Shown: piece after piece, positions 1 through 64,000 of the stretch | Numbering within the stretch: the first letter of the stretch is position 1 | Layout: every line of letters starts with the position of its first letter | Assembly: GCF_014349105.1 (NCBI RefSeq) | Contig: NZ_JACSJI010000021.1 | Span: forward strand, 1 to 64,000 | Direction of reading: 5' to 3' | DNA length: 64,000 nt | Source: Caulobacter sp. 17J80-11 | GTDB lineage: Bacteria > Pseudomonadota > Alphaproteobacteria > Caulobacterales > Caulobacteraceae | The notes under the pieces: model-generated | Database searches by the model: none | Told to the model about the DNA's origin: nothing | What the model saw: the letters and a program-made list of their open reading frames with translations, nothing else | Made by a program: the position numbers and the translations under genes

Positions 1-1
1 C

Positions 2-466
2 GCCCAGGCGGGACAGCGGCCGGCGGCGGGGCAGCGCCCGGCGGCGGGCGGGGCCGGCGGCCAGATCAACCGCGGCGGCGACCGCTACGCCGGCGGCGAC
101 CGCAACCGCGTCCAGGGCGGCGACCGCTACCAGGGCGGCAACCGCACCAACGTCGACCGCGACCGCGTGCGCAACGGCGACGTCAACATCGGCAACGACA
201 TCGACGTCGACGTCGACGGCGGCTGGGACAACGACTGGGGCTGGGGCGGCGGCTGGTACGGCCACCCCGTGGCCGCCGGCGTGGCCTACGGCACGGCCGC
301 GGCCGTCACCGCCGCGGCCATCGGCTCGGTGGTCTATTCGGTGCCGCCGTCCTGCCAGTCCATCTACTACACCGGCATCAGCTACTCGTACTGCAACGGC
401 ACCTGGTACCAGCCGCAGTATTACGGCAGCTCGGTCCAGTACACGGTGGTGAACCCGCCCTACTAA
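2..466 (+). CDS. Gly/Asp-rich exported protein, 3' part only (5' end lies before the window)
   Basis: The frame is open from the first bases of the window, so the gene is truncated at its 5' end; 154 residues are visible. The first ~55 residues are low-complexity, rich in Gly, Arg, Asp and Asn with imperfect GGDR repeats (GGDRYAGGDR, GGDRYQGG). An acidic Asp/Trp/Gly stretch follows, then an Ala-rich segment of about 25 residues, then a Tyr-rich C-terminus with two Cys (PPSCQSIYY, YCNGTWYQP) ending in VVNPPY. This type of C-terminal domain recurs in exported proteobacterial proteins of unknown role; that is recollection of a family look, not a database result. No function is assigned. A lipoprotein gene follows 48 bases downstream on the same strand. 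Confidence 0.75.
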   Translation, partial: AQAGQRPAAGQRPAAGGAGGQINRGGDRYAGGDRNRVQGGDRYQGGNRTNVDRDRVRNGDVNIGNDIDVDVDGGWDNDWGWGGGWYGHPVAAGVAYGTAAAVTAAAIGSVVYSVPPSCQSIYYTGISYSYCNGTWYQPQYYGSSVQYTVVNPPY

Positions 467-514
467 GCGCCCCAACCCGGCGCTCAGGCGCGCCCCGACC
501 GCGAGGGATCGACG

Positions 515-1153
515 ATGAAACTCAGGCTCTGCGCGACCGCCGCGATCGCCGCCCTGTGGCTGGCCGGATGCGCCACGGGCGGCGACCCCGCTCCCGAGGT
601 GAAGGTGCTGGCCGCCGACTCCACCGGAGTCACCCCTGGCGCGGCCTACGCCTGGAAGAACGTCTCCGACGAAATGGCGGCGGCGCGCGATCCGCGCATC
701 GACACGCCCGAGCTGCAGAAACGCATGCGCGCGGCGCTCGACAAGGCGCTGACCGAAAAGGGCTACACCCACGCCTCGGCGAACTCCGACGCCCAGCTGG
801 AGATCGCCTACCGCATCGGCGTGATGCAGGGCTTCGTCCCCGGTCAGACCGTCTCGCGCGTCACCGGCAGCGCCGGCTTCGGCGGCCCCGGCGGCGTCAA
901 CTGCGGCCCTGGCGGCTGCGACGCCCCCGGCTGGGCGTGGGGGGCCTACGGCGCGCCGACCACGACCCTGGCCTCGACCACCTACACGTCGGGCTCGCTG
1001 ATGGTGGACGTCTACGACCGCCCGACCGGCCGCCTGGTCTGGCAGGCGCTGTACACCGCCCCGGTGTTCGGCAAGGAGGACGGCACCCAGGAGGCGCTGG
1101 ACCGGGTGGCGGAGCGGATTCTCAAGGATCTTCCCGGCAACGCCCTGCCCTAG
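515..1153 (+). CDS. DUF4136-like lipoprotein
   Basis: 212 residues. The N-terminus is a lipoprotein signal: MKLR, a hydrophobic run, then the lipobox LAGC with Cys19 as the acylated residue. The body resembles DUF4136 proteins: a conserved 'AYAWK' segment near residue 44, a region on generating subunits (PELQKRMRAALDKAL), a Gly-rich loop (residues ~115-145) and a closing part 'GSLMVDVYDRPTGRLVWQA' typical of the family, followed by a short amphipathic helix. DUF4136 proteins are envelope lipoproteins of unknown function. GAGGGA lies 8 bases before the ATG and supports this start. The stop overlaps the stop of the opposing DUF202 gene by four bases, so the two genes are convergent. Confidence 0.85.
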   Translation: MKLRLCATAAIAALWLAGCATGGDPAPEVKVLAADSTGVTPGAAYAWKNVSDEMAAARDPRIDTPELQKRMRAALDKALTEKGYTHASANSDAQLEIAYRIGVMQGFVPGQTVSRVTGSAGFGGPGGVNCGPGGCDAPGWAWGAYGAPTTTLASTTYTSGSLMVDVYDRPTGRLVWQALYTAPVFGKEDGTQEALDRVAERILKDLPGNALP

Positions 1154-1548
1154 CTGCGCCGATACATCCACACCAGGCAGGTCACCCCGCCGACCAGCAC
1201 GGCCAGAGCGATGATCCACGCCGCCCGCGTCAGCGGCCGATACTCGCCGGTGTCGATCCCGTGGCGGACCTGGGCGTAACGGACGGCGGCGCCGAGGATC
1301 AGCACCATGCCGGCCCCGACCATGCCGACCCCGACGTGCTCCGCCGGCAGGGTCAGAATGGCGTGCAGCCCCGCCGCGCGGCGCACGGCGCCGAGCTCGG
1401 CGGCGAACCGGTTCAGCACCAGGCCGAACGACATCAACGTCACCGAGGTGCGCAGCCAGGCCAGGTAGGTGCGCTCGTTGGCCATGTGCTCGGAAACGTG
1501 CCGCGTCCGGGCCGGCTGCTCCTTCCCGCCTTCGCCCGCCTCGGTCAC
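1150..1548 (-). CDS. YidH/DUF202 family inner-membrane protein
   Basis: Small membrane protein with the DUF202 signature: a soluble N-terminus followed by 'HMANERTYLAWLRTSVTLM' and three predicted membrane segments (around the SFGLVLNRFA region, the MVGAGMVLILGAAVRYA region and a C-terminal helix ending LVWMYRRS). Function of the family is unknown. The frame is open further upstream to 1608, but a GTG at 1548 preceded by GAGGG is the best-supported start; the conserved part begins well inside either choice. It ends tail to tail with the DUF4136 lipoprotein gene, overlapping by four bases. Confidence 0.8.
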   Translation of the reverse strand: MTEAGEGGKEQPARTRHVSEHMANERTYLAWLRTSVTLMSFGLVLNRFAAELGAVRRAAGLHAILTLPAEHVGVGMVGAGMVLILGAAVRYAQVRHGIDTGEYRPLTRAAWIIALAVLVGGVTCLVWMYRRS

Positions 1549-1703
1549 GGCCACGCCCTCGTTGCGACACTCGCCGCCGGGCATAGGCGCGCCGCCCACG
1601 CACGCCAATCAGGGTTTCCCCGGCGTGGGCGCAGGCGCGCCCTGAGCGAGCGCCGGCCGAAACGGAACCCGGACCCGCCCCCACAGCTTCTCAGACCAAC
1701 CAG

Positions 1704-1719
1704 AGTGCTCTTAAGCACT
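1704..1719. promoter_or_regulatory. Perfect 16-base inverted repeat upstream of the sensor kinase
   Basis: AGTGCT-CTTA-AGCACT is a perfect palindrome with 6-base arms and a 4-base centre, lying 48 bases before the kinase ATG in a comparatively AT-rich gap (1609-1766) between the divergent DUF202 gene and the kinase. It could be an operator or simply a small hairpin. No regulator is identified. Confidence 0.3.
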
Positions 1720-1766
1720 AATACCGATCACGGCCGGTTGTTCTGCGCTTATCGGAGACCGTACGC

Positions 1767-4091
1767 ATGGCCGACACGGGTATTGAAGGCCACAAGCTTT
1801 ACCGAAGAACTGTAAAGCCTCGCGACTCGAGTTCTCAACGTCAGGGCGCCGCCCCCACAGCGAAGCCGGAGCGGCGGCGGACGTCCTCCCTCACCCATGC
1901 GACCACGGTGGTGGAAGAGCTGACCCCGGTGCACGAAAGCTACTGGACCCTGGTTCCGGAAGCCCTGTTCACGGTGCGGGTCACGCCGGCCGGCGAATTC
2001 CTGTTCGGCGGCATCAATCCGGCGCACGAGCGCCTGACCGGGCTGCGCGCGACGGACCTGATCGGGCGCCGTCCCGAGGACTGCCTACCGCCGGCCGCGG
2101 CGGCGGCGGTCAGCGAGCGCTACCGCGCCTGCGTCGGCGGCGGCGAAGCGCTGCGCTATGAGGAGACCCTGACCCTGCCCACCGGCGAGCGCACCTGGGA
2201 GACCACCCTGGTGCCGATCCGCGACTCCCGTGGCGAAATCGTCCTCCTGCTGGGCTCGGGGCGGGAGATCACCGAGCACGTCCGCACGCGCGAAGCGCTG
2301 GCCGAGCGCGAGGCGCGCCTGTCGGCCATGGCCGAGACCGTGCCTGACGTCCTGTTTTCCGCCGACGGGCGCGGGCGCCTGACCTACCTGAACGGGCGTT
2401 TCGCCGAGCGGACGGGCATCCCCGTCGAGGCCGCGCTCGGCGACGGCTGGATCGGCGTCGTGCACCCCGACGACCTGGAAGCGGTGCGCGAGGTCTGGCG
2501 CGCGGTCCGCGGACCGCTCGCGCCCTTCGAGTACGAGTGCCGGCTGCGCGACACCGGCGGCCGCTGGCGCTGGCACCTGGTGCGCGCGCGCGCCATGCCT
2601 GACGGCCAGGGCGGCATGCAGTGGTTCGGCGCGGCCACCGACATCGACCATGTGAAACGCTCGGCCGAGGAACTGGCCCGCCTGAACGGCCAGCTCGAGA
2701 GCCTGCTCGCCGGCATATCCGACGGCTACTTCACCCTCGACCACAACGGGCGGGTCACCAGCGCCAACCCTCGGGCCGAACGCTGGTTCGCCGACCCGAT
2801 CGGCCGGGACTTCATCGGCATCCCCTTCCTGGAACGCTTCGGCCAGTCGAGCGAACTGATCGACGCCGTCGCCCGCGTGCTGGACACCGAGCGGCCCGAA
2901 CACGGCGAGGTCGCCTCGACCCTGTATCCGGGGCGCTGGATGGAGCTGCATCTCTACCCGCTGGCCGGCGGCGCCAGCGTGTTCTTCCGCGACATCACCG
3001 AGGCGCGGCTGCGCCGGCGTGAGCTGGAAGAGACCAAGTGGCTGCTGCAGCGCTCGCTGGACAGCCTGTCGGCGCATGTCGCCATCCTGGACGAGGCCGG
3101 CGTGGTGATCGCGGTCAACCGCGCCTGGCGCCGCTTCGCGGAGCGCAACACCGACCGGGTCGGCGGCGCAGGCGTGGGCGTCAGCTATGTCGAGGCCTGC
3201 CGGGCCGCGGCGCCGACGTCGACCGACGCGGCCAGGGTGCTGGCCGGGCTGGAGGCCATGCAGGCTGGCCAGCGGAGCAGCTTCTACCACACCTACCGGG
3301 TGGAGACCGCGCCGCCTCGCTGGTTCCAGCTGCGCGTCTCCCGCTTCGACCACGACGGCGCGGTGCGCTTCGTGGTCGCCCACGAGGACGTCACCGAGGT
3401 CCACCAGGCGCACCTGGCCGTGAACCACCTGACCCGCCAGCTGCTGGCTATCCAGGAGGACGAGCGGCGCAAGATCGCCGCCGAGCTGCACGATTCGACC
3501 GGCCAGCACCTGGTCGCCCTCAGCCTGGGGGTCGCCCGGCTGGCCGAGATCGCCGGCCACCTGGACGGGGTCGACCCGATCATCGCCGACGTGCGCGCCT
3601 CGCTCGAGGAGGCCCAGAAAGAGCTGCGGGTGTTCAGCTACCTGCTGCATCCGCCGCACCTGGGCGCGGACGGCCTGGGCTACACCTTGCGCCGGTTCGT
3701 CGAGGGGTTCTCGCGCCGCTCGGACCTGAAGATCAGCCTGAACGTCTCCAGCGGAGTCGACGGCCTGGACTACCTGATCCAGCGCAACCTGCTGCGGGTG
3801 GTCCAGGAGTCGCTGTCCAACGTGCACCGCCACGCCCGCGCGACCCGCGCTTGGCTGACCCTGGAGCTGAAGTCCGACCGCCTGCTGCTCACCGTCGAGG
3901 ACGACGGCGATGGTTTTCCGCGAGGCCTGGAGGGCGGCCCCGATCTGGGCGTCGGCATTCCCGGCATGACCGCGCGGGTGGCCGAGTGCGGCGGCGCCCT
4001 GCACATCGGCAAAGGACGTCGCGGCGCCCTGGTGCGCGCCGTGTTTCCGATTCAACCGGCTCGCGGACTGGCGGAGGACGTCACGGAATGA
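1767..4091 (+). CDS. Multi-PAS sensor histidine kinase, NarX/DegS-type (HisKA_3)
   Basis: 774 residues, no membrane segment, so probably a cytoplasmic sensor. After a basic, Ser-rich N-terminus come four PAS-like modules (roughly residues 50-175, 180-305, 310-415 and 425-550), the second of PAS_3/PAC type (WIGVVHPDDLEAV, GRWRWHLVRA). The H-box ERRKIAAELHDSTGQHL places the phosphorylated His near residue 575 and is the HisKA_3 form used with LuxR-type regulators. The ATPase domain shows an N-box (QESLSNVHRHA), a D-box (DDGDGFPRG) and a G-box (GVGIPGMTARV). GGAG nine bases before the ATG supports the start. The end overlaps the end of the opposing regulator gene by 11 bases; that regulator is the obvious partner. 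The signal sensed is unknown. Confidence 0.93.
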   Translation: MADTGIEGHKLYRRTVKPRDSSSQRQGAAPTAKPERRRTSSLTHATTVVEELTPVHESYWTLVPEALFTVRVTPAGEFLFGGINPAHERLTGLRATDLIGRRPEDCLPPAAAAAVSERYRACVGGGEALRYEETLTLPTGERTWETTLVPIRDSRGEIVLLLGSGREITEHVRTREALAEREARLSAMAETVPDVLFSADGRGRLTYLNGRFAERTGIPVEAALGDGWIGVVHPDDLEAVREVWRAVRGPLAPFEYECRLRDTGGRWRWHLVRARAMPDGQGGMQWFGAATDIDHVKRSAEELARLNGQLESLLAGISDGYFTLDHNGRVTSANPRAERWFADPIGRDFIGIPFLERFGQSSELIDAVARVLDTERPEHGEVASTLYPGRWMELHLYPLAGGASVFFRDITEARLRRRELEETKWLLQRSLDSLSAHVAILDEAGVVIAVNRAWRRFAERNTDRVGGAGVGVSYVEACRAAAPTSTDAARVLAGLEAMQAGQRSSFYHTYRVETAPPRWFQLRVSRFDHDGAVRFVVAHEDVTEVHQAHLAVNHLTRQLLAIQEDERRKIAAELHDSTGQHLVALSLGVARLAEIAGHLDGVDPIIADVRASLEEAQKELRVFSYLLHPPHLGADGLGYTLRRFVEGFSRRSDLKISLNVSSGVDGLDYLIQRNLLRVVQESLSNVHRHARATRAWLTLELKSDRLLLTVEDDGDGFPRGLEGGPDLGVGIPGMTARVAECGGALHIGKGRRGALVRAVFPIQPARGLAEDVTE

Positions 4092-4719
4092 CCAGGTGGT
4101 TGCGCACGGCGTAGCGCACCAGGTCGGCGGTCGACGACACGCCCAGCTTGCGCATCGCCGAGGCCCGGTGGGTCTCAACCGTCTTGACGCTGACGTTCAG
4201 CAGCCGGCCGATCTGCTTGTTGCTGTTGCCCTCGGCGATCAGTTGCACGACCTCCCGCTCGCGCGGGGTCAGCGAGCCGGTCGGGTTGTGATGCTCGGAG
4301 CGTTCGAGGAAGTCCTCCAGCAGCGCCTCCGACACCCGCCAGGAGAAGAATGGCCGGTGCCGCGCCAGGGCCTGGACCGCCGAAACCAGCTGGGTGTCGG
4401 CGTCGCTCTTCAGCAGATAGCCGCGCGCGCCGGCCTGCAGCACGTCGCGGATGATGGTCTCGCTGTCGTGCATGGTGAAGATCAGGATCTCGGTGTGCGG
4501 CGAGCCGGACCGGATCTTGCGCGTGGCGTCCAGGCCGTTCAGCACCGGCAGCGAGAAGTCCAGGATGGCGACGTCGGGCTTCTTGTCGATCGCCTCGTCG
4601 ACCGCCACGCCGCCGTCGCAGGCCTCCGCCACGATCTCGTAGCCGGGGCGCGCCTCCAGCACCGCGCGCACGCCGCGCCGGACGACCTCGTGATCATCGG
4701 CGATGAGAATGCGCGTCAT
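4081..4719 (-). CDS. NarL/FixJ-family response regulator
   Basis: 212 residues. Receiver domain at residues 1-120 with acidic pair DD8-9, phospho-acceptor Asp54 (VAILDFSLP), Thr in 'LIFTMHD' and Lys in 'YLLKSDAD'. A LuxR-type helix-turn-helix fills the C-terminus (LTPREREVVQLIAEG ... KTVETHRASAMRKLG). The frame is open to 4851, but the conserved receiver begins at the ATG at 4719, so I take that start. The gene faces the HisKA_3 kinase tail to tail with an 11-base overlap, which is unusual for a kinase/regulator pair that should be co-expressed. The 257 bases upstream (4720-4976) show no gene. Confidence 0.93.
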   Translation of the reverse strand: MTRILIADDHEVVRRGVRAVLEARPGYEIVAEACDGGVAVDEAIDKKPDVAILDFSLPVLNGLDATRKIRSGSPHTEILIFTMHDSETIIRDVLQAGARGYLLKSDADTQLVSAVQALARHRPFFSWRVSEALLEDFLERSEHHNPTGSLTPREREVVQLIAEGNSNKQIGRLLNVSVKTVETHRASAMRKLGVSSTADLVRYAVRNHLVIP

Positions 4720-4976
4720 CAAAGGGGACCTCGGTTCGGCCTCGTGAGAGAAACCAGCCGAGAGCCGATTTGGCTGCTGCTCACGCCGTGGGGTCTTCTC
4801 GAACACGTTCAGCCCTCGCCCGCCGACTGCAACCAAAGGCCGTCGCCGCAAAAGACGACCGCCACCATCGACGAGACCACATCGCAGGAGCCCCGGGCAT
4901 CGGGTGTCCCCCTGACGCAGGCTGGAAGTTCGCCCTAGACGCTAAGGGCCAAGGCGCTCGGGGCCAGGAGGGGGGG

Positions 4977-5354
4977 CTAGCCGCTGGCGGCGGGCGCTTC
5001 CGCGGCGGGGGCCGGCGGCGGGCCGAGTTCGATTTCCAGAGCCGCCGAACGGGTTTCGCAGTCGATCCGCGCCCCACCCTTGGCGAAGGTCGTGGTCGGA
5101 CCGTCCACCGACAGCATCCCGCCCGCATAGGGTCGACTGCCGCCGTCGGGGATGACGGCGTGCTCGCCGTTGGGGAACCAGACCTCGGTGCCCGCTTCCC
5201 CCAGCCGCGCGGCGAAGCGGCGGTCGCCGTCGCAGTCGTACATCGTCCAGCTCACGCCCGGCGGCTCGAGGGCGTCCGGAGGCACCGCCGAAGCCAGTCG
5301 CGCCAGCCACCAGCCCGCGGCGGCCAGGACGCCAATCGTAAGCAACCAACGCAT
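4977..5354 (-). CDS. MliC-like (C-type lysozyme inhibitor family) exported protein
   Basis: 125 residues. An N-terminal hydrophobic segment (MRWLLTIGVLAAAGWWLARL) acts as signal peptide or anchor. The core resembles MliC/DUF-type lysozyme inhibitors: a YDCDGD start, a strand ending in VWFPNGE, a 'RPYAGG' turn, a 'FAKGGA' segment and a second Cys in DCETR that would form the family disulfide with the first Cys. A proline/alanine tail follows. MliC proteins sit in the periplasm or outer membrane and protect peptidoglycan from host lysozyme; that activity is inferred here. The frame is open to 5384, but GGTGAG seven bases before the ATG at 5354 decides the start. The residues of the usual SGARY inhibitory loop are not well conserved. 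Confidence 0.65.
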   Translation of the reverse strand: MRWLLTIGVLAAAGWWLARLASAVPPDALEPPGVSWTMYDCDGDRRFAARLGEAGTEVWFPNGEHAVIPDGGSRPYAGGMLSVDGPTTTFAKGGARIDCETRSAALEIELGPPPAPAAEAPAASG

Positions 5355-5523
5355 GGGCGTGCTCACCAACGCCATACAGGACAAGGATGTGGGGAGCCTC
5401 CGGCCCGGTTGTTATCGGGCCGATCCTGAGACGGCGTCAGGGGTTCTCCGGAGCGAACGGCCGGCTGACGAGCGCATTATCCCGGAAGCGCAATTCCCAA
5501 CGCGCATCGACGGAGGCTGTTTC

Positions 5524-6237
5524 ATGAGCCGGTTTTTTGCGGAGTTCATCGGGACGCTCGCACTCGTACTCTTCGGCTGCGGGGCGGCGGTCCTGGGCGG
5601 CGAGGAGGTCGGCCAGCTCGGCATCGCCCTGGCCTTCGGCTTCGCCCTCTTGGCCATGGCCTACGCCATCGGCCCGATCTCGGGATGCCACATCAACCCG
5701 GCGGTCAGCCTGGCCATGTTCATCACCGGGCGCATGACCGCGCGGGAGATGAGCCTCTACTGGATCGCCCAGTTCACCGGCGCGCTGGCCGGCGCGGCCC
5801 TGGTCGCGGCCATCGCCGGGGGCACCGCGGGCGGCCTGGGCCAGAACGGCTGGGGCCCGGACTACGCCGGCGGCTACTCGCTGGGCGAGGCCTTCCTGTT
5901 CGAGACGGTGATGACCGCTCTGTTCGTGATCGTGATCCTGGGCGCCACCAGCGACTGGGCCGTCACCGGCTCGGCGGGTCTGGCGATCGGCCTCTCGCTG
6001 GCCGTCATCCACATCGTCGGCATCCACGTGACCGGCGTTTCGGTCAATCCGGCCCGCAGCTTCGGGCCGGCGGTGCTGGTCGGCGGCCAAGCCCTGCAGC
6101 AGCTGTGGCTGTTCTTCGTCGCCCCGGCGATCGGCGCTGGCATAGGCGCGGCCCTGTTCCGCTACCGCCTGCTGAGCACCGTGGCCAAGCCGGCGGCCGA
6201 CCGCATCGACACCACCACCGCCGCCCACCAGGTGTGA
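5524..6237 (+). CDS. aqpZ: Aquaporin Z
   Basis: 237 residues with six membrane helices and the two NPA boxes of aquaporins (HINPAVS and SVNPARS). The selectivity residues of E. coli AqpZ are mostly retained: Phe in LAFGF, His in VIHIV and Arg after the second NPA; the residue matching Thr183 is Val, but that position contributes through its backbone. Together these point to a water channel rather than a glycerol facilitator. GGAGG seven bases before the ATG decides this start, although the frame is open far upstream. It is a single-gene unit between the divergent MliC-like gene and the efflux operon. Confidence 0.93.
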   Translation: MSRFFAEFIGTLALVLFGCGAAVLGGEEVGQLGIALAFGFALLAMAYAIGPISGCHINPAVSLAMFITGRMTAREMSLYWIAQFTGALAGAALVAAIAGGTAGGLGQNGWGPDYAGGYSLGEAFLFETVMTALFVIVILGATSDWAVTGSAGLAIGLSLAVIHIVGIHVTGVSVNPARSFGPAVLVGGQALQQLWLFFVAPAIGAGIGAALFRYRLLSTVAKPAADRIDTTTAAHQV

Positions 6238-6319
6238 GCGGCCGCGCGCCGGAACCGCCCCCGCTCGGCGTCGTTGAGCGATCAGCTTCAGTGACCGCCG
6301 GGCCGGGACGGAAAACCAG

Positions 6320-7417
6320 GTGCGTTGTCTTCGAACCCTTCGCTGGAGCGCCGTGGCGATCGTTCTCGCCGCGGCGCTTTCCGGCTGTCACAAGGGCGAG
6401 GAGAAGAGGGCCGAGCCCCGCGCGGTCCTCACCGTCACCGCCGAAGCTGTCCGCAACGAAGCCCTGCCACGGGTGGTCGACGCCTCCGGCACGGTGGCTC
6501 CCTGGCGCGAGGTCCCCGTCGCGGCCGAGACCGGCGGCCTGACCGCCGTCGCCGTCAACGCCGACGAAGGCGACTATGTCGGACAGGGCCAGACCCTGGT
6601 GAAGCTGAACGACGAGGTGCTGCAGGCCCAGCTGCGCCAGCAGACCGCCGCGGTGGCCAGCGCCCGCGCCCGTCTGGCCGAGGCCGAGGCCAACCTCAAG
6701 CGCTCGCGCGAGCTGAACCGCCGCGGCTATCTCAGCGCCGCCGACCTGGACGCCCGCACCGCCGAGCAGGGCACCGCCTCGGCCGACCTCGCCGCGGCGA
6801 TCGCCTCGCGCGCCGAGACCGCCGCCCGCCTCGACCAGACCGTGATCCGCGCGCCCGTGGCCGGCCTGGTCAGCGCGCGCGCGGTGGTGAAGGGCCAGAT
6901 CGTCGCCGCCGGGACCGAGCTGTTCCGCGTGGTCCGCGACGGCCGTCTGGAGCTCAACGCCGAGGTGCCGGAGGCCGACCTGGGCTTCGTCCGCCCCGGC
7001 CAAGCCGCCCAGGTGAGCGGCGCCCAGGCCGGAACCGTGGCCGGCGCGGTCCGCATCGTCACCCCGCAGGTCGATCCGCAGACCCGGCTCGGCCTGGCCC
7101 GCGTCGCCCTGCCCGCCCGCTCGGCCTTCCGCCCGGGCATGTTCGCCCGCGCCCGCATCGACGTGGGCGCCCAGCCGGCCCTGACCGTCCCGCTGGCGGC
7201 GGTGGTCTATCGCGAGGACAAGGCCGGCGTGTTCGTAATCGGCGCCGACGAGCGGGCCCGCTTCCGCTCGGTGACCACCGGCGCCCGCGCCGAAGGCCGG
7301 GTCGAGATCACCGCCGGGCTCAAGGCCGGCGAGCGCGTGGCGGTCCAGGGCGCGGGCTTCCTGGCCGACGGCGACCGGGTGCGGATCGGCGTCGCCCCGG
7401 CTCCGGCGAGGGCCTGA
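6320..7417 (+). CDS. RND efflux periplasmic adaptor (membrane fusion) lipoprotein
   Basis: 365 residues from a GTG start. A lipoprotein signal ends in LSGC (Cys23). The order of modules is that of the HlyD/AcrA family: beta-barrel start, lipoyl half-motif (GDYVGQGQTLVKL), a coiled-coil hairpin at about residues 95-170 (SARARLAEAEANLKRS), second lipoyl half (VIRAPVAGLVSARAVVKGQ), then beta-barrel and membrane-proximal domains. It links the inner-membrane pump encoded next to an outer-membrane channel; no channel gene is present nearby, so a channel encoded elsewhere must be used. Its stop codon overlaps the pump's ATG in TGATG, which indicates translational coupling. Confidence 0.92.
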   Translation: MRCLRTLRWSAVAIVLAAALSGCHKGEEKRAEPRAVLTVTAEAVRNEALPRVVDASGTVAPWREVPVAAETGGLTAVAVNADEGDYVGQGQTLVKLNDEVLQAQLRQQTAAVASARARLAEAEANLKRSRELNRRGYLSAADLDARTAEQGTASADLAAAIASRAETAARLDQTVIRAPVAGLVSARAVVKGQIVAAGTELFRVVRDGRLELNAEVPEADLGFVRPGQAAQVSGAQAGTVAGAVRIVTPQVDPQTRLGLARVALPARSAFRPGMFARARIDVGAQPALTVPLAAVVYREDKAGVFVIGADERARFRSVTTGARAEGRVEITAGLKAGERVAVQGAGFLADGDRVRIGVAPAPARA

Positions 7418-10400
7418 TGTTCCGCAACATCTCCGCCGCGGCCATCCGCAACCCGGTGCCGACGGCGCTGCTGTTCATCATCCTGACCATCGCCGGCATC
7501 GCCGGCTTCATGACGATGCGGGTGAACAACTTCCCCGACGTCGAATTCCCGGCCGTGTCGGTCACCGCCGCCCAGCCCGGGGCCGCGCCCAACGAACTGG
7601 AGACCCAGGTCACCCGCATCATCGAGGACGGCCTGACGGGCCTCAACGGCGTGCGCCACATCCGCTCCACCGTCGGCGACGGGGTCAGCGTCACCACCGT
7701 CGAGTTCGAGCTCGGCACCGACCTGGAGCGGGCCACCAACGACGTGCGCAACGCCGTCTCCAGCGTGCGCGCCGACCTGCCGGCCGACGTGCCGGAGCCG
7801 ACCGTCACCCGCATCGACATTACCGGCTCGCCGCTGATCACCTACGTCGTGCGCGGGCCAGGCATGAACCCCGAACAGCTCAGCTGGTTCGTCGACAACG
7901 ACGTGTCCAAGGCCCTGCTGGCCATACCCGGCATCGCCCAGGTCACCCGCGAGGGCGGGGTCCAGCGCGAGATCCGCGTCGAGCTGGACGCCGACCGCCT
8001 GGCCGCCCAGGGCGTCACGGCCGCGGCCGTCAGCCAGCAGTTGGACCGCTTCAACGCCGACCTGCCGGGCGGGCGCACCACCCTGGCCGGCGAGGAACGG
8101 GCGCTGCGCACCCTCGGCGGCGCCCGCAGCGTCGACGAGCTGCGCGAGATGCGCATCGACCTGCCCAACGGGCGCAACGTGCGGCTGGGCGACCTGGGCC
8201 GCATCGAAGACGCCTGGACCGAGGCGCGCGGCCGCGCCCGCTTCAACGGCGAGGAGGTGGTCGGCTTCTCCATGCTGCGCACCCGCGACGGCAGCGAGGT
8301 CGCCCTCGCCCGCAAGGTGCGCGACGCGGTGAAGGAACTCGACGCCAGGCACAAGGAGGTGACCATCGAGGAGGTCACCTCCACCGTGCAGTTCGTGGAG
8401 GAGAGCTACTACGCCTCCATGGAGGCGCTGGGCCTGGGCGCCCTCTTGGCGGTGATCGTGGTCTGGGTGTTCCTGCGCGACTGGCGCGCCACCCTGATCG
8501 CGGCGGTGGCCATGCCCATGTCGCTGATCCCGACCTTCGCGGTGCTGGCGCCGCTGAACCAGTCGTTCAACGTGGTCACCCTGCTGGCCCTGTCCCTGAC
8601 CATCGGCATCCTGGTCGACGACGCCATCGTCGAGATCGAGAACATCGTCCGCCACATGCGCGAGGGCAAAGCGCCCTACCCGGCCGCGCTGGAAGCCGCC
8701 GACGAGATCGGCCTGGCGGTGGTCGCGACCACCTTCACCATCGTCGCCGTCTTCGCGCCCGTCGGCTTCATGGGCGGGGTGGTCGGCCAGTTCTTCAAGT
8801 CGTTCGCCCTGGCCGCCTGCGTCTCGGTGTTGTTCTCCCTGGTGGTGGCGCGCCTGCTCACCCCCCTGATGGGCGCGTATCTGCTGCGCGCCCATCCCGA
8901 GAAGCCCAACCGCGACCCGTTCTGGATGGGCCGGTATCTGAAGGCGCTGCACTGGTCGCTGGGCCACCGCAAGGTGGCCATGGGCGCCGGCATCGCCGTC
9001 TTCATCGGCTCGTTGTGCCTGCTGCCGCTGCTGCCCGGCGAGTTCATCCCGGCCGGCGACCAGGGTTACTCGACCGCCTCGGTCGAGCTGCCGCCCGGCG
9101 CGACTCTGGAAGAGACCGACAGGGTCGTGCAGACCCTGACCCGGCGCATGCTGGCCCGTCCCGAGGTGACGGCGGTCTACGCCCTGATCGGCTCGGGCCA
9201 GGCGGCCACCGGCGGCGGAGGCGGCGGCGGCGGCCTGGCCGACGTGCGCCGCGCCTCGATCACCATGGACCTGGTCGGCCGCCACGACCGCAAGCTGACC
9301 CAGCAGCAGATCGAGCGGGAGCTGAGCGAGCAGTCGCGAGACATCCCCGGCGCGCGCATCCGCTTCGGCGCCGACTCGACGCCGAGCATGTCCATCGCCC
9401 TGACCAGCGACGACGGCGACGCCCTGGCCCGGGCCGCGCGCAAGGTGGAGACCGAGATGCGGGCCATGCCGGGCCTGACCAACGTGGTCAACTCCGCCGC
9501 CCTGGCCCGCCCGGAAATCCTGGTCACGCCCAAATCCGACCAGGCCGCGCGCCTGGGCGTGTCGGCCGCCGACCTGTCCCAGACCGTGCGGGTCTCGACC
9601 ATCGGCGACGTCGAGCAGGTGCTCCCGAAGTTCACCCTGGGCGACCGCCAGGTGCCGATCCGCGTGCGCCTGAACGACCGCGACCGCGACGACCTCGGCG
9701 CGCTGGAGAATCTGCGGGTGCCGACCTCGGCCGGGCCGGCCGTGCCGCTGAGCGCGGTGGCCGACCTGCGCTTCGGCGCCGGGCCGTCCCAGATCGACCG
9801 GCTGGACCGCAGCCGCACCGCCACCATCCAGGCCGAGCTGGAAGGCCTGACCCTGGGCGAGGCCAACGCCAAGGTCCACCAACTGCCGGCGCTGAAGAAC
9901 CTGCCCGCGGGCGTGGAGGAAGAGCCGGCCGGCGACGTCGAGAACCTGAACGAGATGGTCATGGGCTTCGTCTTCGCCATCTCGACCGGCATCCTTCTGA
10001 TGTACGCCGTGCTGGTGCTGCTGTTCCGCAGCTTCGCCCACCCCTTCACCATCCAGGCCGCCCTGCCGCTCGCCATCGGCGGAGCCTTCGGCCTGCTGCT
10101 GCTGACCGGGCGGACCCTGTCCATGCCGGCCCTGATCGGCATCCTCATGCTGATGGGCATCGCCGCGAAGAACTCGATCCTGCTGGTCGAGTACGCCCTG
10201 GAGGCCCGCAAGCGCGGCATGGACCGCCACGACGCCCTGATGGACGCCGCCCACAAGCGCGCCCGGCCGATCCTGATGACCACCGTGGCCATGGCCGCCG
10301 GCATGCTGCCGGTGGCGCTGGGCCTGGGCGCCGACGTCGAGTTCCGCGCGCCCATGGCGGTGGCCGTGATCGGCGGCCTGATCACCTCCACCTTCCTCAG

Positions 10401-10548
10401 CCTGCTGTACGTGCCGGTGGTGTTCACCCTGGTCGACGACATCAAGACCCGCTTCGTCGGCTGGTTCGAGCGCCGCTTCGCCGACCAGGGCAAACCGCCG
10501 AAACCGCCTTCGCCGGAGGATCGGCTTGCTCAGAACCGTGGTAGCTGA
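7417..10548 (+). CDS. RND multidrug efflux permease (HAE-1-like)
   Basis: 1043 residues, the normal length for an RND pump. Features include an N-terminal membrane helix (NPVPTALLFIILTIAG), large periplasmic loops, and the proton-relay residues: the Asp pair in LTIGILVDDAIVEIEN and the Lys in MGIAAKNSILLVEYALEA. The closing helices include RPILMTTVAMAAGMLPVAL. It exports small molecules in exchange for protons together with the adaptor upstream; the substrate cannot be read from sequence. One oddity is a run of eight glycines in the second periplasmic loop (bases ~9210-9236), absent from the best-known pumps. The ATG overlaps the adaptor stop codon. Confidence 0.95.
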   Translation: MFRNISAAAIRNPVPTALLFIILTIAGIAGFMTMRVNNFPDVEFPAVSVTAAQPGAAPNELETQVTRIIEDGLTGLNGVRHIRSTVGDGVSVTTVEFELGTDLERATNDVRNAVSSVRADLPADVPEPTVTRIDITGSPLITYVVRGPGMNPEQLSWFVDNDVSKALLAIPGIAQVTREGGVQREIRVELDADRLAAQGVTAAAVSQQLDRFNADLPGGRTTLAGEERALRTLGGARSVDELREMRIDLPNGRNVRLGDLGRIEDAWTEARGRARFNGEEVVGFSMLRTRDGSEVALARKVRDAVKELDARHKEVTIEEVTSTVQFVEESYYASMEALGLGALLAVIVVWVFLRDWRATLIAAVAMPMSLIPTFAVLAPLNQSFNVVTLLALSLTIGILVDDAIVEIENIVRHMREGKAPYPAALEAADEIGLAVVATTFTIVAVFAPVGFMGGVVGQFFKSFALAACVSVLFSLVVARLLTPLMGAYLLRAHPEKPNRDPFWMGRYLKALHWSLGHRKVAMGAGIAVFIGSLCLLPLLPGEFIPAGDQGYSTASVELPPGATLEETDRVVQTLTRRMLARPEVTAVYALIGSGQAATGGGGGGGGLADVRRASITMDLVGRHDRKLTQQQIERELSEQSRDIPGARIRFGADSTPSMSIALTSDDGDALARAARKVETEMRAMPGLTNVVNSAALARPEILVTPKSDQAARLGVSAADLSQTVRVSTIGDVEQVLPKFTLGDRQVPIRVRLNDRDRDDLGALENLRVPTSAGPAVPLSAVADLRFGAGPSQIDRLDRSRTATIQAELEGLTLGEANAKVHQLPALKNLPAGVEEEPAGDVENLNEMVMGFVFAISTGILLMYAVLVLLFRSFAHPFTIQAALPLAIGGAFGLLLLTGRTLSMPALIGILMLMGIAAKNSILLVEYALEARKRGMDRHDALMDAAHKRARPILMTTVAMAAGMLPVALGLGADVEFRAPMAVAVIGGLITSTFLSLLYVPVVFTLVDDIKTRFVGWFERRFADQGKPPKPPSPEDRLAQNRGS

Positions 10549-10583
10549 GAGGGTCCCCTCCTCCCCGAACCCGACTCTCAGAG

Positions 10584-12065
10584 ATGCCCGCAAACATCGA
10601 CGCTCCGCCCCCGTCCGCTTTTGTCCTGATCGGCGCCACCGGCGACCTGGCGCGCCGGATGTTGTGGCCGTCGCTTTACGCGCTGCACGTCGACGGCCTG
10701 CTGCCGCCGGACCTGCGCATCATCGGCGCGGCCCGCGCCAAGCACGACACCGAGGAATTCCGCAAGGACGTGGCCAAGGCGATCGAGGCCTCCGCCAACG
10801 CCGCGCTTTGCGACACCGACGTGTACCGGCGCTTCGCCGAACGGATCACATACACGCCGGTCGACGTGGCCAGGCCGGAGACCTTCGACGATCTGAAGGC
10901 GGTGCTCGGCGACACCCCGGGCGGGGTGATCTACTACATCTCCACCGCGCCGGACCTGTTCGCGCCGGTGTGCGCCGATCTGAAGGCCCGCGGCCTGGTC
11001 GACGCCCGCTCCCGCCTGGCGGTCGAGAAGCCCATCGGCAAGGACCTCGCCTCGGCCAGGCAGGTCAACGACGCCATCGCAGCGGCGTTCGACGAGGACC
11101 AGGTGTTCCGGGTCGATCACTACCTCGGCAAGGAAACCGTCCAGAACCTGGTCGCCCTGCGCTTCGGCAACTCGATCCTCGAGCCGCTGTGGAACGCCAG
11201 CGCCATCGACTCGGTGCAGATCACCATCGCCGAGACCGTCGGCGTGGAGGGCCGGTGGGGCTACTACGACACCGCAGGCGCGCTCCGCGACATGGTGCAG
11301 AACCACCTGCTGCAGCTGCTCTGCCTGACGGCCATGGAGCCGCCGGCCAGCTTCACGCCCTCGGCGGTGCGCAACGAGAAGGTGAAGGTGCTGTGGTCGC
11401 TCAATCCGATCACCGCCGCCAACGTCGAGGCCGTGACCGTGCCGGGCCAGTACTCCGCCGGCGTCGTCGGCGGCAAGCCGGCCCCAGGCTACCGCGAAGA
11501 GGAAGGCGCCAACCAGGACAGCACGACCGAGACCTTCGTCGCCATCCGGGCGGAGATCAACAACTGGCGCTGGGCCGGCGTGCCGTTCTACCTGCGCACC
11601 GGCAAGCGCATGCAGCAGCGTCTCACCGAGATCGTGGTGCAGTTCAAGCCGGTGCCCTACTCGATCTTCACCGACGAGCTGTCGCCCCAGCTGAAGCCGA
11701 ACCGCCTGGTCATCCGGCTGCAGCCGGAAGAGACCGTGACCCTGACCATGATGAACAAGCAGCCGGGTCTGGAGGGCATGAAGCTCAAGCCCGTGGCGCT
11801 GAACCTGTCGCTGGCCGAGGCCTTCTCGCGCGAGCGGCGGCGCATCGCCTACGAGCGCCTGCTGCTGGACATCCTGCGCGGCAACTCCTCGCTGTTCGTG
11901 CGCCGCGACGAGATCGAGGCCGCCTGGGCGTGGATCGACGGCATCCTCGAGGGCTGGCGCGCCCATGGCGTCACCCCCAAACCCTATCCCGCCGGCAGCT
12001 GGGGCCCGACCGCGGCCCTGGTGCTGCCGGCCAAGGACGGTCGAGCCTGGGCGGAGGAGCCATGA
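10584..12065 (+). CDS. zwf: Glucose-6-phosphate 1-dehydrogenase
   Basis: 493 residues, standard for bacterial G6PD. It oxidises glucose 6-phosphate to 6-phosphogluconolactone with NADP+ or NAD+, the first step of the Entner-Doudoroff and oxidative pentose phosphate routes. The dinucleotide motif GATGDLARR is at residues 14-22 and the active-site signature DHYLGKE at about residue 177, with EKPIGKD upstream. The last codons overlap pgl in an ATGA junction, so zwf, pgl and edd form one operon. The gap to the efflux gene upstream is 35 bases, with only a weak ribosome site. Confidence 0.97.
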
Positions 12066-12723
12066 TCCCTGTCTGGACGGTGCGCAGCGATCGCGAAGCC
12101 CTGGCCGAGACCGTGGCCGAGTCCGTCGCCCACACCCTGCTGGAAGCCATCGAGCGGCGCGGCCGAGCCTTCGTCGCCTTCGCCGGCGGCTCGACTCCGG
12201 CCCCCGCCTACGCGCGGCTGGTCGAGCATCCGAGGCTGGACTGGGGCAAGGTGGTGGTCACCCTGACCGACGAGCGCATCGCGCCCGCGGGCCATCCGGC
12301 CCGCAACGAGGGCCTGCTGGAGCCCTTCCGGTCCAAGGGCGCGAACTTCGTGCCGCTGGAAGACGAAGCGGCGATCGCCAAGATGCCGGAGTTCGACTCC
12401 GTGCTGCTGGGCATGGGCGCGGACGGCCACACCGCCTCGCTGTTCCCCGGCGCGGACGAGCTGGAGGCCGCCATGGACCCGCACGGCCAGCGGGCGGTGC
12501 TGCGGATCACCCCGGCCGAATTGCCCCCCGAGGCGCCGTTCGCTCGCCTGACCCTGACCGTCCCGCGGCTGGCGCGCACGCGCTGCTGCAACATCATGAT
12601 CACCGGCGAGGCCAAGAAGGCCATCGCCGAGGACGCCGTCAAAAACGGCGACCCGTGCGATCCTCCGATCCGTGGCGTATTGCACGCCCTTCCCGTACGC
12701 CCCGAATTCTTCTGGAGCCCGTA

Positions 12724-12724
<1 letters not shown>
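12062..12724 (+). CDS. pgl: 6-phosphogluconolactonase
   Basis: 220 residues, SOL/NagB-fold type. It hydrolyses 6-phosphogluconolactone to 6-phosphogluconate in the cytoplasm. Visible motifs are [11 protein letters not shown] (phosphate loop), TLTDERIAP and [16 protein letters not shown], which carry the catalytic and substrate-binding residues of the family. The ATG overlaps the zwf stop (ATGA) and the stop overlaps the GTG of edd by one base (TAGTG). The frame is open far upstream within zwf, but the conserved domain begins exactly at this ATG. Confidence 0.96.
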
Positions 12725-14535
<1,811 letters not shown>

Positions 14536-14574
14536 ACCTGAGAACGGCGAGGGCCGACGGCGCGTTAAGCCGCC

Positions 14575-15399
14575 ATGGGCCTTCGCCGTCCCCGTTCGCG
14601 CGCCGAACTCTTCGAAGCCTCCGCCCGCTTCGGCTACGCGGCCCGCGGCTTCGTCTATCTCGTCGTCGGTGCCTTCGCCCTGTTCGCGGCCTTCGAGCTG
14701 CGCGGCGACGCGGTCGGGACGCACGGGGTTCTGGGCGCCTTCGCCCGCTGGCCGCTGGGCGCGCTCTGGCTGGGAACGGTGGGCGTCGGCCTGTGGGGTT
14801 TCACCGCCTGGCGCCTGGCTCAATGCGTGCTGGACGCCGACCGTCGCGGCTCGGACATCAAGGCGCTGGCCGTCCGGGCCGGCCAGGGCCTTAGCGCGGT
14901 GATCTACGGCGCCCTCGCCTGGTCCGCCTTCAGCGCCATCGACGGGCTCGAATCGTTCCGTAGCGAGGACGCCGAAACCCGAGAGACCACCGCGCGGATC
15001 ATGGCCCTGCCGCTCGGAGAACTGATCGTCGCGGGCGTCGCCCTGTTCGTGCTCGCCGCCGGCGTCGCCAATGTCGGCCACGCATTCCGCCATGACTTTC
15101 GCGACGACCTTCGCCTCGAAGGCGCGACGGCCCGGCGGGTCGCGCGCCTGGCGAAGGCGGGCTACGCCGCGCGGGGCGGCGCCTTCCTGCTGTTCGGCGG
15201 GTTCCTGCTCAGGGCGGCGCTGAACGCCCGAGCGGCCGAGGCGCGCGGCCTTGGCGGCGCGCTGCAGGCCCTGGAGGCCTTGCCCTTCGGCTCCGGGCTG
15301 CTGGCGGCGGCGGGGGCCGGGCTCATCGCCTTCGGCCTCTACGGCTTCGTGGAGGCGCGCTTCCGCCGCGTGCGCGCGCCAGACGACCTGCGCCGCTGA
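14575..15399 (+). CDS. DUF1206 family membrane protein
   Basis: 274 residues with six predicted membrane helices arranged as three two-helix repeats, each starting with a Gly-Tyr-Ala-Ala-Arg-Gly type motif ([17 protein letters not shown] near residue 19, [20 protein letters not shown] near residue 98, [18 protein letters not shown] near residue 193). This threefold layout is diagnostic of DUF1206, whose function is unknown. It lies 39 bases after edd on the same strand and may be read through from that operon. The C-terminus faces the end of the DUF983 gene with three bases between the stops. Confidence 0.88.
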
Positions 15400-15402
15400 T
15401 CG

Positions 15403-15762
15403 CTACTGCAGCGGCTTCACCGTCCCGGTCGCCCAGTGGGCGCCGACCACCGCGCCCTTGACGAACGGCAGCAGGGTCAGGGTCACCACGGCCAGGGCCG
15501 GCACCACCGTGCCCACCACCAGCACCGGCGAGGCGGTCCACACGAAGTCGAACAGCAGCACCGGCGCGATGAACAGGTGGCCGACGATCAGGATGGTGAA
15601 GTAGGGCGGCGCGTCGTCGGCCGGATAACGGCCGTTCTCGTGCCCGCACGCCTCGCAGGTCCCGCGCACCTTCAGATAGCCGGTGAACAGCCGCCCCTCC
15701 CCGCAATTCGGGCAGCGGTGCTTGAGGCCGCGCTTCAGGCCGGTGAGCAGGGATCGGGTCAT
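15403..15762 (-). CDS. DUF983 family membrane protein (paralog 1)
   Basis: 119 residues. A zinc-ribbon-like N-terminus with two CxxC pairs (HRCPNCGEGRLF and CEACG) precedes two membrane helices (ILIVGHLFIAPVLLFDFVW and a Val/Leu-rich second segment). The family has no proven role but is often found near cytochrome oxidase genes; the second copy in this window (63385-63750) is in that setting while this one is not. The frame is open to 16014, but the ATG at 15762 directly before TRSLLTGLKRGLKHRCPNC is the expected start. Confidence 0.87.
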   Translation of the reverse strand: MTRSLLTGLKRGLKHRCPNCGEGRLFTGYLKVRGTCEACGHENGRYPADDAPPYFTILIVGHLFIAPVLLFDFVWTASPVLVVGTVVPALAVVTLTLLPFVKGAVVGAHWATGTVKPLQ

Positions 15763-15910
15763 CAACGCCTCGCTGGAGGCCGCCCGAATGGCGCCTACGC
15801 GCGCACGGCTCAAGGCGGCCGATCGCCCCGCTTTAATCCCAACCGTCACCGGTGTCAGGAACAATGCTGGCCACCCCCGGTTACGGAGGCCGCAAACGGC
15901 GGAGGCGGCC

Positions 15911-17524
15911 ATGTACCTTCCGCGTGGCGTTCTGGACGTAGTGGGGGCCTGGCGCACTGAACCGGGGACGCGGCGGAACGGCCTTCGCGACGCCGCCCTG
16001 CCGCTGGCCGGCATCGTCCTGGTGGCGGCGCTCCTGCGCTTCTACTCGGTGACCCAGCCGCTGACCGACGCCTTCAGCTGGCGCGAGGCGAGTACGGCCA
16101 TGATGGCCGACAACTTCCATCAGCGGAACTGGAACGTCCTGTTTCCCGAAGTCAGCTGGACCGGCCCCGGCCCCAGCTACCAGGGCCGCGAGTTCCAGGT
16201 GATCAGCTACATCACCGCCCTCCTCTACGCCGTTTTCGGCTGGCACGACTGGTTCGGCCGCGCGGTGGCGGCCGGCTTCGGCCTGTGGAGCGTGGTCGCC
16301 CTGCACAGGCTCGTCGATCGGCTGTTCGGGCGCGCCCAGGCCCACGCCGCGGCCCTGACGCTGGCGCTGATGCCAGGCGCGGTGATGGTCGATTCCTCCT
16401 TCCTCCCCGACCCGGCCATGCTGGCCTTCGCCTTGAGCGGGCTCTGGGCCCTGGTCGCCTGGCTGCAGAACGAACGGCCCTGGCAGCTGCCGCTGGCGGC
16501 CGCCCTCGTCTCGATGGCCGTGCTGGCCAAACCGCCCGGCGCGGTGGTCCTGGTTCCGGCCGCCTACGCCTGCGCCAGCCTTTTGAGCCGACGCGGCGCC
16601 ATGACCCGAGAACGCGTCCTGCACCTGGTCGCCGCTCTGGCCGCCGCGGCCGTGGCGCCGGTCGCCTACTTCAGCTGGGCGGTCTGGCTCGGCACCCACA
16701 CGCCGCCCTATCACGTGGCCGGGGCCGGCTTCTTCTGGGACCACTTCGGCGAAGACGTGCGGGCGCTGCTCTTCATTCCGCAAGCGGCGCACGAGATCCG
16801 GATCTGGTTTCTGACCTTTCCCTTCGCCCTGTTGGCGGCCGTGGGCCTGTTCACCGGAGCGCCGAAGACCACGCGCGGCGCGCCCTGGATCTTCCACGCC
16901 TGGCTGCTCGGGTGCGCCGGCTTCTATGTGCTCGCGGCTCGCGAGATCACCAGCAATCCCTGGAATCTCATGATCTTCGCGCCGCCCTTCGCCGGCCTGG
17001 CCGGCCGCGGGCTGGTCGCCACGGTGCGCGCGTTCGACGGCGCGCTCCACACCTGGCCCGCCCGCGCACGGATCGCCGCCGCCGCGGTCCTGCTGACCTG
17101 GGCCAGCTTCAACGCCGTGGCCATGATGAAGCGGCCCTATTCGGAGACCTCGCGCCATCTCGGCCAGGAGCTCGCGCGTATCGCCGGGCCCGACGATCTC
17201 GTGGTCACCGCCGTCACCAGCATCGGCGACCCGATCGGGATCTATTACAGCCGCCGTCGCGGCTGGGTCTTTCCGCCCGGCGGGGGCAGCGGCGACTGGC
17301 GCCGGCTCCAGGAAGACCGCGGGGCCATCGCAGCGCTCGAGCGCCTGCGCGCGGAGGGGGCCGACTGGTTCGGCGTGACCCGGGACGCCACCGACAGCCA
17401 GGGCCGCAAGCTGGTCGACTTCAACCCGCGCCTCATCGCCCGTCTCGACCGGATCGGCCAGCGGGTGGTCGACGACGAGCGGGTGGTGATCTGGAGGCTG
17501 CCGCCGGTCACGCCCAGCGCTTGA
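15911..17524 (+). CDS. GT39/PMT-like membrane glycosyltransferase
   Basis: 537 residues with about ten to eleven membrane helices and a C-terminal periplasmic part. The first periplasmic loop holds 'DAFSWREASTAMMADNF', where the Asp and Glu correspond to the catalytic acidic residues of ArnT/PMT_2 enzymes, and a second acidic motif 'SSFLPDPAMLAF' follows. Such enzymes use a polyprenyl-phosphate sugar to glycosylate lipids or proteins on the outer face of the inner membrane; donor and acceptor are unknown. GGAGG five bases before the ATG supports the start. The last 17 bases overlap the end of the convergent flavoprotein gene. Confidence 0.85.
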   Translation: MYLPRGVLDVVGAWRTEPGTRRNGLRDAALPLAGIVLVAALLRFYSVTQPLTDAFSWREASTAMMADNFHQRNWNVLFPEVSWTGPGPSYQGREFQVISYITALLYAVFGWHDWFGRAVAAGFGLWSVVALHRLVDRLFGRAQAHAAALTLALMPGAVMVDSSFLPDPAMLAFALSGLWALVAWLQNERPWQLPLAAALVSMAVLAKPPGAVVLVPAAYACASLLSRRGAMTRERVLHLVAALAAAAVAPVAYFSWAVWLGTHTPPYHVAGAGFFWDHFGEDVRALLFIPQAAHEIRIWFLTFPFALLAAVGLFTGAPKTTRGAPWIFHAWLLGCAGFYVLAAREITSNPWNLMIFAPPFAGLAGRGLVATVRAFDGALHTWPARARIAAAAVLLTWASFNAVAMMKRPYSETSRHLGQELARIAGPDDLVVTAVTSIGDPIGIYYSRRRGWVFPPGGGSGDWRRLQEDRGAIAALERLRAEGADWFGVTRDATDSQGRKLVDFNPRLIARLDRIGQRVVDDERVVIWRLPPVTPSA

Positions 17525-19109
17525 AGTCCTTCAGGATCTCGTGCGCCGCGTTGTGGCCCGGCGCGCCGGTGACGCCGCCGCCCGGGTGGGTGCCCGAGCC
17601 GCACATGTAGAGCCCCTGCACCGGCGCGCGGTGGCTGCCGTGGCCCAGCACCGGGCGGGCGCTGAACAGCTGGTCCAGGCCGAGCTGGCCGTGGAAGATG
17701 TCGCCGCCGACCAGGCCGAAGGTCCGCTCCAGGTCCAGCGGCGACATGATCTGGCGGCCCAGCACCGAGGCCTTGAAGCCCGGCGCGTACTTGTCGACCG
17801 TGGCGATCATCAGGTCGGCCACCTCGTCCCGGTGGGCGTCCCAGGAGCGGCCGCCCGACAGCTGCGGCTCGACGTGCTGGCAGAACAGGCTGGCCACGTG
17901 CTGGCCGGCCGGCGCCAGGCTGTCGTCCAGGGTGGACGGGATCAGCATCTCGACGATCGGCTCCTTCGACCAGCCGTCCCGGCGCGCGTCCATGAAGGCG
18001 CGGTCCATGTAGGCCAGCGAGGGGGCGATGATGATGCCGGCGGTCAGGTGGTCGCCGGCCTCCGGCAGGGCCGAGAACTTCGGCAGCTCCGACAGGGCCA
18101 CGTTCATCCGGAAGGTGCCCGAGCCGGAGCGGTAGCGGGCCATGCGCTCGCGGAAGTCGGCCGGCAGCAGGGCCGGATCCAGCAGCTTCTCGAAGGTGAG
18201 CTTGGGGTGCAGGTTCGACACCACGGCGCGGGCGCGGAGCGTGTCGCCGGCGGCGGTGACCACGCCAACGGCGCGGCCGTTCTCGGTCAGGATCTCGCTG
18301 ACAGCGCTGTCGGTGTGGATCTCCACGCCCTTGGCGCGGCAGGCCGAGGCCATGGCCTGGGTGATGGCGCCCATGCCGCCGATGGCGTGGCCCCAGGCCC
18401 CCTTCTCGCCGTTCACCTCGCCGAACACGTGGTGCAGCAGCACGTAGGCCGAGCCCGGCGTGTAGGGGCTGTTGAAGGCGCCGACAACGCCGTCGAAGCC
18501 GTAGGCGGCCTTGATCGGGTCGCTTTCGAACCAGCCGTCCAGCCAGTCGCCGGCCGACTGCGAGAACAGGGCCAGCAGGTCGCGCCGGGCGGTCAGGTCC
18601 AGCCCGGCCATGCGCTTGCCGAGCGAGGCGGACTTCAAGAGCTCCGGCAGGGCCTGCATCCAGCCGCCCTCGACCATGTTGGGCGGGGTCTGCAGGACGA
18701 TGTCGCGCAGCACGTCGGCGATGGCGTCCAGCCGCTCGCCGTAAGCGTCGAGCCGGTCGGCGTCCTTCTGCGAGAACTTGGCGACCTCGGCCTTGGTGCG
18801 GTCGCCGCCCATGGCCAGGTACTCGCGGTCGTTCAGCGGCAGGAAGTTGGCCAGCTTGCGCTTGACCACCTGCAGCCCGTGGCCGGGCAGGTCGAGGTCA
18901 CGGATGACCTTGGGGTTCAGCAAGCTGACCGTGTAGCTGGCCACCGAGTTGCGGAAGCCCGGGTGGAACTCCTCGGTCACCGCCGCCCCGCCGACCACCG
19001 AGCGGCGCTCCAGCACCGTCACCTTCAGGCCGGCGTTCGCCAGGTACCAGGCGCAGACGAGGCCGTTGTGGCCGCCGCCGATGATCAGGATGTCGGTGGA
19101 AGTAGTCAC
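17508..19109 (-). CDS. PYROXD2-like FAD-dependent oxidoreductase (phytoene-desaturase fold)
   Basis: 533 residues. An N-terminal FAD-binding motif (ILIIGGGHNGLVCAWYLANA, then VTVLERR) and a C-terminal FAD motif (YMCGSGTHPGGGVTGAPGHN) mark the CrtI/PYROXD2 superfamily of flavin amine or carotenoid oxidoreductases. No crt genes are near, so a carotenoid role is not supported; PYROXD2-type proteins have no settled substrate. It is transcribed away from the hut cluster and converges with the glycosyltransferase gene, the two ends overlapping by 17 bases. Confidence 0.88.
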   Translation of the reverse strand: MTTSTDILIIGGGHNGLVCAWYLANAGLKVTVLERRSVVGGAAVTEEFHPGFRNSVASYTVSLLNPKVIRDLDLPGHGLQVVKRKLANFLPLNDREYLAMGGDRTKAEVAKFSQKDADRLDAYGERLDAIADVLRDIVLQTPPNMVEGGWMQALPELLKSASLGKRMAGLDLTARRDLLALFSQSAGDWLDGWFESDPIKAAYGFDGVVGAFNSPYTPGSAYVLLHHVFGEVNGEKGAWGHAIGGMGAITQAMASACRAKGVEIHTDSAVSEILTENGRAVGVVTAAGDTLRARAVVSNLHPKLTFEKLLDPALLPADFRERMARYRSGSGTFRMNVALSELPKFSALPEAGDHLTAGIIIAPSLAYMDRAFMDARRDGWSKEPIVEMLIPSTLDDSLAPAGQHVASLFCQHVEPQLSGGRSWDAHRDEVADLMIATVDKYAPGFKASVLGRQIMSPLDLERTFGLVGGDIFHGQLGLDQLFSARPVLGHGSHRAPVQGLYMCGSGTHPGGGVTGAPGHNAAHEILKDFKRWA

Positions 19110-19175
19110 GGGGCGACTCGCTGCTCTCTAAGCCTCAAGCACTACACGATCCTTCTCCACTCGCCCGCCCCCACG

Positions 19176-19289
19176 TCGTCACCCTCGGGCTTGTCCCGAG
19201 GGCCCAGGGTTCAGGCGGCAGGGGGGCGATCGTCGGCCCGCGTCGTGCGACGGACGGCTGGGCCCTCGGGACAAGCCCGAGGGTGACGA
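19176..19289. repeat. Intergenic inverted-repeat element, family A copy 1 (perfect 31-base arms)
   Basis: The left arm 19176-19206 and right arm 19259-19289 are perfect reverse complements over 31 bases, separated by a 52-base loop. The core of each arm is GGGCTTGTCCCGAGGGCCCA. A second copy lies at 21335-21467. The element fills the gap between hutI and the PYROXD2-like gene. It could form a very stable hairpin and end hutI transcription, but the repetition and size suggest a REP/MITE-like dispersed element. Confidence 0.85.
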
Positions 19290-19298
19290 TCTTTTCTG

Positions 19299-20513
19299 TC
19301 AGGCGCGCGGCTCGCCCGCCAGATACGCGCGATCCAACAGCGGCTTGCCGATCCAGTAGCTGAGCTCGGCCGGGGTCTCGATATTCCAGACCGCGACGTC
19401 GGCCGCCTTGCCGGCCCCCAGCGTGCCGATCTCAGCCTGCAGCCCCAACGCCTTGGCGGCGTGGCGGGTGGCGCCGGCCAGCGCCTCTTCCGGGGTCAGG
19501 CGGAACTGCACGCAGGCCAGGGTCAGGCAGGTCTGCAGCGAGGCCACCGGCGAGGTGCCGGGGTTGCAGTCGCTGGCCACCGCCATGACCACCCCGGCCT
19601 TGCGGAAGGCCTCGATCGGCGGCGGGGTTTTCTCGCGCAGAATGGTGAAGGCGCCCGGCAGCAGGACGGCGACGACGCCGGCGGCGGCCATCGCACGGAC
19701 GCCCTCCTCCGACGTGTGCTCGACGTGGTCGGCCGACAGGGCGCCGTAGCGGGCGGCCAGGGCCGCGCCGCCGCCGTCGGACAGCTGGTCGGCGTGCAGC
19801 TTCACCGGCAGGCCCAGCGCGCGGGCCTTTCCGAACAGCCGCGCGACCTCTTCGGCGCTGAAGGCGATCGGCTCGCAATAAGCGTCGACCACGTCGACCA
19901 GGCCTTCCGCGTGCGCGGCCGGCAGGATCTCGTCGATCGCCAGGTCGACGTAGGTCGTGCGGTCTTGCCTATACTCCGGCGGCAGCGCGTGCAGGCCGAG
20001 GTAGCTGGTCGACACCCGCACCCCACCGACGCGGCCGACCTCGCGGGCGACGCGCAGCATCTTCAGCTCGGCCTCGTGCTCAAGGCCGTAGCCGCTCTTG
20101 ATCTCGACCGTGGTGACGCCGTCGCGCTTCAGGCCGTCCAGACGCGCCAGCGCCTCGTCCAGCAGCTCCGGCTGGGAGGCGCCGCGGGTCTTGTTGACGG
20201 TGGAGACGATGCCGCCGCCGGCCCGGGCGATCTCCTCGTAGGTGGCGCCCTTCAGGCGCATCTCGAACTCGTCGGCGCGGTCGCCGCCGAACACCAGGTG
20301 CGTGTGGCAGTCGATCAGGCCCGGCGTGATCCAGCGCCCGTCCAGCCGATCGGTCTGGCGCGCCTTCACGTCGACCGGCAGCTCGGCCTGCGGGCCGATC
20401 CAGGCGATCTTCCCGTCGCGGATCAGCGCGGCGGCCTTGTCGATGGCCCCGTAGGGCGCGCCCGGGACCATGGTGGCGGCGCGGCAGTCGATCAGCAGGC
20501 GGTCGTAGGTCAT
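19299..20513 (-). CDS. hutI: Imidazolonepropionase
   Basis: 404 residues, standard for HutI. It hydrolyses imidazolone-5-propionate to N-formimino-L-glutamate, step three of histidine degradation. Metal and active-site residues of the amidohydrolase fold are visible: DCHTHLVFGG (HxH), KSGYGLEHE, KLHADQLSDGGG, SADHVEHTSEEG and the Asp in VASDCNPGTSP. The ATG overlaps the hutC stop in an ATGA junction, so hutC and hutI are one operon read opposite to the other hut genes. A family A inverted repeat follows directly. Confidence 0.97.
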   Translation of the reverse strand: MTYDRLLIDCRAATMVPGAPYGAIDKAAALIRDGKIAWIGPQAELPVDVKARQTDRLDGRWITPGLIDCHTHLVFGGDRADEFEMRLKGATYEEIARAGGGIVSTVNKTRGASQPELLDEALARLDGLKRDGVTTVEIKSGYGLEHEAELKMLRVAREVGRVGGVRVSTSYLGLHALPPEYRQDRTTYVDLAIDEILPAAHAEGLVDVVDAYCEPIAFSAEEVARLFGKARALGLPVKLHADQLSDGGGAALAARYGALSADHVEHTSEEGVRAMAAAGVVAVLLPGAFTILREKTPPPIEAFRKAGVVMAVASDCNPGTSPVASLQTCLTLACVQFRLTPEEALAGATRHAAKALGLQAEIGTLGAGKAADVAVWNIETPAELSYWIGKPLLDRAYLAGEPRA

Positions 20514-21277
20514 TCGTCGTCTCCGGCAATATCTCCGGCGCGACCGACCGGCGGGGCGATCTCGCCCGACAGCACGTAACGCGTGCCCGGATAGATCAGG
20601 CGCGCCACGGTCAATACAGCCCCGTCGGGCGCGCGGGTGACCCGCTCGACCTCCAGCGCCGGCTCCTCGGGGCCCATGCGCAAAAGGAAACGCGTCTCCA
20701 TCGGCGGCATCACCGCGCGCACCACGGCGCGGCCAGCCGGATACGGGACCTTGCCCATCAGGAAGGCGAAATAGCTTTCGGCCGCCGGATCCAGGTCCTC
20801 GACGCCCGGCACCCGGGCCGGGTCGATCAGGCGGTCCTCGATCTGCAGCGGCGTGTCGTTCTCGAAGTGAAGAAGGCGCGCGTGCAGCAGGCGCTCGCCC
20901 GGCGGCAGCTGGAACAGGGCCGCCTCGGCGGCCGAGGCGCAGCGCACGTCATGGTCCAGCACCTCGCAGCGGTGGCGTCCGCCCCGCTCGGCGATCTCGT
21001 CGGCGACGTCGGTCAGCCGGGCGTGCAGCACGTGCGCCCGCGGCGGCGCCACGAAGGTGCCCAGCCCCTTCACCCGGCGCAGATACCCTTCGGCGGTCAG
21101 CGCCTTGAGGGCGTGGTGGACGGTCATCCGGCTGGTCCCGAACCGGGCGACCAGTTCGGTCTCCGACGGCACCCGCGCGCCGGGGGCCCATTCGCCGCCG
21201 ACGATCTTCCCGAGCACGAAGGCGCGGATTTCGCCCTGCAGGCTGGAGGTGGGTTCGCGCAACCGAAGCGACTCCAT
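20510..21277 (-). CDS. hutC: Histidine utilisation repressor, GntR/UTRA family
   Basis: 255 residues. The N-terminal winged helix-turn-helix (PSETELVARFGTSRMTVHHA, near residues 38-57) is of GntR type and the C-terminal ~160 residues form a UTRA ligand domain (ERLLHARLLHFENDTPLQIE). HutC represses the hut genes and releases DNA on binding urocanate in other bacteria. The frame is open to 21496, but the ATG at 21277 begins the conserved sequence. A predicted operator lies 7 bases upstream of the ATG, overlapping the ribosome site, so autoregulation is likely. The stop overlaps the hutI ATG. Confidence 0.95.
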   Translation of the reverse strand: MESLRLREPTSSLQGEIRAFVLGKIVGGEWAPGARVPSETELVARFGTSRMTVHHALKALTAEGYLRRVKGLGTFVAPPRAHVLHARLTDVADEIAERGGRHRCEVLDHDVRCASAAEAALFQLPPGERLLHARLLHFENDTPLQIEDRLIDPARVPGVEDLDPAAESYFAFLMGKVPYPAGRAVVRAVMPPMETRFLLRMGPEEPALEVERVTRAPDGAVLTVARLIYPGTRYVLSGEIAPPVGRAGDIAGDDE

Positions 21278-21283
21278 GGACAA

Positions 21284-21297
21284 CCTGCCTATACAAG
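21284..21297. promoter_or_regulatory. Predicted HutC operator upstream of hutC
   Basis: CCTGCCTATACAAG lies 7 bases upstream of the hutC start. It shares 12 consecutive bases (TGCCTATACAAG) with the site upstream of hutF at 21521-21534 and matches the CTTG-N6-CAAG plan of HutC sites known from pseudomonads (CTTGTATATACAAG), with one arm degenerate (CCTG). It would give autoregulation of hutC-hutI. Confidence 0.7.
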
Positions 21298-21334
21298 CGG
21301 ACCGAGCAACGGAGTGCAAGCGACCTTCCCATCG

Positions 21335-21467
21335 TCGTCCCCATCGGGCTCGTCCCGAGGGCCCAGCGATCCGCCGCTTCCACGGGCGAGGAGACACGCG
21401 GACGCTCAAGCTGCGAATGCCGTGCAGCCGCCACCCTGGGCCCTCGGGACAAGCCCGAGGGTGACGA
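21335..21467. repeat. Intergenic inverted-repeat element, family A copy 2
   Basis: Arms 21335-21365 and 21437-21467 are reverse complements at 28 of 31 positions around a 71-base loop. The right arm is identical to the arm sequence of the copy at 19176-19289. It sits in the divergent promoter region between the hutC and hutF operators. The loop differs in sequence from copy 1, so only the arms are conserved. Confidence 0.8.
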
Positions 21468-21520
21468 ATGTTATTGGGGCTGACCGCTTGCACCACGTCT
21501 CGCGCGCCGCTAGCCTGAAA

Positions 21521-21534
21521 CTTGCCTATACAAG
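21521..21534. promoter_or_regulatory. Predicted HutC operator upstream of hutF-hutU-hutH-hutG
   Basis: CTTGCCTATACAAG is a near-palindrome with intact CTTG and CAAG arms and lies 12 bases before the hutF ATG, where it would block transcription start or ribosome loading. It shares TGCCTATACAAG with the hutC-side site. No clear Shine-Dalgarno sequence separates it from the ATG, so the transcript may have a very short leader. Confidence 0.75.
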
Positions 21535-21546
21535 CTGGATTCCCGA

Positions 21547-22914
21547 ATGCGTCTGTTCGCGCCGCAAGCCCGCCTGCCGCACGGCTGGGCCGAGAACGTG
21601 CTGATCGAGGTCGACGAGCGCGGCCTGATCACCGCCGTCACCGAGGGCGCGAGCCCGGACGGCGCGACCCGCCTGCCCGGCCCGATCCTGCCCGCCGTCC
21701 CCAACCTGCACAGCCACGCCTTCCAGCGCGGCATGGCGGGCCTGGGCGAGCGGCGCGGGGCCGAGGGCGACGACTTCTGGTCCTGGCGCGAGGTGATGTA
21801 CCGCTTCCTCGACCGGATGACGCCGGAGGACCTGGAGGCGGTGGCCGCCCGGCTCTACGTCGAGATGGTCGAGGCCGGCTATTCCCGGGTCTGCGAGTTC
21901 CACTACGTCCACAACGACGCCGACGGCAGGGCCTACGCCGACCCGCTGGAGACCGCCCGCGCCCACATCCGCGCGGCCAAGACCGCCGGCATCGCGCTGA
22001 CCCTGGTGCCGGTGCTCTATTCGCACAGCAACTTCGGCGGCCAGCCGCCCAAGCACGGCCAGCGCCGCTTCATCCAGTCGACCGACGCCTACCTGGCGCA
22101 GATCGAGGCGCTGGGCGTCGAGGCGGCGCGCGAGGATTTCGACCTGGGCGTCAGCGTCCACAGCCTTCGCGCCGCCACGCCCGAGCAGATCGCCGAGGTG
22201 CTGAAGACCGTGCCGGCCACCCTGCCCGTCCATATCCACGTGGCCGAGCAGACCAAGGAGGTCGACGACTGCCTGGCCTGGTCGGGCGCCCGCCCGGTCG
22301 AGTGGCTGCTGGACAATGTCGGCCTCGACGACCGCTGGCGGCTGGTGCACGCCACTCACATGACTCCAGAGGAGACCCGCCGCACGGCCGAGAGCGGCGC
22401 GGTGGCGGTGGTCTGCCCGACCACCGAGGGCAACCTCGGCGACGGCTTCTTCGACGTCGACGGCTGGTTCGCGGCCGGCGGCGCCTTCGGGATCGGCACC
22501 GACAGCCACGTCTCCATCGACCCGCGCGAGGAGCTGCGCTGGTTCGAGTACGCGCGGCGCCTGCGTCACCGTAAGCGCGGCCTGGCCGCCACGCCCTCGC
22601 AGCCCTATCCGGGCGCGCGCCTGTGGCTGGACGCGGCCACGGCCGACGACCGGGGCGGCGGCGCGCCGACGGGTGCGATCGCGCCGGCCAAGCTGGCCGA
22701 CTTCGTGGTGCTGGACGCCGACGCGCCGCTGATCGGCGGCCGCTCGGGCGACGCCCTGATCGACAGCTTCGTCTTCGTTTCGAACGCCGGGCCCTCGCCG
22801 ATCCGCGAGACCTGGATCAAGGGCCGCCGCGTCACCGACGCCGGCCGCCACCCGCAATCCGAACAGACCGCCCGCGCCTACGCCGAAACCGTGCGCCGGC
22901 TCGCGGCCGACTAA
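21547..22914 (+). CDS. hutF: Formimidoylglutamate deiminase
   Basis: 455 residues. It deiminates N-formimino-L-glutamate to N-formyl-L-glutamate and ammonia, the branch of histidine breakdown used with HutG deformylase. Amidohydrolase residues are visible: NLHSHAFQRGMAG near residue 53, CEFHYVHND, the metal-binding HIHVAEQ, LVHATHMTPEE and the Asp of FGIGTDSHVSIDP. HutF enzymes of this type also carry the FHYVHN motif seen here. It is the first gene of the four-gene plus-strand hut operon and follows the predicted HutC operator by 12 bases. Confidence 0.95.
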   Translation: MRLFAPQARLPHGWAENVLIEVDERGLITAVTEGASPDGATRLPGPILPAVPNLHSHAFQRGMAGLGERRGAEGDDFWSWREVMYRFLDRMTPEDLEAVAARLYVEMVEAGYSRVCEFHYVHNDADGRAYADPLETARAHIRAAKTAGIALTLVPVLYSHSNFGGQPPKHGQRRFIQSTDAYLAQIEALGVEAAREDFDLGVSVHSLRAATPEQIAEVLKTVPATLPVHIHVAEQTKEVDDCLAWSGARPVEWLLDNVGLDDRWRLVHATHMTPEETRRTAESGAVAVVCPTTEGNLGDGFFDVDGWFAAGGAFGIGTDSHVSIDPREELRWFEYARRLRHRKRGLAATPSQPYPGARLWLDAATADDRGGGAPTGAIAPAKLADFVVLDADAPLIGGRSGDALIDSFVFVSNAGPSPIRETWIKGRRVTDAGRHPQSEQTARAYAETVRRLAAD

Positions 22915-22923
22915 GGAATGAGC

Positions 22924-24594
<1,671 letters not shown>

Positions 24595-24596
24595 GC

Positions 24597-26132
24597 ATGG
24601 CCAACGTGATCACCCTGGGGGCCGGCTCCCTCTCGCTGGCCCAGCTGCGCCAGGTTCTGGTCGCCCCGGTCCGCGTCGAGATCGCCCCCTCCGCGCTGGG
24701 CGCGCTCGACGCCGGCGCGGCGGCGGTGGCGAACATCATCGACAGCGGCGCGACGGTGTACGGCATCAACACGGGCTTCGGCCTGCTGGCCAACACCCGC
24801 ATCGCCCGCGAAGACCTGGAGACCCTGCAGAAGAACCTGGTGCTGAGCCACGCCTGCGGCGTCGGCGCCCTGCTGCCCGACGCCATCGTGCGGCTGATGA
24901 CGGTGCTGAAGATGGCCTCGCTGTCGCGCGGCGCCTCGGGCGTGCGGCGCGAGACGGTGCTGGCGCTCAAGGCGCTGCTGGATGCGGAAGTCTATCCCTG
25001 CATCCCGGCCAAGGGCTCGGTCGGCGCCTCGGGCGACCTGGCGCCGCTGGCCCACCTGTCGGCGGTGCTGATCGGCTGGGGCGAGGCGCGCGTGAACGGC
25101 CGCATCCTGCCGGCCGTCGAAGCTCTCGCGATCGCCGGCCTGAAGCCGATGGTGCTGGGCCCGAAGGAAGGCCTGGCGCTCTTGAACGGCACCCAGTTCT
25201 CCACCGCCGTGGCCCTGGCCGGCCTGTTCGCGGCCGAGGACGTGTTCGCCGCGGCGCTCGCCGCCGGCGCCATGTCGGTCGACGCGCTGAAGGGCTCGGA
25301 CACCCCGTTCGATCCGCGCATCCACGCCCTGCGCGGCCAGCCCGGCCAGATCGACGTCGCGGCCATGCTGCGCGGCCTGATCGCCGGCTCGGAAATCCGC
25401 GAGTCGCACCGTCACGAGTGCGGCAAGGTGCAGGATCCCTACTCGCTGCGCTGCCAGCCGCAGGTGATGGGCGCGGTGCTGGACGTGCTGCGCTCGGCCG
25501 CCCGCATGCTGGAGACCGAGGCCTGCGGCGTGACCGACAACCCGCTGGTGTTCGCCGACACCGGCGAAGTGCTGTCGGGCGGCAACTTCCACGCCGAGCC
25601 GGTGGCTTTCGCCGCCGACATGATCGCCATGGCGCTCTGCGAGATCGGCAACATCTCCGAGCGCCGGACCTCGATCCTGGTCGACCCGAAGATGAGCGGC
25701 CTGCCGGCTTTCCTGGTGCGTGAGAGCGGGCTGAACTCCGGCTTCATGATCGCCCAGGTCACCGCCGCCGCCCTGGTGTCGGAAAACAAGATGCTGGCCC
25801 ACCCGGCGGTGGTCGACACGGTGCCGACCTCGGCCAACCAGGAGGACCACGTGTCCATGGCCGCCCACGGCGCGCGCCGGCTGCTCGACATGGCCGACAA
25901 CGCCGCCGGCGTGGTGGCGATCGAACTGCTGTCGGCCGCCCAGGGTCTGGACTTCCTGCGGCCGCTGCGCAGCTCCGCCCCGGTCGAGCGGACCCACGCC
26001 GAAGTCCGCTCGCAGGTGGCGCCGTACGAGCAGGATCGCTACTTCGCCCCCGACATCGAGCGCGCCTCGGCGATCGTGCGGTCCGGCTGGTTCCGCTCCA
26101 TCGCCGGCGCCCTGCTGCCTTCGGAGTCCTGA
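24597..26132 (+). CDS. hutH: Histidine ammonia-lyase
   Basis: 511 residues. It removes ammonia from L-histidine to give urocanate, the first step of the pathway and the source of the HutC inducer. The self-cyclising MIO triad Ala144-Ser145-Gly146 is in [15 protein letters not shown], and [13 protein letters not shown] supplies the catalytic Tyr near residue 53. [12 protein letters not shown] near residue 415 is another family signature. GGAGGG six bases before the ATG decides the start. Spacing to hutU (2 bases) and hutG (3 bases) shows a single operon. Confidence 0.97.
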
Positions 26133-26135
26133 TCC

Positions 26136-26930
26136 ATGAGCGTCCCGCCGTTCCGCTTCCGTGAGGGTTCCGGCCCGCTGGTCGTGGCCATGCCGCATGT
26201 CGGCACCCACGTGCCGCCGGACATCGCCGAGGGCCTCACGGACCTGGGGCGGCGGGTGCTCGACACCGACTGGCACATCGACAAGCTGTACGGCTTCCTC
26301 GACGAGGCCGACGTCACCACGGTGATCGCCACCCACTCGCGCACCGTGGTCGACCTGAACCGCGCGCCGGAGAACACCCCGCTCTATCCGGGGCGGTTCG
26401 AGACCGGCCTGTTGCCCATGACCACCTTCGACGGCGAGCCGCTTTACCAGGCCGACCGCGAGCCGGACCAGGCGGAAACGGCGCGGCGGCTGGAGACCTA
26501 CTGGCGGCCCTACCACGCCCAGCTCTCGGCGGCGCTGGAGGCGACTAAGGCGAAGCACGGCTACGCCCTGCTGCTCGACGCCCATTCGATCCGGGCCGAG
26601 ATTCCGATGCTGTTCGAAGGCCGCCTGCCCGACGTCAACGTCGGCACCGCTGACGGGGCCAGCGCCTCGCCCGCCCTGACCGAGCGTCTGGCGGGCGTGC
26701 TCGGGGCTCAAGACGCCTTCACCTGGGTGGTGAACGGACGCTTCAAGGGCGGCTGGACCACCCGCAACTACGGCAAGCCGGCCGAGGGCGTGCACGCCGT
26801 CCAGTTCGAACTGGTCCAGGCCGCCTACATGCACGAGGCGACGCCGGAGACCTTCGACCCGGCCAAGGCCGAGGCCATGCAGGGACTTCTCAAGACGCTT
26901 GTCGCCGAGATCGCGGCGTTCCGGCCGTAG
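26136..26930 (+). CDS. hutG: N-formylglutamate deformylase
   Basis: 264 residues, FGase family (not the arginase-like HutG of enterics). It hydrolyses N-formyl-L-glutamate to glutamate and formate, completing the pathway begun by HutH, HutU, HutI and HutF. Family motifs include MPHVGTHVPPD near residue 24, DTDWHIDKLYGF, ATHSRTVVDLNRAP, LLDAHSIRAEIP and GGWTTRNYGKP; the His and Asp residues in these are the expected zinc ligands. It is the last gene of the operon; 66 bases without a clear terminator follow. Confidence 0.95.
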   Translation: MSVPPFRFREGSGPLVVAMPHVGTHVPPDIAEGLTDLGRRVLDTDWHIDKLYGFLDEADVTTVIATHSRTVVDLNRAPENTPLYPGRFETGLLPMTTFDGEPLYQADREPDQAETARRLETYWRPYHAQLSAALEATKAKHGYALLLDAHSIRAEIPMLFEGRLPDVNVGTADGASASPALTERLAGVLGAQDAFTWVVNGRFKGGWTTRNYGKPAEGVHAVQFELVQAAYMHEATPETFDPAKAEAMQGLLKTLVAEIAAFRP

Positions 26931-26996
26931 GCACGCCGCCGCCACCTCCCGTACAGAGCGCCGCCAAATGACGACGCTCCAGAATCGGGCTACCGC

Positions 26997-27245
26997 CTAG
27001 GCCATCGCCCCCGCCGCCATGGCGGCCTCGAACGCCCGGTCGGCCACCCGAGTGCGTGCCAGGGTGACGAACGCCGCCAGCATTTCCCCCGGACTGCGGT
27101 CGTTGGCGGCGTCCAGGCCCAGGCCGCTGAGCGCCCAGTCCAGGGTGTGGCTGTGACGGCTGAGGGCGGCCTCGCCCAGCTCCTCGAGAAGGAGCAGGCT
27201 GGCGCCCAGAAGCTCTACGTCGGACGGTTCGCACTCACGTGACAT
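26997..27245 (-). CDS. Small hypothetical protein (82 residues)
   Basis: Acidic, helical-looking protein with Leu/Ala heptads ([20 protein letters not shown]) and no signal peptide, membrane segment or motif that I recognise. It occupies the gap between hutG and folD, is divergent from folD, and has the GC-rich third codon positions of real genes here. The ATG at 27245 is chosen; an alternative ATG lies three codons upstream at 27254. It is supported only by coding character and position, so it may be lineage-restricted. Confidence 0.5.
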
Positions 27246-27247
27246 GC

Positions 27248-27283
27248 GAATCATCCGAATCCGATTTGGTGAACAAAAGATTC
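27248..27283. promoter_or_regulatory. Cluster of three GANTC (CcrM) sites upstream of folD
   Basis: GAATC at 27248-27252, GAATC at 27257-27261 and GATTC at 27279-27283 lie within 36 bases of AT-richer DNA between the small divergent gene and folD. GANTC is the target of the cell-cycle methylase CcrM in alphaproteobacteria, and GcrA reads such sites in promoters. Regulation of folD or the small gene by methylation is an inference. Confidence 0.4.
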
Positions 27284-27363
27284 ACGACGTCGGCCGCGGC
27301 GGACGCCACACGGCCCAGCATCTTGGCGTTTTCCGAACGCGCCCGGCCCGCTATACCCGGCGC

Positions 27364-28293
27364 ATGTCCGACACCGCCCCCACCGCCCGCGTCATCGACG
27401 GCAAGGCCTACGCCGCGGCGCTGCGCGCCCGCATCGCCCGCGCCGTGGAAACCCTGAAGCTCCGCCATAACCTGCAGCCCGGCCTGGCCGTCGTGATCGT
27501 CGGCGAGGATCCGGCCAGCCAGATCTACGTGCGCAACAAGGGCGAGCAGACCCACGAAGCGGGCATGCGCTCCGACACCCACCGGCTGGACGCCTCGACC
27601 ACCGAGGAACAGCTGCTGTCGCTGATCGACGCCCTGAACGGCGACCCGCACATTCACGGCATCCTGGTGCAGCTGCCGCTGCCGGCGCACATCGACGCCA
27701 CCAAGGTGCTGGCCGCCATCGACCCGGACAAGGATGTCGACGGCTTCCACATCATCAACGTCGGCCGCCTGGCCGCCGGCCTGCCGGGCCTGGTGCCTTG
27801 CACCCCGCTGGGCTGCCTGATGCTGCTGAAGGACCTGCACGGCGACCTGACCGGCAAGCGCGCGGTGGTGATCGGCCGCTCCAACATCGTCGGCAAGCCG
27901 ATGGCCCAGCTGCTGCTGGGCGAGAGCTGCACGGTGACGATCGCCCACTCGCGCACCAGGGACCTGCCGGCGGTCTGCCGCGAGGCCGACATCCTGGTCG
28001 CCGCCGTCGGCCGCCCCGAGATGGTCAAGGCCGACTGGATCAAGCCGGGCGCGACGGTGATCGACGTCGGCATCAACCGCGTGCCCTCGCTCGACCCGGT
28101 GAAGGCGGCCGAGGGCAAGACCCGCGTGGTCGGCGACGTCGACTTCAAGGAGGCCGCCGCGGTGGCCGGCGCGGTCACCCCGGTGCCGGGCGGCGTCGGG
28201 CCGATGACCATCGCCTGCCTGCTGCTCAACACCTACACCTCGGCGTGCCGCGCGGCCGGGATCGAGCCTGAGCTGCCGGAGCTGGCCGCTTGA
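27364..28293 (+). CDS. folD: Bifunctional methylenetetrahydrofolate dehydrogenase/cyclohydrolase
   Basis: 309 residues. FolD interconverts 5,10-methylene-THF and 10-formyl-THF with NADP+ in one-carbon metabolism. Signatures are [14 protein letters not shown] (catalytic Tyr and Lys near residues 57-61), [16 protein letters not shown], the NADP-binding [14 protein letters not shown] and [12 protein letters not shown]. The frame is open to 27244, but the ATG at 27364 opens the conserved sequence; it lacks a clear ribosome site. Its stop overlaps the TTG start of the next gene (TTGA). Confidence 0.96.
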
Positions 28294-29501
28294 GCCGGGT
28301 CGTCGTCGTCGGAGCCGGCCACGCCGGCGGGTCGGTCGCGGCCTTCCTGCGCCAGTTCGGCTTCGAGGGCGAAATCGTCCTGATCGGCGAGGAGCCGCTG
28401 GTCCCCTACCAGCGCCCGCCGCTGTCGAAGGCCTGGCTGAAGGGCGAGGCGGATTTCGACAGCCTGCTGCTGCGCCCCTCGGAGTTCTACGCCGAGGCCG
28501 GGGTCGACCTGCGGCTGGGCGAGCGCGTGGTCGAGATCGACCGGCGGCTGAAGCTGGTGCGCCTCTCGAACGGCGAACCGGTCTCCTACGACCAGCTGGT
28601 GCTGGCCACCGGCTCGGTGACCCATAAGCTGCCGGTCCCGGGCGGCGACCACCCCGCCCTGCTGGAGCTGCGCACCGCCGCCGACGCCGACAAGCTCAAG
28701 GCGCGACTGACGCCGGGCGCGCGGCTGATCGTGGTGGGCGCCGGCTATGTCGGCCTGGAGGTCGCGGCCTCGGCCCGCGCGCTCGGCTGCGAGGCGGTCG
28801 TGGTGGAGCGTGAGGCGCGGGTGATGGCGCGGGTCGCCTCCGAGCCGCTGTCGAAGTTCTTCGAAGCCTACCACCGGTCCAGGGGCGTCGAGATCCTGAC
28901 CGGCGCGGCGGTGACCGCCATCGAGGCGCAGGGACGCGCCGTGCGCCTGGCCGACGGCCGGGCGGTGATGGGCGAAGCGGTGCTGGTCGGCATCGGCGCC
29001 GCCGCCAACGACGCCCTGGCGCGCAGCGCCGGCCTGACCTGCGACGGCGGGATCGTCGTCGACCTGGAGGCGCGCACGTCGGATCCGGCGATCTTCGCGA
29101 TCGGCGACTGCACCCGCCGCCCCCTGCCCCTCTACGAGGCCCGCGCGCGGCTGGAGAGCGTGCCCAACGCGCTGGAGCAGGCCAAGCAGGCCGCCGCCGC
29201 CATCGCCGGCCACGCGGCCCCGGCTAGCGAGGTGCCGTGGTTCTGGTCGGACCAGTACGACCTGAAGCTCCAGATGGCCGGCCTGGCGATCGGCGACGAC
29301 CGGCTGGTCGTGCGCGGCGATCCGGCCGAGGCGAAGTTCGCCGTCTTCCACCTGGCCGGCGAGCGCGTGCTGGCGGTCGAGGCGGTCAACGCCCCGCCCG
29401 AGTTCATGGCCGGCAAGCAGCTCATCGCCAGGCGCACGCCGGTGGACGTCGCCAAGCTGGCCGACCCGAGCGTGTCCATGAAGACGGTGGCGGCGGGCTG
29501 A
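28290..29501 (+). CDS. Ferredoxin/rubredoxin-reductase-like FAD-dependent oxidoreductase
   Basis: 403 residues from a TTG start that overlaps the folD stop. Two dinucleotide motifs are visible: [20 protein letters not shown] for FAD at the N-terminus and [19 protein letters not shown] for NAD(P)H near residue 150. [15 protein letters not shown] and the FAD motif [13 protein letters not shown] are characteristic of the class that reduces 2Fe-2S ferredoxins or rubredoxins for oxygenases and P450s. No ferredoxin or P450 gene is adjacent, so the electron acceptor is unknown. It ends before an inverted repeat that separates it from the convergent phosphorelay operon. Confidence 0.9.
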
Positions 29502-29509
29502 GCAGCCGC

Positions 29510-29590
29510 CCTCGTCCTTCGACAAGCTCAGGATGATGGCTACTCAGAGCGCCGTAGAAATCCTCATCCTGAGCTTGTCGAAGGACGAGG
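29510..29590. repeat. Intergenic inverted-repeat element, family B (perfect 27-base arms)
   Basis: Arms 29510-29536 and 29564-29590 are perfect reverse complements around a 27-base loop, with the core CTTCGACAAGCTCAGGATGA. It lies between convergent genes (flavoprotein and Hpt protein) and could act as a two-way terminator. Similar phrases recur between genes of many alphaproteobacteria in my recollection, which suggests a dispersed element. Confidence 0.85.
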
Positions 29591-29605
29591 ATTTCGGGCC
29601 CGCCC

Positions 29606-29899
29606 TCACCCGCACGCCCGCACCACCGCCCCGGTCAGCTCCACCACACGGCCCAGCACGTCCGGCGGCACGGACTTGTCGGCGACCAGCAGGTCGTCGG
29701 CTTCGCCGGCGGCGGCGCTGAGCTCGGCGAAGCCGAAGGTGCCGGCGGCGCCGGACAGGCGGTGGACGACGAAGCGCAGGTCTTCGGCCGAGACCGCCTT
29801 CGGGTCGGCCAGGGCGCGTTCGATCACCGGCAGGTCCTCAACGCAGCGCGCCGCGAACCGCCGCTTCAAAGCTTCGAACCGGTCCTCGAGCTCGCTCAC
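29606..29899 (-). CDS. Hpt-domain phosphotransfer protein
   Basis: 97 residues, made of a single four-helix Hpt domain. The phosphorylatable His is in FVVHRLSGAAGTFGF near residue 46, a standard Hpt motif. It would carry phosphate between receiver domains, plausibly from the hybrid kinase of the same operon to a downstream regulator. Its ATG overlaps the stop of the preceding receiver gene (ATGA). It is the last gene of the four-gene minus-strand operon. Confidence 0.88.
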   Translation of the reverse strand: MSELEDRFEALKRRFAARCVEDLPVIERALADPKAVSAEDLRFVVHRLSGAAGTFGFAELSAAAGEADDLLVADKSVPPDVLGRVVELTGAVVRACG

Positions 29900-30276
29900 C
29901 CGGCGGCGCGCGACAGGATGGCGCGCAGTTCGAGGGCCAGCGTCATGGGGTCGAAGGGCTTGGTGATCACGCCGACCGCTCCCAGCGACAGAAAGCGCGC
30001 CGTCTCATGGGCCTGGGCGCGCGCGGTGATGAAAACGACCGGGGTCTCGGCGTGTTCCGGGCGCTTGCGCAGGGCCTCCAGCACGGCCGGGCCGTCCATC
30101 ACCGGCATCATCACGTCCAGCAACACGACGTCGGGGCGGTAGCCGCTCTCGTCCAGCATGGACAGGGCCTCGCCGCCGGAGGAGGCCGACTTGACCTCGA
30201 GGTCCGGGTCGATCTCCAGCGCCATCACCGCAACGTCGCGGATGTCCGGCTCGTCGTCGACGTAGAGGATCTTCAC
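29896..30276 (-). CDS. Single-domain response regulator
   Basis: 126 residues, a stand-alone receiver. The acidic residues are in YVDDEPD, the phospho-acceptor Asp is in VVLLDVMMPVMDG near residue 53, Thr is in VVFITARAQ and Lys in VITKPFDP. It has no output domain, so it acts as a phosphate relay or through protein contact. ATGA overlaps join it to the hybrid kinase upstream and the Hpt gene downstream. Confidence 0.92.
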   Translation of the reverse strand: MKILYVDDEPDIRDVAVMALEIDPDLEVKSASSGGEALSMLDESGYRPDVVLLDVMMPVMDGPAVLEALRKRPEHAETPVVFITARAQAHETARFLSLGAVGVITKPFDPMTLALELRAILSRAAG

Positions 30277-32756
30277 TCGGAGCCCTCCTCCCGGACCACG
30301 TCATGAACCGCGCTGACCAGGTCGGCCAGCGAGGTCCGCGACTTGACCAGCACGGCCGCAACCGACGCGCTGAGATCGCCCGAGGTGTCCTGGGCGGAGA
30401 ACACCACCACCGGAATCGGCTTGTCGTCCTCGTCCTTCAGCTCGGGCAGCAGGTCCAGGCCCGAGCCGTCCTGCAGTTCGAGGTCGAGGATCACCAGGTC
30501 GGGCTTGCGCTCGGCCAGGCAGGCGCGCGCCTCGGCCAGGCCGGCCACGGACAGCACCTCGCAGCAGTCGCGAAGCGCCGTGGCCACGATCTCGCGGATG
30601 TCGGGGTCGTCGTCAACGTGCAGCACCACGGTCGCGCCGGGCGCGGCCTGGCCGACGGTGTTGCGCACCAGGTCGGCCAGCCGGTCAGGGTCGACCGGTT
30701 TCTCGATCCAGTCGGTCACCTCCAGCGCGCGCACGTCGCGGGCGCGGCCCCGCGCGCTCTCGCCGGAGACGATCACCACGGGCATGCCGCGGGTCTCGGG
30801 CCGGGTGCGCAGCTCGCGCACCAGGTCCATGCCGTCGCCGTCGGGCAGGCGCAGGTCCAGCACCAGGGCGCCGTGGCGGCCGTCGGCCAGGATCTTGCGG
30901 GCGTCGGCCAGGGTGTCGGCGGTGTCGACCTTCAGCCCCTCGTCCTCCAGCGTCGCCTGCAGCATGGCCGAGGCCAGGGCGTCGTCCTCGACCAGCAGCA
31001 CGCGGTCGCGCGGCTGCTCGGGCACGTCGTCCAGGGCCGGAAGGTCGAGGTGGAAGGCGGTGCCGCCGCCCTCGGGGCTCTCGAACCACAGCCGCCCGCC
31101 GTGGCGCTCGGCGATGCCCTTGGCGATGTGCAGGCCCAGGCCCGTGCCGCCCTTGCCGCGGGCGTCCGACGCATCGGCCTGTGCGAAGCGGGTGAAGATG
31201 CGGTCGCGGAAGGCGGCCGGAATGCCCGGCCCGGCGTCGACCACGCTGACCCGCGCCTTGCCGCCCTCGCGCGCCACCTTCACGCGCACGGCGTCGCCGC
31301 GGGGCGAGTACTTCACCGCGTTGGAGATCAGGTTGTTGAGGATCTGCACCAGGCGGTCGGAGTCGGCCCGCACCTTGACCGACGGACCGGGCTCCAGCGC
31401 CAGTTCGACCCCGAACTGGTCGGCGTAGCCGCGCATGGCGTCGATGGCGCGGGTGGCGGTCTCGGCCAGGTCGATCGGCGCCATCAGGAACGGCAGGGTG
31501 CCGGACTCCAGCTTCTCCAGGTCCAGCATGTCGTTGATCAGGCGCACCAGCCGCTGGCTGTTGGACTGGGCGATGCCGATCAGGCGAGCGGCTTTCTCCG
31601 GCAAAGGACCCGCGGCGCCGCCGGCGACCAGGCCCAGCGAGCCGGCGATCGAGGTCAGGGGCGTGCGCAGCTCGTGGCTGACGGTCGAGACGAACTCGTC
31701 CTTCAGGCGCTCGACCTCGCGGCGGCTGGAGATGTCGCGGATGAAGATCACCGCGCGCTCGCCCTCGGGCAGGTGGGCGTAGGTGACCGACACCTCCATC
31801 GGGAAGGTCGAGCCGTCCTTGCGCTGGCCGGTGACGTCGCGGCGGTAGCCGCCGCGTCCGACGTTCTCGGCCGACCACAGGATGCTGAGCGCCTCGTCGC
31901 CCTCGTGCGGCGGCCGGATTCGACGGGTGTCGACGCCGTCCAGCTCGCCCTCGTCATAGCCGAACAGCCGCTCGGCCGCCGGGTTTGCGTTCTCGATCAC
32001 GCCTTCCTGAGTGACCAGCAGGATGCCGTCGGTGGCGGCGTCGAACACCGCGCGCTGGCGCTCGTACTGGCTCTCGATCGAGTACAGCAGCGCCTTGCGG
32101 GTGCGTTCATAGCGGCGGACCAGGAAGACGATGACCGCCGCGCCGACGCCCAGGCCCAGGAACTGGACCACCACGATCCACTCGATCCGGTCGGCGCTGC
32201 GGCTCTGCTCGCGCAGGCCCCGGGTGATGGTCGCATCTTCGACCTGGGTGATGGCGTCCATGCCCGCCCGGGTGCGCCGCATCAGGTCCTCGCCCGCGCC
32301 GCTCGCGACCGAGCGTTGGGCGGCCGGCTGGCCCTGCTGGTCGCGCAGGCGCATGACCTCGCGCATGTTCTCCAGCCGCTCGGTGACCAGGGCGTGCAGG
32401 GCGTCGAGGCGCTGCTTTTGCGCCGGCTCTGCGGCGAGGCTCGTGGCCAGGGTGCGCCAGTGGGCGACCAGGTGCTCAGCCTTGACCTCGAACTCGCGTC
32501 GGAAGGCCGGCTGGCCGGTCAGGGCGTAGTTGAGCTCGGCGCTTTCGGCGCTCTCCAGATACTGCTGCGCTTCGCCGAGCACGCGCCGGTGCTCGATGTC
32601 GGCGTGCAGCGCGTTCTTCAGCGCGCGGGCCTGCTCGAGTTCGTGAAACAGCCAGACGCCGGTGGCGGTCAGGAAGGCCGCGAGCACGACGCCGAGAACG
32701 GCGGCGGCGCGGGCTCCCGGCGCGCGGGAGCGATCAGGTGCGGGGTGCCGCTGCAT
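30273..32756 (-). CDS. CHASE3-PAS hybrid histidine kinase with two receiver domains
   Basis: 827 residues. Two membrane helices (about residues 16-38 and 190-215) frame a periplasmic CHASE3-like helical sensor. A PAS domain follows (DGILLVTQEGVIENANPAAE), then a HisKA domain with His361 in VSHELRTPLTSIAGS and an HATPase domain with NNLISNAVKYS, DAGPGIP and GKGGTGLGLHIAKGI. The C-terminus holds two receivers, with Asp in LVLDLRLPDGDG and in VILDLELQDGSG. Receivers on the same chain plus the adjacent receiver and Hpt genes imply a multistep phosphorelay. Its start overlaps the preceding receiver gene by 23 bases. The signal is unknown. Confidence 0.93.
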   Translation of the reverse strand: MQRHPAPDRSRAPGARAAAVLGVVLAAFLTATGVWLFHELEQARALKNALHADIEHRRVLGEAQQYLESAESAELNYALTGQPAFRREFEVKAEHLVAHWRTLATSLAAEPAQKQRLDALHALVTERLENMREVMRLRDQQGQPAAQRSVASGAGEDLMRRTRAGMDAITQVEDATITRGLREQSRSADRIEWIVVVQFLGLGVGAAVIVFLVRRYERTRKALLYSIESQYERQRAVFDAATDGILLVTQEGVIENANPAAERLFGYDEGELDGVDTRRIRPPHEGDEALSILWSAENVGRGGYRRDVTGQRKDGSTFPMEVSVTYAHLPEGERAVIFIRDISSRREVERLKDEFVSTVSHELRTPLTSIAGSLGLVAGGAAGPLPEKAARLIGIAQSNSQRLVRLINDMLDLEKLESGTLPFLMAPIDLAETATRAIDAMRGYADQFGVELALEPGPSVKVRADSDRLVQILNNLISNAVKYSPRGDAVRVKVAREGGKARVSVVDAGPGIPAAFRDRIFTRFAQADASDARGKGGTGLGLHIAKGIAERHGGRLWFESPEGGGTAFHLDLPALDDVPEQPRDRVLLVEDDALASAMLQATLEDEGLKVDTADTLADARKILADGRHGALVLDLRLPDGDGMDLVRELRTRPETRGMPVVIVSGESARGRARDVRALEVTDWIEKPVDPDRLADLVRNTVGQAAPGATVVLHVDDDPDIREIVATALRDCCEVLSVAGLAEARACLAERKPDLVILDLELQDGSGLDLLPELKDEDDKPIPVVVFSAQDTSGDLSASVAAVLVKSRTSLADLVSAVHDVVREEGSE

Positions 32757-33114
32757 CGCCGGTCACCGCGGCCTCAAGGTCCGCCTCGGAGATCGGCTTG
32801 GTCAGGCTGGCGTCGGCGCCGATCTGGCGGGCCAGATCCAGATAGATCTGCGGCCCCACACGTCCCCCGCCCGAAATGGCCACGATCCGCAGATCCGGAC
32901 GCGTGCGGCGCAGCTGGCCGATCGCCTCCAGCCCGTCGCGGTCGGGCATCAGAATGTCCACCACCGCCACGTCCGCCTTGCGGGTGCGGATCAGCTCGAT
33001 CCCCCGCTCGGCCGAGTCCGCCTCGAACACGTCGTGTCCCGTGGCCCTCAGCACGTCGGCCAGGCGGGCGCGGACCAGTTCGTCGTCCTCGATGATGCAG
33101 ACGGTCTTGCCCAC
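32734..33114 (-). CDS. Single-domain response regulator, first gene of the phosphorelay operon
   Basis: About 126 residues if it starts with the GTG at 33114; the frame is open to 33222 but the conserved receiver ([20 protein letters not shown]) starts just after that GTG. The phospho-acceptor Asp is in [13 protein letters not shown], Ser in VAISGGG and Lys in SLTKPISE. It lacks an output domain. The end overlaps the hybrid kinase start by 23 bases. The exact start is uncertain because the ribosome site is weak (GGAG 12 bases upstream). Confidence 0.85.
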
Positions 33115-33281
33115 GGGGGTGCGGCTCCAAGTTCGTCTCCAACTCACTAGGGGCGCGCGCGCGTCCCGGCAAGCGCGGACACCGTCGATCCATGATCGTG
33201 TTCGTTCTTCGCAGTGCAGCATGTTGCGCGGCGGGATGGCTTTCCCTAAGGACAGCGGGCGGCGCAGGAGAAAGATCCACG

Positions 33282-33986
33282 ATGCGTAAGGTGTACCCCG
33301 ACGCCAAGGCGGCGCTCGACGGCCTGGTGTTCGACGGCATGACCGTCATGTCCGGCGGTTTCGGGCTCTGCGGCATTCCCGAAAACCTGATCCTCGGCCT
33401 GCGCGAGTCGGGCGTGAAGGGGCTGACGGTCATCTCCAACAACGCGGGCGTGGACGACTTCGGTCTCGGCCTGCTGCTGTGGACCAAGCAGATCAAGAAG
33501 ATGGTCTCGTCCTACGTCGGCGAGAACAAGGAGTTCGAGCGCCAGTACCTGTCCGGCGAGCTCGAGCTGGAGTTCAACCCGCAGGGCACGCTGGCCGAGC
33601 GCATCCGCGCGGGCGGCGCGGGCATCCCGGCCTTCTTCACGGCCACCGGCGTCGGCACGCTGGTCGCCGAAGGCAAGGAAGTGCGCGAGTTCAACGGCCG
33701 CAAGTACGTGATGGAGACCGGCCTGGTCGCCGATCTGGCCATCGTGAAGGCCTGGAAGGCCGACGAGGCCGGCAACCTGGTGTTCCGCAAAACCGCGCGG
33801 AACTTCAACCCGATGATGGCGACGGCGGGCAAGACCACCGTGGTCGAGGTCGAGGAGATCGTGCCGACCGGCTCGCTCGAGCCCGACCAGATCCACACGC
33901 CCGGCATCTACGTCGACCGGATCGTGAAGAGCACCTTCGAAAAGCGGATCGAGCAGCGCACCGTGCGCAAGCGGGAGACGGCCTGA
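33282..33986 (+). CDS. scoA: 3-oxoacid CoA-transferase subunit A
   Basis: 234 residues. Class I CoA-transferase alpha subunit: [20 protein letters not shown] near residue 18 carries the glycine-rich CoA-binding region, and [17 protein letters not shown] follows. With subunit B it moves CoA from succinyl-CoA to a 3-oxoacid such as acetoacetate. AGGAG ten bases before the ATG supports the start although the frame is open to 33192. The stop overlaps the subunit B ATG (TGATG). An AtoDA or PcaIJ role is also possible; no beta-ketoadipate genes are nearby, so the general name is preferred. Confidence 0.93.
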
Positions 33987-34645
33987 TGCCCTGGACGCGC
34001 GACCAACTGGCCGAAAGGGCCGCCAAGGAGCTGCGCGACGGCTTCTACGTCAACCTGGGCATCGGCATTCCGACCCTGGTGGCCAACTACATCCCCAAGG
34101 GCATGACCGTCACCCTGCAGTCGGAAAACGGCATGCTGGGCATGGGCCCCTTCCCCTACGAGGGGGATGAGGACGCCGACCTGATCAACGCCGGCAAGCA
34201 GACCATCACCGAGCTGCCGGAGAGCGTCTATTTCTCGTCGGCCGACAGCTTCGCCATGATCCGCGGCGGCCACATCGACCTGTCGATCCTGGGCGCGATG
34301 GAAGTGGCCGAGAACGGGGACATCGCCAACTGGATGATCCCGGGCAAGCTCGTGAAGGGCATGGGCGGGGCCATGGACCTGGTGGCCGGCGTCAAGCGCG
34401 TGGTCGTGGTCATGGAACACGCCAACAAGCACGGCCAGTCCAAGGTGCTGAAGCGCTGCACCCTGCCGCTGACCGGCGCGGGCGTGGTCAACCGCATCGT
34501 CACCGACCTGGCCGTGTTCGACGTGAAGCCGAACGGCGGCGGCCTCGAGTTGATCGAGCTGGCCCCCGGCGTGACGCTGGACGAAGTGGCGGCGAAAACG
34601 GAAGCCGCCTTTACGGTTTCCGAAACGTTAAAAACGCTGGCATAA
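33986..34645 (+). CDS. scoB: 3-oxoacid CoA-transferase subunit B
   Basis: 219 residues. The catalytic Glu that forms the glutamyl-CoA intermediate is in [14 protein letters not shown] near residue 48 (SENG motif). [15 protein letters not shown] and the end region [20 protein letters not shown] are family signatures. It forms a heterotetramer with subunit A encoded directly upstream, whose stop codon overlaps its ATG. The operon probably ends here; a TelA-like gene starts 53 bases on. Confidence 0.94.
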
Positions 34646-34698
34646 TCGCCCCGGGGACACCGCCGGTCGGCGACGGCCGGCGGCACGGGAGGCTGAAG

Positions 34699-35616
34699 AT
34701 GTCTGTGGCGACCGCGCCGAAACCTGACGTGTTGCGCGCCGCCGACGCTTCGCGGGTGGCGGCGATCCGCAACAGCCTGGACCTGAACGACGCCGAAGCG
34801 GTGGTGCTGTTCGGCGAGCGCGCGCGGCGCGAGGTCACCGCCAGCACGGAGCGGCTGCTGGCCGAGGTGCGCGGCCGCGACGTGGCGGAATCCGCCGAGA
34901 TCCTGCAGCGCGCCGCGAAGACCATCGAGGCCCTGGACGCCTCCACGCTGGAGGCGCGCGGCCTGTTCGCCAGCCACGCCGGCCGCCTGAAGAAGTTCCG
35001 CGCAGGCTTCGAAGAAGCCGCGGCGATGATCGAGGGCCTGGAAGGCGACCTGAAGGAGCGGGCCGAACGCCTGGCCCACAAGGTCAAGGCGCTGAACGCC
35101 CTGCACGACCAGGCCAAGACCTTCATCCTCGAGCTCGACGCCTATCTCGACGCCGGGCGCGCCGGCCTGACCGAAGCCGCCAAGGCGTTGGCGGCGCCGG
35201 CGCCGGCGGCCGAAGGGGCGGCGGTGGCGGAAGTCGCCCCGGCGCGCGATCCCGAACGCGTGGGCCGTCTGAGCCGGCGCCTGACCGAACTGGACGCCGT
35301 GCGCGCGGCTGCGGTGGGACAACTGCCGCTGGTGCGGGTGGTGCAGAACGTCGACGCGCCGCTGGCCGACCGCCTGGGCGAGGCCGCCAGGGCGCTCGCC
35401 GCCTGGCGCGCCGACTGGGCCGAACTGCTGGGCCTGGTGGGTGTTCGCCGCGGCCGGCGCATGCGCCCCGACCAGGTCTCGCTGGCCGAAACTAAGGCCA
35501 CGGTCCTGAAGGCCGCGCGGGCGCCGCTCGCCGAGCTGGAGGAAGGCCGCGCCCGCCGCGCCGAAACCGAGGCGCGGATGGAGCAGACCGCCGAGACGGT
35601 GCGCCGCCCCGGCTGA
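34699..35616 (+). CDS. TelA-like (toxic anion resistance family) coiled-coil protein
   Basis: 305 residues, almost entirely helical and charged, without signal peptide or membrane segment. The sequence follows the TelA/KlaA plan: an N-terminal 'ERARREVTASTERLLAEVRG' segment, a central region with conserved 'ALHDQAKTFILELDAYLDAG', and the C-terminal 'LTELDAVRAAAVGQLPLVRVVQN' stretch that corresponds to the family's most conserved part (LxRxVQN). TelA proteins were named for tellurite resistance, but many are of unknown role. No ter or tel genes are near. It is somewhat shorter than typical (~370-400 residues). Annotation rests on motif resemblance. Confidence 0.7.
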   Translation: MSVATAPKPDVLRAADASRVAAIRNSLDLNDAEAVVLFGERARREVTASTERLLAEVRGRDVAESAEILQRAAKTIEALDASTLEARGLFASHAGRLKKFRAGFEEAAAMIEGLEGDLKERAERLAHKVKALNALHDQAKTFILELDAYLDAGRAGLTEAAKALAAPAPAAEGAAVAEVAPARDPERVGRLSRRLTELDAVRAAAVGQLPLVRVVQNVDAPLADRLGEAARALAAWRADWAELLGLVGVRRGRRMRPDQVSLAETKATVLKAARAPLAELEEGRARRAETEARMEQTAETVRRPG

Positions 35617-35630
35617 GTCTCTCCCCTGCC

Positions 35631-36275
35631 CTAGCGCTGGGCCGCCGCCGCGCCTGCGGTCGCGGTCGCGTCGGTCCAGCCGACCAGTTCGCCCAGCGCC
35701 TGGTCCATCGCCGCCTGATAGGCCGGCACGATCGCCCGCACCCGGTTCTCGTTCGCCCGTTGCTCGACGCGGATGGTGCGCTCGCCGATCAGCTTGCGGT
35801 CCGGGAAGCGGACCAGCTTGGCGTCCATGGACAGCACGATGGTCGGCGCGGCGTTGGCGCCGTTGTCGTAGCGGGCCGCGAACTCGCGCACGTCGAGATC
35901 CAGGATCAGCGGCGCGCCGTGCTCGCCGCGGCCGGCCTGCAGGCGCACGTTGCGCGCCTGGTTCGAAAAGGCGCCGTCCAGCGCCTCGACGAACAGAATC
36001 TGCGCCGGGGCGACCCAGCGGGCGTCGGCGATGTAGGCGGCTTCCGGCCCGGTGAAGGTCAGGATCCGGTCACCGGCCGCCGCCCGCGGAAACTCGGTCG
36101 GGGCCAGGGCCACGTCGATGCGGGCCGCCTCGGGCGCGCCGCCGGCCTGCGCCGCCGCGGCGGGCGGCGACAGGCGGTAGAGCTGCACCGGCTCGGATTT
36201 CGGCAGCAGGCTGACGCAGCCGGCCAGGCCGGCCGACGCCGCGGCGAGGGCCAGCAGGGAAAGCTTCTTCATCAC
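35631..36275 (-). CDS. ABC-type transport auxiliary lipoprotein (PqiC/ABC_trans_aux-like)
   Basis: 214 residues. Lipoprotein signal with lipobox LAGC (Cys20). The body begins VQLYRLSPP and contains RIDVALAPTEFPRA, DRILTFTGPEAAYIADARWVAP region and a long conserved beta segment typical of ABC_trans_aux proteins, which are outer-membrane partners of MCE transporters. Its start overlaps the stop of the MCE gene (ATGA). As last gene of the operon it would dock the MCE protein at the outer membrane. Confidence 0.85.
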   Translation of the reverse strand: MMKKLSLLALAAASAGLAGCVSLLPKSEPVQLYRLSPPAAAAQAGGAPEAARIDVALAPTEFPRAAAGDRILTFTGPEAAYIADARWVAPAQILFVEALDGAFSNQARNVRLQAGRGEHGAPLILDLDVREFAARYDNGANAAPTIVLSMDAKLVRFPDRKLIGERTIRVEQRANENRVRAIVPAYQAAMDQALGELVGWTDATATAGAAAAQR

Positions 36276-37210
36276 CGCGGCACCTCTTTTTCCTTGGCCG
36301 GAGCCTTGCTGATCAGCGTCTGCGGGCTGGCCTGCGCTTCGGAGGCCAGACGGTTGAGGGTGTCGGCCGCCTCCTGCAGCGACGTCGCCGCAGCGGTCAT
36401 CTGGGGCAGGCCGGTCGTCGCGAACTCCGTGGTCGGGCCTTCCAGCTTGGCCGTGACCGCGCGGATGTCCTTGGCCGCCGCGTTGATCTCAGCCGCGGCG
36501 CTTTCGATGTTGGCCAGGGCGCGCTTGCCCTCCCCGTCGGTCAGGCTGCGGCCCGACTTGGCCAGGGCGGCGAACTCGTCGGCGGCGACGCCGGCCTTTT
36601 CGATGGCCGCCTCGGCCTTGGCCAGCACGGCCTTTCGTTCGTCCAACTCGGCGCTGATCGATTGCGCATGGGCCATGGTCGAGGAAAAGGCGGCGATGTT
36701 CTCGTCCGACAGCACCCGGTTGACGCGGTTGAGCGCGTCGATGGCGCGGGCCAGCACGTCGCCGCCCCCGGTCAGGAGCTCGCTGATCGGGCTGGGCTGG
36801 CTCTGGATCACCGGCACCACGTTTTCGGGGTAGAGCGCCTTCAGAAGCTTGGCCTCGGGCGTGCCGGCGGTGATCTGGATGTAGTTCACGCCGGTGATGC
36901 CCTGCGGCTCCAGCTGGGCGCGCGAGTCGGTCTTCACCGGCACGTCGGAAGTCATGCGCACGCGTGCGATCACCCGGTCCGGATTGCGTGGATCGAGGTT
37001 CAGGTCGGTCACCTCGCCGACCTTGATGCCGTTGAAGTGCACCTCGCCGCCTTCCGACAGGCCGCGCACCGGTCCGTGGAACAGCACGTCGTAGACGTCG
37101 TAGTCGCGCGCGAACTGGAAGCGCGCCAGCCAGACGGCGAACAGCGCCATGCCCACGAGGAGCACCAGCGTGGCCAGGCCGACCGCCGCGTAGTGGGCGT
37201 TTCTTTCCAT
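36272..37210 (-). CDS. mlaD: MlaD-like MCE-domain protein
   Basis: 312 residues. One N-terminal membrane helix (YAAVGLATLVLLVGMALFAVW) is followed by a single MCE domain at about residues 40-120 (VHFNGIKVGEVTDLNLDPRN, ITGVNYIQITAG) and a long helical C-terminus (residues 150-300) rich in Ala and Glu. MCE proteins form hexameric rings that pass phospholipids across the periplasm. The gene overlaps the ATPase gene by one base and the lipoprotein gene by four, so the set is translated as one unit. Confidence 0.9.
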   Translation of the reverse strand: MERNAHYAAVGLATLVLLVGMALFAVWLARFQFARDYDVYDVLFHGPVRGLSEGGEVHFNGIKVGEVTDLNLDPRNPDRVIARVRMTSDVPVKTDSRAQLEPQGITGVNYIQITAGTPEAKLLKALYPENVVPVIQSQPSPISELLTGGGDVLARAIDALNRVNRVLSDENIAAFSSTMAHAQSISAELDERKAVLAKAEAAIEKAGVAADEFAALAKSGRSLTDGEGKRALANIESAAAEINAAAKDIRAVTAKLEGPTTEFATTGLPQMTAAATSLQEAADTLNRLASEAQASPQTLISKAPAKEKEVPR

Positions 37211-38007
37211 CAGCGGGTTCCCCCTGCGGCGCGTGCGGCGGCTCGGCCGCGCGGGCCCAAGAAATACTCCCTGATCCAGGGATGGGTCGATTGTTCGAGT
37301 TCACGCGGCGGCGCCACCGCGACCACCTTGCCGTCGGCCAGCACCGCCACCCGGTCGCAGACCGCGTAGAGGCTGTCGAGGTCGTGGGTGATCATGAAGA
37401 CCGTCAGGCCCAGGTTGGTCGCCAGCTCGCGGATCAGCGTGTCGAACGCCGCCGCCCCGATCGGGTCGAGGCCGGCGGTCGGTTCGTCCAGGAACAGCAG
37501 GTCCGGATCCAGCGCCAGGGCGCGGGCCAGGCCCACGCGTTTTCGCATGCCGCCCGACAGCTCGGCCGGACGGCGATGCAGCGCCTCCGGGCCGAGACCG
37601 ACCAGAGCGATCTTCATCTCGGCCAGGTCGTCGGCCATGGCGCGCGGCAGGGTGGTGTGCTCGGCCATCGGCGCGGCCACGTTCTCGCGCACGGTCAGGG
37701 CGGAGAAAAGCGCGCCCTGCTGGAACAGCACGCCCCAGCGCTCCTCGATCTCGGCGCGTTCGCGCGCCTTCAGCCTCGACAGCTCGCGGCCGAACACCCG
37801 GATTTCGCCGGCGTCGGGCCGGTGCAGGCCGAGAATGCTGTTCAGCAGCACGGTCTTGCCGGTGCCGGAGCCGCCGACCACGCCCAGCACCTCGCCGCGC
37901 TCGACCGTCAGGTCGACGCCGTTGTGGACGACCTGATCGCCGAAACGGTTGACCAGGCCGCGCACCTCCACCGGCGGCGCGTCGGGATCGAGGCCGGGGT
38001 CGCTCAA
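37210..38007 (-). CDS. mlaF: MlaF-like ABC transporter ATP-binding protein
   Basis: 265 residues. ABC ATPase with Walker A GGSGTGKT, signature LSGGMRKRVGLARAL, Walker B DLLFLDEPTAGLDP and the H-loop ITHDLDS. It powers the lipid transporter formed with the permease and MCE protein. The frame runs back into the permease gene, but a TTG at 38007 overlapping the permease stop (TTGA) starts the conserved part; this is the likely start. A longer version cannot be excluded. Confidence 0.93.
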   Translation of the reverse strand: MSDPGLDPDAPPVEVRGLVNRFGDQVVHNGVDLTVERGEVLGVVGGSGTGKTVLLNSILGLHRPDAGEIRVFGRELSRLKARERAEIEERWGVLFQQGALFSALTVRENVAAPMAEHTTLPRAMADDLAEMKIALVGLGPEALHRRPAELSGGMRKRVGLARALALDPDLLFLDEPTAGLDPIGAAAFDTLIRELATNLGLTVFMITHDLDSLYAVCDRVAVLADGKVVAVAPPRELEQSTHPWIREYFLGPRGRAAARAAGGTR

Positions 38008-39116
38008 ATCCCCGCCTCCAGGTAGATGAGCGCGAACACCGCATCGACGGCGATGATGGCGAAGATCGCCTGCACGACCGCCGAGGTGACCCGCCGGCCC
38101 AGCGATTCCACGTCGCCGCCCACGGCCATGCCCTGGCGGCAGCCGATGGCCGCGACGATCAGGGCGAACACCGGGGCCTTGGACATGCCGACCCAGAAGT
38201 GCATGGCGCCCACGTTCTCCTCGATGCGCTGCAGGAAGAAGGCGGGGCTGAGGTCCAGCTTGGCCCAGACCACCAGGGCGCCGCCGATCAGGCCGGTCAC
38301 GTCGCCCACGAAGGTCAGCAGCGGCGTCATCAGCAGCAGGGCCGCCACCCGCGGCATCACCAGCGCCTCGAACGGATCGACGCCCATGACCTTCATGGCG
38401 TCGACCTCCTGGTTCATCTTCATCGCGCCGATCTCGGCGGCGAAGCTGGAGGCGGAGCGCCCGGCCAAGAGAACGGCGGCGATGACCACCGAGAACTCGC
38501 GCAGGACGGCGATGCCGATCAGCTCGACGGCGAACACCGACGCCCCGAAGGTCATCAGCAGGTCGGCGCTGAGGAAGGCCACCACCGCGCCGATGAAGAA
38601 GGTGGTGAGCGCCACGATCGGGATGGCGTCCAGTCCGGCGCGCTCGGCCAGGCTGAACCACGCGGCCCAGCGGATCCGGCGCGGATCGACCAGGGTGCGC
38701 AGGCCGACAAGGCCCAGGCGCCCGTTGAAGGCCAGGTTGCGATAGAACTCGGCGCCGAAGTCGGTGACCCCGCGCCCGATCTTCTGCAGCGAGCCCTGAA
38801 CGGGGTCCAGCCGCCGGCGCGGGGGCGGCGCCTGGCACTCGACGCCGGCGACCAGGGTGAGGATCTGCTCCGCTTCCGGACGGTCGCGGAAATCGGCGGG
38901 GTCCACATGGCCGCCGGTGGCCTTCAGCAGGGCGAAGGCGCCGGCGGTGTCGAAGCGACCGAGCTCGCGAAGGTCGATAGCGCCCGGCGCGCGGCCGCGC
39001 AGCGCGCGGGTCAGGCGCGCCGTCGCCCCGCCGAGCGCCGTCGCGGTCCAGTCGCCCGTCAGGGCCAGGGTCGCGCCGTCCGGCCCCGAATCGATGCGGA
39101 AGTCCGCAGCCTGCAT
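38004..39116 (-). CDS. mlaE: MlaE-like lipid ABC permease with N-terminal STAS domain
   Basis: About 370 residues. The first ~90 residues look like a STAS/MlaB-type domain (ATLALTGDWTATALGG, LRELGRFDTAGAFALLKA), so the function of the separate MlaB protein appears to be fused here. The rest is the MlaE permease: PIVALTTFFIGAVVAFLSA, ELIGIAVLREFSVVIAAVLL, GRSASSFAAEIGAMKMNQEVDAM (the EQ/EI-loop contacting the ATPase) and five membrane helices. ATG at 39116 is chosen; ATG at 39143 is possible. It is the first gene of the four-gene operon. Confidence 0.92.
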   Translation of the reverse strand: MQAADFRIDSGPDGATLALTGDWTATALGGATARLTRALRGRAPGAIDLRELGRFDTAGAFALLKATGGHVDPADFRDRPEAEQILTLVAGVECQAPPPRRRLDPVQGSLQKIGRGVTDFGAEFYRNLAFNGRLGLVGLRTLVDPRRIRWAAWFSLAERAGLDAIPIVALTTFFIGAVVAFLSADLLMTFGASVFAVELIGIAVLREFSVVIAAVLLAGRSASSFAAEIGAMKMNQEVDAMKVMGVDPFEALVMPRVAALLLMTPLLTFVGDVTGLIGGALVVWAKLDLSPAFFLQRIEENVGAMHFWVGMSKAPVFALIVAAIGCRQGMAVGGDVESLGRRVTSAVVQAIFAIIAVDAVFALIYLEAGI

Positions 39117-39420
39117 GTCGCACCCATACCAGAGCTCGACCAAAGCCTTAACGCGCAGGTCCGGTCCAGCTTAACGTCGCTTGGCCGTAGCCGTTCCTTT
39201 GAGACCAGAATCCCACAGCCGCAGTTCTCAACGCCCGGGCCAGAACTTACCTAACGACGTTTTCTGGACAACTCGGAGACGAGTCGCAGTGATCTGGGAG
39301 GTTCGAAAAGTATCTCTCAGGACGTTCGCACAGTAGCGCTTTCCGTTCGCAAGTGCGGAACCGGTCCGGCTTCGACCGTGTTGTGCCGCCAGTATCCTGG
39401 CCGCGACGTGCTGAGAAAAC
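39117..39420. other. Gene-free gap between the lipid transporter operon and the glycosyltransferase fusion
   Basis: A divergent intergenic region with lower GC than the flanks. It must hold the promoters of the minus-strand Mla operon and the plus-strand fusion gene. A GAATC lies at about 39209. I see no repeat, hairpin or RNA gene in it, and the antisense open frame reaching into it (39228-39584) looks non-coding. Confidence 0.5.
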
Positions 39421-41835
39421 ATGATCTGGCTCGATTCGACGTCATCCGCCCGTCCGGCCGCCCATGACGTCCCAACTCTCGACGCGTGCCCCCCGGGCGC
39501 CGCGCCGCTGATCTGCTTCACCCATCTCCGCTGGGGCCGCGTGCAGAGCCGCACCGGCCATCTGATGAGCCGCTTCGCCCGCAACCGCCCGGTCTACGTG
39601 GTCGAGGAGCCGCGGCCGGCCGATCCCGACCGCGGCCCGTCGCTGGACATGGCCTCGGGCGCGCCGGGCGTCTCGGTGGCCACCCCGCGCCTGCCCGCGG
39701 GCCTCGACGGCTGGGGCCGCGACGTGATCCTGCGCCAACTGCTGGACGAACTGCTGGACCAGCACGTCCCGGCCGACCCGGTGTTCTGGTACTGCACGCC
39801 GACCATGCTGCCGTTCTCGCGCCATCGCGACCCGGCGGCGGTGATCTACGACTGCGCCCATCCGGTCGCCGCCTCGCGCCTGGGCGAGGACGAGCTGCGC
39901 GAGCTGGAGAGCGAGCTTTTGGGCCGGGCCGACCTGGTGTTCGCCGGCGGCTGGAGCCTGTTCGAGGCCAAGAAGGCGCGCCGCCGAGACGTCCACCCCT
40001 TCCCGCCCGCCGTCGACCGCGCCCACTTCGCGACCGCGCGTGGCGGGCTTCCCGAGCCGGCCGACCAGCAGGCCATTCCCGGGCCGCGCCTGGGCTGGTT
40101 CGGCGCGATCGACCGGCGGCTGGACCTCGGCCTGCTCGCCGCCGTCGCCGACGCCCGTCCGGCGTGGAACATCGTGCTGGTCGGGCCGGTGATCGGCCTG
40201 GCCGACGAGGAGCTGCCGCGCCGGCCCAACCTGCACTACCTCGGCGCGAAGCCCTACGCCGACCTGCCCGCCTACCTGGCCGGCTGGGACGTGGGCCTGA
40301 TCCCCTTCGCCCGCGGCGCGGCCGCCCGCTTCGCCTGCCCGCCGCAGACGGCCGAGTATCTCGCCGGCGGCCGACCGGTGGTGGCCACGCCGCTGGTCGA
40401 CCTGGTGCGCCACTGGGGCGAACTGGAGGCGGTGCGCGTCGCCGCCACACCGGAGAAGTTCGTCCAGGCCTGCCAGACCGCGCTGGACATGTCGGCCGAA
40501 CCCGACGGCGGCGCCTGGCGCGCGCCGGCCGACACGGCGCTGGCCGAAAGCTGCTGGGATCTCACCCACGCGCGCATGGCGGAGCTGGTGGAAGGCGTGG
40601 TGTCCGCCCGCCGCCCGGTCTCGGCCCCCTTCCTGCGCGAGATCGTCTCCGCCCCGGCCGTGCGCCCGTCGGCGCGCCGGTCGCACTACGACGTGCTGGT
40701 GGTCGGCGCGGGCATGGCCGGCGCGGTCGCGGCCGAACGGCTGGCGGCCGAAGGCGGCAAGCGCGTGCTGCTGATCGACCGCCGCCCGCACCTGGGCGGA
40801 ACCGCCTACGACCACCTGGACGCGGCCGGCATCCGGGTCGGCAAGTACGGCGCGCACGTGCTGCACACCGACCGCTCCGACGTCTTCCACCACCTGTCGC
40901 GCTTCACCGACTGGCGGCCCTGCGCGCCGCGGGTGCTGACTTCCACCGACGGCAAGCTGGTCCCCTCGCCGATCAACCGCACAGCCCTGAACGCCCTGTT
41001 CGGCCTCGACCTGGCCGGCGAGCAGGAGGCGGCCGCCTTCCTGGCCGCGCGCACGACGCCCGCGCACGCGCCCCGGACCGCCGAGGCGGCGGCCCTGGCC
41101 CGGCTGGGACCGGAGCTCTACGAGAGCGTCTTCCGCGGCTGGGCCCGCAAGCGCTGGGGCGTCGATCCTTCCGCCCTGCACAGGCGCGCCGCCGCCCGCG
41201 CCGAAGTGCGGCTGGGGGACGACGACCGCTATTTCACCGACACCTTCCAGGCCGTGCCGGCCAAGGGGTTCGGGCTGATGTTCGAGAACCTGCTGGATCA
41301 CGACGGCATCCACCTGGAGCTCGACGTCGAGTTCGAGGACGTGCGCCGCGAGGTCGTCTACGACCACCTGGTCTTCACCGGCCCGCTGGACGGCTATTTC
41401 GAGCACCGGTTCGGCGAACTGCCGTTCCGCTCGGTGCGGTTCCGCCACGAGACCCTGGACCAGGAGTGGCATCAGCCGGCCGCCGTGGTCGAGTTTCCGT
41501 CCGAGGACACCGCCTGGAGCCGCATCGTCGAGCACAAGCACCTCACCGGCCAGGTGCACCCGAAGACCAGCATCACCTACGAACAGCCCGGCGGCGCCGG
41601 CGACCCGTTCTATCCGGTGCCGACGCCTGAGAACCTGGCCCTGCACCGCCGCTACGCCGCCCTGGCGCGGGCCCAGCGGGACGCGACCTTCATCGGCCGG
41701 CTGGCCTCCTACCGCGAGCTCAGCCTCGGCGAAGCCGCCGCCCAGGCGCTGGCCGCCTCGCGCCGGCTGATCCGGCGGGGCTTGCGACACCCCGCCGAAG
41801 AGGATCAGCTCACCGCGGCGGCGTTGGCGATCTGA
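39421..41835 (+). CDS. Fusion: glycosyltransferase (GT-B) plus UDP-galactopyranose-mutase-like domain
   Basis: 804 residues. Residues ~30-395 form a GT-B glycosyltransferase-like module (CFTHLRWGRVQSRTGHLM, PRLGWFGAIDRRLDL, LHYLGAKPYADLPAYLAGWD, PPQTAEYLAGGRPVVATPL). A FAD-binding UGM module starts at residue 422 (HYDVLVVGAGMAGAVAAERL). It has RWGVDP, VRLGDDDRYF, ELPFRSV (Arg280 of Klebsiella UGM) and RIVEHKHL (Glu301 region). However, the closing motif that reads YRYLDMD in classic UGM is YRELSLG here (residues 764-770), replacing the UDP-contacting Tyr349 and Asp351 with Glu and Ser. A mutase feeding galactofuranose to its own transferase is the natural idea, but a changed substrate is possible. 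The gene stands alone. Confidence 0.8.
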   Translation: MIWLDSTSSARPAAHDVPTLDACPPGAAPLICFTHLRWGRVQSRTGHLMSRFARNRPVYVVEEPRPADPDRGPSLDMASGAPGVSVATPRLPAGLDGWGRDVILRQLLDELLDQHVPADPVFWYCTPTMLPFSRHRDPAAVIYDCAHPVAASRLGEDELRELESELLGRADLVFAGGWSLFEAKKARRRDVHPFPPAVDRAHFATARGGLPEPADQQAIPGPRLGWFGAIDRRLDLGLLAAVADARPAWNIVLVGPVIGLADEELPRRPNLHYLGAKPYADLPAYLAGWDVGLIPFARGAAARFACPPQTAEYLAGGRPVVATPLVDLVRHWGELEAVRVAATPEKFVQACQTALDMSAEPDGGAWRAPADTALAESCWDLTHARMAELVEGVVSARRPVSAPFLREIVSAPAVRPSARRSHYDVLVVGAGMAGAVAAERLAAEGGKRVLLIDRRPHLGGTAYDHLDAAGIRVGKYGAHVLHTDRSDVFHHLSRFTDWRPCAPRVLTSTDGKLVPSPINRTALNALFGLDLAGEQEAAAFLAARTTPAHAPRTAEAAALARLGPELYESVFRGWARKRWGVDPSALHRRAAARAEVRLGDDDRYFTDTFQAVPAKGFGLMFENLLDHDGIHLELDVEFEDVRREVVYDHLVFTGPLDGYFEHRFGELPFRSVRFRHETLDQEWHQPAAVVEFPSEDTAWSRIVEHKHLTGQVHPKTSITYEQPGGAGDPFYPVPTPENLALHRRYAALARAQRDATFIGRLASYRELSLGEAAAQALAASRRLIRRGLRHPAEEDQLTAAALAI

Positions 41836-41862
41836 CGTCGGCCGCCGTGCCCGCGGCGCCCC

Positions 41863-42954
41863 TTACAACCTGCCGCGTCGCTGGTCCTCGCCGATCTTGA
41901 GGATCGAGTGCTTCTGCAGGGTCTCGGGCTGAACCCGCTCCCACAGCCCGCCCAGGCCGGCCTCTCTCCCCCGTTGCTCCTCCCGGCGCAGCCACTCCTC
42001 GACGGTCCTGATCCGGCCTGGGTGGACTTCGTCCAGCAGGGCGTAGTCGCGTTTGATGATGTCGTGCTTCCACTGGTTCCAGAACCCGGTGAAATTGTCC
42101 CGGAAGCTCATCGTGCTCTTGTCGTCGGGATCGGCGTTGTATCCGGCGGGCTTGTCGGCGGACGCCTTCAACGGGCCGTTGAAGTAGTCGTCCAGGCTCG
42201 TGTCGACATATCTGGCGGGATGTCCCGTCACCCGCTCGAAGGCGGCGGCGAGATCGGCATACCGGACGGGCTCGATCGCGACCTCGAGATCCATGCCGTT
42301 CGCGCGCGCCGGGTTGTCGAACAGCCAGCGGACATAGTGGGCGCAGTCTTCGAGGGCGACGTGCACGACCGCGCCGTCCCCCAGCGGCACCCTCCAGGTC
42401 ACGACGCCGTCCTCGACGGTCGGCGTCATGGGCGTGCGCGACGAGACGACCATCTCCATGTACGGGCCGGTGGTGAAGAGGGCCGCGCCCATCCGGTCTC
42501 GGTTCACCTGGTTCTGGAACAGGATCCACTCGCCGATGCGGCCCTTGCCGTCATAGTGGCCGGTACGGAACCTGGAGTCGTAGCCGCCCTTCTTCAGGGT
42601 GTAGTCCAGGTTGCCGTAGACGAAGAACTTGACGCCCTCCTCGAGAGCGATCTCGTAGCAGCGGATCGCCCAGTACATTTCCGTCTTCTCGCCGGTGTTG
42701 AAGCCGTCGATGTTGACGTAGGCCCCGTCGCACGCGCGAAACCCCTCCCGCAGAACGGCTTCATCCGCGAACGACCCTTCCAGGATCGACACCTCGCCCA
42801 TGTCGAGAAGGGACTTGGCGCGCGCCGATCCGGCGTCGCGCGTGAGGGCGAGAACGGAGTATTTGCCGTCGCCGACGAGACCGCGGACGACGGGCAGGCC
42901 TTGCGCGCCCGTCGCGCCGATGACGAAAATCCTGGAGACGTTCTGGGATGACAT
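41863..42954 (-). CDS. NmrA-like NAD(P)-binding protein
   Basis: 363 residues. An N-terminal Rossmann motif IFVIGATGAQGLPVVRGLVG and 'GAYVNIDGF' mark the NmrA/HSCARG atypical short-chain dehydrogenase group, with VKFFVYGNLDYTLKKGGYDS in the position of the usual catalytic region, where no YxxxK is seen. Such proteins sense NAD(P) redox state or act as reductases; no substrate is evident. It is divergent from the HxlR regulator gene 190 bases away, which probably controls it. ATG at 42954 is chosen over one at 42981 because the Rossmann fold starts just after it. Confidence 0.83.
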   Translation of the reverse strand: MSSQNVSRIFVIGATGAQGLPVVRGLVGDGKYSVLALTRDAGSARAKSLLDMGEVSILEGSFADEAVLREGFRACDGAYVNIDGFNTGEKTEMYWAIRCYEIALEEGVKFFVYGNLDYTLKKGGYDSRFRTGHYDGKGRIGEWILFQNQVNRDRMGAALFTTGPYMEMVVSSRTPMTPTVEDGVVTWRVPLGDGAVVHVALEDCAHYVRWLFDNPARANGMDLEVAIEPVRYADLAAAFERVTGHPARYVDTSLDDYFNGPLKASADKPAGYNADPDDKSTMSFRDNFTGFWNQWKHDIIKRDYALLDEVHPGRIRTVEEWLRREEQRGREAGLGGLWERVQPETLQKHSILKIGEDQRRGRL

Positions 42955-43110
42955 GGTCCATTGCTCCGTTCGTGTTCGCAAGATCTGACGACGCCGAGAC
43001 GCGCCCTCGGCTGGTCACGACGCGTCGCCGGCGAAAAAGGGTAAGCCTGGGTGACCAACGGTCATAGGCATGCGGCAGCCCTTCACAACCAGGCGGGATG
43101 TGATATCTTA

Positions 43111-43127
43111 ACTCTCATTATCAGAGT
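43111..43127. promoter_or_regulatory. Candidate HxlR operator (inverted repeat)
   Basis: ACTCT-CATTATC-AGAGT has perfect 5-base arms around a 7-base AT-rich centre and lies 17 bases before the HxlR-type regulator ATG, in the divergent region shared with the NmrA-like gene. It sits in the only AT-rich patch of that region, so it probably overlaps the promoter. Autoregulation and control of the divergent gene are inferred. Confidence 0.5.
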
Positions 43128-43144
43128 CAAGAAGGCTGGCGCCG

Positions 43145-43663
43145 ATGCGTTCGAAAAGTTTCGAGGGGATGGTTTGCCCGATCGCCGGCGCGCTGTCGGC
43201 GATCGGCGATCGCTGGGCGCTGCTGATCCTGCGCGACCTCCTCGCCGGCATCAGCCGCTACGACGATTTCCGGCGATCTTCCGGCGTGACCAACGCGACG
43301 CTCAGCGACCGGCTGAAGCACCTCGAGGGCGCCGGCCTGATCGAGCGGCGGCGGTATCAGACCGGCCCGGACCGGTACGAATACGCGCTGACCTCGAAGG
43401 GGCGGGACATCGCCGCCTTGATGCCGGTGCTCGCCGAGCTCGGCGATCGATGGGGCGTGTCGGGCGCCGCCGAACCCCCGCTGCGGTTCGTGAACCGCGC
43501 CACGGGGGCCGCCGTGCGGCCGGGGTTCATCGATCAGGAGACGGGCCAGCCGGTGAGCGCGGGAGACGTGAAGGTCATGGAAGGGCCCGGCGCCGATGAC
43601 GTCACCCGCTGGCGGCTGTCCCACCGCCGTCGTCACGCCCCCGAGGAAGCCCCCTCGGCGTGA
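43145..43663 (+). CDS. HxlR-family transcriptional regulator
   Basis: 172 residues. The winged helix-turn-helix domain occupies residues 5-105: CPIAGALSAIGDRWALLILR with the conserved redox-type Cys11, RYDDFRRSSGVTNATLSDRL and LIERRRYQTGPDRYEYALT. The C-terminal 60 residues are extra relative to minimal HxlR proteins. Such regulators often sense aldehydes or oxidants through the Cys. It is divergent from the NmrA-like gene, its likely target. Its last 31 bases overlap the end of the opposing udgX gene. Confidence 0.92.
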   Translation: MRSKSFEGMVCPIAGALSAIGDRWALLILRDLLAGISRYDDFRRSSGVTNATLSDRLKHLEGAGLIERRRYQTGPDRYEYALTSKGRDIAALMPVLAELGDRWGVSGAAEPPLRFVNRATGAAVRPGFIDQETGQPVSAGDVKVMEGPGADDVTRWRLSHRRRHAPEEAPSA

Positions 43664-45090
43664 GAGCCGCCCGCTAACTCCCACGCCGCGCGCAGGTCGG
43701 CCACGAACAGCTTCCACGCCCTGGCCCGGTCCTCGTGGCTGGGCAGGCGCAGCAGGTAGGCCGGGTGGACGGTGATCAGGCCCTGCGCGTCGCCCAGGTC
43801 GAACGGATGGCCCCGGTCCTTGGACACCGACACCGGCCGGTCGAACACGGCCTGCCCGGCGGTCGCGCCCAGCGCCACGATCACCTTCGGCCGGACCAGC
43901 CGCCGCTCGTTTTCCAGCCACCAGCGGCAGGCGCGGATCTCGCCGACGTTCGGCTTGGCGTGGATGCGCCGCTTGCCGCGCGGCTCGTGCTTGAAGTGCT
44001 TCACCGCGTTGGTGACGTAGGTCTCGGCGCGCGGCACGCCCGCCTCGGCCAGGGCCTTGTCGAACATCTGCCCGGCCGGCCCGATGAACGGCTTGCCGGC
44101 CAGGTCCTCCTGGTCGCCGGGCTGCTCGCCCACGAACATCAGCGCCGCGCGCGCCGGCCCCTCCCCCGCGACGCCCTGGGTGGCGTCGCGCCAGAGATCG
44201 CAGCGCCGGCAGGCCTGCACCGCGGTCCACACGTCCGCGACCGAGGTCGGCACGTAGGCGTCGTCGAAGGTCCCGTCGCGCACGCTCCTGGCCACCGCCC
44301 GGGCGGTGCGCTTGGACGGTTCGGTGTGGGGCGCGCCGACCATGGTCTCGGCCCTCGTCGCGGCCTGCTGGATCAGTCGGGGAATGACCTGGGCCTCGGG
44401 CAGGTTCCGCCACAGGGACTTGGGCATCTGGGCGGTCATGGCCTTCACCTTCAGCCGGGCCGGGTTGAAGGTCGCGGCGAAATACGCGCGCCAGACGTCC
44501 TCCTGGGCGTCGTCGGCGGGGGCCTCTTCGCGGCTGACGCCAGGCGAGAAGCTAAGGGCTTCGCCGTCCCAGCTGGCGCACGCGTCCGGGGTCAGCACCG
44601 CCCAGCGCATGTTGGCGAACCGCTCCACGAAGAACGGCGCGGCGCGCGCCAGCACCCGGTGCTCCGGCTCGATCCAGGCGACGTAGGCGGCCCCCTTGTC
44701 GTCCTCGACCTCGCGAAAGCGGACGTACTGCTTGAGGCGGTAGGCGGCCCGCTCGACCCCCTTGCGCAGCTCCATGGCCCGCGCCACGTCGGCGTCGGTC
44801 GCGACGTGCATCAGGCCCGGCTCGTTCCGAAGCCGCCAGAGCAGCCGGTACAGCAGGGCGAAGCGCGCCGGGTCCCGGTGCAGGACCACATCGCGCGCCA
44901 GCTCGACGAACTCGCGCGGGACCGGGAAGGCGCAGTCGCCGTCGGCGACCGTTACCTCTTCGCCCAGCTGCGCCTGCTCGCCGGCCGTCCAGGCGACCGC
45001 CTCCGGCGACACGCCCGCCGACCGCAGCGCCCGGGCGGCCCGGCGCCAGCCGCCGAAGTCGGTCTCGTGCGCCAGCCGGACGATCTTCAC
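43633..45090 (-). CDS. udgX: UdgX-type uracil-DNA glycosylase fused to DUF4130
   Basis: 485 residues from a GTG start that overlaps the radical SAM stop (GTGA). Residues 1-250 are a DUF4130 (TIGR03915-like) domain, e.g. CAFPVPREFVELARDVVLHRD and LKQYVRFREVEDDKG. The C-terminal UDG domain has CRRCDLW (Fe-S ligand pair), motif I GEQPGDQEDLAGKPFIGPAG and motif III HPAYLLR. The insert KRRIHAKP is diagnostic of UdgX; its His, here His377, forms a covalent bond with the abasic site in the characterised enzyme, making a stable DNA-protein crosslink after uracil excision. Co-occurrence with the upstream radical SAM gene is a known association (TIGR03914/3915/3916). A LexA box precedes the operon. Confidence 0.93.
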   Translation of the reverse strand: MKIVRLAHETDFGGWRRAARALRSAGVSPEAVAWTAGEQAQLGEEVTVADGDCAFPVPREFVELARDVVLHRDPARFALLYRLLWRLRNEPGLMHVATDADVARAMELRKGVERAAYRLKQYVRFREVEDDKGAAYVAWIEPEHRVLARAAPFFVERFANMRWAVLTPDACASWDGEALSFSPGVSREEAPADDAQEDVWRAYFAATFNPARLKVKAMTAQMPKSLWRNLPEAQVIPRLIQQAATRAETMVGAPHTEPSKRTARAVARSVRDGTFDDAYVPTSVADVWTAVQACRRCDLWRDATQGVAGEGPARAALMFVGEQPGDQEDLAGKPFIGPAGQMFDKALAEAGVPRAETYVTNAVKHFKHEPRGKRRIHAKPNVGEIRACRWWLENERRLVRPKVIVALGATAGQAVFDRPVSVSKDRGHPFDLGDAQGLITVHPAYLLRLPSHEDRARAWKLFVADLRAAWELAGGSHAEGASSGA

Positions 45091-46337
45091 AGCGCCAGGC
45101 TCAGCTGCTGGGGCTCGGGCGGTTTCGCCGCCACGAGCTTCGCCTTCAGATCGGCCCGGTCGGTCAGGCCGCCGGGCGACCAGTCGGCGGCGATCACGAA
45201 CGGACGCACCCTGGCGATCGAGGCGCAAACCCGCGCCACGTCCTCCAGCCGCAGCCGCCGCCAGCGCCGCGAGGCGATCAGCTTGTCGACGCTCTTCACG
45301 CCCAGGCCCGGCACGCGCAGCAGCACCTCGCGCTCGGCCGTGTTCAGGTCGACGGGAAAGCGGTCGCGGTTCTGCAGCGCCCAGGCCAGCTTCGGGTCGA
45401 CCGCCAGGTCCAGCATGCCGTCGACGCTGGAGCCGGCTATCTCGGCCTGGGTGAAGCCGTAGAAGCGCATCAGCCAGTCGGCCTGATAGAGCCGGTGCTC
45501 GCGCATGAGCGGCGGCTGGGCCAGCGGCAGCCGGGCGCTGGAGTCCGGGATCGGGCTGAAGGCCGAATAGTAGACCCGCGACAGGCCGTAGCCGGCGTAG
45601 AGCGCCTCGCTGCGGGCCAGGATCTCGTCGTCCCGGGCCGCGTCGGCGCCGACGATCATCTGGGTGGACTGGCCGGCCGGGGCGAAGCGCTTCGGCTGGG
45701 CCTTGGTTTTCGGATCGGGTTTGGCGCTCTCGCGTCCGAGGCGCACCAGGCCCATGGCCTGCTTGATGGTGCGGACGTCCTTCTCCGGCGCGAAGGCTTT
45801 CAGGCTGTCCTCGCGCGGCAGCTCGATATTGGCCGACAGCCGGTCGGCGTAGAGCCCCGCCTCCTGCACCAGGTGCGCGCTCGCCTCGGGGATCAGCTTC
45901 AGGTGAATGTAGCCGCGGAAATCGTGGTCCTCGCGCAGGCTGCGCGCCACTCGCACCAACTGCTCCATGGTGTAGTCGGAATCCCGGATGATCCCCGACG
46001 AGAGGAACAGCCCCTCGATGTAGTTGCGCCGGTAGAAGCTGAGGGTGAGGTCGACGACCTCCTGCACCGAGAAGCGGGCGCGCGGCACGTTGCTGGACAC
46101 GCGGTTCACGCAGTAGGCGCAGTCGTAGACGCAGAAGTTGGTCAGCAGGATCTTCAGCAGGCTGACGCAGCGCCCGTCCGGGGTGAAGGCGTGGCAGATG
46201 CTCTTGCCGTCGGTGGAGCCCATGCCCTTGCCGTCCAGCGAGGTGCGTTTCTTGGCGCCGGACGAGGCGCAGGACGCGTCGTACTTCGCCGCGTCGGCGA
46301 GGATCTCCAGCTTACGCTTCAAGTCGAGAACGGCCAT
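45087..46337 (-). CDS. UDG-linked radical SAM protein (TIGR03916-like), putative DNA modification/repair
   Basis: 416 residues. The radical SAM cluster motif CxxxCxxC is at Cys69, Cys73 and Cys76 (FCVYDCAYC). The N-terminus KLEILADAAKYDASCASSG is the family signature. A helix-hairpin-helix DNA-binding motif near residues 325-355 (LNTAEREVLLRVPGLGVKSV) suggests action on DNA. Reaction and substrate are unknown to me. It is the first gene of a two-gene operon with udgX, joined by a GTGA overlap. A LexA box abuts the ATG directly, so the message is expected to be leaderless or nearly so, and made on DNA damage. Confidence 0.92.
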   Translation of the reverse strand: MAVLDLKRKLEILADAAKYDASCASSGAKKRTSLDGKGMGSTDGKSICHAFTPDGRCVSLLKILLTNFCVYDCAYCVNRVSSNVPRARFSVQEVVDLTLSFYRRNYIEGLFLSSGIIRDSDYTMEQLVRVARSLREDHDFRGYIHLKLIPEASAHLVQEAGLYADRLSANIELPREDSLKAFAPEKDVRTIKQAMGLVRLGRESAKPDPKTKAQPKRFAPAGQSTQMIVGADAARDDEILARSEALYAGYGLSRVYYSAFSPIPDSSARLPLAQPPLMREHRLYQADWLMRFYGFTQAEIAGSSVDGMLDLAVDPKLAWALQNRDRFPVDLNTAEREVLLRVPGLGVKSVDKLIASRRWRRLRLEDVARVCASIARVRPFVIAADWSPGGLTDRADLKAKLVAAKPPEPQQLSLAL

Positions 46338-46352
46338 GTTCTTAATATGTTC
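46338..46352. promoter_or_regulatory. LexA (SOS) box, GTTC-N7-GTTC
   Basis: GTTCTTAATATGTTC matches exactly the alphaproteobacterial LexA consensus GTTC-N7-GTTC. It touches the ATG of the minus-strand radical SAM/udgX operon (base 46337) and lies 120 bases upstream of the divergent iron transporter operon. Its position over the start region is right for repression of the radical SAM operon. Confidence 0.85.
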
Positions 46353-46471
46353 TCATCGCGAGGCGAACGCCAGCGCCGCCGTGGCCTGCGCGCTTGCGTC
46401 ACACGCTATTGCGAGCCGTTCGCAACCGTGTCAGGAACGCCCCGTTCCCCTGCCGGGCCAAGGTGAAGAGC

Positions 46472-47527
46472 ATGCGCCAGTTTGGAAAAGCCCTGTCGAC
46501 GGCGAGCGCGCTCGTCCTGTCTTTCGCCGTGCTGGCCGGCTGCGGCCCGCGCAAGGAGGCCGAAGTCCCGACCAAGGGCGAGCTGAACCTCTACACCGCC
46601 CGCCACTACGACGCGGACCTTGAGCTCTACAAAGCCTTCACCAAGGCCACGGGCATCAAGGTCAATCGCCTGGAGATGGGCCCCGACCAGCTGATCGAGC
46701 GCATGAAGGCCGAGGGCGACGCCAGCCCCGCCGACGTGATCCTGACCTCCGACGCCGGCGCCCTGTGGCGCGCCGAGCAGGCCGGCCTGTTCCAGCCGAT
46801 CCAGTCGGCGGTGCTGAACGAGAAGATTCCGGCCGGCCTGCGCGATCCGCAGAACGAGTGGTTCGGCTTCTCCCGCCGCGCGCGGGTGATCGCCTACGAC
46901 AAGGCCAAGGTGAAGCCCGAAGAGGTCGCCACCTACGAAGCGCTGGCCGAGCCGCGCTTCAAGGGCAAGGTCTGCGTCCGCTCCTCGGACAACGTCTACA
47001 ACCTGTCGCTGATGTCGGCGCTGATCGAGCGCTGGGGCCAGGACAAGGCCCTGACCTGGGCCAAGGGCGTGGTCGCCAACATGGCCCGCCCGCCCCAGGG
47101 CGGCGACATCGAGCAGATCAAGGCGATCGGCGCCGGCGTCTGCGACGTGGCCCTGACCAACACCTACTACTATTTGCGCCTGGTCCGCTCGGGCGACGCC
47201 GGCGACAAGGCCACCGCCGAGAAGGTCGCCCTCTCCTTCCCCAACCTGGACGGCCACGGCACCCACGTGAACATCTCCGGCGGCGGCGTGGCGCGCTACG
47301 CCCCGCACAAGGACGCCGCCGTGAAGTTCCTGGAGTTCCTGGCCACCGACGAGGCCCAGGAGATCTTCGCCGGCGCCAACAACGAGTACCCGGCCGTCGC
47401 CTCGGTGAAGCCGCCGGCCCTGGTCGCCCAGTACTCGAACTTCACCGCCGACCCGATGCCGGTCACGACCTACGGCGCCCGCCAGGCGGAGGCTCAGGCC
47501 GTGTTCGACAAGGCCGGCTGGCGCTGA
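46472..47527 (+). CDS. Ferric-iron ABC transporter substrate-binding lipoprotein (FbpA/FutA-like)
   Basis: 351 residues. The N-terminus is a lipoprotein signal with lipobox LAGC (Cys24). The fold is that of periplasmic Fe3+ binding proteins: LNLYTARHYDADLELYKAF at the start, VILTSDAGALWRAEQAGLF, and iron-ligand Tyr residues in LTNTYYYLRLV near residue 225. It delivers Fe3+ to the permease encoded downstream. AGGTGAAG before the ATG at 46472 supports the start. No Fur box was recognised with certainty in the 119-base gap upstream. Confidence 0.92.
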   Translation: MRQFGKALSTASALVLSFAVLAGCGPRKEAEVPTKGELNLYTARHYDADLELYKAFTKATGIKVNRLEMGPDQLIERMKAEGDASPADVILTSDAGALWRAEQAGLFQPIQSAVLNEKIPAGLRDPQNEWFGFSRRARVIAYDKAKVKPEEVATYEALAEPRFKGKVCVRSSDNVYNLSLMSALIERWGQDKALTWAKGVVANMARPPQGGDIEQIKAIGAGVCDVALTNTYYYLRLVRSGDAGDKATAEKVALSFPNLDGHGTHVNISGGGVARYAPHKDAAVKFLEFLATDEAQEIFAGANNEYPAVASVKPPALVAQYSNFTADPMPVTTYGARQAEAQAVFDKAGWR

Positions 47528-47533
47528 CGGCGG

Positions 47534-49146
47534 ATGGCCGACGTCCAGCCCCTCTCGCCGACGCGCCTGCGCCGCCTGTCCAAGCCGTGGACCGGGCTGC
47601 AATGGGGCGCGCTGGTCGCGGCGGTGCTGGCGATCACGCCCCTGGTCGCGGTGATCGCGCTGGCCGTGTTCGGCGGCGAGGCGCGCGCCAGCGCCCCTGA
47701 GCTGATCGCCCGCTACGCCCTCAACTCCGCCGTCCTGGCCGCCCTGGTCGCGCTTGGCGCCGGTTCGGCCGGCGCTCTGGCCGCCTGGCTGGTGGTGATG
47801 CACCGCTTCCCGGGGCGGAGCTTCTTCGCCTGGGCGCTGGCCCTGCCGCTGGCCGCGCCGGCCTTCCTGCTGGCCTACGCCTACGCCGACCTGTTCGACG
47901 CCGCCGGCCCGATCCGCACCGCCTTCCGCGCGGCGTTCGGAACCGAGCTGCCGCTGAACATGCGCAGCCTGCCGGGCGCCGCCTTCGTGCTGTCGGCGGC
48001 CTTCTATCCGTACGTCTACCTGACCGCGCGCACCGCCTTCGTGAACCAGTCGGTGGCGGCGCTGGAGGCGGCCCGGACCCTCGGCTGCTCGCTGCGCCAG
48101 GCCTTCTTCCGCGTGGCCCTGCCGCTGGCCCGCCCGGCCCTGGCCGCCGGCATGGCGCTGGCGGTGATGGAGACCCTGGCAGACTATGGCGCGGTCAACT
48201 TCCTCAGCGTGCAGACCCTGACCACCGGCGTGGTGCGGGCCTGGTCGGTGTTCGGCTCGACCGTCGCCGCCGCGCGCCTGTCCCTGCTGCTGATGGGCGC
48301 GGCCGCCGTCCTGCTGATGATCGAGCGGGCCAACCGCAAGGGCGCGGGCCACGACAGCGGCGCCGCCCGCTGGCGCGCCCTGCCGACCCTCGAGCTGAAG
48401 GGCGCGAGCGCCTGGGGCGCAAGCCTGTTCTGCCTGACCCTGCTGACGCTGGGCCTGCTGCTGCCGGCCGGCTGGCTGGCCTGGCGCGGTCTGTCGGCCG
48501 TGCCGGAGGCCCCGCGCCTGCTGCTGGCCGCCGCGCACTCGCTAAGCCTGTCCCTGGCCGGCGCGGCGGTCACGGTCGTGCTGGCCGCGGTGATCGCCTT
48601 CGGCGCGCGCGGCCACCCGCTGGCCCCGCGGCTCGCCAGCCTCGGCTACGCCACGCCCGGCGCGGTCATGGCCATCGGCCTGCTGGCTCCGGCCGGCTGG
48701 CTTTGGCGCGGCTTCGAGGGCGCGGTGTCGGGCTTCGGCGCGGGCGTGGGCCTGCTGCTCTACGCCTACGCCGCCCGCCTGATGGCCTCGGCGCTGGAGC
48801 CGATCGACGCCGGTCTGTCGCGGATCACGCCCTCCATGGGCCGGGCCGCCCGCACCCTGGGCGAGACGGAGACGGGCGCGGTGCGCCGCGTGCACCTGCC
48901 GATCGCCAAGGGCGCACTGCTGACCGCGGCTCTGCTGGTGTTCGTCGACGTGCTCAAGGAGCTGCCGGCGACCCTGATCCTGCGGCCCTTCAACTTCGAC
49001 ACCCTGGCCGTGCTGGCCGACAACTACGCCGCCGACGAGCGCCTGGCCCAGGCGGCCTGGCCCGCCCTGCTGATCCTGCTGGTCGCCATCGGCCCGGTGA
49101 TCGTCCTGACCCGCCGCGTGGCCCACTCGCGGCCCGGAGCCCCTTC

Positions 49147-49150
<4 letters not shown>
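47534..49150 (+). CDS. Ferric-iron ABC transporter permease (FbpB-like)
   Basis: 538 residues with about twelve membrane helices in two halves, as in SfuB/FbpB permeases. Each half has an EAA-type loop that contacts the ATPase (AALEAARTLGCSLRQAFFRVAL near residue 176 and PSMGRAARTLGETETGAVRRV near residue 435). It starts six bases after the binding protein and its stop overlaps the ATPase ATG (ATGA). Together the three genes make a complete importer. Confidence 0.93.
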
Positions 49151-50160
<1,010 letters not shown>

Positions 50161-50163
50161 GGT

Positions 50164-50185
50164 CCCTCTCCCGGTCGGGAGAGGG
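50164..50185. terminator. Hairpin after the iron transporter operon
   Basis: CCCTCTCCCG-GT-CGGGAGAGGG is a perfect 10-base stem with a 2-base loop starting three bases after the ATPase stop. There is no T-tract. It may also be part of the GC-rich repeat material that fills 50161-50350. Confidence 0.6.
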
Positions 50186-50327
50186 AGGGGCCCGCGCGGC
50201 GACAGCCGCGTGGGAGGGTGAGGGAAACGGGAGCGCACAGGACCTTGCGCCAAGGCCGCCGCCGTCCATAACCCCTCATCCTCCCGCGCTGACCTCCGCG
50301 CTACGCGCTCCGGTGCGCGGGCTCCGT

Positions 50328-50348
50328 CCTTCTCCCTCCGGGAGAAGG
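50328..50348. terminator. Hairpin after the VOC protein gene
   Basis: CCTTCTCCC-TCC-GGGAGAAGG has a 9-base stem and 3-base loop, 8 bases beyond the end of the minus-strand VOC gene. With the hairpin at 50164-50185 it brackets about 140 bases of repeat-like sequence (including TCCGCGCTACGCGCTCCGGTGCGCGG) between the convergent genes. No T-tract. Confidence 0.55.
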
Positions 50349-50356
50349 CGCAACCG

Positions 50357-50746
<390 letters not shown>

Positions 50747-50813
50747 GGGGCTCCCCCTTGCGGAAGAGCCCCATAGACCATGGTTCGCGGAACGGCGCGA
50801 GCGCCGCTCGGAT

Positions 50814-51893
50814 TTAGGCCGCGGCGCGCGCGTCGCGGGCGGCGGCGATGCGGGCGCGGGCGATTTCGCCGGCGATCTCGTGGGTCGGGCGCTTTTCGCC
50901 GACCGAACGCTGCAGGACTTCGTCCAGGGTGATCATCAGGCGGGCCAGCTTGCCCTCGACCCACTTCGGATCGTAGGCGCCGCCGGCCTTCAGCGCGTTG
51001 ATCTCGGCCGCCACGTTGATGATGCCGCCGCCGTTGACGACGTAGTCCGGCGCGTAGATCAGGCCCTGCTCGAACACCCGGCGGCCGATCTCGTGGCTGG
51101 CCAGCTGGTTGTTGGCGGCGCCGACGATGGCCTTGGCCTTCAGGCGCGGCAGGGTGTTTTCGTTGATCGCGCCGCCCAGCGCGCAGGGGGCGAAGATCTC
51201 GGCGTCGACGTCGAAGATCTCTTCCGGCTTCACGATGGTGGCGCCGGTCTTCTCGGCCACCGTTTTCAGGGTGGCTTCGTTGACGTCGGTGATCACCAGC
51301 TTGGCGCCGGCCGCGTGCAGCTTCTCGGCCAGGTAGCCGCCGACGTGGCCCACGCCCTGAACGGCGACGGTCACGCCCGACAGGTCGGTGGCGTTCCACA
51401 GGCGCTTGGCGACCAGCATGGCGCCACGGAAGACGCCTTCGGCGGTCGTCGGGCTCGGGTCGCCGGAGCTGGCCGGGGTGCCTTCCAGGCCGGCCACGTA
51501 CTTGGTGGTGCGGCGGGCCGAGGCCAGGTCGGCCGGCGAGATGCCGACATCCTCAGCGGTCCAGTAGGCGCCGCCCAGGCTGTCGACCATGCGGCCGAAG
51601 GCTTCGAACAGGGCCGGCGACTTCTGGGTGCGGCTGTCGCCGATGATCACCGCCTTGCCGCCGCCGAGCTCGAGGTCGGCCACGGCGTTCTTGTAGGACA
51701 TGCCCCAGGAGAGCTTCAGCACGTCGTCCAGCGCGGCTTCGGCGCTGGCGTAGGGCCACATGCGGCAGCCGCCGCAGGCCGGGCCGCGCGCGGTGGAGTG
51801 CACCGCGATGATCGCCTTGAGGCCGGTTTTTTCGTCGTAGAACGAGTGTACGCCTTCGTGATTCTCGAAAGCGGGGGAATCGAACAGGGTCAT
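50814..51893 (-). CDS. Leucine/valine/phenylalanine dehydrogenase (Glu/Leu/Phe/Val family)
   Basis: 359 residues, the length of leucine and phenylalanine dehydrogenases. It would deaminate a branched-chain or aromatic amino acid oxidatively with NAD+. Substrate-binding residues GPACGGCRMWPYASAEAAL and the catalytic Lys in DLELGGGKAVIIGD near residue 80 are visible, followed by the Rossmann motif VAVQGVGHVGGYLAEKL. PCALGGAINENTLPRLKAKA and NGGGIINVAAE close the active site. Which amino acid is used cannot be told from sequence alone. Confidence 0.92.
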   Translation of the reverse strand: MTLFDSPAFENHEGVHSFYDEKTGLKAIIAVHSTARGPACGGCRMWPYASAEAALDDVLKLSWGMSYKNAVADLELGGGKAVIIGDSRTQKSPALFEAFGRMVDSLGGAYWTAEDVGISPADLASARRTTKYVAGLEGTPASSGDPSPTTAEGVFRGAMLVAKRLWNATDLSGVTVAVQGVGHVGGYLAEKLHAAGAKLVITDVNEATLKTVAEKTGATIVKPEEIFDVDAEIFAPCALGGAINENTLPRLKAKAIVGAANNQLASHEIGRRVFEQGLIYAPDYVVNGGGIINVAAEINALKAGGAYDPKWVEGKLARLMITLDEVLQRSVGEKRPTHEIAGEIARARIAAARDARAAA

Positions 51894-51979
51894 TTCCGGC
51901 TGCCTCGGGCAGAGTGGAACGAATTTGCGCGGGGGTTACGCTGTCACAGCGAGGCCCGCAAGCCGCGCTCGTCGACTAA

Positions 51980-52987
51980 TCAGCGAAAAGTTGGGCCGTT
52001 CGGGGGCGTGGGCGCGCCGGGAATGGCGGGCGCCCCGGACAGCAGCGGGGCGGCCGGATCACGCAGGAAGCCGACCACGTCGCGCCAGACGGTCTCGGCC
52101 TGATAGTCGCGCAGCAAGACGTGCCAACCGTTTGCGTAATACGCCGAGCGGTCGGTAGGCTTCAGCTGGTGCGCCGCCTGGAAGGTGGGCTGGTGCGGAA
52201 TGATCTCGTCGTGCTCGCCGTAGAGATAGGCCACGGGTGCGCGCACGTAGCGCAGGCTCGCGCGGGCCTGCTCCATCAGGTTCATCAGGCCGTAGACCGC
52301 GTCCGGCCGCGTACCCCAGATCATCAGCGGGTCGCGGCCCATGCGGCGCAGCTCCGGCATGTTGTCGGAGGCCACGATTCGCCGGGCGAAGGTTTGCGGC
52401 GGCTCGATCGCCTGGTCCCCGACCGTGTGGGCCGCGAACCAGACGGCGACGCGGTTGATCACCGGCTGGGCCGACCAGCCCCAGATCGCGGGGGCCAGCA
52501 GCACCAGCCGGTCGGCGTCGGGCGGCCGGTCGGCGAAGGCGGTGATGGCCACCGCCCCGCCCATGCTCTCGCCGGCGACCGCGATGGTGGCGTGCGGGTG
52601 GCGCTTGCGCAGCAGGCCGCACAGGGTGCGCAGATCTTCGGCCATCAGGGCCCGGCCGCCCCAGACGCCGCGGTCCGGCGCCCGGCCGAAGCCGCGCTGG
52701 TCGTAGGCGTAGGTCGTGATCCCCTGCTTGGCCCACCACGGCCCGGCCATCCAGAAGGCGGCGGCGTAGTCGTTCATGCCGTGCAGGCCGACGATCACCG
52801 CCCAGGGCTCGCCCTCGGCCGCCCAGGTGCGCAGCGGCAGGCGCGCGCCGTCGAAACTGACGAAGGTCCGCGGCTCCAGCCGCGCCCCGTCGAATCCCGG
52901 CGGAGGCTGCCGGGCTGACTGCACCATGGGCGCGCAGGCCGTCAGGGCCGACGCGCCCGCCAACATCGCGAGCCGGCGCGTAATCAT
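51980..52987 (-). CDS. Alpha/beta-hydrolase lipoprotein (lysophospholipase/monoacylglycerol lipase-like)
   Basis: 335 residues. N-terminus MITRRLAMLAGASALTAC is a lipoprotein signal (Cys18). The hydrolase domain has the oxyanion motif LHGMNDYA, the nucleophile elbow AVAGESMGGAVA with Ser near residue 142, Asp in YLYGEHDEIIP and His in GWHVLLRD. It resembles serine aminopeptidase S33/lysophospholipase enzymes. A Pro-rich tail ends the protein. Its ATG overlaps the stop of the UDG-family gene upstream (ATGA), placing it last in a four-gene minus-strand operon. Confidence 0.9.
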   Translation of the reverse strand: MITRRLAMLAGASALTACAPMVQSARQPPPGFDGARLEPRTFVSFDGARLPLRTWAAEGEPWAVIVGLHGMNDYAAAFWMAGPWWAKQGITTYAYDQRGFGRAPDRGVWGGRALMAEDLRTLCGLLRKRHPHATIAVAGESMGGAVAITAFADRPPDADRLVLLAPAIWGWSAQPVINRVAVWFAAHTVGDQAIEPPQTFARRIVASDNMPELRRMGRDPLMIWGTRPDAVYGLMNLMEQARASLRYVRAPVAYLYGEHDEIIPHQPTFQAAHQLKPTDRSAYYANGWHVLLRDYQAETVWRDVVGFLRDPAAPLLSGAPAIPGAPTPPNGPTFR

Positions 52988-53564
52988 GTGGTCAAGATAC
53001 CGCTCACCCTTGCTCTCAGGTAAGGCACGATCTCGCGATCAAACCATGGGTTTTTCTTGAGCCAGCTGGTGTTGCGCCAGGACGGATGCGGCAGCGGCAC
53101 CACGCCGGGCGCGTACTCACGCCAGGCCCGCACGGTCTCGGTCATGTTGGCCTTGGCGGTCGGTCCCAGCGCCCAGACCTGGGCGTGCCACCCCACCAAC
53201 AGGGTCAACTCGACCTCCTTCAGCTCGGACAGCAAGCGCTTGCGCCACAGCTCGGCGCAACGCTTGGGCGGGGGATAATCCCCACCAGCCGGGTTCGTTC
53301 CTGGAAAGCAGAAGGCCATGGCCGCCACGCCGATGCGCGGGTCGCCGTAGAAGGTCTCGGAATCCACGCCGAGCCAGTCGCGCAGGCGGTCGCCGGACGG
53401 GTCGGTGAACGGCTGGCCGCTCTCGTGCACGCGCCGTCCCGGGGCCTGGCCGCAGACCAGCAGGCGCGTCTGGCGCGAGACCATCACCACCGGGCGCGGC
53501 TCGTGCCCGAACTCCCCGGCGCAGGCGCGGCAGGCCGAGATCTCCTTCAGCACCTGCTCCAGGC

Positions 53565-53568
<4 letters not shown>
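52984..53568 (-). CDS. Uracil-DNA glycosylase family protein (second UDG in the window)
   Basis: 194 residues. The UDG fold is recognised from motif I LLVCGQAPGRRVHESGQPF near residue 36 and motif III PLPHPSWRN near residue 165, with the strand LTLLVGWHAQVWALG between. A CRAC pair at residues 13-16 and further Cys in LLVCGQ, AFCFPG and KRCAEL might bind an Fe-S cluster. It lacks the KRRIH insert of UdgX. Substrate base is not known. ATGA overlaps link it to the DUF1232 gene before and the hydrolase after. Confidence 0.85.
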
Positions 53569-53820
<252 letters not shown>

Positions 53821-53843
<23 letters not shown>

Positions 53844-54102
53844 CGGGTCCTTGCTCCGTCGCTTCGGGCGCCCGCAGGCGGTAAACGCCCTTGAAGGTCT
53901 CGGGGTCCGTCGGCTTGCCCTTGCGGGTGATCACGAGGCGCCCCTGGCGCGCCAGGCCCACGGCGGTGGAGCGCACCTGCGGCAGGATCCGCCGCCAGCC
54001 CTCGGGGTCGACCGCCTTGGCGACGTCCTCCGGGCCCACGGTCTTGCCGGCGCCCTTGGCGTCCAGCAGTTCGAAAATGGTGTCCTCGACGGATCGGGTC
54101 AT
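53821..54102 (-). CDS. DUF3253 family protein
   Basis: 93 residues. The sequence ETAVED-like start (SVEDTIFELLDAKGAGKTVG), VAKAVDPEGWRRILPQVRSTA and LARQGRLVITRKGKPTDPET fit the DUF3253 winged-helix-like family of unknown function. The frame is open to 54354, but the ATG at 54102 starts the conserved part. It is the first gene of the operon with DUF1232, UDG-family and hydrolase genes, and is divergent from a thioesterase gene 60 bases away. Confidence 0.85.
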
Positions 54103-54162
54103 GACGGGCGGCTCGCGACGGAATATGTGAACGGCGGTAAGCTGAAGGAAGTGGAGCGTTTC

Positions 54163-54612
54163 ATGGCCGACGAAGCCCCGCCCAGGGTGGTCACCGTGAC
54201 GGAGGGCGAGTTCGCCGGCTGGCGGTACTTCGACACCCACGAAACCTTCGACAGCCTGATCGGGCCCTTCTTCTTCCGGAAGGACGAGGACGGCAAGGCC
54301 CGCTGCGCCTTCCGCGCCGAGCAGAAGCACATGAACTCGGGCCAGCGCATGCACGGCGGCTGCCTGATGACCTTCGCGGACATCGCCCTGTTCATGCTGG
54401 CCTACGAGGAGATGGAGGGCAGCCGCGGGGTCACCGTGCAGCTCGACTCCACCTTCCTCGACGCGGCCTACGTCGGCGACCTGGTCGAGGCCACCGGCGA
54501 GGTCACCCGCGCCGGCCGCTCGCTGATCTTCGTCCGCGGCCAGATCACCGCCGGCGAGCGGCTCTTGTTCACCTTCTCGGGCGTGATCCGGAAATTCCGG
54601 CCGAAGGACTGA
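54163..54612 (+). CDS. PaaI-type hotdog thioesterase
   Basis: 149 residues, a single hotdog domain. HMNSGQRMHGGCLMTFADIA near residue 55 is the PaaI-type signature, with the conserved Asn, His-Gly-Gly and the helix that holds the catalytic acid. It probably hydrolyses an acyl-CoA; substrate unknown. AAGGAAGTGGAG ends 7 bases before this ATG and decides the start, though the frame is open further upstream. It stands alone. Confidence 0.88.
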   Translation: MADEAPPRVVTVTEGEFAGWRYFDTHETFDSLIGPFFFRKDEDGKARCAFRAEQKHMNSGQRMHGGCLMTFADIALFMLAYEEMEGSRGVTVQLDSTFLDAAYVGDLVEATGEVTRAGRSLIFVRGQITAGERLLFTFSGVIRKFRPKD

Positions 54613-54619
54613 GCCTGGC

Positions 54620-55306
54620 CTACTCCGCCGTGGTCGCGCCCCCCGCCTCGAAGGCCTGGGTGCGGCGGTTCAGGTTGCGCCGCCGCTCGCCGCCCGCCAC
54701 GGCCGCCGGCCGCTCGCGCATGGCCGCGTACCAGCGCTGGACGTTGGCCAGCGTCTCGGGCGGCTGGAACTTGATCAGCCGGGCGAAGTCCAGGCCGGTG
54801 ACCGCGACCAGGTCGGCCATGGTGAAGCGGTCAGCGACGATGAACTCACGGCCCTCCAGCTGGCGGTCTAGCGCCTTCAGGAAACGCCCGGCCATGGTCT
54901 GGTTGTACTCGCCCACCGCCGGCACGGGGCTCTCCAGGGCGGCGAAGGCCGGGTGCGTGTGCCGGGTGGCCAGCATCAGCGGGTTGGCCAGGTAGATCTC
55001 GCAGCGGCGGGTCCACATCTCTATCTGCGCCGTCTCCCTGGGATCGCGCCCGAACAGGTTCGGCTGGGGATACAGCGCCTCGAGATAGCGGCAGATGGCG
55101 ACCGACTCGGTGATGCAGGTCTGGTCGTCGATTTCCAGCGCCGGCACGTGCGAGAGGCCGGCCTTGCTCCGGTACTCCGGCGACTTGTGCTCGCCGGTCA
55201 GGATGTCGACCGAGACGATCTCGATCTCGTCCTCGATGCCCTTCTCGGCCATGAACCAGCGTACGCGGCGCGGATTGGGCGCACGGGGGAAATCGTAGAG
55301 CTTCAA
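54620..55306 (-). CDS. Glutathione S-transferase
   Basis: 228 residues from a TTG start supported by GGGAGG five bases upstream. The N-terminal thioredoxin-like domain starts KLYDFPRAPNPRRVRWFMAEKG and has the cis-Pro motif HVPALEI and the glutathione-binding CITESVAICRYLE. The C-terminal helical domain includes FIVADRFTMADLVAVTGLDF, with the N-capping box of GSTs. Neither Ser nor Cys is evident at the usual catalytic position, which holds Pro/Asn. Role in detoxification is inferred. Confidence 0.92.
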   Translation of the reverse strand: MKLYDFPRAPNPRRVRWFMAEKGIEDEIEIVSVDILTGEHKSPEYRSKAGLSHVPALEIDDQTCITESVAICRYLEALYPQPNLFGRDPRETAQIEMWTRRCEIYLANPLMLATRHTHPAFAALESPVPAVGEYNQTMAGRFLKALDRQLEGREFIVADRFTMADLVAVTGLDFARLIKFQPPETLANVQRWYAAMRERPAAVAGGERRRNLNRRTQAFEAGGATTAE

Positions 55307-55454
55307 GGCGGCCTCCCGGGTCTCTTTTGGAAACCTTACGAGCGCGTTCGGGCGCTGGCTAGCGGGAGCGAACAGGCTCGGCCGGTCCGGCGGATGACGA
55401 CGTTCGCCGAACAGGCACGAGGGCGCACGAAAGTGGCGGCCGAGGGGGCATTCC

Positions 55455-55574
55455 ATGAGCGCGGACGACGCCGTCTCCGTTTCGGCCACAGGGACCAACG
55501 ATGAGCAGGCCGCCGCAGCCCTGGCCCGGGCCCCGGCCGGCACGCCGAACGCCGGAGATTTCAAGCGCCGCTAG
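55455..55574 (+). CDS. Possible 39-residue small protein
   Basis: A short frame starting ATG AGC with GAGGGG seven bases upstream and GC-rich third positions, ending TAG. The product is Ala-rich and hydrophilic (MSADDAVSVSATGTNDEQ at the start, GDFKRR at the end), without signal or membrane segment. Its last four bases overlap the end of the convergent vsr gene. It resembles nothing that I recognise; only the ribosome site and codon character support it. Confidence 0.35.
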   Translation: MSADDAVSVSATGTNDEQAAAALARAPAGTPNAGDFKRR

Positions 55575-55978
55575 CCGAGCTCGCGCTTCAGCCGCGCCTC
55601 CAGCGCGGACGTGTCGCGTAGTTCGCATTCCCAGACGGTGAGCGGGCGCCAGCCCTGGGCTGTCAGCGCGGCCTGGGCCTCGGCGTCACGGGCGCGGTTG
55701 CGGGCGATCTTGGCGGTCCAGTAGTCGGCGTTGGCCTTCGGCTGACGCGCGCCGCGCGGGCAGTCGTGGCCGTGCCAGAAGCACCCGTGGACGAACAGGG
55801 CGACCTTACGCCCGGGAAACACCACGTCGGGCGAACCGGGCAGGTCGCGCCGGTGCAGGCGATAGCGATAGCCCAGCCGGGTGAGCGCCTTGCGGACCTT
55901 CAGCTCAGGACCGGTGTTCTTCTGCTTCACGCGCCCCATCACTTCGGAGCGCTTGGCCGGGGAGAATACGTCCGTCAT
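55571..55978 (-). CDS. vsr: Very short patch repair endonuclease Vsr
   Basis: 135 residues. Vsr nicks DNA 5' of the T in T:G mismatches that arise by deamination of 5-methylcytosine. The catalytic residues match E. coli numbering: Asp51 in GSPDVVFPG and His69 in FVHGCFWHGHDCPRG, with zinc Cys66 and Cys73. The N-terminus SPAKRSEVMGRVKQKNTGPE is the family signature. No cytosine methyltransferase gene is next to it, which is unusual. The ATG at 55978 begins the domain; the frame is open to 56059 through repeat sequence. Confidence 0.94.
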   Translation of the reverse strand: MTDVFSPAKRSEVMGRVKQKNTGPELKVRKALTRLGYRYRLHRRDLPGSPDVVFPGRKVALFVHGCFWHGHDCPRGARQPKANADYWTAKIARNRARDAEAQAALTAQGWRPLTVWECELRDTSALEARLKRELG

Positions 55979-55984
55979 CCCCCT

Positions 55985-56160
55985 CTCCTCCCCTGCAAGC
56001 GAAGCGCCGCGGGGGAGGGGGACCACGCGTAGCGTGGTGGAGGGGGCGAACCGGCGCAAATTGAGGGCGATCTCATCTCAACACCTCGCGGCGGCGGACG
56101 CCCCCTCCACCGCTTCGCGGTCCCCCTCCCCCGTTCCGCTGCGCTTCACGGGGGAGGAGA
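55985..56160. repeat. Intergenic imperfect inverted-repeat element, family C
   Basis: The left part (about 55985-56047) and right part (about 56098-56160) are imperfect reverse complements some 60 bases long, each made of GGGGGAGGGGGACC-type blocks joined to small hairpins (ACCACGCGTAGCGTGGT on the left, CACCGCTTCGCGGT on the right). It fills the gap between the start of vsr and the end of the peroxiredoxin gene. The smaller hairpin at 61370-61400 looks related. Confidence 0.75.
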
Positions 56161-56166
56161 ATTTCC

Positions 56167-56649
56167 TCAGAGCTGGCCCAGCACGTGCTCGGCCGAGGAG
56201 ACGCGGAATTCGCCCGGGGCCTCGACGTTCAGCTTCTCGACCACGCCGTTCTTCACCAGCATGGCGTAGCGCTGCGAGCGCTCGCCCATGCCGAACTTGG
56301 AGGCGTCCATGGCCAGGCCGAGCTTCTTGGTGAAGTCGCCGTTGCCGTCGGCCAGCATCAGCACGTCCTCGCCCGTGCCGGCGTTCTCGCCCCAGGCGCC
56401 CATGACGAAGGCGTCGTTGACCGACAGGCAGGCGATGGCGTCGACGCCCTTGGCCTTCAGGTCGGCGGCGCTGTCGACGAAGCCCGGCAGGTGGCGGGCC
56501 GAGCAGGTCGGCGTGAAGGCGCCGGGAACGGCGAACAGCACGACGGTCTTGTCCTTGAACACCTCGTCGGTGGTCATCGGCTTGGGACCTTCGCCCGTCA
56601 TGGTCATGAAGGTCGCCTCAGGGAGCTTGTCGCCTTCTTTGATGGTCAT
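56167..56649 (-). CDS. Peroxiredoxin (Prx5/AhpE-like thioredoxin-fold peroxidase)
   Basis: 160 residues. The peroxidatic Cys is in FAVPGAFTPTCSARHLPGF near residue 49, the PxxxTxxC signature of the Prx5 group. VDAIACLSVNDAFVMGAWGE and the region around KFGMGERSQRYAMLV complete the fold. It reduces hydrogen and organic peroxides in the cytoplasm with thioredoxin, glutathione or glutaredoxin. The ATG at 56649 opens the conserved sequence. It is divergent from the YqgE gene. Confidence 0.94.
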   Translation of the reverse strand: MTIKEGDKLPEATFMTMTGEGPKPMTTDEVFKDKTVVLFAVPGAFTPTCSARHLPGFVDSAADLKAKGVDAIACLSVNDAFVMGAWGENAGTGEDVLMLADGNGDFTKKLGLAMDASKFGMGERSQRYAMLVKNGVVEKLNVEAPGEFRVSSAEHVLGQL

Positions 56650-56767
56650 AGCAGTTCTCCTGGCGGGGCCGCGGGCGCGTCCCGGTCGGGCAGTGAGATA
56701 ACGGCGCCCGCTCCCGCCGCCAAGCGGGCGGCCTTGCATGGGTTAACGCCTGGGATGATGATGAGCC

Positions 56768-57352
56768 ATGACTGAGCCCGCGCCTGACGAGATCGAGTCC
56801 CTGGCCGGACGCCTGCTGATCGCCATGCCGGGCATCAGCGATCCCCGCTTCGAACGCGCGGTGGTCCTGGTCTGCATCCACTCCGCACAGCACGCCATGG
56901 GCGTGCGGGTGAACAAGCCGGTGGAGGACACCACGGTCGGCGCCGTGCTCACCCGCCTCGACGTCGGCGGCGCGCCGCGCAACCCGCACCAGCTTGTGCT
57001 GGCCGGCGGCCCGGTCGAGACCGAGCGCGGCTTCGTCCTGCACTCCGACGACTACGAGATCCCCGGCTCGACCATGCAGATCGGCGAGGGCCTGAGGCTG
57101 ACCGCCACCCGCGAGGTGCTGCAGGCCCTGGCCGACCCGGCCGTGGCGCCCAAGCGCTCGATGCTGGCCCTGGGCTACGCCGGCTGGGGGCCTGGCCAGC
57201 TGGAGACGGAGCTGCGCGAAAACGTCTGGCTGACCGCGCCGCTGGACCTCGACCTGCTGTTCGACGAGGACCACGACGGCAAGTGGAGCCGGGCGCTGGC
57301 GCGCATGGGCATCAGCTCCTCGCATCTGTCGGGTCAGACCGGGCGGGCGTGA
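56768..57352 (+). CDS. YqgE/AlgH family protein
   Basis: 194 residues. The DUF179 signature starts LAGRLLIAMPGISDPRFERA and continues GVRVNKPVEDTTVG and LVLAGGPVETERGFVLHS. The C-terminal part includes MLALGYAGWGPGQLETEL. The family is cytoplasmic with no established biochemical function, despite the AlgH name. It stands between the divergent peroxiredoxin gene and the pentapeptide gene, with 90 bases to the latter. Confidence 0.94.
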   Translation: MTEPAPDEIESLAGRLLIAMPGISDPRFERAVVLVCIHSAQHAMGVRVNKPVEDTTVGAVLTRLDVGGAPRNPHQLVLAGGPVETERGFVLHSDDYEIPGSTMQIGEGLRLTATREVLQALADPAVAPKRSMLALGYAGWGPGQLETELRENVWLTAPLDLDLLFDEDHDGKWSRALARMGISSSHLSGQTGRA

Positions 57353-57442
57353 GCGCCTCATCCCAAGCGGAAGAACGACGTTCTTGGCGCGCGCCGGTCC
57401 TCCGGTCTAGGCTCGCCCGCGAGGGCTGAGCGGGGGGAAGAC

Positions 57443-59041
57443 GTGAAGCTGACGCATCAAGCGGCGCGGCGCCTGCTGGGCGCGACAGCGGCGGCCGCGA
57501 CCTTGCTGGCCGCCGGCCAGGCCTGGGCGCAGGACGACATGGGTTGCGAGTCCGACACGGTGCAGGCCTTCCGCGTCGAACGAGGCGCGGCCAAGGCCGG
57601 CGAGGTCTCGCCCTGGGTCGAGCCGGACATCGTGGTCGACTCCGACCTCACCGATCCGAAGGACCTGAAGCCGTGGTCCGGCAAGTCCGTCGTGATCCAC
57701 GGCGCCCAGCTGAAGGGCGCGGACCTGTCCCGGATGAAGCTGGACCGGATCTGCTTCGTGGACTCCGACCTGTCGGACACGGTCTGGACCGGGGCGAAGA
57801 CGTCAAACCTCGTCTTCATCCGCAGCGACCTGACCGGCGCCAACCTGGCCGGCGCGTCCCTGCGCTCGGCCGTGCTGCTGGACAGCCGGCTGGACGGGGC
57901 CAAGGCGTCCGGCGCCGACCTGACGCGCACGGCCGCGGCCGGCGGCGGGTTCGAGAACCTCGACCTCAGCGGCGCCAATCTGACCGACGCGTCCCTCTAC
58001 TGCGGCGTGATCGTCGGCGACTGGAACTGCGAGACCGACGGCGGCATCGACCTGCGCGGCGCGCAGTTGACCCGCACGCACCTGGCCGTCGGCTTCGGCA
58101 AGGTGGCCGGCGCGCGTCTGAACGGCGCGAATGTCGAGCTCATGGACCTGCCGCAGCTGCGCGAGGTGGTCCCCGCCGGCCCGGTGACCGTGCGCGCCAG
58201 CGCCTACGGCCTGGCGACGGTGAGCCTGTCACCGCAGGAGTGGCGCACCCTGCTGGCCGCCTGGGGCCAGCCCGCGTCCGAGCCGACCGGGCCCAGCTTC
58301 GACTGCGCCAAGGCCTCGACCCCGGTGGAACGCCGTATCTGCGACGCGAACGCCTGGGGCGTGGCCGACCTGGATCGGGACCTGGCCGAGGTCTATCGCC
58401 TGACCCTGGCCGCCGGCCGCACCACCACGGCCGATCAGCAGCGCTGGCTGGGCACGCGTTCGGCCTGCCTCGATTCCAAGCGGTTCCAGGACGCGGACGA
58501 CTGCCTGCGCACCTGGTACGCGGCGCGTATCTCCGCGCTGCAGAAGAGCCTGGGCGCGCCCGCCTGGCTGACGCCGGGAACGGAGGCGCTCTACATCAGC
58601 GACGACCTGCCGGTGTCCGATGAATTCCGCCGGACCGCCCTCTACCAGAAGGTCCTGCCGGTGATCGTCTCCAGCTCGTGGCAAACGCTCTATGTCCGCG
58701 CCGGGGCGGATGGGCGGATGTACGCCTGGGGCGAGGCCTGGGGCGGCAACGGCCACAGCTGCAGCCTGTCGGGACGCGAGAGCGACGGCACCCTGTCCAT
58801 GGGCGAGAAGAGCGGCTGGTACGGCGGTCCGCGACCCGACTATTCCGAGAAGCCGGGGACCTGGGCAGACGTGTTCCGGCTGTGGGGCGACTACGCCGAG
58901 ATCAGGCAAGACCAGGACGCGGGCTACGCCAGCTGCGGCGCGCGGGCCAGCTTCGGCGGGCGCCTCACCCGCGTGCCGGCCGGCGACGTGGAATTCGACG
59001 GCCTGACCAACATGGAAGGCGACCCGGTCCGGGCGAAGTGA
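57443..59041 (+). CDS. Exported pentapeptide-repeat protein with LprI-like (DUF1311) domain
   Basis: 532 residues from a GTG start after GGGGGGAAG. A signal peptide of about 28 residues ends in QAWA. Residues ~95-215 are pentapeptide repeats (LKGADLSRMKLDRICFVDSD, TGANLAGASLRSAVL, LSGANLTDASLYC). Residues ~285-370 form a DUF1311/LprI-like domain: FDCAKASTPVERRICDAN, LDRDLAEVYRLTLA and QQRWLGTRSAC, with the four Cys expected of it. The last ~150 residues are unassigned and contain four more Cys or Trp-rich turns. LprI inhibits lysozyme in mycobacteria; here a periplasmic role is inferred. Confidence 0.82.
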   Translation: MKLTHQAARRLLGATAAAATLLAAGQAWAQDDMGCESDTVQAFRVERGAAKAGEVSPWVEPDIVVDSDLTDPKDLKPWSGKSVVIHGAQLKGADLSRMKLDRICFVDSDLSDTVWTGAKTSNLVFIRSDLTGANLAGASLRSAVLLDSRLDGAKASGADLTRTAAAGGGFENLDLSGANLTDASLYCGVIVGDWNCETDGGIDLRGAQLTRTHLAVGFGKVAGARLNGANVELMDLPQLREVVPAGPVTVRASAYGLATVSLSPQEWRTLLAAWGQPASEPTGPSFDCAKASTPVERRICDANAWGVADLDRDLAEVYRLTLAAGRTTTADQQRWLGTRSACLDSKRFQDADDCLRTWYAARISALQKSLGAPAWLTPGTEALYISDDLPVSDEFRRTALYQKVLPVIVSSSWQTLYVRAGADGRMYAWGEAWGGNGHSCSLSGRESDGTLSMGEKSGWYGGPRPDYSEKPGTWADVFRLWGDYAEIRQDQDAGYASCGARASFGGRLTRVPAGDVEFDGLTNMEGDPVRAK

Positions 59042-59046
59042 GCCGA

Positions 59047-59069
59047 GCCGGCCTGCGGCGCAGGCCGGC
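59047..59069. terminator. Strong hairpin between convergent genes
   Basis: GCCGGCCTGC-GGC-GCAGGCCGGC is a perfect 10-base stem with a 3-base loop, five bases after the pentapeptide gene and five bases beyond the end of the opposing pdeA gene. Being symmetrical it could stop transcription from both sides. No T-tract is present. Confidence 0.65.
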
Positions 59070-59074
59070 GCTCG

Positions 59075-60760
59075 TCACCCGCGCGACTTGATCGGAGCGA
59101 AGCCGTCGGCGAGCGACTCGTTGAGGTAGACCTCGGCCTCCTGGGCGGCCAGCGCCGGGGCGTAACCGAAGCCCTGGCCGTAGTGGCAGCCGACCGACAG
59201 CAGCTGGCGCGCCAGGGCGGCGTTCTCGACGCCCTCGGCCACCACCTCCAGCGACAGGTCGCGGCCCAGCGCCACGACCGAGCGGACGATCTTGGCCGAG
59301 CCGTCGTCCGATCCCATGGTGCGCACGAAGTAGCGGTCGATCTTCAGCGTGTCGAACGGCAGGCGGGCCAGGTAGGACAGCGACGAGAAACCGGTGCCGA
59401 AGTCGTCCAGCGCCAGGCTGGCGCCGGCGTCCCGCAGCGCTTTCAGGATCACCGCGGCGCGATCGGGATCGCGCATGATGTCGCTTTCGGTGACTTCCAG
59501 CTTCAGCGCGCCCTTGGGCAGGCCGGTCTCTTTCAGTATGCGGCTGACGTCCTGCATCAGGCCGTCGCGCTCGATCTCGCCGGTCGACAGGTTGACGCTG
59601 ACGAACAGGGCGCCGGCGGTCGGGTGGCGGTGCAGCCACTCGGCCAGCTGCTTGGCCGAGGTCTGCATCATGTGCAGGCCCAGGTCGTCCATCAGGCCCA
59701 TTTCCTGGGCCAGCGTCAGGAACTCGTCCGGCGGGACGATGCCTTTGCGGGGGTGGCGCCAGCGGGCCAGGGCCTCGAAGCCGGCGACCGCGCCGGTCTC
59801 CAGGCTGACGATCGGCTGGTAGAACGGGACGATCTCGCCCTTGGCGAAGGCGTTGCGGAGGTCAGCCTCCATCGCCAGACGCGAGAGGCTGTCGCTTTCC
59901 AGCGCGCGGCCGTAGTCGGCCGCCCCGCCCCGGCCGCCGGTCTTGGCGGCTTCCACGGCCAGTTCGGCCCGGCGCAGCAGTTCGGCCGCTTCCGCGGCGT
60001 CCGGGCCGCCCTCGGCCTTCACGGCTCCGATGGAGACGGTCGGGTAGATGTCGAAGCCGGCGACCCGCAGCGGCTGCTCCAGCGCCGCGCGCAGGCGGTC
60101 GGCCGGCTTGGCGACGCCGTCGGGGGCCAGCACGGCGAACTCGTCCTCGCCGATGCGGGCGGGGATGGCGCCCTTCGGGAAGGCGGCGGCCAGGCGCGAG
60201 CCCAGCGCCGCCAGCACCAGGTCGGCGCGCTCGTGGCCGAGCGCCTCGTTCAGGCGGCGCAGGCGATCCAGGTCGGCGACCACCAGCTCGTAGTCGCCCG
60301 GCTGGGCCAGGGCCTCGCGGGCGCGCTGCACGAAAGCCCGGCGATCCAGCAGGCCGGTCAGCGCGTCGGTGTCGGAGCCGGCGAACTTCACTTCCAGCGC
60401 CGCCACGCCGGCGGCGCGCAGGCCGTCCTCCAGCCACACGCCGCGCCAGATGCAGGTTTCGGCGCCGCGCATGCGCAGGCGCACGGTGATCTCTTCGCCT
60501 TCGTCGCGGCTCTTCAGCAGGTGCTCGGCCAGGGCCCGGTCCTGGGGCATGGCCAGGGCGGCGAAGGCCGCGCCGGTGCATTCGGGGGCGAGCGGGCCCA
60601 GGCCCAGCGAACGGGTCGCGCCGGTCAGGCGCAAGCGATCTTCGGACGGAGTCCACGTCCAAAGGGCCACGTCGGCGGCGGCCAGCGCCTCCAGTGCCGT
60701 GGTCGGATCCCACGCCAAGCTTCTAGACCTGTCGGACAAGCGCGCAGTCCCCGGACACAA
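59075..60760 (-). CDS. pdeA: PdeA-like cyclic di-GMP phosphodiesterase (PAS, degenerate GGDEF, EAL)
   Basis: About 561 residues. An N-terminal PAS-like domain is followed by a GGDEF domain whose signature is GEDEF (residues 204-208), and an EAL domain with Glu329-Ala330-Leu331 in GFEALARWRHP, EVTESDIM, LALDDFGTGFSSLSYL and LKIDRYFV. Caulobacter PdeA has the same plan: its GEDEF domain binds GTP and activates the EAL phosphodiesterase without making c-di-GMP. The last two residues are Arg-Gly, as in Caulobacter PdeA, where this end is needed for ClpXP degradation at the swarmer-to-stalk transition. The start is uncertain: TTG at 60760, or a TTG at 60739 with GGGGA upstream. Confidence 0.88.
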   Translation of the reverse strand: MCPGTARLSDRSRSLAWDPTTALEALAAADVALWTWTPSEDRLRLTGATRSLGLGPLAPECTGAAFAALAMPQDRALAEHLLKSRDEGEEITVRLRMRGAETCIWRGVWLEDGLRAAGVAALEVKFAGSDTDALTGLLDRRAFVQRAREALAQPGDYELVVADLDRLRRLNEALGHERADLVLAALGSRLAAAFPKGAIPARIGEDEFAVLAPDGVAKPADRLRAALEQPLRVAGFDIYPTVSIGAVKAEGGPDAAEAAELLRRAELAVEAAKTGGRGGAADYGRALESDSLSRLAMEADLRNAFAKGEIVPFYQPIVSLETGAVAGFEALARWRHPRKGIVPPDEFLTLAQEMGLMDDLGLHMMQTSAKQLAEWLHRHPTAGALFVSVNLSTGEIERDGLMQDVSRILKETGLPKGALKLEVTESDIMRDPDRAAVILKALRDAGASLALDDFGTGFSSLSYLARLPFDTLKIDRYFVRTMGSDDGSAKIVRSVVALGRDLSLEVVAEGVENAALARQLLSVGCHYGQGFGYAPALAAQEAEVYLNESLADGFAPIKSRG

Positions 60761-60768
60761 AAATCAAG

Positions 60769-61356
60769 TCACCCCAGCCCAGCCTCCTCCTCGAGCAAGC
60801 CGAACAGGAGATGGTCTCGCCATCCGCCGTTAATTTTCAAATAAGCGCGCGCCGTTCCCTCCTCACGGAAGCCGGCTTTCAACAACAAAGCGCGTGACGG
60901 GGCGTTGGACGGCAGGCAGGCGGCCTCCAGCCGGTGCAGCCGCAGCCGCTCGAACGCGAAGCGCGTGGCCGCCCGCACGGCCGCCAGGGTGTAGCCCTGA
61001 CGCGCATAGGGCCGGCCGACCCAGTAGCCGAGGGAGGCGGACTGGGCGACGCCGCGGCGCACGTTGGACAGGGTCAGGCCGCCGACCAGCCGGTCGTCCT
61101 CGGCCCGCAGCACGAAGAAGGGGTAGGCGGCGCCGGCGTCCATGTCGCGCGCATAGGCGGCCAGGCGCCGGCGGAAGGCGGCGCGGCTGAGGTCGTCGGC
61201 CGGCCAGGTCGGCTCCCAGGGCTGCAGGAAATCCCGGGAGAGGGCCCGCAGCTCGGACCATTCCGCGTAGTCGTTGGAGCGCGGCGGCCGCAGCCGAACG
61301 CCCTCCCCCTCCAGCACGAGGGCCGCGTCGGACGAAATCCAGTCCAGGAGGGCCAT
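60769..61356 (-). CDS. GNAT-family N-acetyltransferase (RimJ/RimL-like)
   Basis: 195 residues. The RimJ-type GNAT pattern is clear: VRLRPPRSNDYAEWSELR at the start, SASLGYWVGRPYARQGYTLA for the acetyl-CoA pyrophosphate loop (RPYARQG) and LEAACLPSNAPSRALLLKAG near the end. It transfers acetyl to a protein N-terminus or small amine; target unknown. The ATG at 61356 is preferred to an in-frame GTG at 61365. It follows the M16 peptidase gene on the same strand and lies 8 bases before the pdeA frame. Confidence 0.92.
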   Translation of the reverse strand: MALLDWISSDAALVLEGEGVRLRPPRSNDYAEWSELRALSRDFLQPWEPTWPADDLSRAAFRRRLAAYARDMDAGAAYPFFVLRAEDDRLVGGLTLSNVRRGVAQSASLGYWVGRPYARQGYTLAAVRAATRFAFERLRLHRLEAACLPSNAPSRALLLKAGFREEGTARAYLKINGGWRDHLLFGLLEEEAGLG

Positions 61357-61369
61357 AGAGGCCACTATA

Positions 61370-61400
61370 CCCCCTCCTCCGCCCTTCGGGGGAGAGGGGG
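61370..61400. terminator. GC-rich hairpin after the M16 peptidase gene
   Basis: A 31-base imperfect palindrome (CCCCCTCCTCCG ... GGGGGAGAGGGGG, loop CCCTTC) starts five bases beyond the M16 stop. It probably terminates or attenuates the minus-strand operon before the GNAT gene. Its sequence resembles the family C repeat at 55985-56160. Confidence 0.5.
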
Positions 61401-61404
61401 CGGA

Positions 61405-62670
61405 TCAGAGGAACAGGGCCGGCGCGAAGGCCTTGGCGGCGCCGAAGGCCGCGCGCGGGCCGAGCACGGCCACCGCCGCGCGGGCGGGGGACAGGGCCCG
61501 CTCGCCGACGCGCTTCAGGTCGTCCAGGCTGGTCTCGTCCACGCCGGCGCGGATTTCGGCGACGCTCAGCGGCCGGTCGAACAGGAAGGTCTGGCCGGCG
61601 GCGCGCTCGGCGCGGGCCAGGGGCGACTCCTGCGCCATGAACAGCGAGGCCTTCAGCTGCGCCTTGGCTCGGGTCAGCTCCGCGGCCTTGGGCGCCGCGG
61701 CCAGGCCTTTCACCTCGGCGGCGACCAGGTGGGACAGCTCCGCGGCGCGGTCGGCGGCGCAGCCGGCGTAGACGCCGAGCACGCCTGTGTCCTCGTAGGA
61801 GTCCGCGTAGGCGTCGATCGAATAGGCCAGGCCCCGCTCCTCACGGGCGCTCTGGAACAGGCGCGAGGCCATCCCGCCGCCCAGGATCTCGGCGAACAGT
61901 CGCAAGGCGTAGTAGTCGCGGTCGCGCGCGCCGGCGGCCGGCAGTTGCCAGACGCAGTTGGCCTGCTCGATGCGCCGGCCCAGGGTGGCGGTCCCGCCGA
62001 CGAAGCGGCCGGGTTCCGGCTCGGGCGCATGGACGCCGCCGTCGGCGCCGCCGAACCAGCGCTCGGCCTGGTGCAGCAGCTCGCCCTCCTCCACCGCGCC
62101 CGCGACCGATACGATGGTCCGCTCCGGCGCGTAGAGGCTGCGCCGGAACGCGTCCAGCGCGGTCCGGTCGGCGGCCGCGACGCTCTCGCTGGAGCCCAGG
62201 ATCGGGCGGCCCAGCGGCTGGTCGGCGAAGGCGCGCGCCTGGGCCAGCTCGAACACCCAGTCGTCGGGCGTGTCGAAGGCTTCGGCGATCTCCTGGTCGA
62301 TGACCGACTTCTCGCGTTCCAGCTCGATCTCCGCCAAGGCCGGACGGAACAGCAGGTCGGAGACCACCTCCAGCGCCAGCGGAAGGCCGTCGCGCAGCGC
62401 GCGGACCTGGTAGCTGGTGCGCTCGTAGCCGGTGGCGGCGTTCAGATTGCCGCCCTGGGCCTCGACGTGCTCGACGATCTCGCGGGCGGAGCGATCGCCC
62501 GCGCCCTTGAACACCATGTGCTCCAGCAGATGCGACCAGCCCGACTGGGCCGGGGTCTCCCAGCGCGCGCCGCCGCGCACGGTGACCGAGACCGCGATGG
62601 TCTCGAGCTCCGGCATCGGGTCGCACAGGACCCGCACGCCGTTCGACAGTCGGTGCAGGCGCGCGCTCAC
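61405..62670 (-). CDS. M16-family zinc metallopeptidase (mitochondrial processing peptidase-like)
   Basis: 421 residues from a GTG that overlaps the SURF1 stop (GTGA). The inverted zinc motif HxxEH is at His47, Glu50 and His51 (HLLEHMVFKG), and the third ligand Glu127 lies exactly 76 residues on (DQEIAE). The C-terminal half has the usual RLFQSAREERGLAYSI motif. Single-chain bacterial relatives of MPP are cytoplasmic or periplasmic; no signal peptide is visible here. The frame is open to 62805, but the conserved start LHRLSNGVRVL fits the GTG. Confidence 0.94.
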   Translation of the reverse strand: MSARLHRLSNGVRVLCDPMPELETIAVSVTVRGGARWETPAQSGWSHLLEHMVFKGAGDRSAREIVEHVEAQGGNLNAATGYERTSYQVRALRDGLPLALEVVSDLLFRPALAEIELEREKSVIDQEIAEAFDTPDDWVFELAQARAFADQPLGRPILGSSESVAAADRTALDAFRRSLYAPERTIVSVAGAVEEGELLHQAERWFGGADGGVHAPEPEPGRFVGGTATLGRRIEQANCVWQLPAAGARDRDYYALRLFAEILGGGMASRLFQSAREERGLAYSIDAYADSYEDTGVLGVYAGCAADRAAELSHLVAAEVKGLAAAPKAAELTRAKAQLKASLFMAQESPLARAERAAGQTFLFDRPLSVAEIRAGVDETSLDDLKRVGERALSPARAAVAVLGPRAAFGAAKAFAPALFL

Positions 62671-63398
62671 GGGCGCATCCGCCGCCAGACCGCGGCGACG
62701 TAGACGCCGAGCAGGGCTGCGGCGAGCCCAAACCAGGTCAGGGCGTATTCCAGGTGGCGATTGGAGATGGCGGTCGGCAGCGGGGCCGGGTCCAGGGCCT
62801 GCCATTCCGGATTGGTCGAGGTCTCGACCATCAGGAACCAGGGCGCGGGCTTCCTCGCGTCCAGGGCCGAAGCCATGGCCACCGCGTCACGCGAGAAGAA
62901 GCGGCTCTCGTCGGGCCGGTTCTCCGGCGTCACGAAGGTGCGGGCGTCGGGCGAGCGCAGCACGCCGGTGACCGTCACCGGGTTGCGCGCGGTCGCATCG
63001 ACCGGCGGGCGCGAGGACACGGTCTCCGGCACGAAGCCGCGGTCGACCAGCACGACGCCGTAGGGCGTGCCCTCGACCGGGCAGGCCGAGATCAGGCGCG
63101 AGCCGATCTCGCCCTCGCGCAGGGCGTAGAGTTCGACATAGGGGGCGACGTTCAGGCCCGGGCACACGGCGGTGACGCGCGAGAACTCGATGTCCTCGCC
63201 GCGCGCGCCTGCGGTCAGCAGCGATTCGACCGGATGCGGCGGGGCGGTCTTCAGCGCCTCGATACGGGCCAGCAGGTCTTCCTTCCAGGCGCGGCGCTGC
63301 ACCTGCCACATGCCGAGCGCGACCAGGATCGCCAGGGCCACGGCGGTGAAGACGGTCAGGACGACCGGAAAGGAGCGGTCGCCCTTAGAAGTCGTCAT
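62667..63398 (-). CDS. SURF1-family cytochrome oxidase assembly protein
   Basis: 243 residues with one membrane helix at each end (residues ~10-30 and ~215-235). GMWQVQRRAWKEDLLARIEA is the SURF1 start signature, and VLVDRGFVPE in the middle and RHLEYALTWFGLAAAL at the end are conserved. SURF1 helps insert heme a into cytochrome c oxidase subunit I. Context fits: the DUF983 and subunit III genes lie upstream, with a 14-base overlap to DUF983, and the M16 gene overlaps its stop. Confidence 0.94.
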   Translation of the reverse strand: MTTSKGDRSFPVVLTVFTAVALAILVALGMWQVQRRAWKEDLLARIEALKTAPPHPVESLLTAGARGEDIEFSRVTAVCPGLNVAPYVELYALREGEIGSRLISACPVEGTPYGVVLVDRGFVPETVSSRPPVDATARNPVTVTGVLRSPDARTFVTPENRPDESRFFSRDAVAMASALDARKPAPWFLMVETSTNPEWQALDPAPLPTAISNRHLEYALTWFGLAAALLGVYVAAVWRRMRP

Positions 63399-63750
63399 TG
63401 CGCACTTCGGAAGCTCGATGATGGAACTGCAGGGCGACCATGACGCCCTTCAGCGGGCGCAGCAGGCCGAGGCACACGACGAGGGCCAGCGGCAGCCAAA
63501 GCACCAGATGCAGCCAGATCGGCGGCTGGTAGGCGATCTCGACCGCCAGCGCGGCGAAGGCGACCAGGAAACCGGCGATCAAAATGACGAAGACGGCGGG
63601 ACCGTCGCCGGTGTCCGCCGTCTTCAGATCGAAACCGCAGACCGCGCAGCGGTCCGCCACTTTCAGAAAGCCCGAGAACAGGCGGCCTTGACCGCAGTTC
63701 GGGCAGCGGCCGGCGATCCCCGCCAGGAACGGGTTGGGACCGCCCGCCAC
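63385..63750 (-). CDS. DUF983 family membrane protein (paralog 2, in the cox cluster)
   Basis: 121 residues from a GTG start. As in the first copy, a zinc-ribbon N-terminus (GRCPNCGQGRLFSGF, CAVCGFDL) precedes two membrane helices (VFVILIAGFLVAFAALAVEI and LVLWLPLALVVCLGLL). It is between subunit III and SURF1 genes, the classic location of this family, which suggests a part in oxidase assembly. It overlaps SURF1 by 14 bases and starts one base after the subunit III stop. Confidence 0.92.
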   Translation of the reverse strand: MAGGPNPFLAGIAGRCPNCGQGRLFSGFLKVADRCAVCGFDLKTADTGDGPAVFVILIAGFLVAFAALAVEIAYQPPIWLHLVLWLPLALVVCLGLLRPLKGVMVALQFHHRASEVRNDDF

Positions 63751-63751
63751 G

Positions 63752-64000
63752 TCAGGCGTGCGGGCCCGAGCCGCCGAACGCCACGTAGATGAAGGCGAAC
63801 AGGAACAGCCAGACCACGTCGACGAAGTGCCAGTACCAAGCCGCCGCTTCGAAGCCGAAGTGCTTCTGCGGGGTCATGTTGCCGGCCATCAGGCGCAGCA
63901 GGCAGACGATCAGGAACAGGGTGCCGACCACGACGTGGAAGCCGTGGAAGCCGGTGGCCATGAAGAAGGCCGAACCGTACAGGCCCGAGTTGGCGGCGTT
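63752..64000 (-). CDS. ctaE: Cytochrome c oxidase subunit III, C-terminal part (gene runs out of the window)
   Basis: The last 82 residues of subunit III are visible; the 5' part lies beyond the window. [20 protein letters not shown] is the strongly conserved helix of the family, followed by [20 protein letters not shown] and a closing membrane segment [10 protein letters not shown]. It is an integral part of the aa3-type oxidase and leads into the DUF983-SURF1 genes on the same strand. Confidence 0.95.

Follow-up and report, generated by a model that had tools for sequence, protein, structure and literature searches.

Two overlapping genes in the window, the 64,000-nucleotide stretch of Caulobacter sp. 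17J80-11 DNA analysed here, most plausibly encode an SOS-induced lesion enzyme. In this reading, which we hold with some confidence, a radical SAM protein and DUF4130 would act together while docked on the sliding clamp, and UdgX would be a fused accessory that captures uracil and abasic sites. At the sequence level, the gene architecture, the co-occurrence of the genes, an SOS box, a clamp motif, invariant cysteines and a conserved crosslinking histidine supported it. The features of the locus were as follows.

43633 to 45090, minus strand: DUF4130-UdgX fusion gene, 485 aa, GTG start (TIGR03915 and TIGR03914 above cut-off; PF13566 and PF03167)
43687 to 44388, minus strand: UdgX-type domain (TIGR03914, 313.1 bits against a cut-off of 189.95; alignment to M. 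smegmatis UdgX)
43960 to 43974, minus strand: R-loop KRRIH with the crosslinking His377 (alignment to UdgX structures)
44392 to 45069, minus strand: DUF4130 domain, tentatively of a DHH/RecJ-like fold (profile match; AlphaFold model, pLDDT 89; fold matches)
45087 to 46337, minus strand: radical SAM gene rSAM_link_UDG, 416 aa (TIGR03916, 549.6 bits against a cut-off of 343.5; PF04055, E 1.5e-7)
45087 to 45090, minus strand: GTGA overlap with the stop and start codons of the two genes (sequence)
45090 to 45107, minus strand: QLSLAL, hexapeptide form of the sliding-clamp-binding motif, C-terminal (tail comparison; consensus in PMC12309361)
45267 to 45353, minus strand: putative helix-hairpin-helix, residues 329-357 (weak HHH_3; ComEA match with the family profile)
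46110 to 46133, minus strand: radical SAM cluster motif C69-x3-C73-x2-C76 (sequence; invariant in 63 diverse relatives)
46167 to 46271, minus strand: span of the further invariant C23, C48 and C57, candidate ligands of a second Fe-S cluster (comparison of 63 relatives)
46338 to 46352, unstranded: perfect alphaproteobacterial LexA box GTTCTTAATATGTTC, adjoining the start codon of the radical SAM gene (no other match in the window; kept in relatives)

Both genes passed the cut-offs of curated NCBIfam models (rSAM_link_UDG, TIGR03916; SAM_7_link_chp, TIGR03915; UDG_fam_dom, TIGR03914). The radical SAM family of the window gene is presumably COG4277. The first-pass annotation had described a UdgX gene with a DUF4130 N-terminus, joined by a GTGA overlap to a CxxxCxxC radical SAM partner, and this description was borne out. 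The overlap was present, the partner carried the motif as CVYDCAYC, and DUF4130 was recognised by PF13566 (E 5.8e-34, 117.7 bits against 27) and TIGR03915 (187.6 bits against a cut-off of 112.25). The KRRIH insert of the UDG domain was also confirmed, with its histidine read at residue 377 of the window protein. A four-base overlap was found in 42 of 123 loci, the window copy among them, which meant that it was common but not universal. The equal production that the first-pass annotation read from it is a conjecture.

The LexA box, defined by the pattern GTTC-N7-GTTC, was located within 100 bp upstream of the radical SAM gene in 104 of 128 copies, and in 44 of 63 among those with less than 80% identity. 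The count of 104 was strictly upstream and became 105 when 20 coding bases were included. From the 128 copies, which were used for boxes and tails alike, the second window copy (L002), the truncated L117 and the Gemmatirosa locus L120 were left out; L120 was rejected as a member of the radical SAM family, with 38% identity and no DUF4130 found. The controls gave 0/128 in a stretch of CDS, 2/128 for the reversed pattern and 19/511 upstream of other ORFs. The same box was observed at lexA and recA of the window's genome. Fourteen of 20 loci taken as non-alphaproteobacterial had none of the LexA motifs tested. The box suggests that the operon is controlled by LexA.

The C-terminal tails of the radical SAM proteins were compared with the clamp-binding consensus taken from PMC12309361. 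With the search confined to the last 12 residues, the published form QxxLF was found in 78 of 128 tails and in 1 of 719 control ORFs, and shuffled tails gave a mean of 0.14 of 63. When the last 45 residues were considered, the counts were 79/128 and 14/719. The hexapeptide form, to which QLSLAL of the window belongs, was present in 8/128 tails and 0/719 controls. Broader forms, in a pattern picked after the tails had been inspected, were present in 123/128 tails against 9/719 controls, and the L041 tail lacked the motif in these forms. The motif was observed in Pseudomonadota, Bacteroidota, Bacillota and Fusobacteriota, though the flanking tail scarcely aligned. DUF4130/UdgX proteins were rejected as carriers of the motif, which was scattered among them (4/125). 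By its motif, the radical SAM protein is a putative client of DnaN and would bind the clamp.

The gene pair was widespread. Among 299 Pseudomonadota genomes sampled, 53 had the radical SAM gene above cut-off, DUF4130 was present in 53/53, and loci were found in three other phyla. DUF4130 without the radical SAM gene was observed in 3/299 genomes, all of one genus, two of them with UdgX and all three with an SOS box before DUF4130. This meant that DUF4130 can persist without the radical SAM gene. Both were in the same locus in 124 of 131 loci (the window locus counted twice, as L001 and L002). Of the seven loci lacking DUF4130, three (L083, L113 and L116) break off no more than 0.8 kb from the radical SAM gene and L117 breaks off within it. 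The outlying L120 is a fifth, and in L026 and L029 DUF4130 was located at a distance of about 3 kb, as L135 and L136 showed. UdgX was fused to DUF4130 in most proteobacterial loci seen. L018, L024 and L025, which are cut by the locus or contig end, were counted among the 27 loci without fusion; the DUF4130 tree had 9 changes between fused and alone without these three and 12 with them.

These counts bear on two other explanations of the locus. The first-pass annotation had suggested that the DNA-protein crosslink made by UdgX is the substrate of the radical SAM protein, to be repaired, released or modified. The DNA-damage context and the shared operon stood, the crosslinking histidine was kept in 96/96 fused relatives, and UdgX and the radical SAM gene co-occurred far above chance (40/53, Fisher p 1e-27). 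However, 13 of the 53 radical SAM genomes had no UdgX match above cut-off, and 12 of 52 UdgX genomes in the same sample lacked the radical SAM gene. In addition, the loci read from Bacteroidota, Bacillota, Fusobacteriota and Acinetobacter had, within the stretch retrieved, the radical SAM gene and DUF4130 but no UdgX. Of the control genomes, that of Bacteroides ihuae matched TIGR03916 and TIGR03915 but not TIGR03914, and that of Caulobacter vibrioides had matches to all three models. The first-pass annotation had set frequent occurrence of either gene without the other as a refuting outcome; the coupling of radical SAM to UdgX did poorly by this test, and the pairing of radical SAM with DUF4130 survived. 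We therefore consider a radical SAM protein serving UdgX unlikely. It is similarly improbable that the radical SAM protein, DUF4130 and UdgX share SOS transcription only and have no common substrate. The modules do part in places, with a hemerythrin-type gene between the radical SAM and DUF4130 genes in some sphingomonads, the gap of about 3 kb in two genomes, and the three genomes that keep DUF4130 alone, but the 53/53 co-occurrence and the adjacency of the two genes in loci of four phyla argue against it.

The chemistry of the radical SAM protein was considered from its cysteines and fold. Six cysteines were invariant across 63 diverse sequences, and three of them, C23, C48 and C57, were located outside the SAM motif and N-terminal to it. 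These three may be ligands of a second Fe-S cluster. LipA and MiaB also have extra cysteines N-terminal to the SAM motif. A two-cluster enzyme of their style, for sulfur insertion or another DNA modification and not for repair, would fit this arrangement; lipoyl synthase was at the top of the fold search (Z 18.6, 219 residues, 3.0 Å), and MiaB/RimO appeared in the Foldseek matches of the model. However, MqnE (Z 18.3) and HydE (Z 18.0) tied with lipoyl synthase, so the fold did not single it out, and the N-terminal cysteine region of the model had low confidence, with stretches of pLDDT below 50. SOS control also suits a damage response better than constitutive DNA modification, and we give this explanation only a small chance. 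In SplB, the hydrogen donor is a conserved cysteine downstream of CxxxCxxC. No conserved cysteine was found downstream of C76 in the 63 sequences, which argues against a SplB-like photoproduct repair enzyme. Such an enzyme would fit the DNA-damage context and is implied by a figure legend of PMC3765255 (2013), which terms DUF4130-linked proteins SplB-like radical SAM photolyases. We regard it as doubtful, since the NCBIfam scan at E 0.001 gave TIGR03916 as the sole match, the closest solved sequences to the family profile among the matches listed were ComEA, HydG and HydE (all weak), and the best folds were those of lipoyl synthase, MqnE and HydE. In PMC8565304, SplB (COG1533) is an SOS gene distinct from COG4277. 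Solved SPL structures were absent among the fold and profile matches listed, which is compatible with either outcome.

The helix-hairpin-helix that the first-pass annotation had placed in the radical SAM protein was supported in part. The best PDB match of the family profile was the helix-hairpin-helix protein ComEA, over this region (E 0.0013), whereas the Pfam HHH_3 match in the C-terminal part was weak (E 0.0032, 18 bits) and below the gathering value of 27. The radical SAM fold and the extra N-terminal cysteines are common to the window protein and the class of lipoyl synthase, biotin synthase and HydE. It is marked off from them by the helix-hairpin-helix and the clamp motif, and the identity to lipoyl synthase/HydE-class structures in structural alignments was about 10-15%. 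An anti-phage defence system was rejected, as PADLOC models at E up to 0.1 matched neither protein (0 families).

The window protein aligned to M. smegmatis UdgX structures with E 2.9e-47. It shared GEQPG as motif A, KRRIH and the crosslinking histidine, which aligned to residue 377. It differed from M. smegmatis UdgX in its fusion to DUF4130, its link to a radical SAM gene and its altered motif B. The published form of motif B is HPS(S/A)(L/V)(L/V)R (PMC10359453), and the window had HPAYLLR. Among the fused relatives, HPSYLLR was the commonest (59/96); 95/96 departed from the published form and 1/96 had it exactly. We call the domain UdgX-type because motif B differs from that of the biochemically studied form. 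With its histidine kept, the window copy may capture abasic sites covalently.

For DUF4130, the best fold match had Z 8.3 (176 residues, 4.4 Å), and the best E value in Foldseek was 0.037. Most of the 50 fold-match rows were of proteins that we take to be the DHH/DHHA1 superfamily (RecJ, Cdc45, PPase II). The model tentatively points to a RecJ/DHH-like fold. A sequence link between DUF4130 and RecJ was rejected, with a hhalign probability of 0.1 against a narrow RecJ profile of 20 sequences from relatives. When 66 DUF4130 members were compared with Pfam at E up to 10, the only extras were weak ones such as PB1, and DHH/DHHA1 was not among the 8 families listed.

The pair had been put forward as an undescribed system. 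This did not hold, because the NCBIfam models, PMC3765255 and, if COG4277 is the family in question, PMC8565304 precede it. The three NCBIfam models give the same product names on annotated records elsewhere and no mechanism. The legend in PMC3765255 names DUF4130 together with radical SAM and UDG. PMC8565304 describes in Bacteroidetes a COG1573-COG4277 operon under SOS control, which it presents as a putative base excision repair system built on UDG, and cites SOS reports from Verrucomicrobia and Caulobacter. This operon seems to match the window pair in type and in class of regulation. Unlike that UDG-centred view, the conserved core here was radical SAM and DUF4130, with UdgX optional. In our literature search, no experimental work turned up on how the radical SAM/DUF4130-UdgX pair binds the clamp or on its catalysis, no known chemistry for radical SAM/DUF4130, and nothing treating UdgX together with radical SAM. 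What is added here to the known pair, as read from sequence, is the conserved clamp motif, the three extra invariant cysteines and the LexA box upstream, none of which the first-pass annotation had noticed. Further additions are the imuB-like neighbours of some loci and the tentative fold of DUF4130.

In the preferred reading of a clamp-docked lesion enzyme, DNA damage would induce the two-gene operon through LexA. The radical SAM protein would dock on DnaN via its C-terminal QLSLAL/QLxLF peptide and touch DNA through the helix-hairpin-helix. In a complex with DUF4130, its near-obligate partner, it would use a 5'-deoxyadenosyl radical to process a lesion located at the replication fork or behind it, probably with the help of a second Fe-S cluster bound by C23/C48/C57. 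UdgX, as an accessory, would excise uracil next to this clamp and cap the abasic site covalently. Through its SOS box and conserved clamp motif, the orphan pair becomes testable as a replication-linked repair enzyme, and these features indicate that radical SAM with DUF4130 and DnaN should be studied first and UdgX second. If true, a radical SAM enzyme on the clamp would extend the replication-repair toolbelt by a new type of chemistry and provide the covalent uracil binder with a setting within the SOS response.

A more specific proposal is possible, and we make it tentatively. A clamp-tethered, SOS-induced class of two-cluster radical SAM enzymes, with a RecJ/Cdc45-like DUF4130, might directly reverse or process fork-blocking lesions while UdgX, on that clamp, caps the abasic sites that derive from uracil, alongside the ImuA-ImuB-DnaE2 mutasome. 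The mutasome is damage-induced and docked on the clamp via ImuB, as stated in PMC10421592. It is a translesion polymerase assembly, whereas the window pair would be a radical enzyme. Many recurrent neighbour clusters were set aside because they resemble antisense frames of high-GC DNA. In L137, Pfam gave no match for two ORFs that lie upstream of DUF4130-UdgX. Of 131 loci, 16 had an ImuB-like ORF close to the operon, and 14 of these had an ImuA-like ORF as well. The two ImuA-like ORFs scanned gave no Pfam match, and Pfam Y-family domains were found in all 4 ImuB-like ORFs scanned.

The two overlapping genes likely encode, judging from sequence comparison, an SOS-induced DNA-lesion enzyme that would dock at the replication clamp; UdgX would be an accessory that captures abasic sites.

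43633-46337, minus strand: operon of two overlapping genes, from the sequence
45087-46337, minus strand: radical SAM gene, 416 aa (TIGR03916, 549.6 bits; cut-off 343.5)
43633-45090, minus strand: DUF4130 and then a UdgX-type domain in one gene, 485 aa (NCBIfam/Pfam profile matches)

The GTG start of the DUF4130-UdgX gene was located inside the last codons of the radical SAM gene (GTGA). Crystal structures of M. smegmatis UdgX aligned to the UdgX-type domain with an E value of 2.9e-47. The crosslinking His was residue 377 in the KRRIH loop, and motif A was GEQPG. The first-pass annotation had described the radical SAM gene, the GTGA overlap, the DUF4130 N-terminus and KRRIH/His377, and every part was correct. 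The locus is a genuine, correctly read example of a known, uncharacterised family pair. In the window copy of DUF4130, residue 117 was Tyr; most relatives have His there.

The three families were searched in the same 299 Pseudomonadota genomes, and the genomes above cut-off were compared. The radical SAM gene was found in 53 of the 299 genomes, and DUF4130 was present in every one of them (53/53). DUF4130 without the radical SAM gene was limited to 3/299 genomes of a single genus (G200, G217 and G287). UdgX was above cut-off in 40 of the 53, and 12 genomes of the sample had UdgX above cut-off with the radical SAM gene absent. These counts disfavoured the first-pass proposal of a radical SAM protein in the service of UdgX, repairing, releasing or modifying the captured lesion. 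DUF4130 was in the same locus in 124 of 131 loci with the radical SAM gene (window counted twice). In the examples from Bacteroidota, Bacillota, Fusobacteriota and Acinetobacter, DUF4130 stood alone within the stretch of DNA examined. TIGR03916 and TIGR03915 (DUF4130), but not TIGR03914 (UdgX), had matches in Bacteroides ihuae, a control genome. On a quick DUF4130 tree with long branches, the UdgX fusion required about 9 changes. The genome co-occurrence, the locus counts and the stand-alone DUF4130 examples thus showed that radical SAM and DUF4130 form the conserved unit and that UdgX is an optional fused module. This DUF4130-first pairing is a new contribution of the present analysis. UdgX was present in two of the three genomes with DUF4130 and no radical SAM gene (G217, G287 and G200; loci L137, L138 and L174). 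A hemerythrin-type gene was located between radical SAM and DUF4130 in one relative (L066:7318-7797; PF01814 match checked for this locus only), with similar ORFs in L071, L073 and L101; these loci are of sphingomonad type. A possible role of its product is to manage oxygen or iron for an enzyme that is sensitive to oxygen.

The only perfect GTTC-N7-GTTC box in the window was at 46338-46352, abutting the operon start codon. This box alone was little proof because 1.3 chance matches are expected in 64 kb. The deciding evidence came from the relatives: the box was located ≤100 bp upstream in 104 of 128 radical SAM copies, and in 44/63 at <80% identity. The controls gave 0/128 (within-gene stretch), 2/128 (reversed pattern) and 19/511 (upstream of other ORFs). 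Genome-wide, 95 matches were found versus 23 for the reversed pattern, and lexA and recA of the present genome had the same box upstream. CTGT-N8-ACAG replaced it in four loci (three strictly upstream), two of them from named betaproteobacteria (Comamonas, Caballeronia). None of the LexA motifs tried was found in 14 of 20 loci taken to be non-alphaproteobacterial. The box was present in 7 of 8 stand-alone-DUF4130 loci taken to be alphaproteobacterial, and the predicted SOS control was therefore independent of UdgX. The three genomes that have DUF4130 but no radical SAM gene still had the box upstream of DUF4130; in L138, an imuA-like gene diverged from DUF4130 and the box was between the two. 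We take COG4277 to be the family of this radical SAM protein. PMC8565304 reports that a COG1573-COG4277 operon is under SOS control in Bacteroidetes, with references to studies of Verrucomicrobia and Caulobacter. SOS control as such is already published and not new.

In L138, DUF4130 was divergent from an imuA-imuB-like pair. Of the 131 loci, many with short flanks, 16 had an ImuB-like ORF close to the operon, and an ImuA-like ORF accompanied it in 14 of the 16. Pfam Y-family domains were detected in 4/4 ImuB-like ORFs scanned, and the scan of two ImuA-like ORFs gave zero matches. The latter were presumed to be 'ImuA' on similarity.

The C-terminal tail of the radical SAM protein was highly variable, yet QLSLF, QLELF, QLSLL, QLSLGF, QLILEF, QLKLF and similar forms were kept in four phyla. 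The window tail was QLSLAL. PMC12309361 gives QL[S/D]LF or QxxLF as the clamp-binding consensus and describes the peptide QLSLPL as binding the E. coli clamp tightly. The published QxxLF occurred in the last 12 residues of 78/128 tails versus 1/719 other ORFs (0.14/63 when shuffled), and in the last 45 residues of 79/128 versus 14/719. The window-type QLxLx[FL] gave 8/128 versus 0/719 in the last 12 residues. A broader clamp pattern, defined after the tails had been inspected, matched 123/128 versus 9/719; the five misses were QGSLF, QASLF (two), QFELF and L041, a locus without the motif. Residues 410-416 of the model had pLDDT <50, as expected of a flexible docking peptide. No earlier report linking a radical SAM enzyme to DnaN/sliding clamp, or to UdgX, was found among the papers listed from the literature searched, which covered few subscription journals; the one paper that mentioned radical SAM, DnaN, clamp and SOS response together concerned an antibiotic that binds DnaN. 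The candidate clamp motif is a new contribution of this analysis.

Six cysteines were invariant in 63 sequences <80% identical: three in the SAM motif (C69, C73 and C76) and three N-terminal to it (C23, C48 and C57). The latter, extra cysteines are also newly described here. A second Fe-S cluster is plausible, with the extra-Cys region of low confidence in the model. SplB has a hydrogen-donor Cys downstream of its SAM motif. In contrast, no conserved Cys followed C76 in the 63 sequences, which argued against an SplB-type mechanism. The best fold for the radical SAM model was lipoyl synthase (Z 18.6, 219 residues, 3.0 A), tied with MqnE (18.3) and HydE (18.0), and MiaB and RimO were among the Foldseek matches. 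The DUF4130 model had good confidence (pLDDT 89). We take the majority of its top structural matches to be DHH/DHHA1 proteins, such as RecJ and Cdc45. Since the best Z of 8.3 was of a size commonly seen, the Foldseek E was weak (0.037) and no sequence support for the relation was found, a DHH/DHHA1-like fold is a lead only.

Motif B of the window UdgX-type domain was HPAYLLR. The form given in PMC10359453 is HPS(S/A)(L/V)(L/V)R, which was found in only 1/96 fused relatives; the commonest was HPSYLLR (59/96). At one motif B position, mycobacterial UdgX has Ser/Ala, whereas DUF4130-fused domains mostly have Tyr or Phe. The crosslinking His was kept in 96/96. The fused domains may be a subclass, perhaps with an altered DNA contact. 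A second UDG-superfamily gene was located ~6.6 kb from the operon (52984-53568, minus strand; PF03167, 84.6 bits). Its product had weak likeness to UdgX/type-4 models (21 and 19 bits, far under cut-offs). The whole genome gave four UDG-superfamily matches.

Beside the operon, an HxlR-type gene (43145-43663, plus strand) overlapped the UdgX gene by 31 bases, 3' end to 3' end on opposite strands, and was divergent from an NmrA-like gene (41863-42981, minus strand). An 804-aa protein (39421-41835, plus strand) combined a glycosyltransferase-like half with a UDP-galactopyranose mutase (GLF) half. Among the relatives, L122 (CAKLQH020000003.1, 240 kb) bears the name 'Acinetobacter phage MD-2021a'; it resembled a bacterial chromosome because it held glyS, glyQ, aidB and the operon. 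L123 was a 70-kb plasmid of Leisingera caerulea with the operon near repABC. The radical SAM protein matched 158 plasmid-collection records, 58 of them from Phaeobacter.
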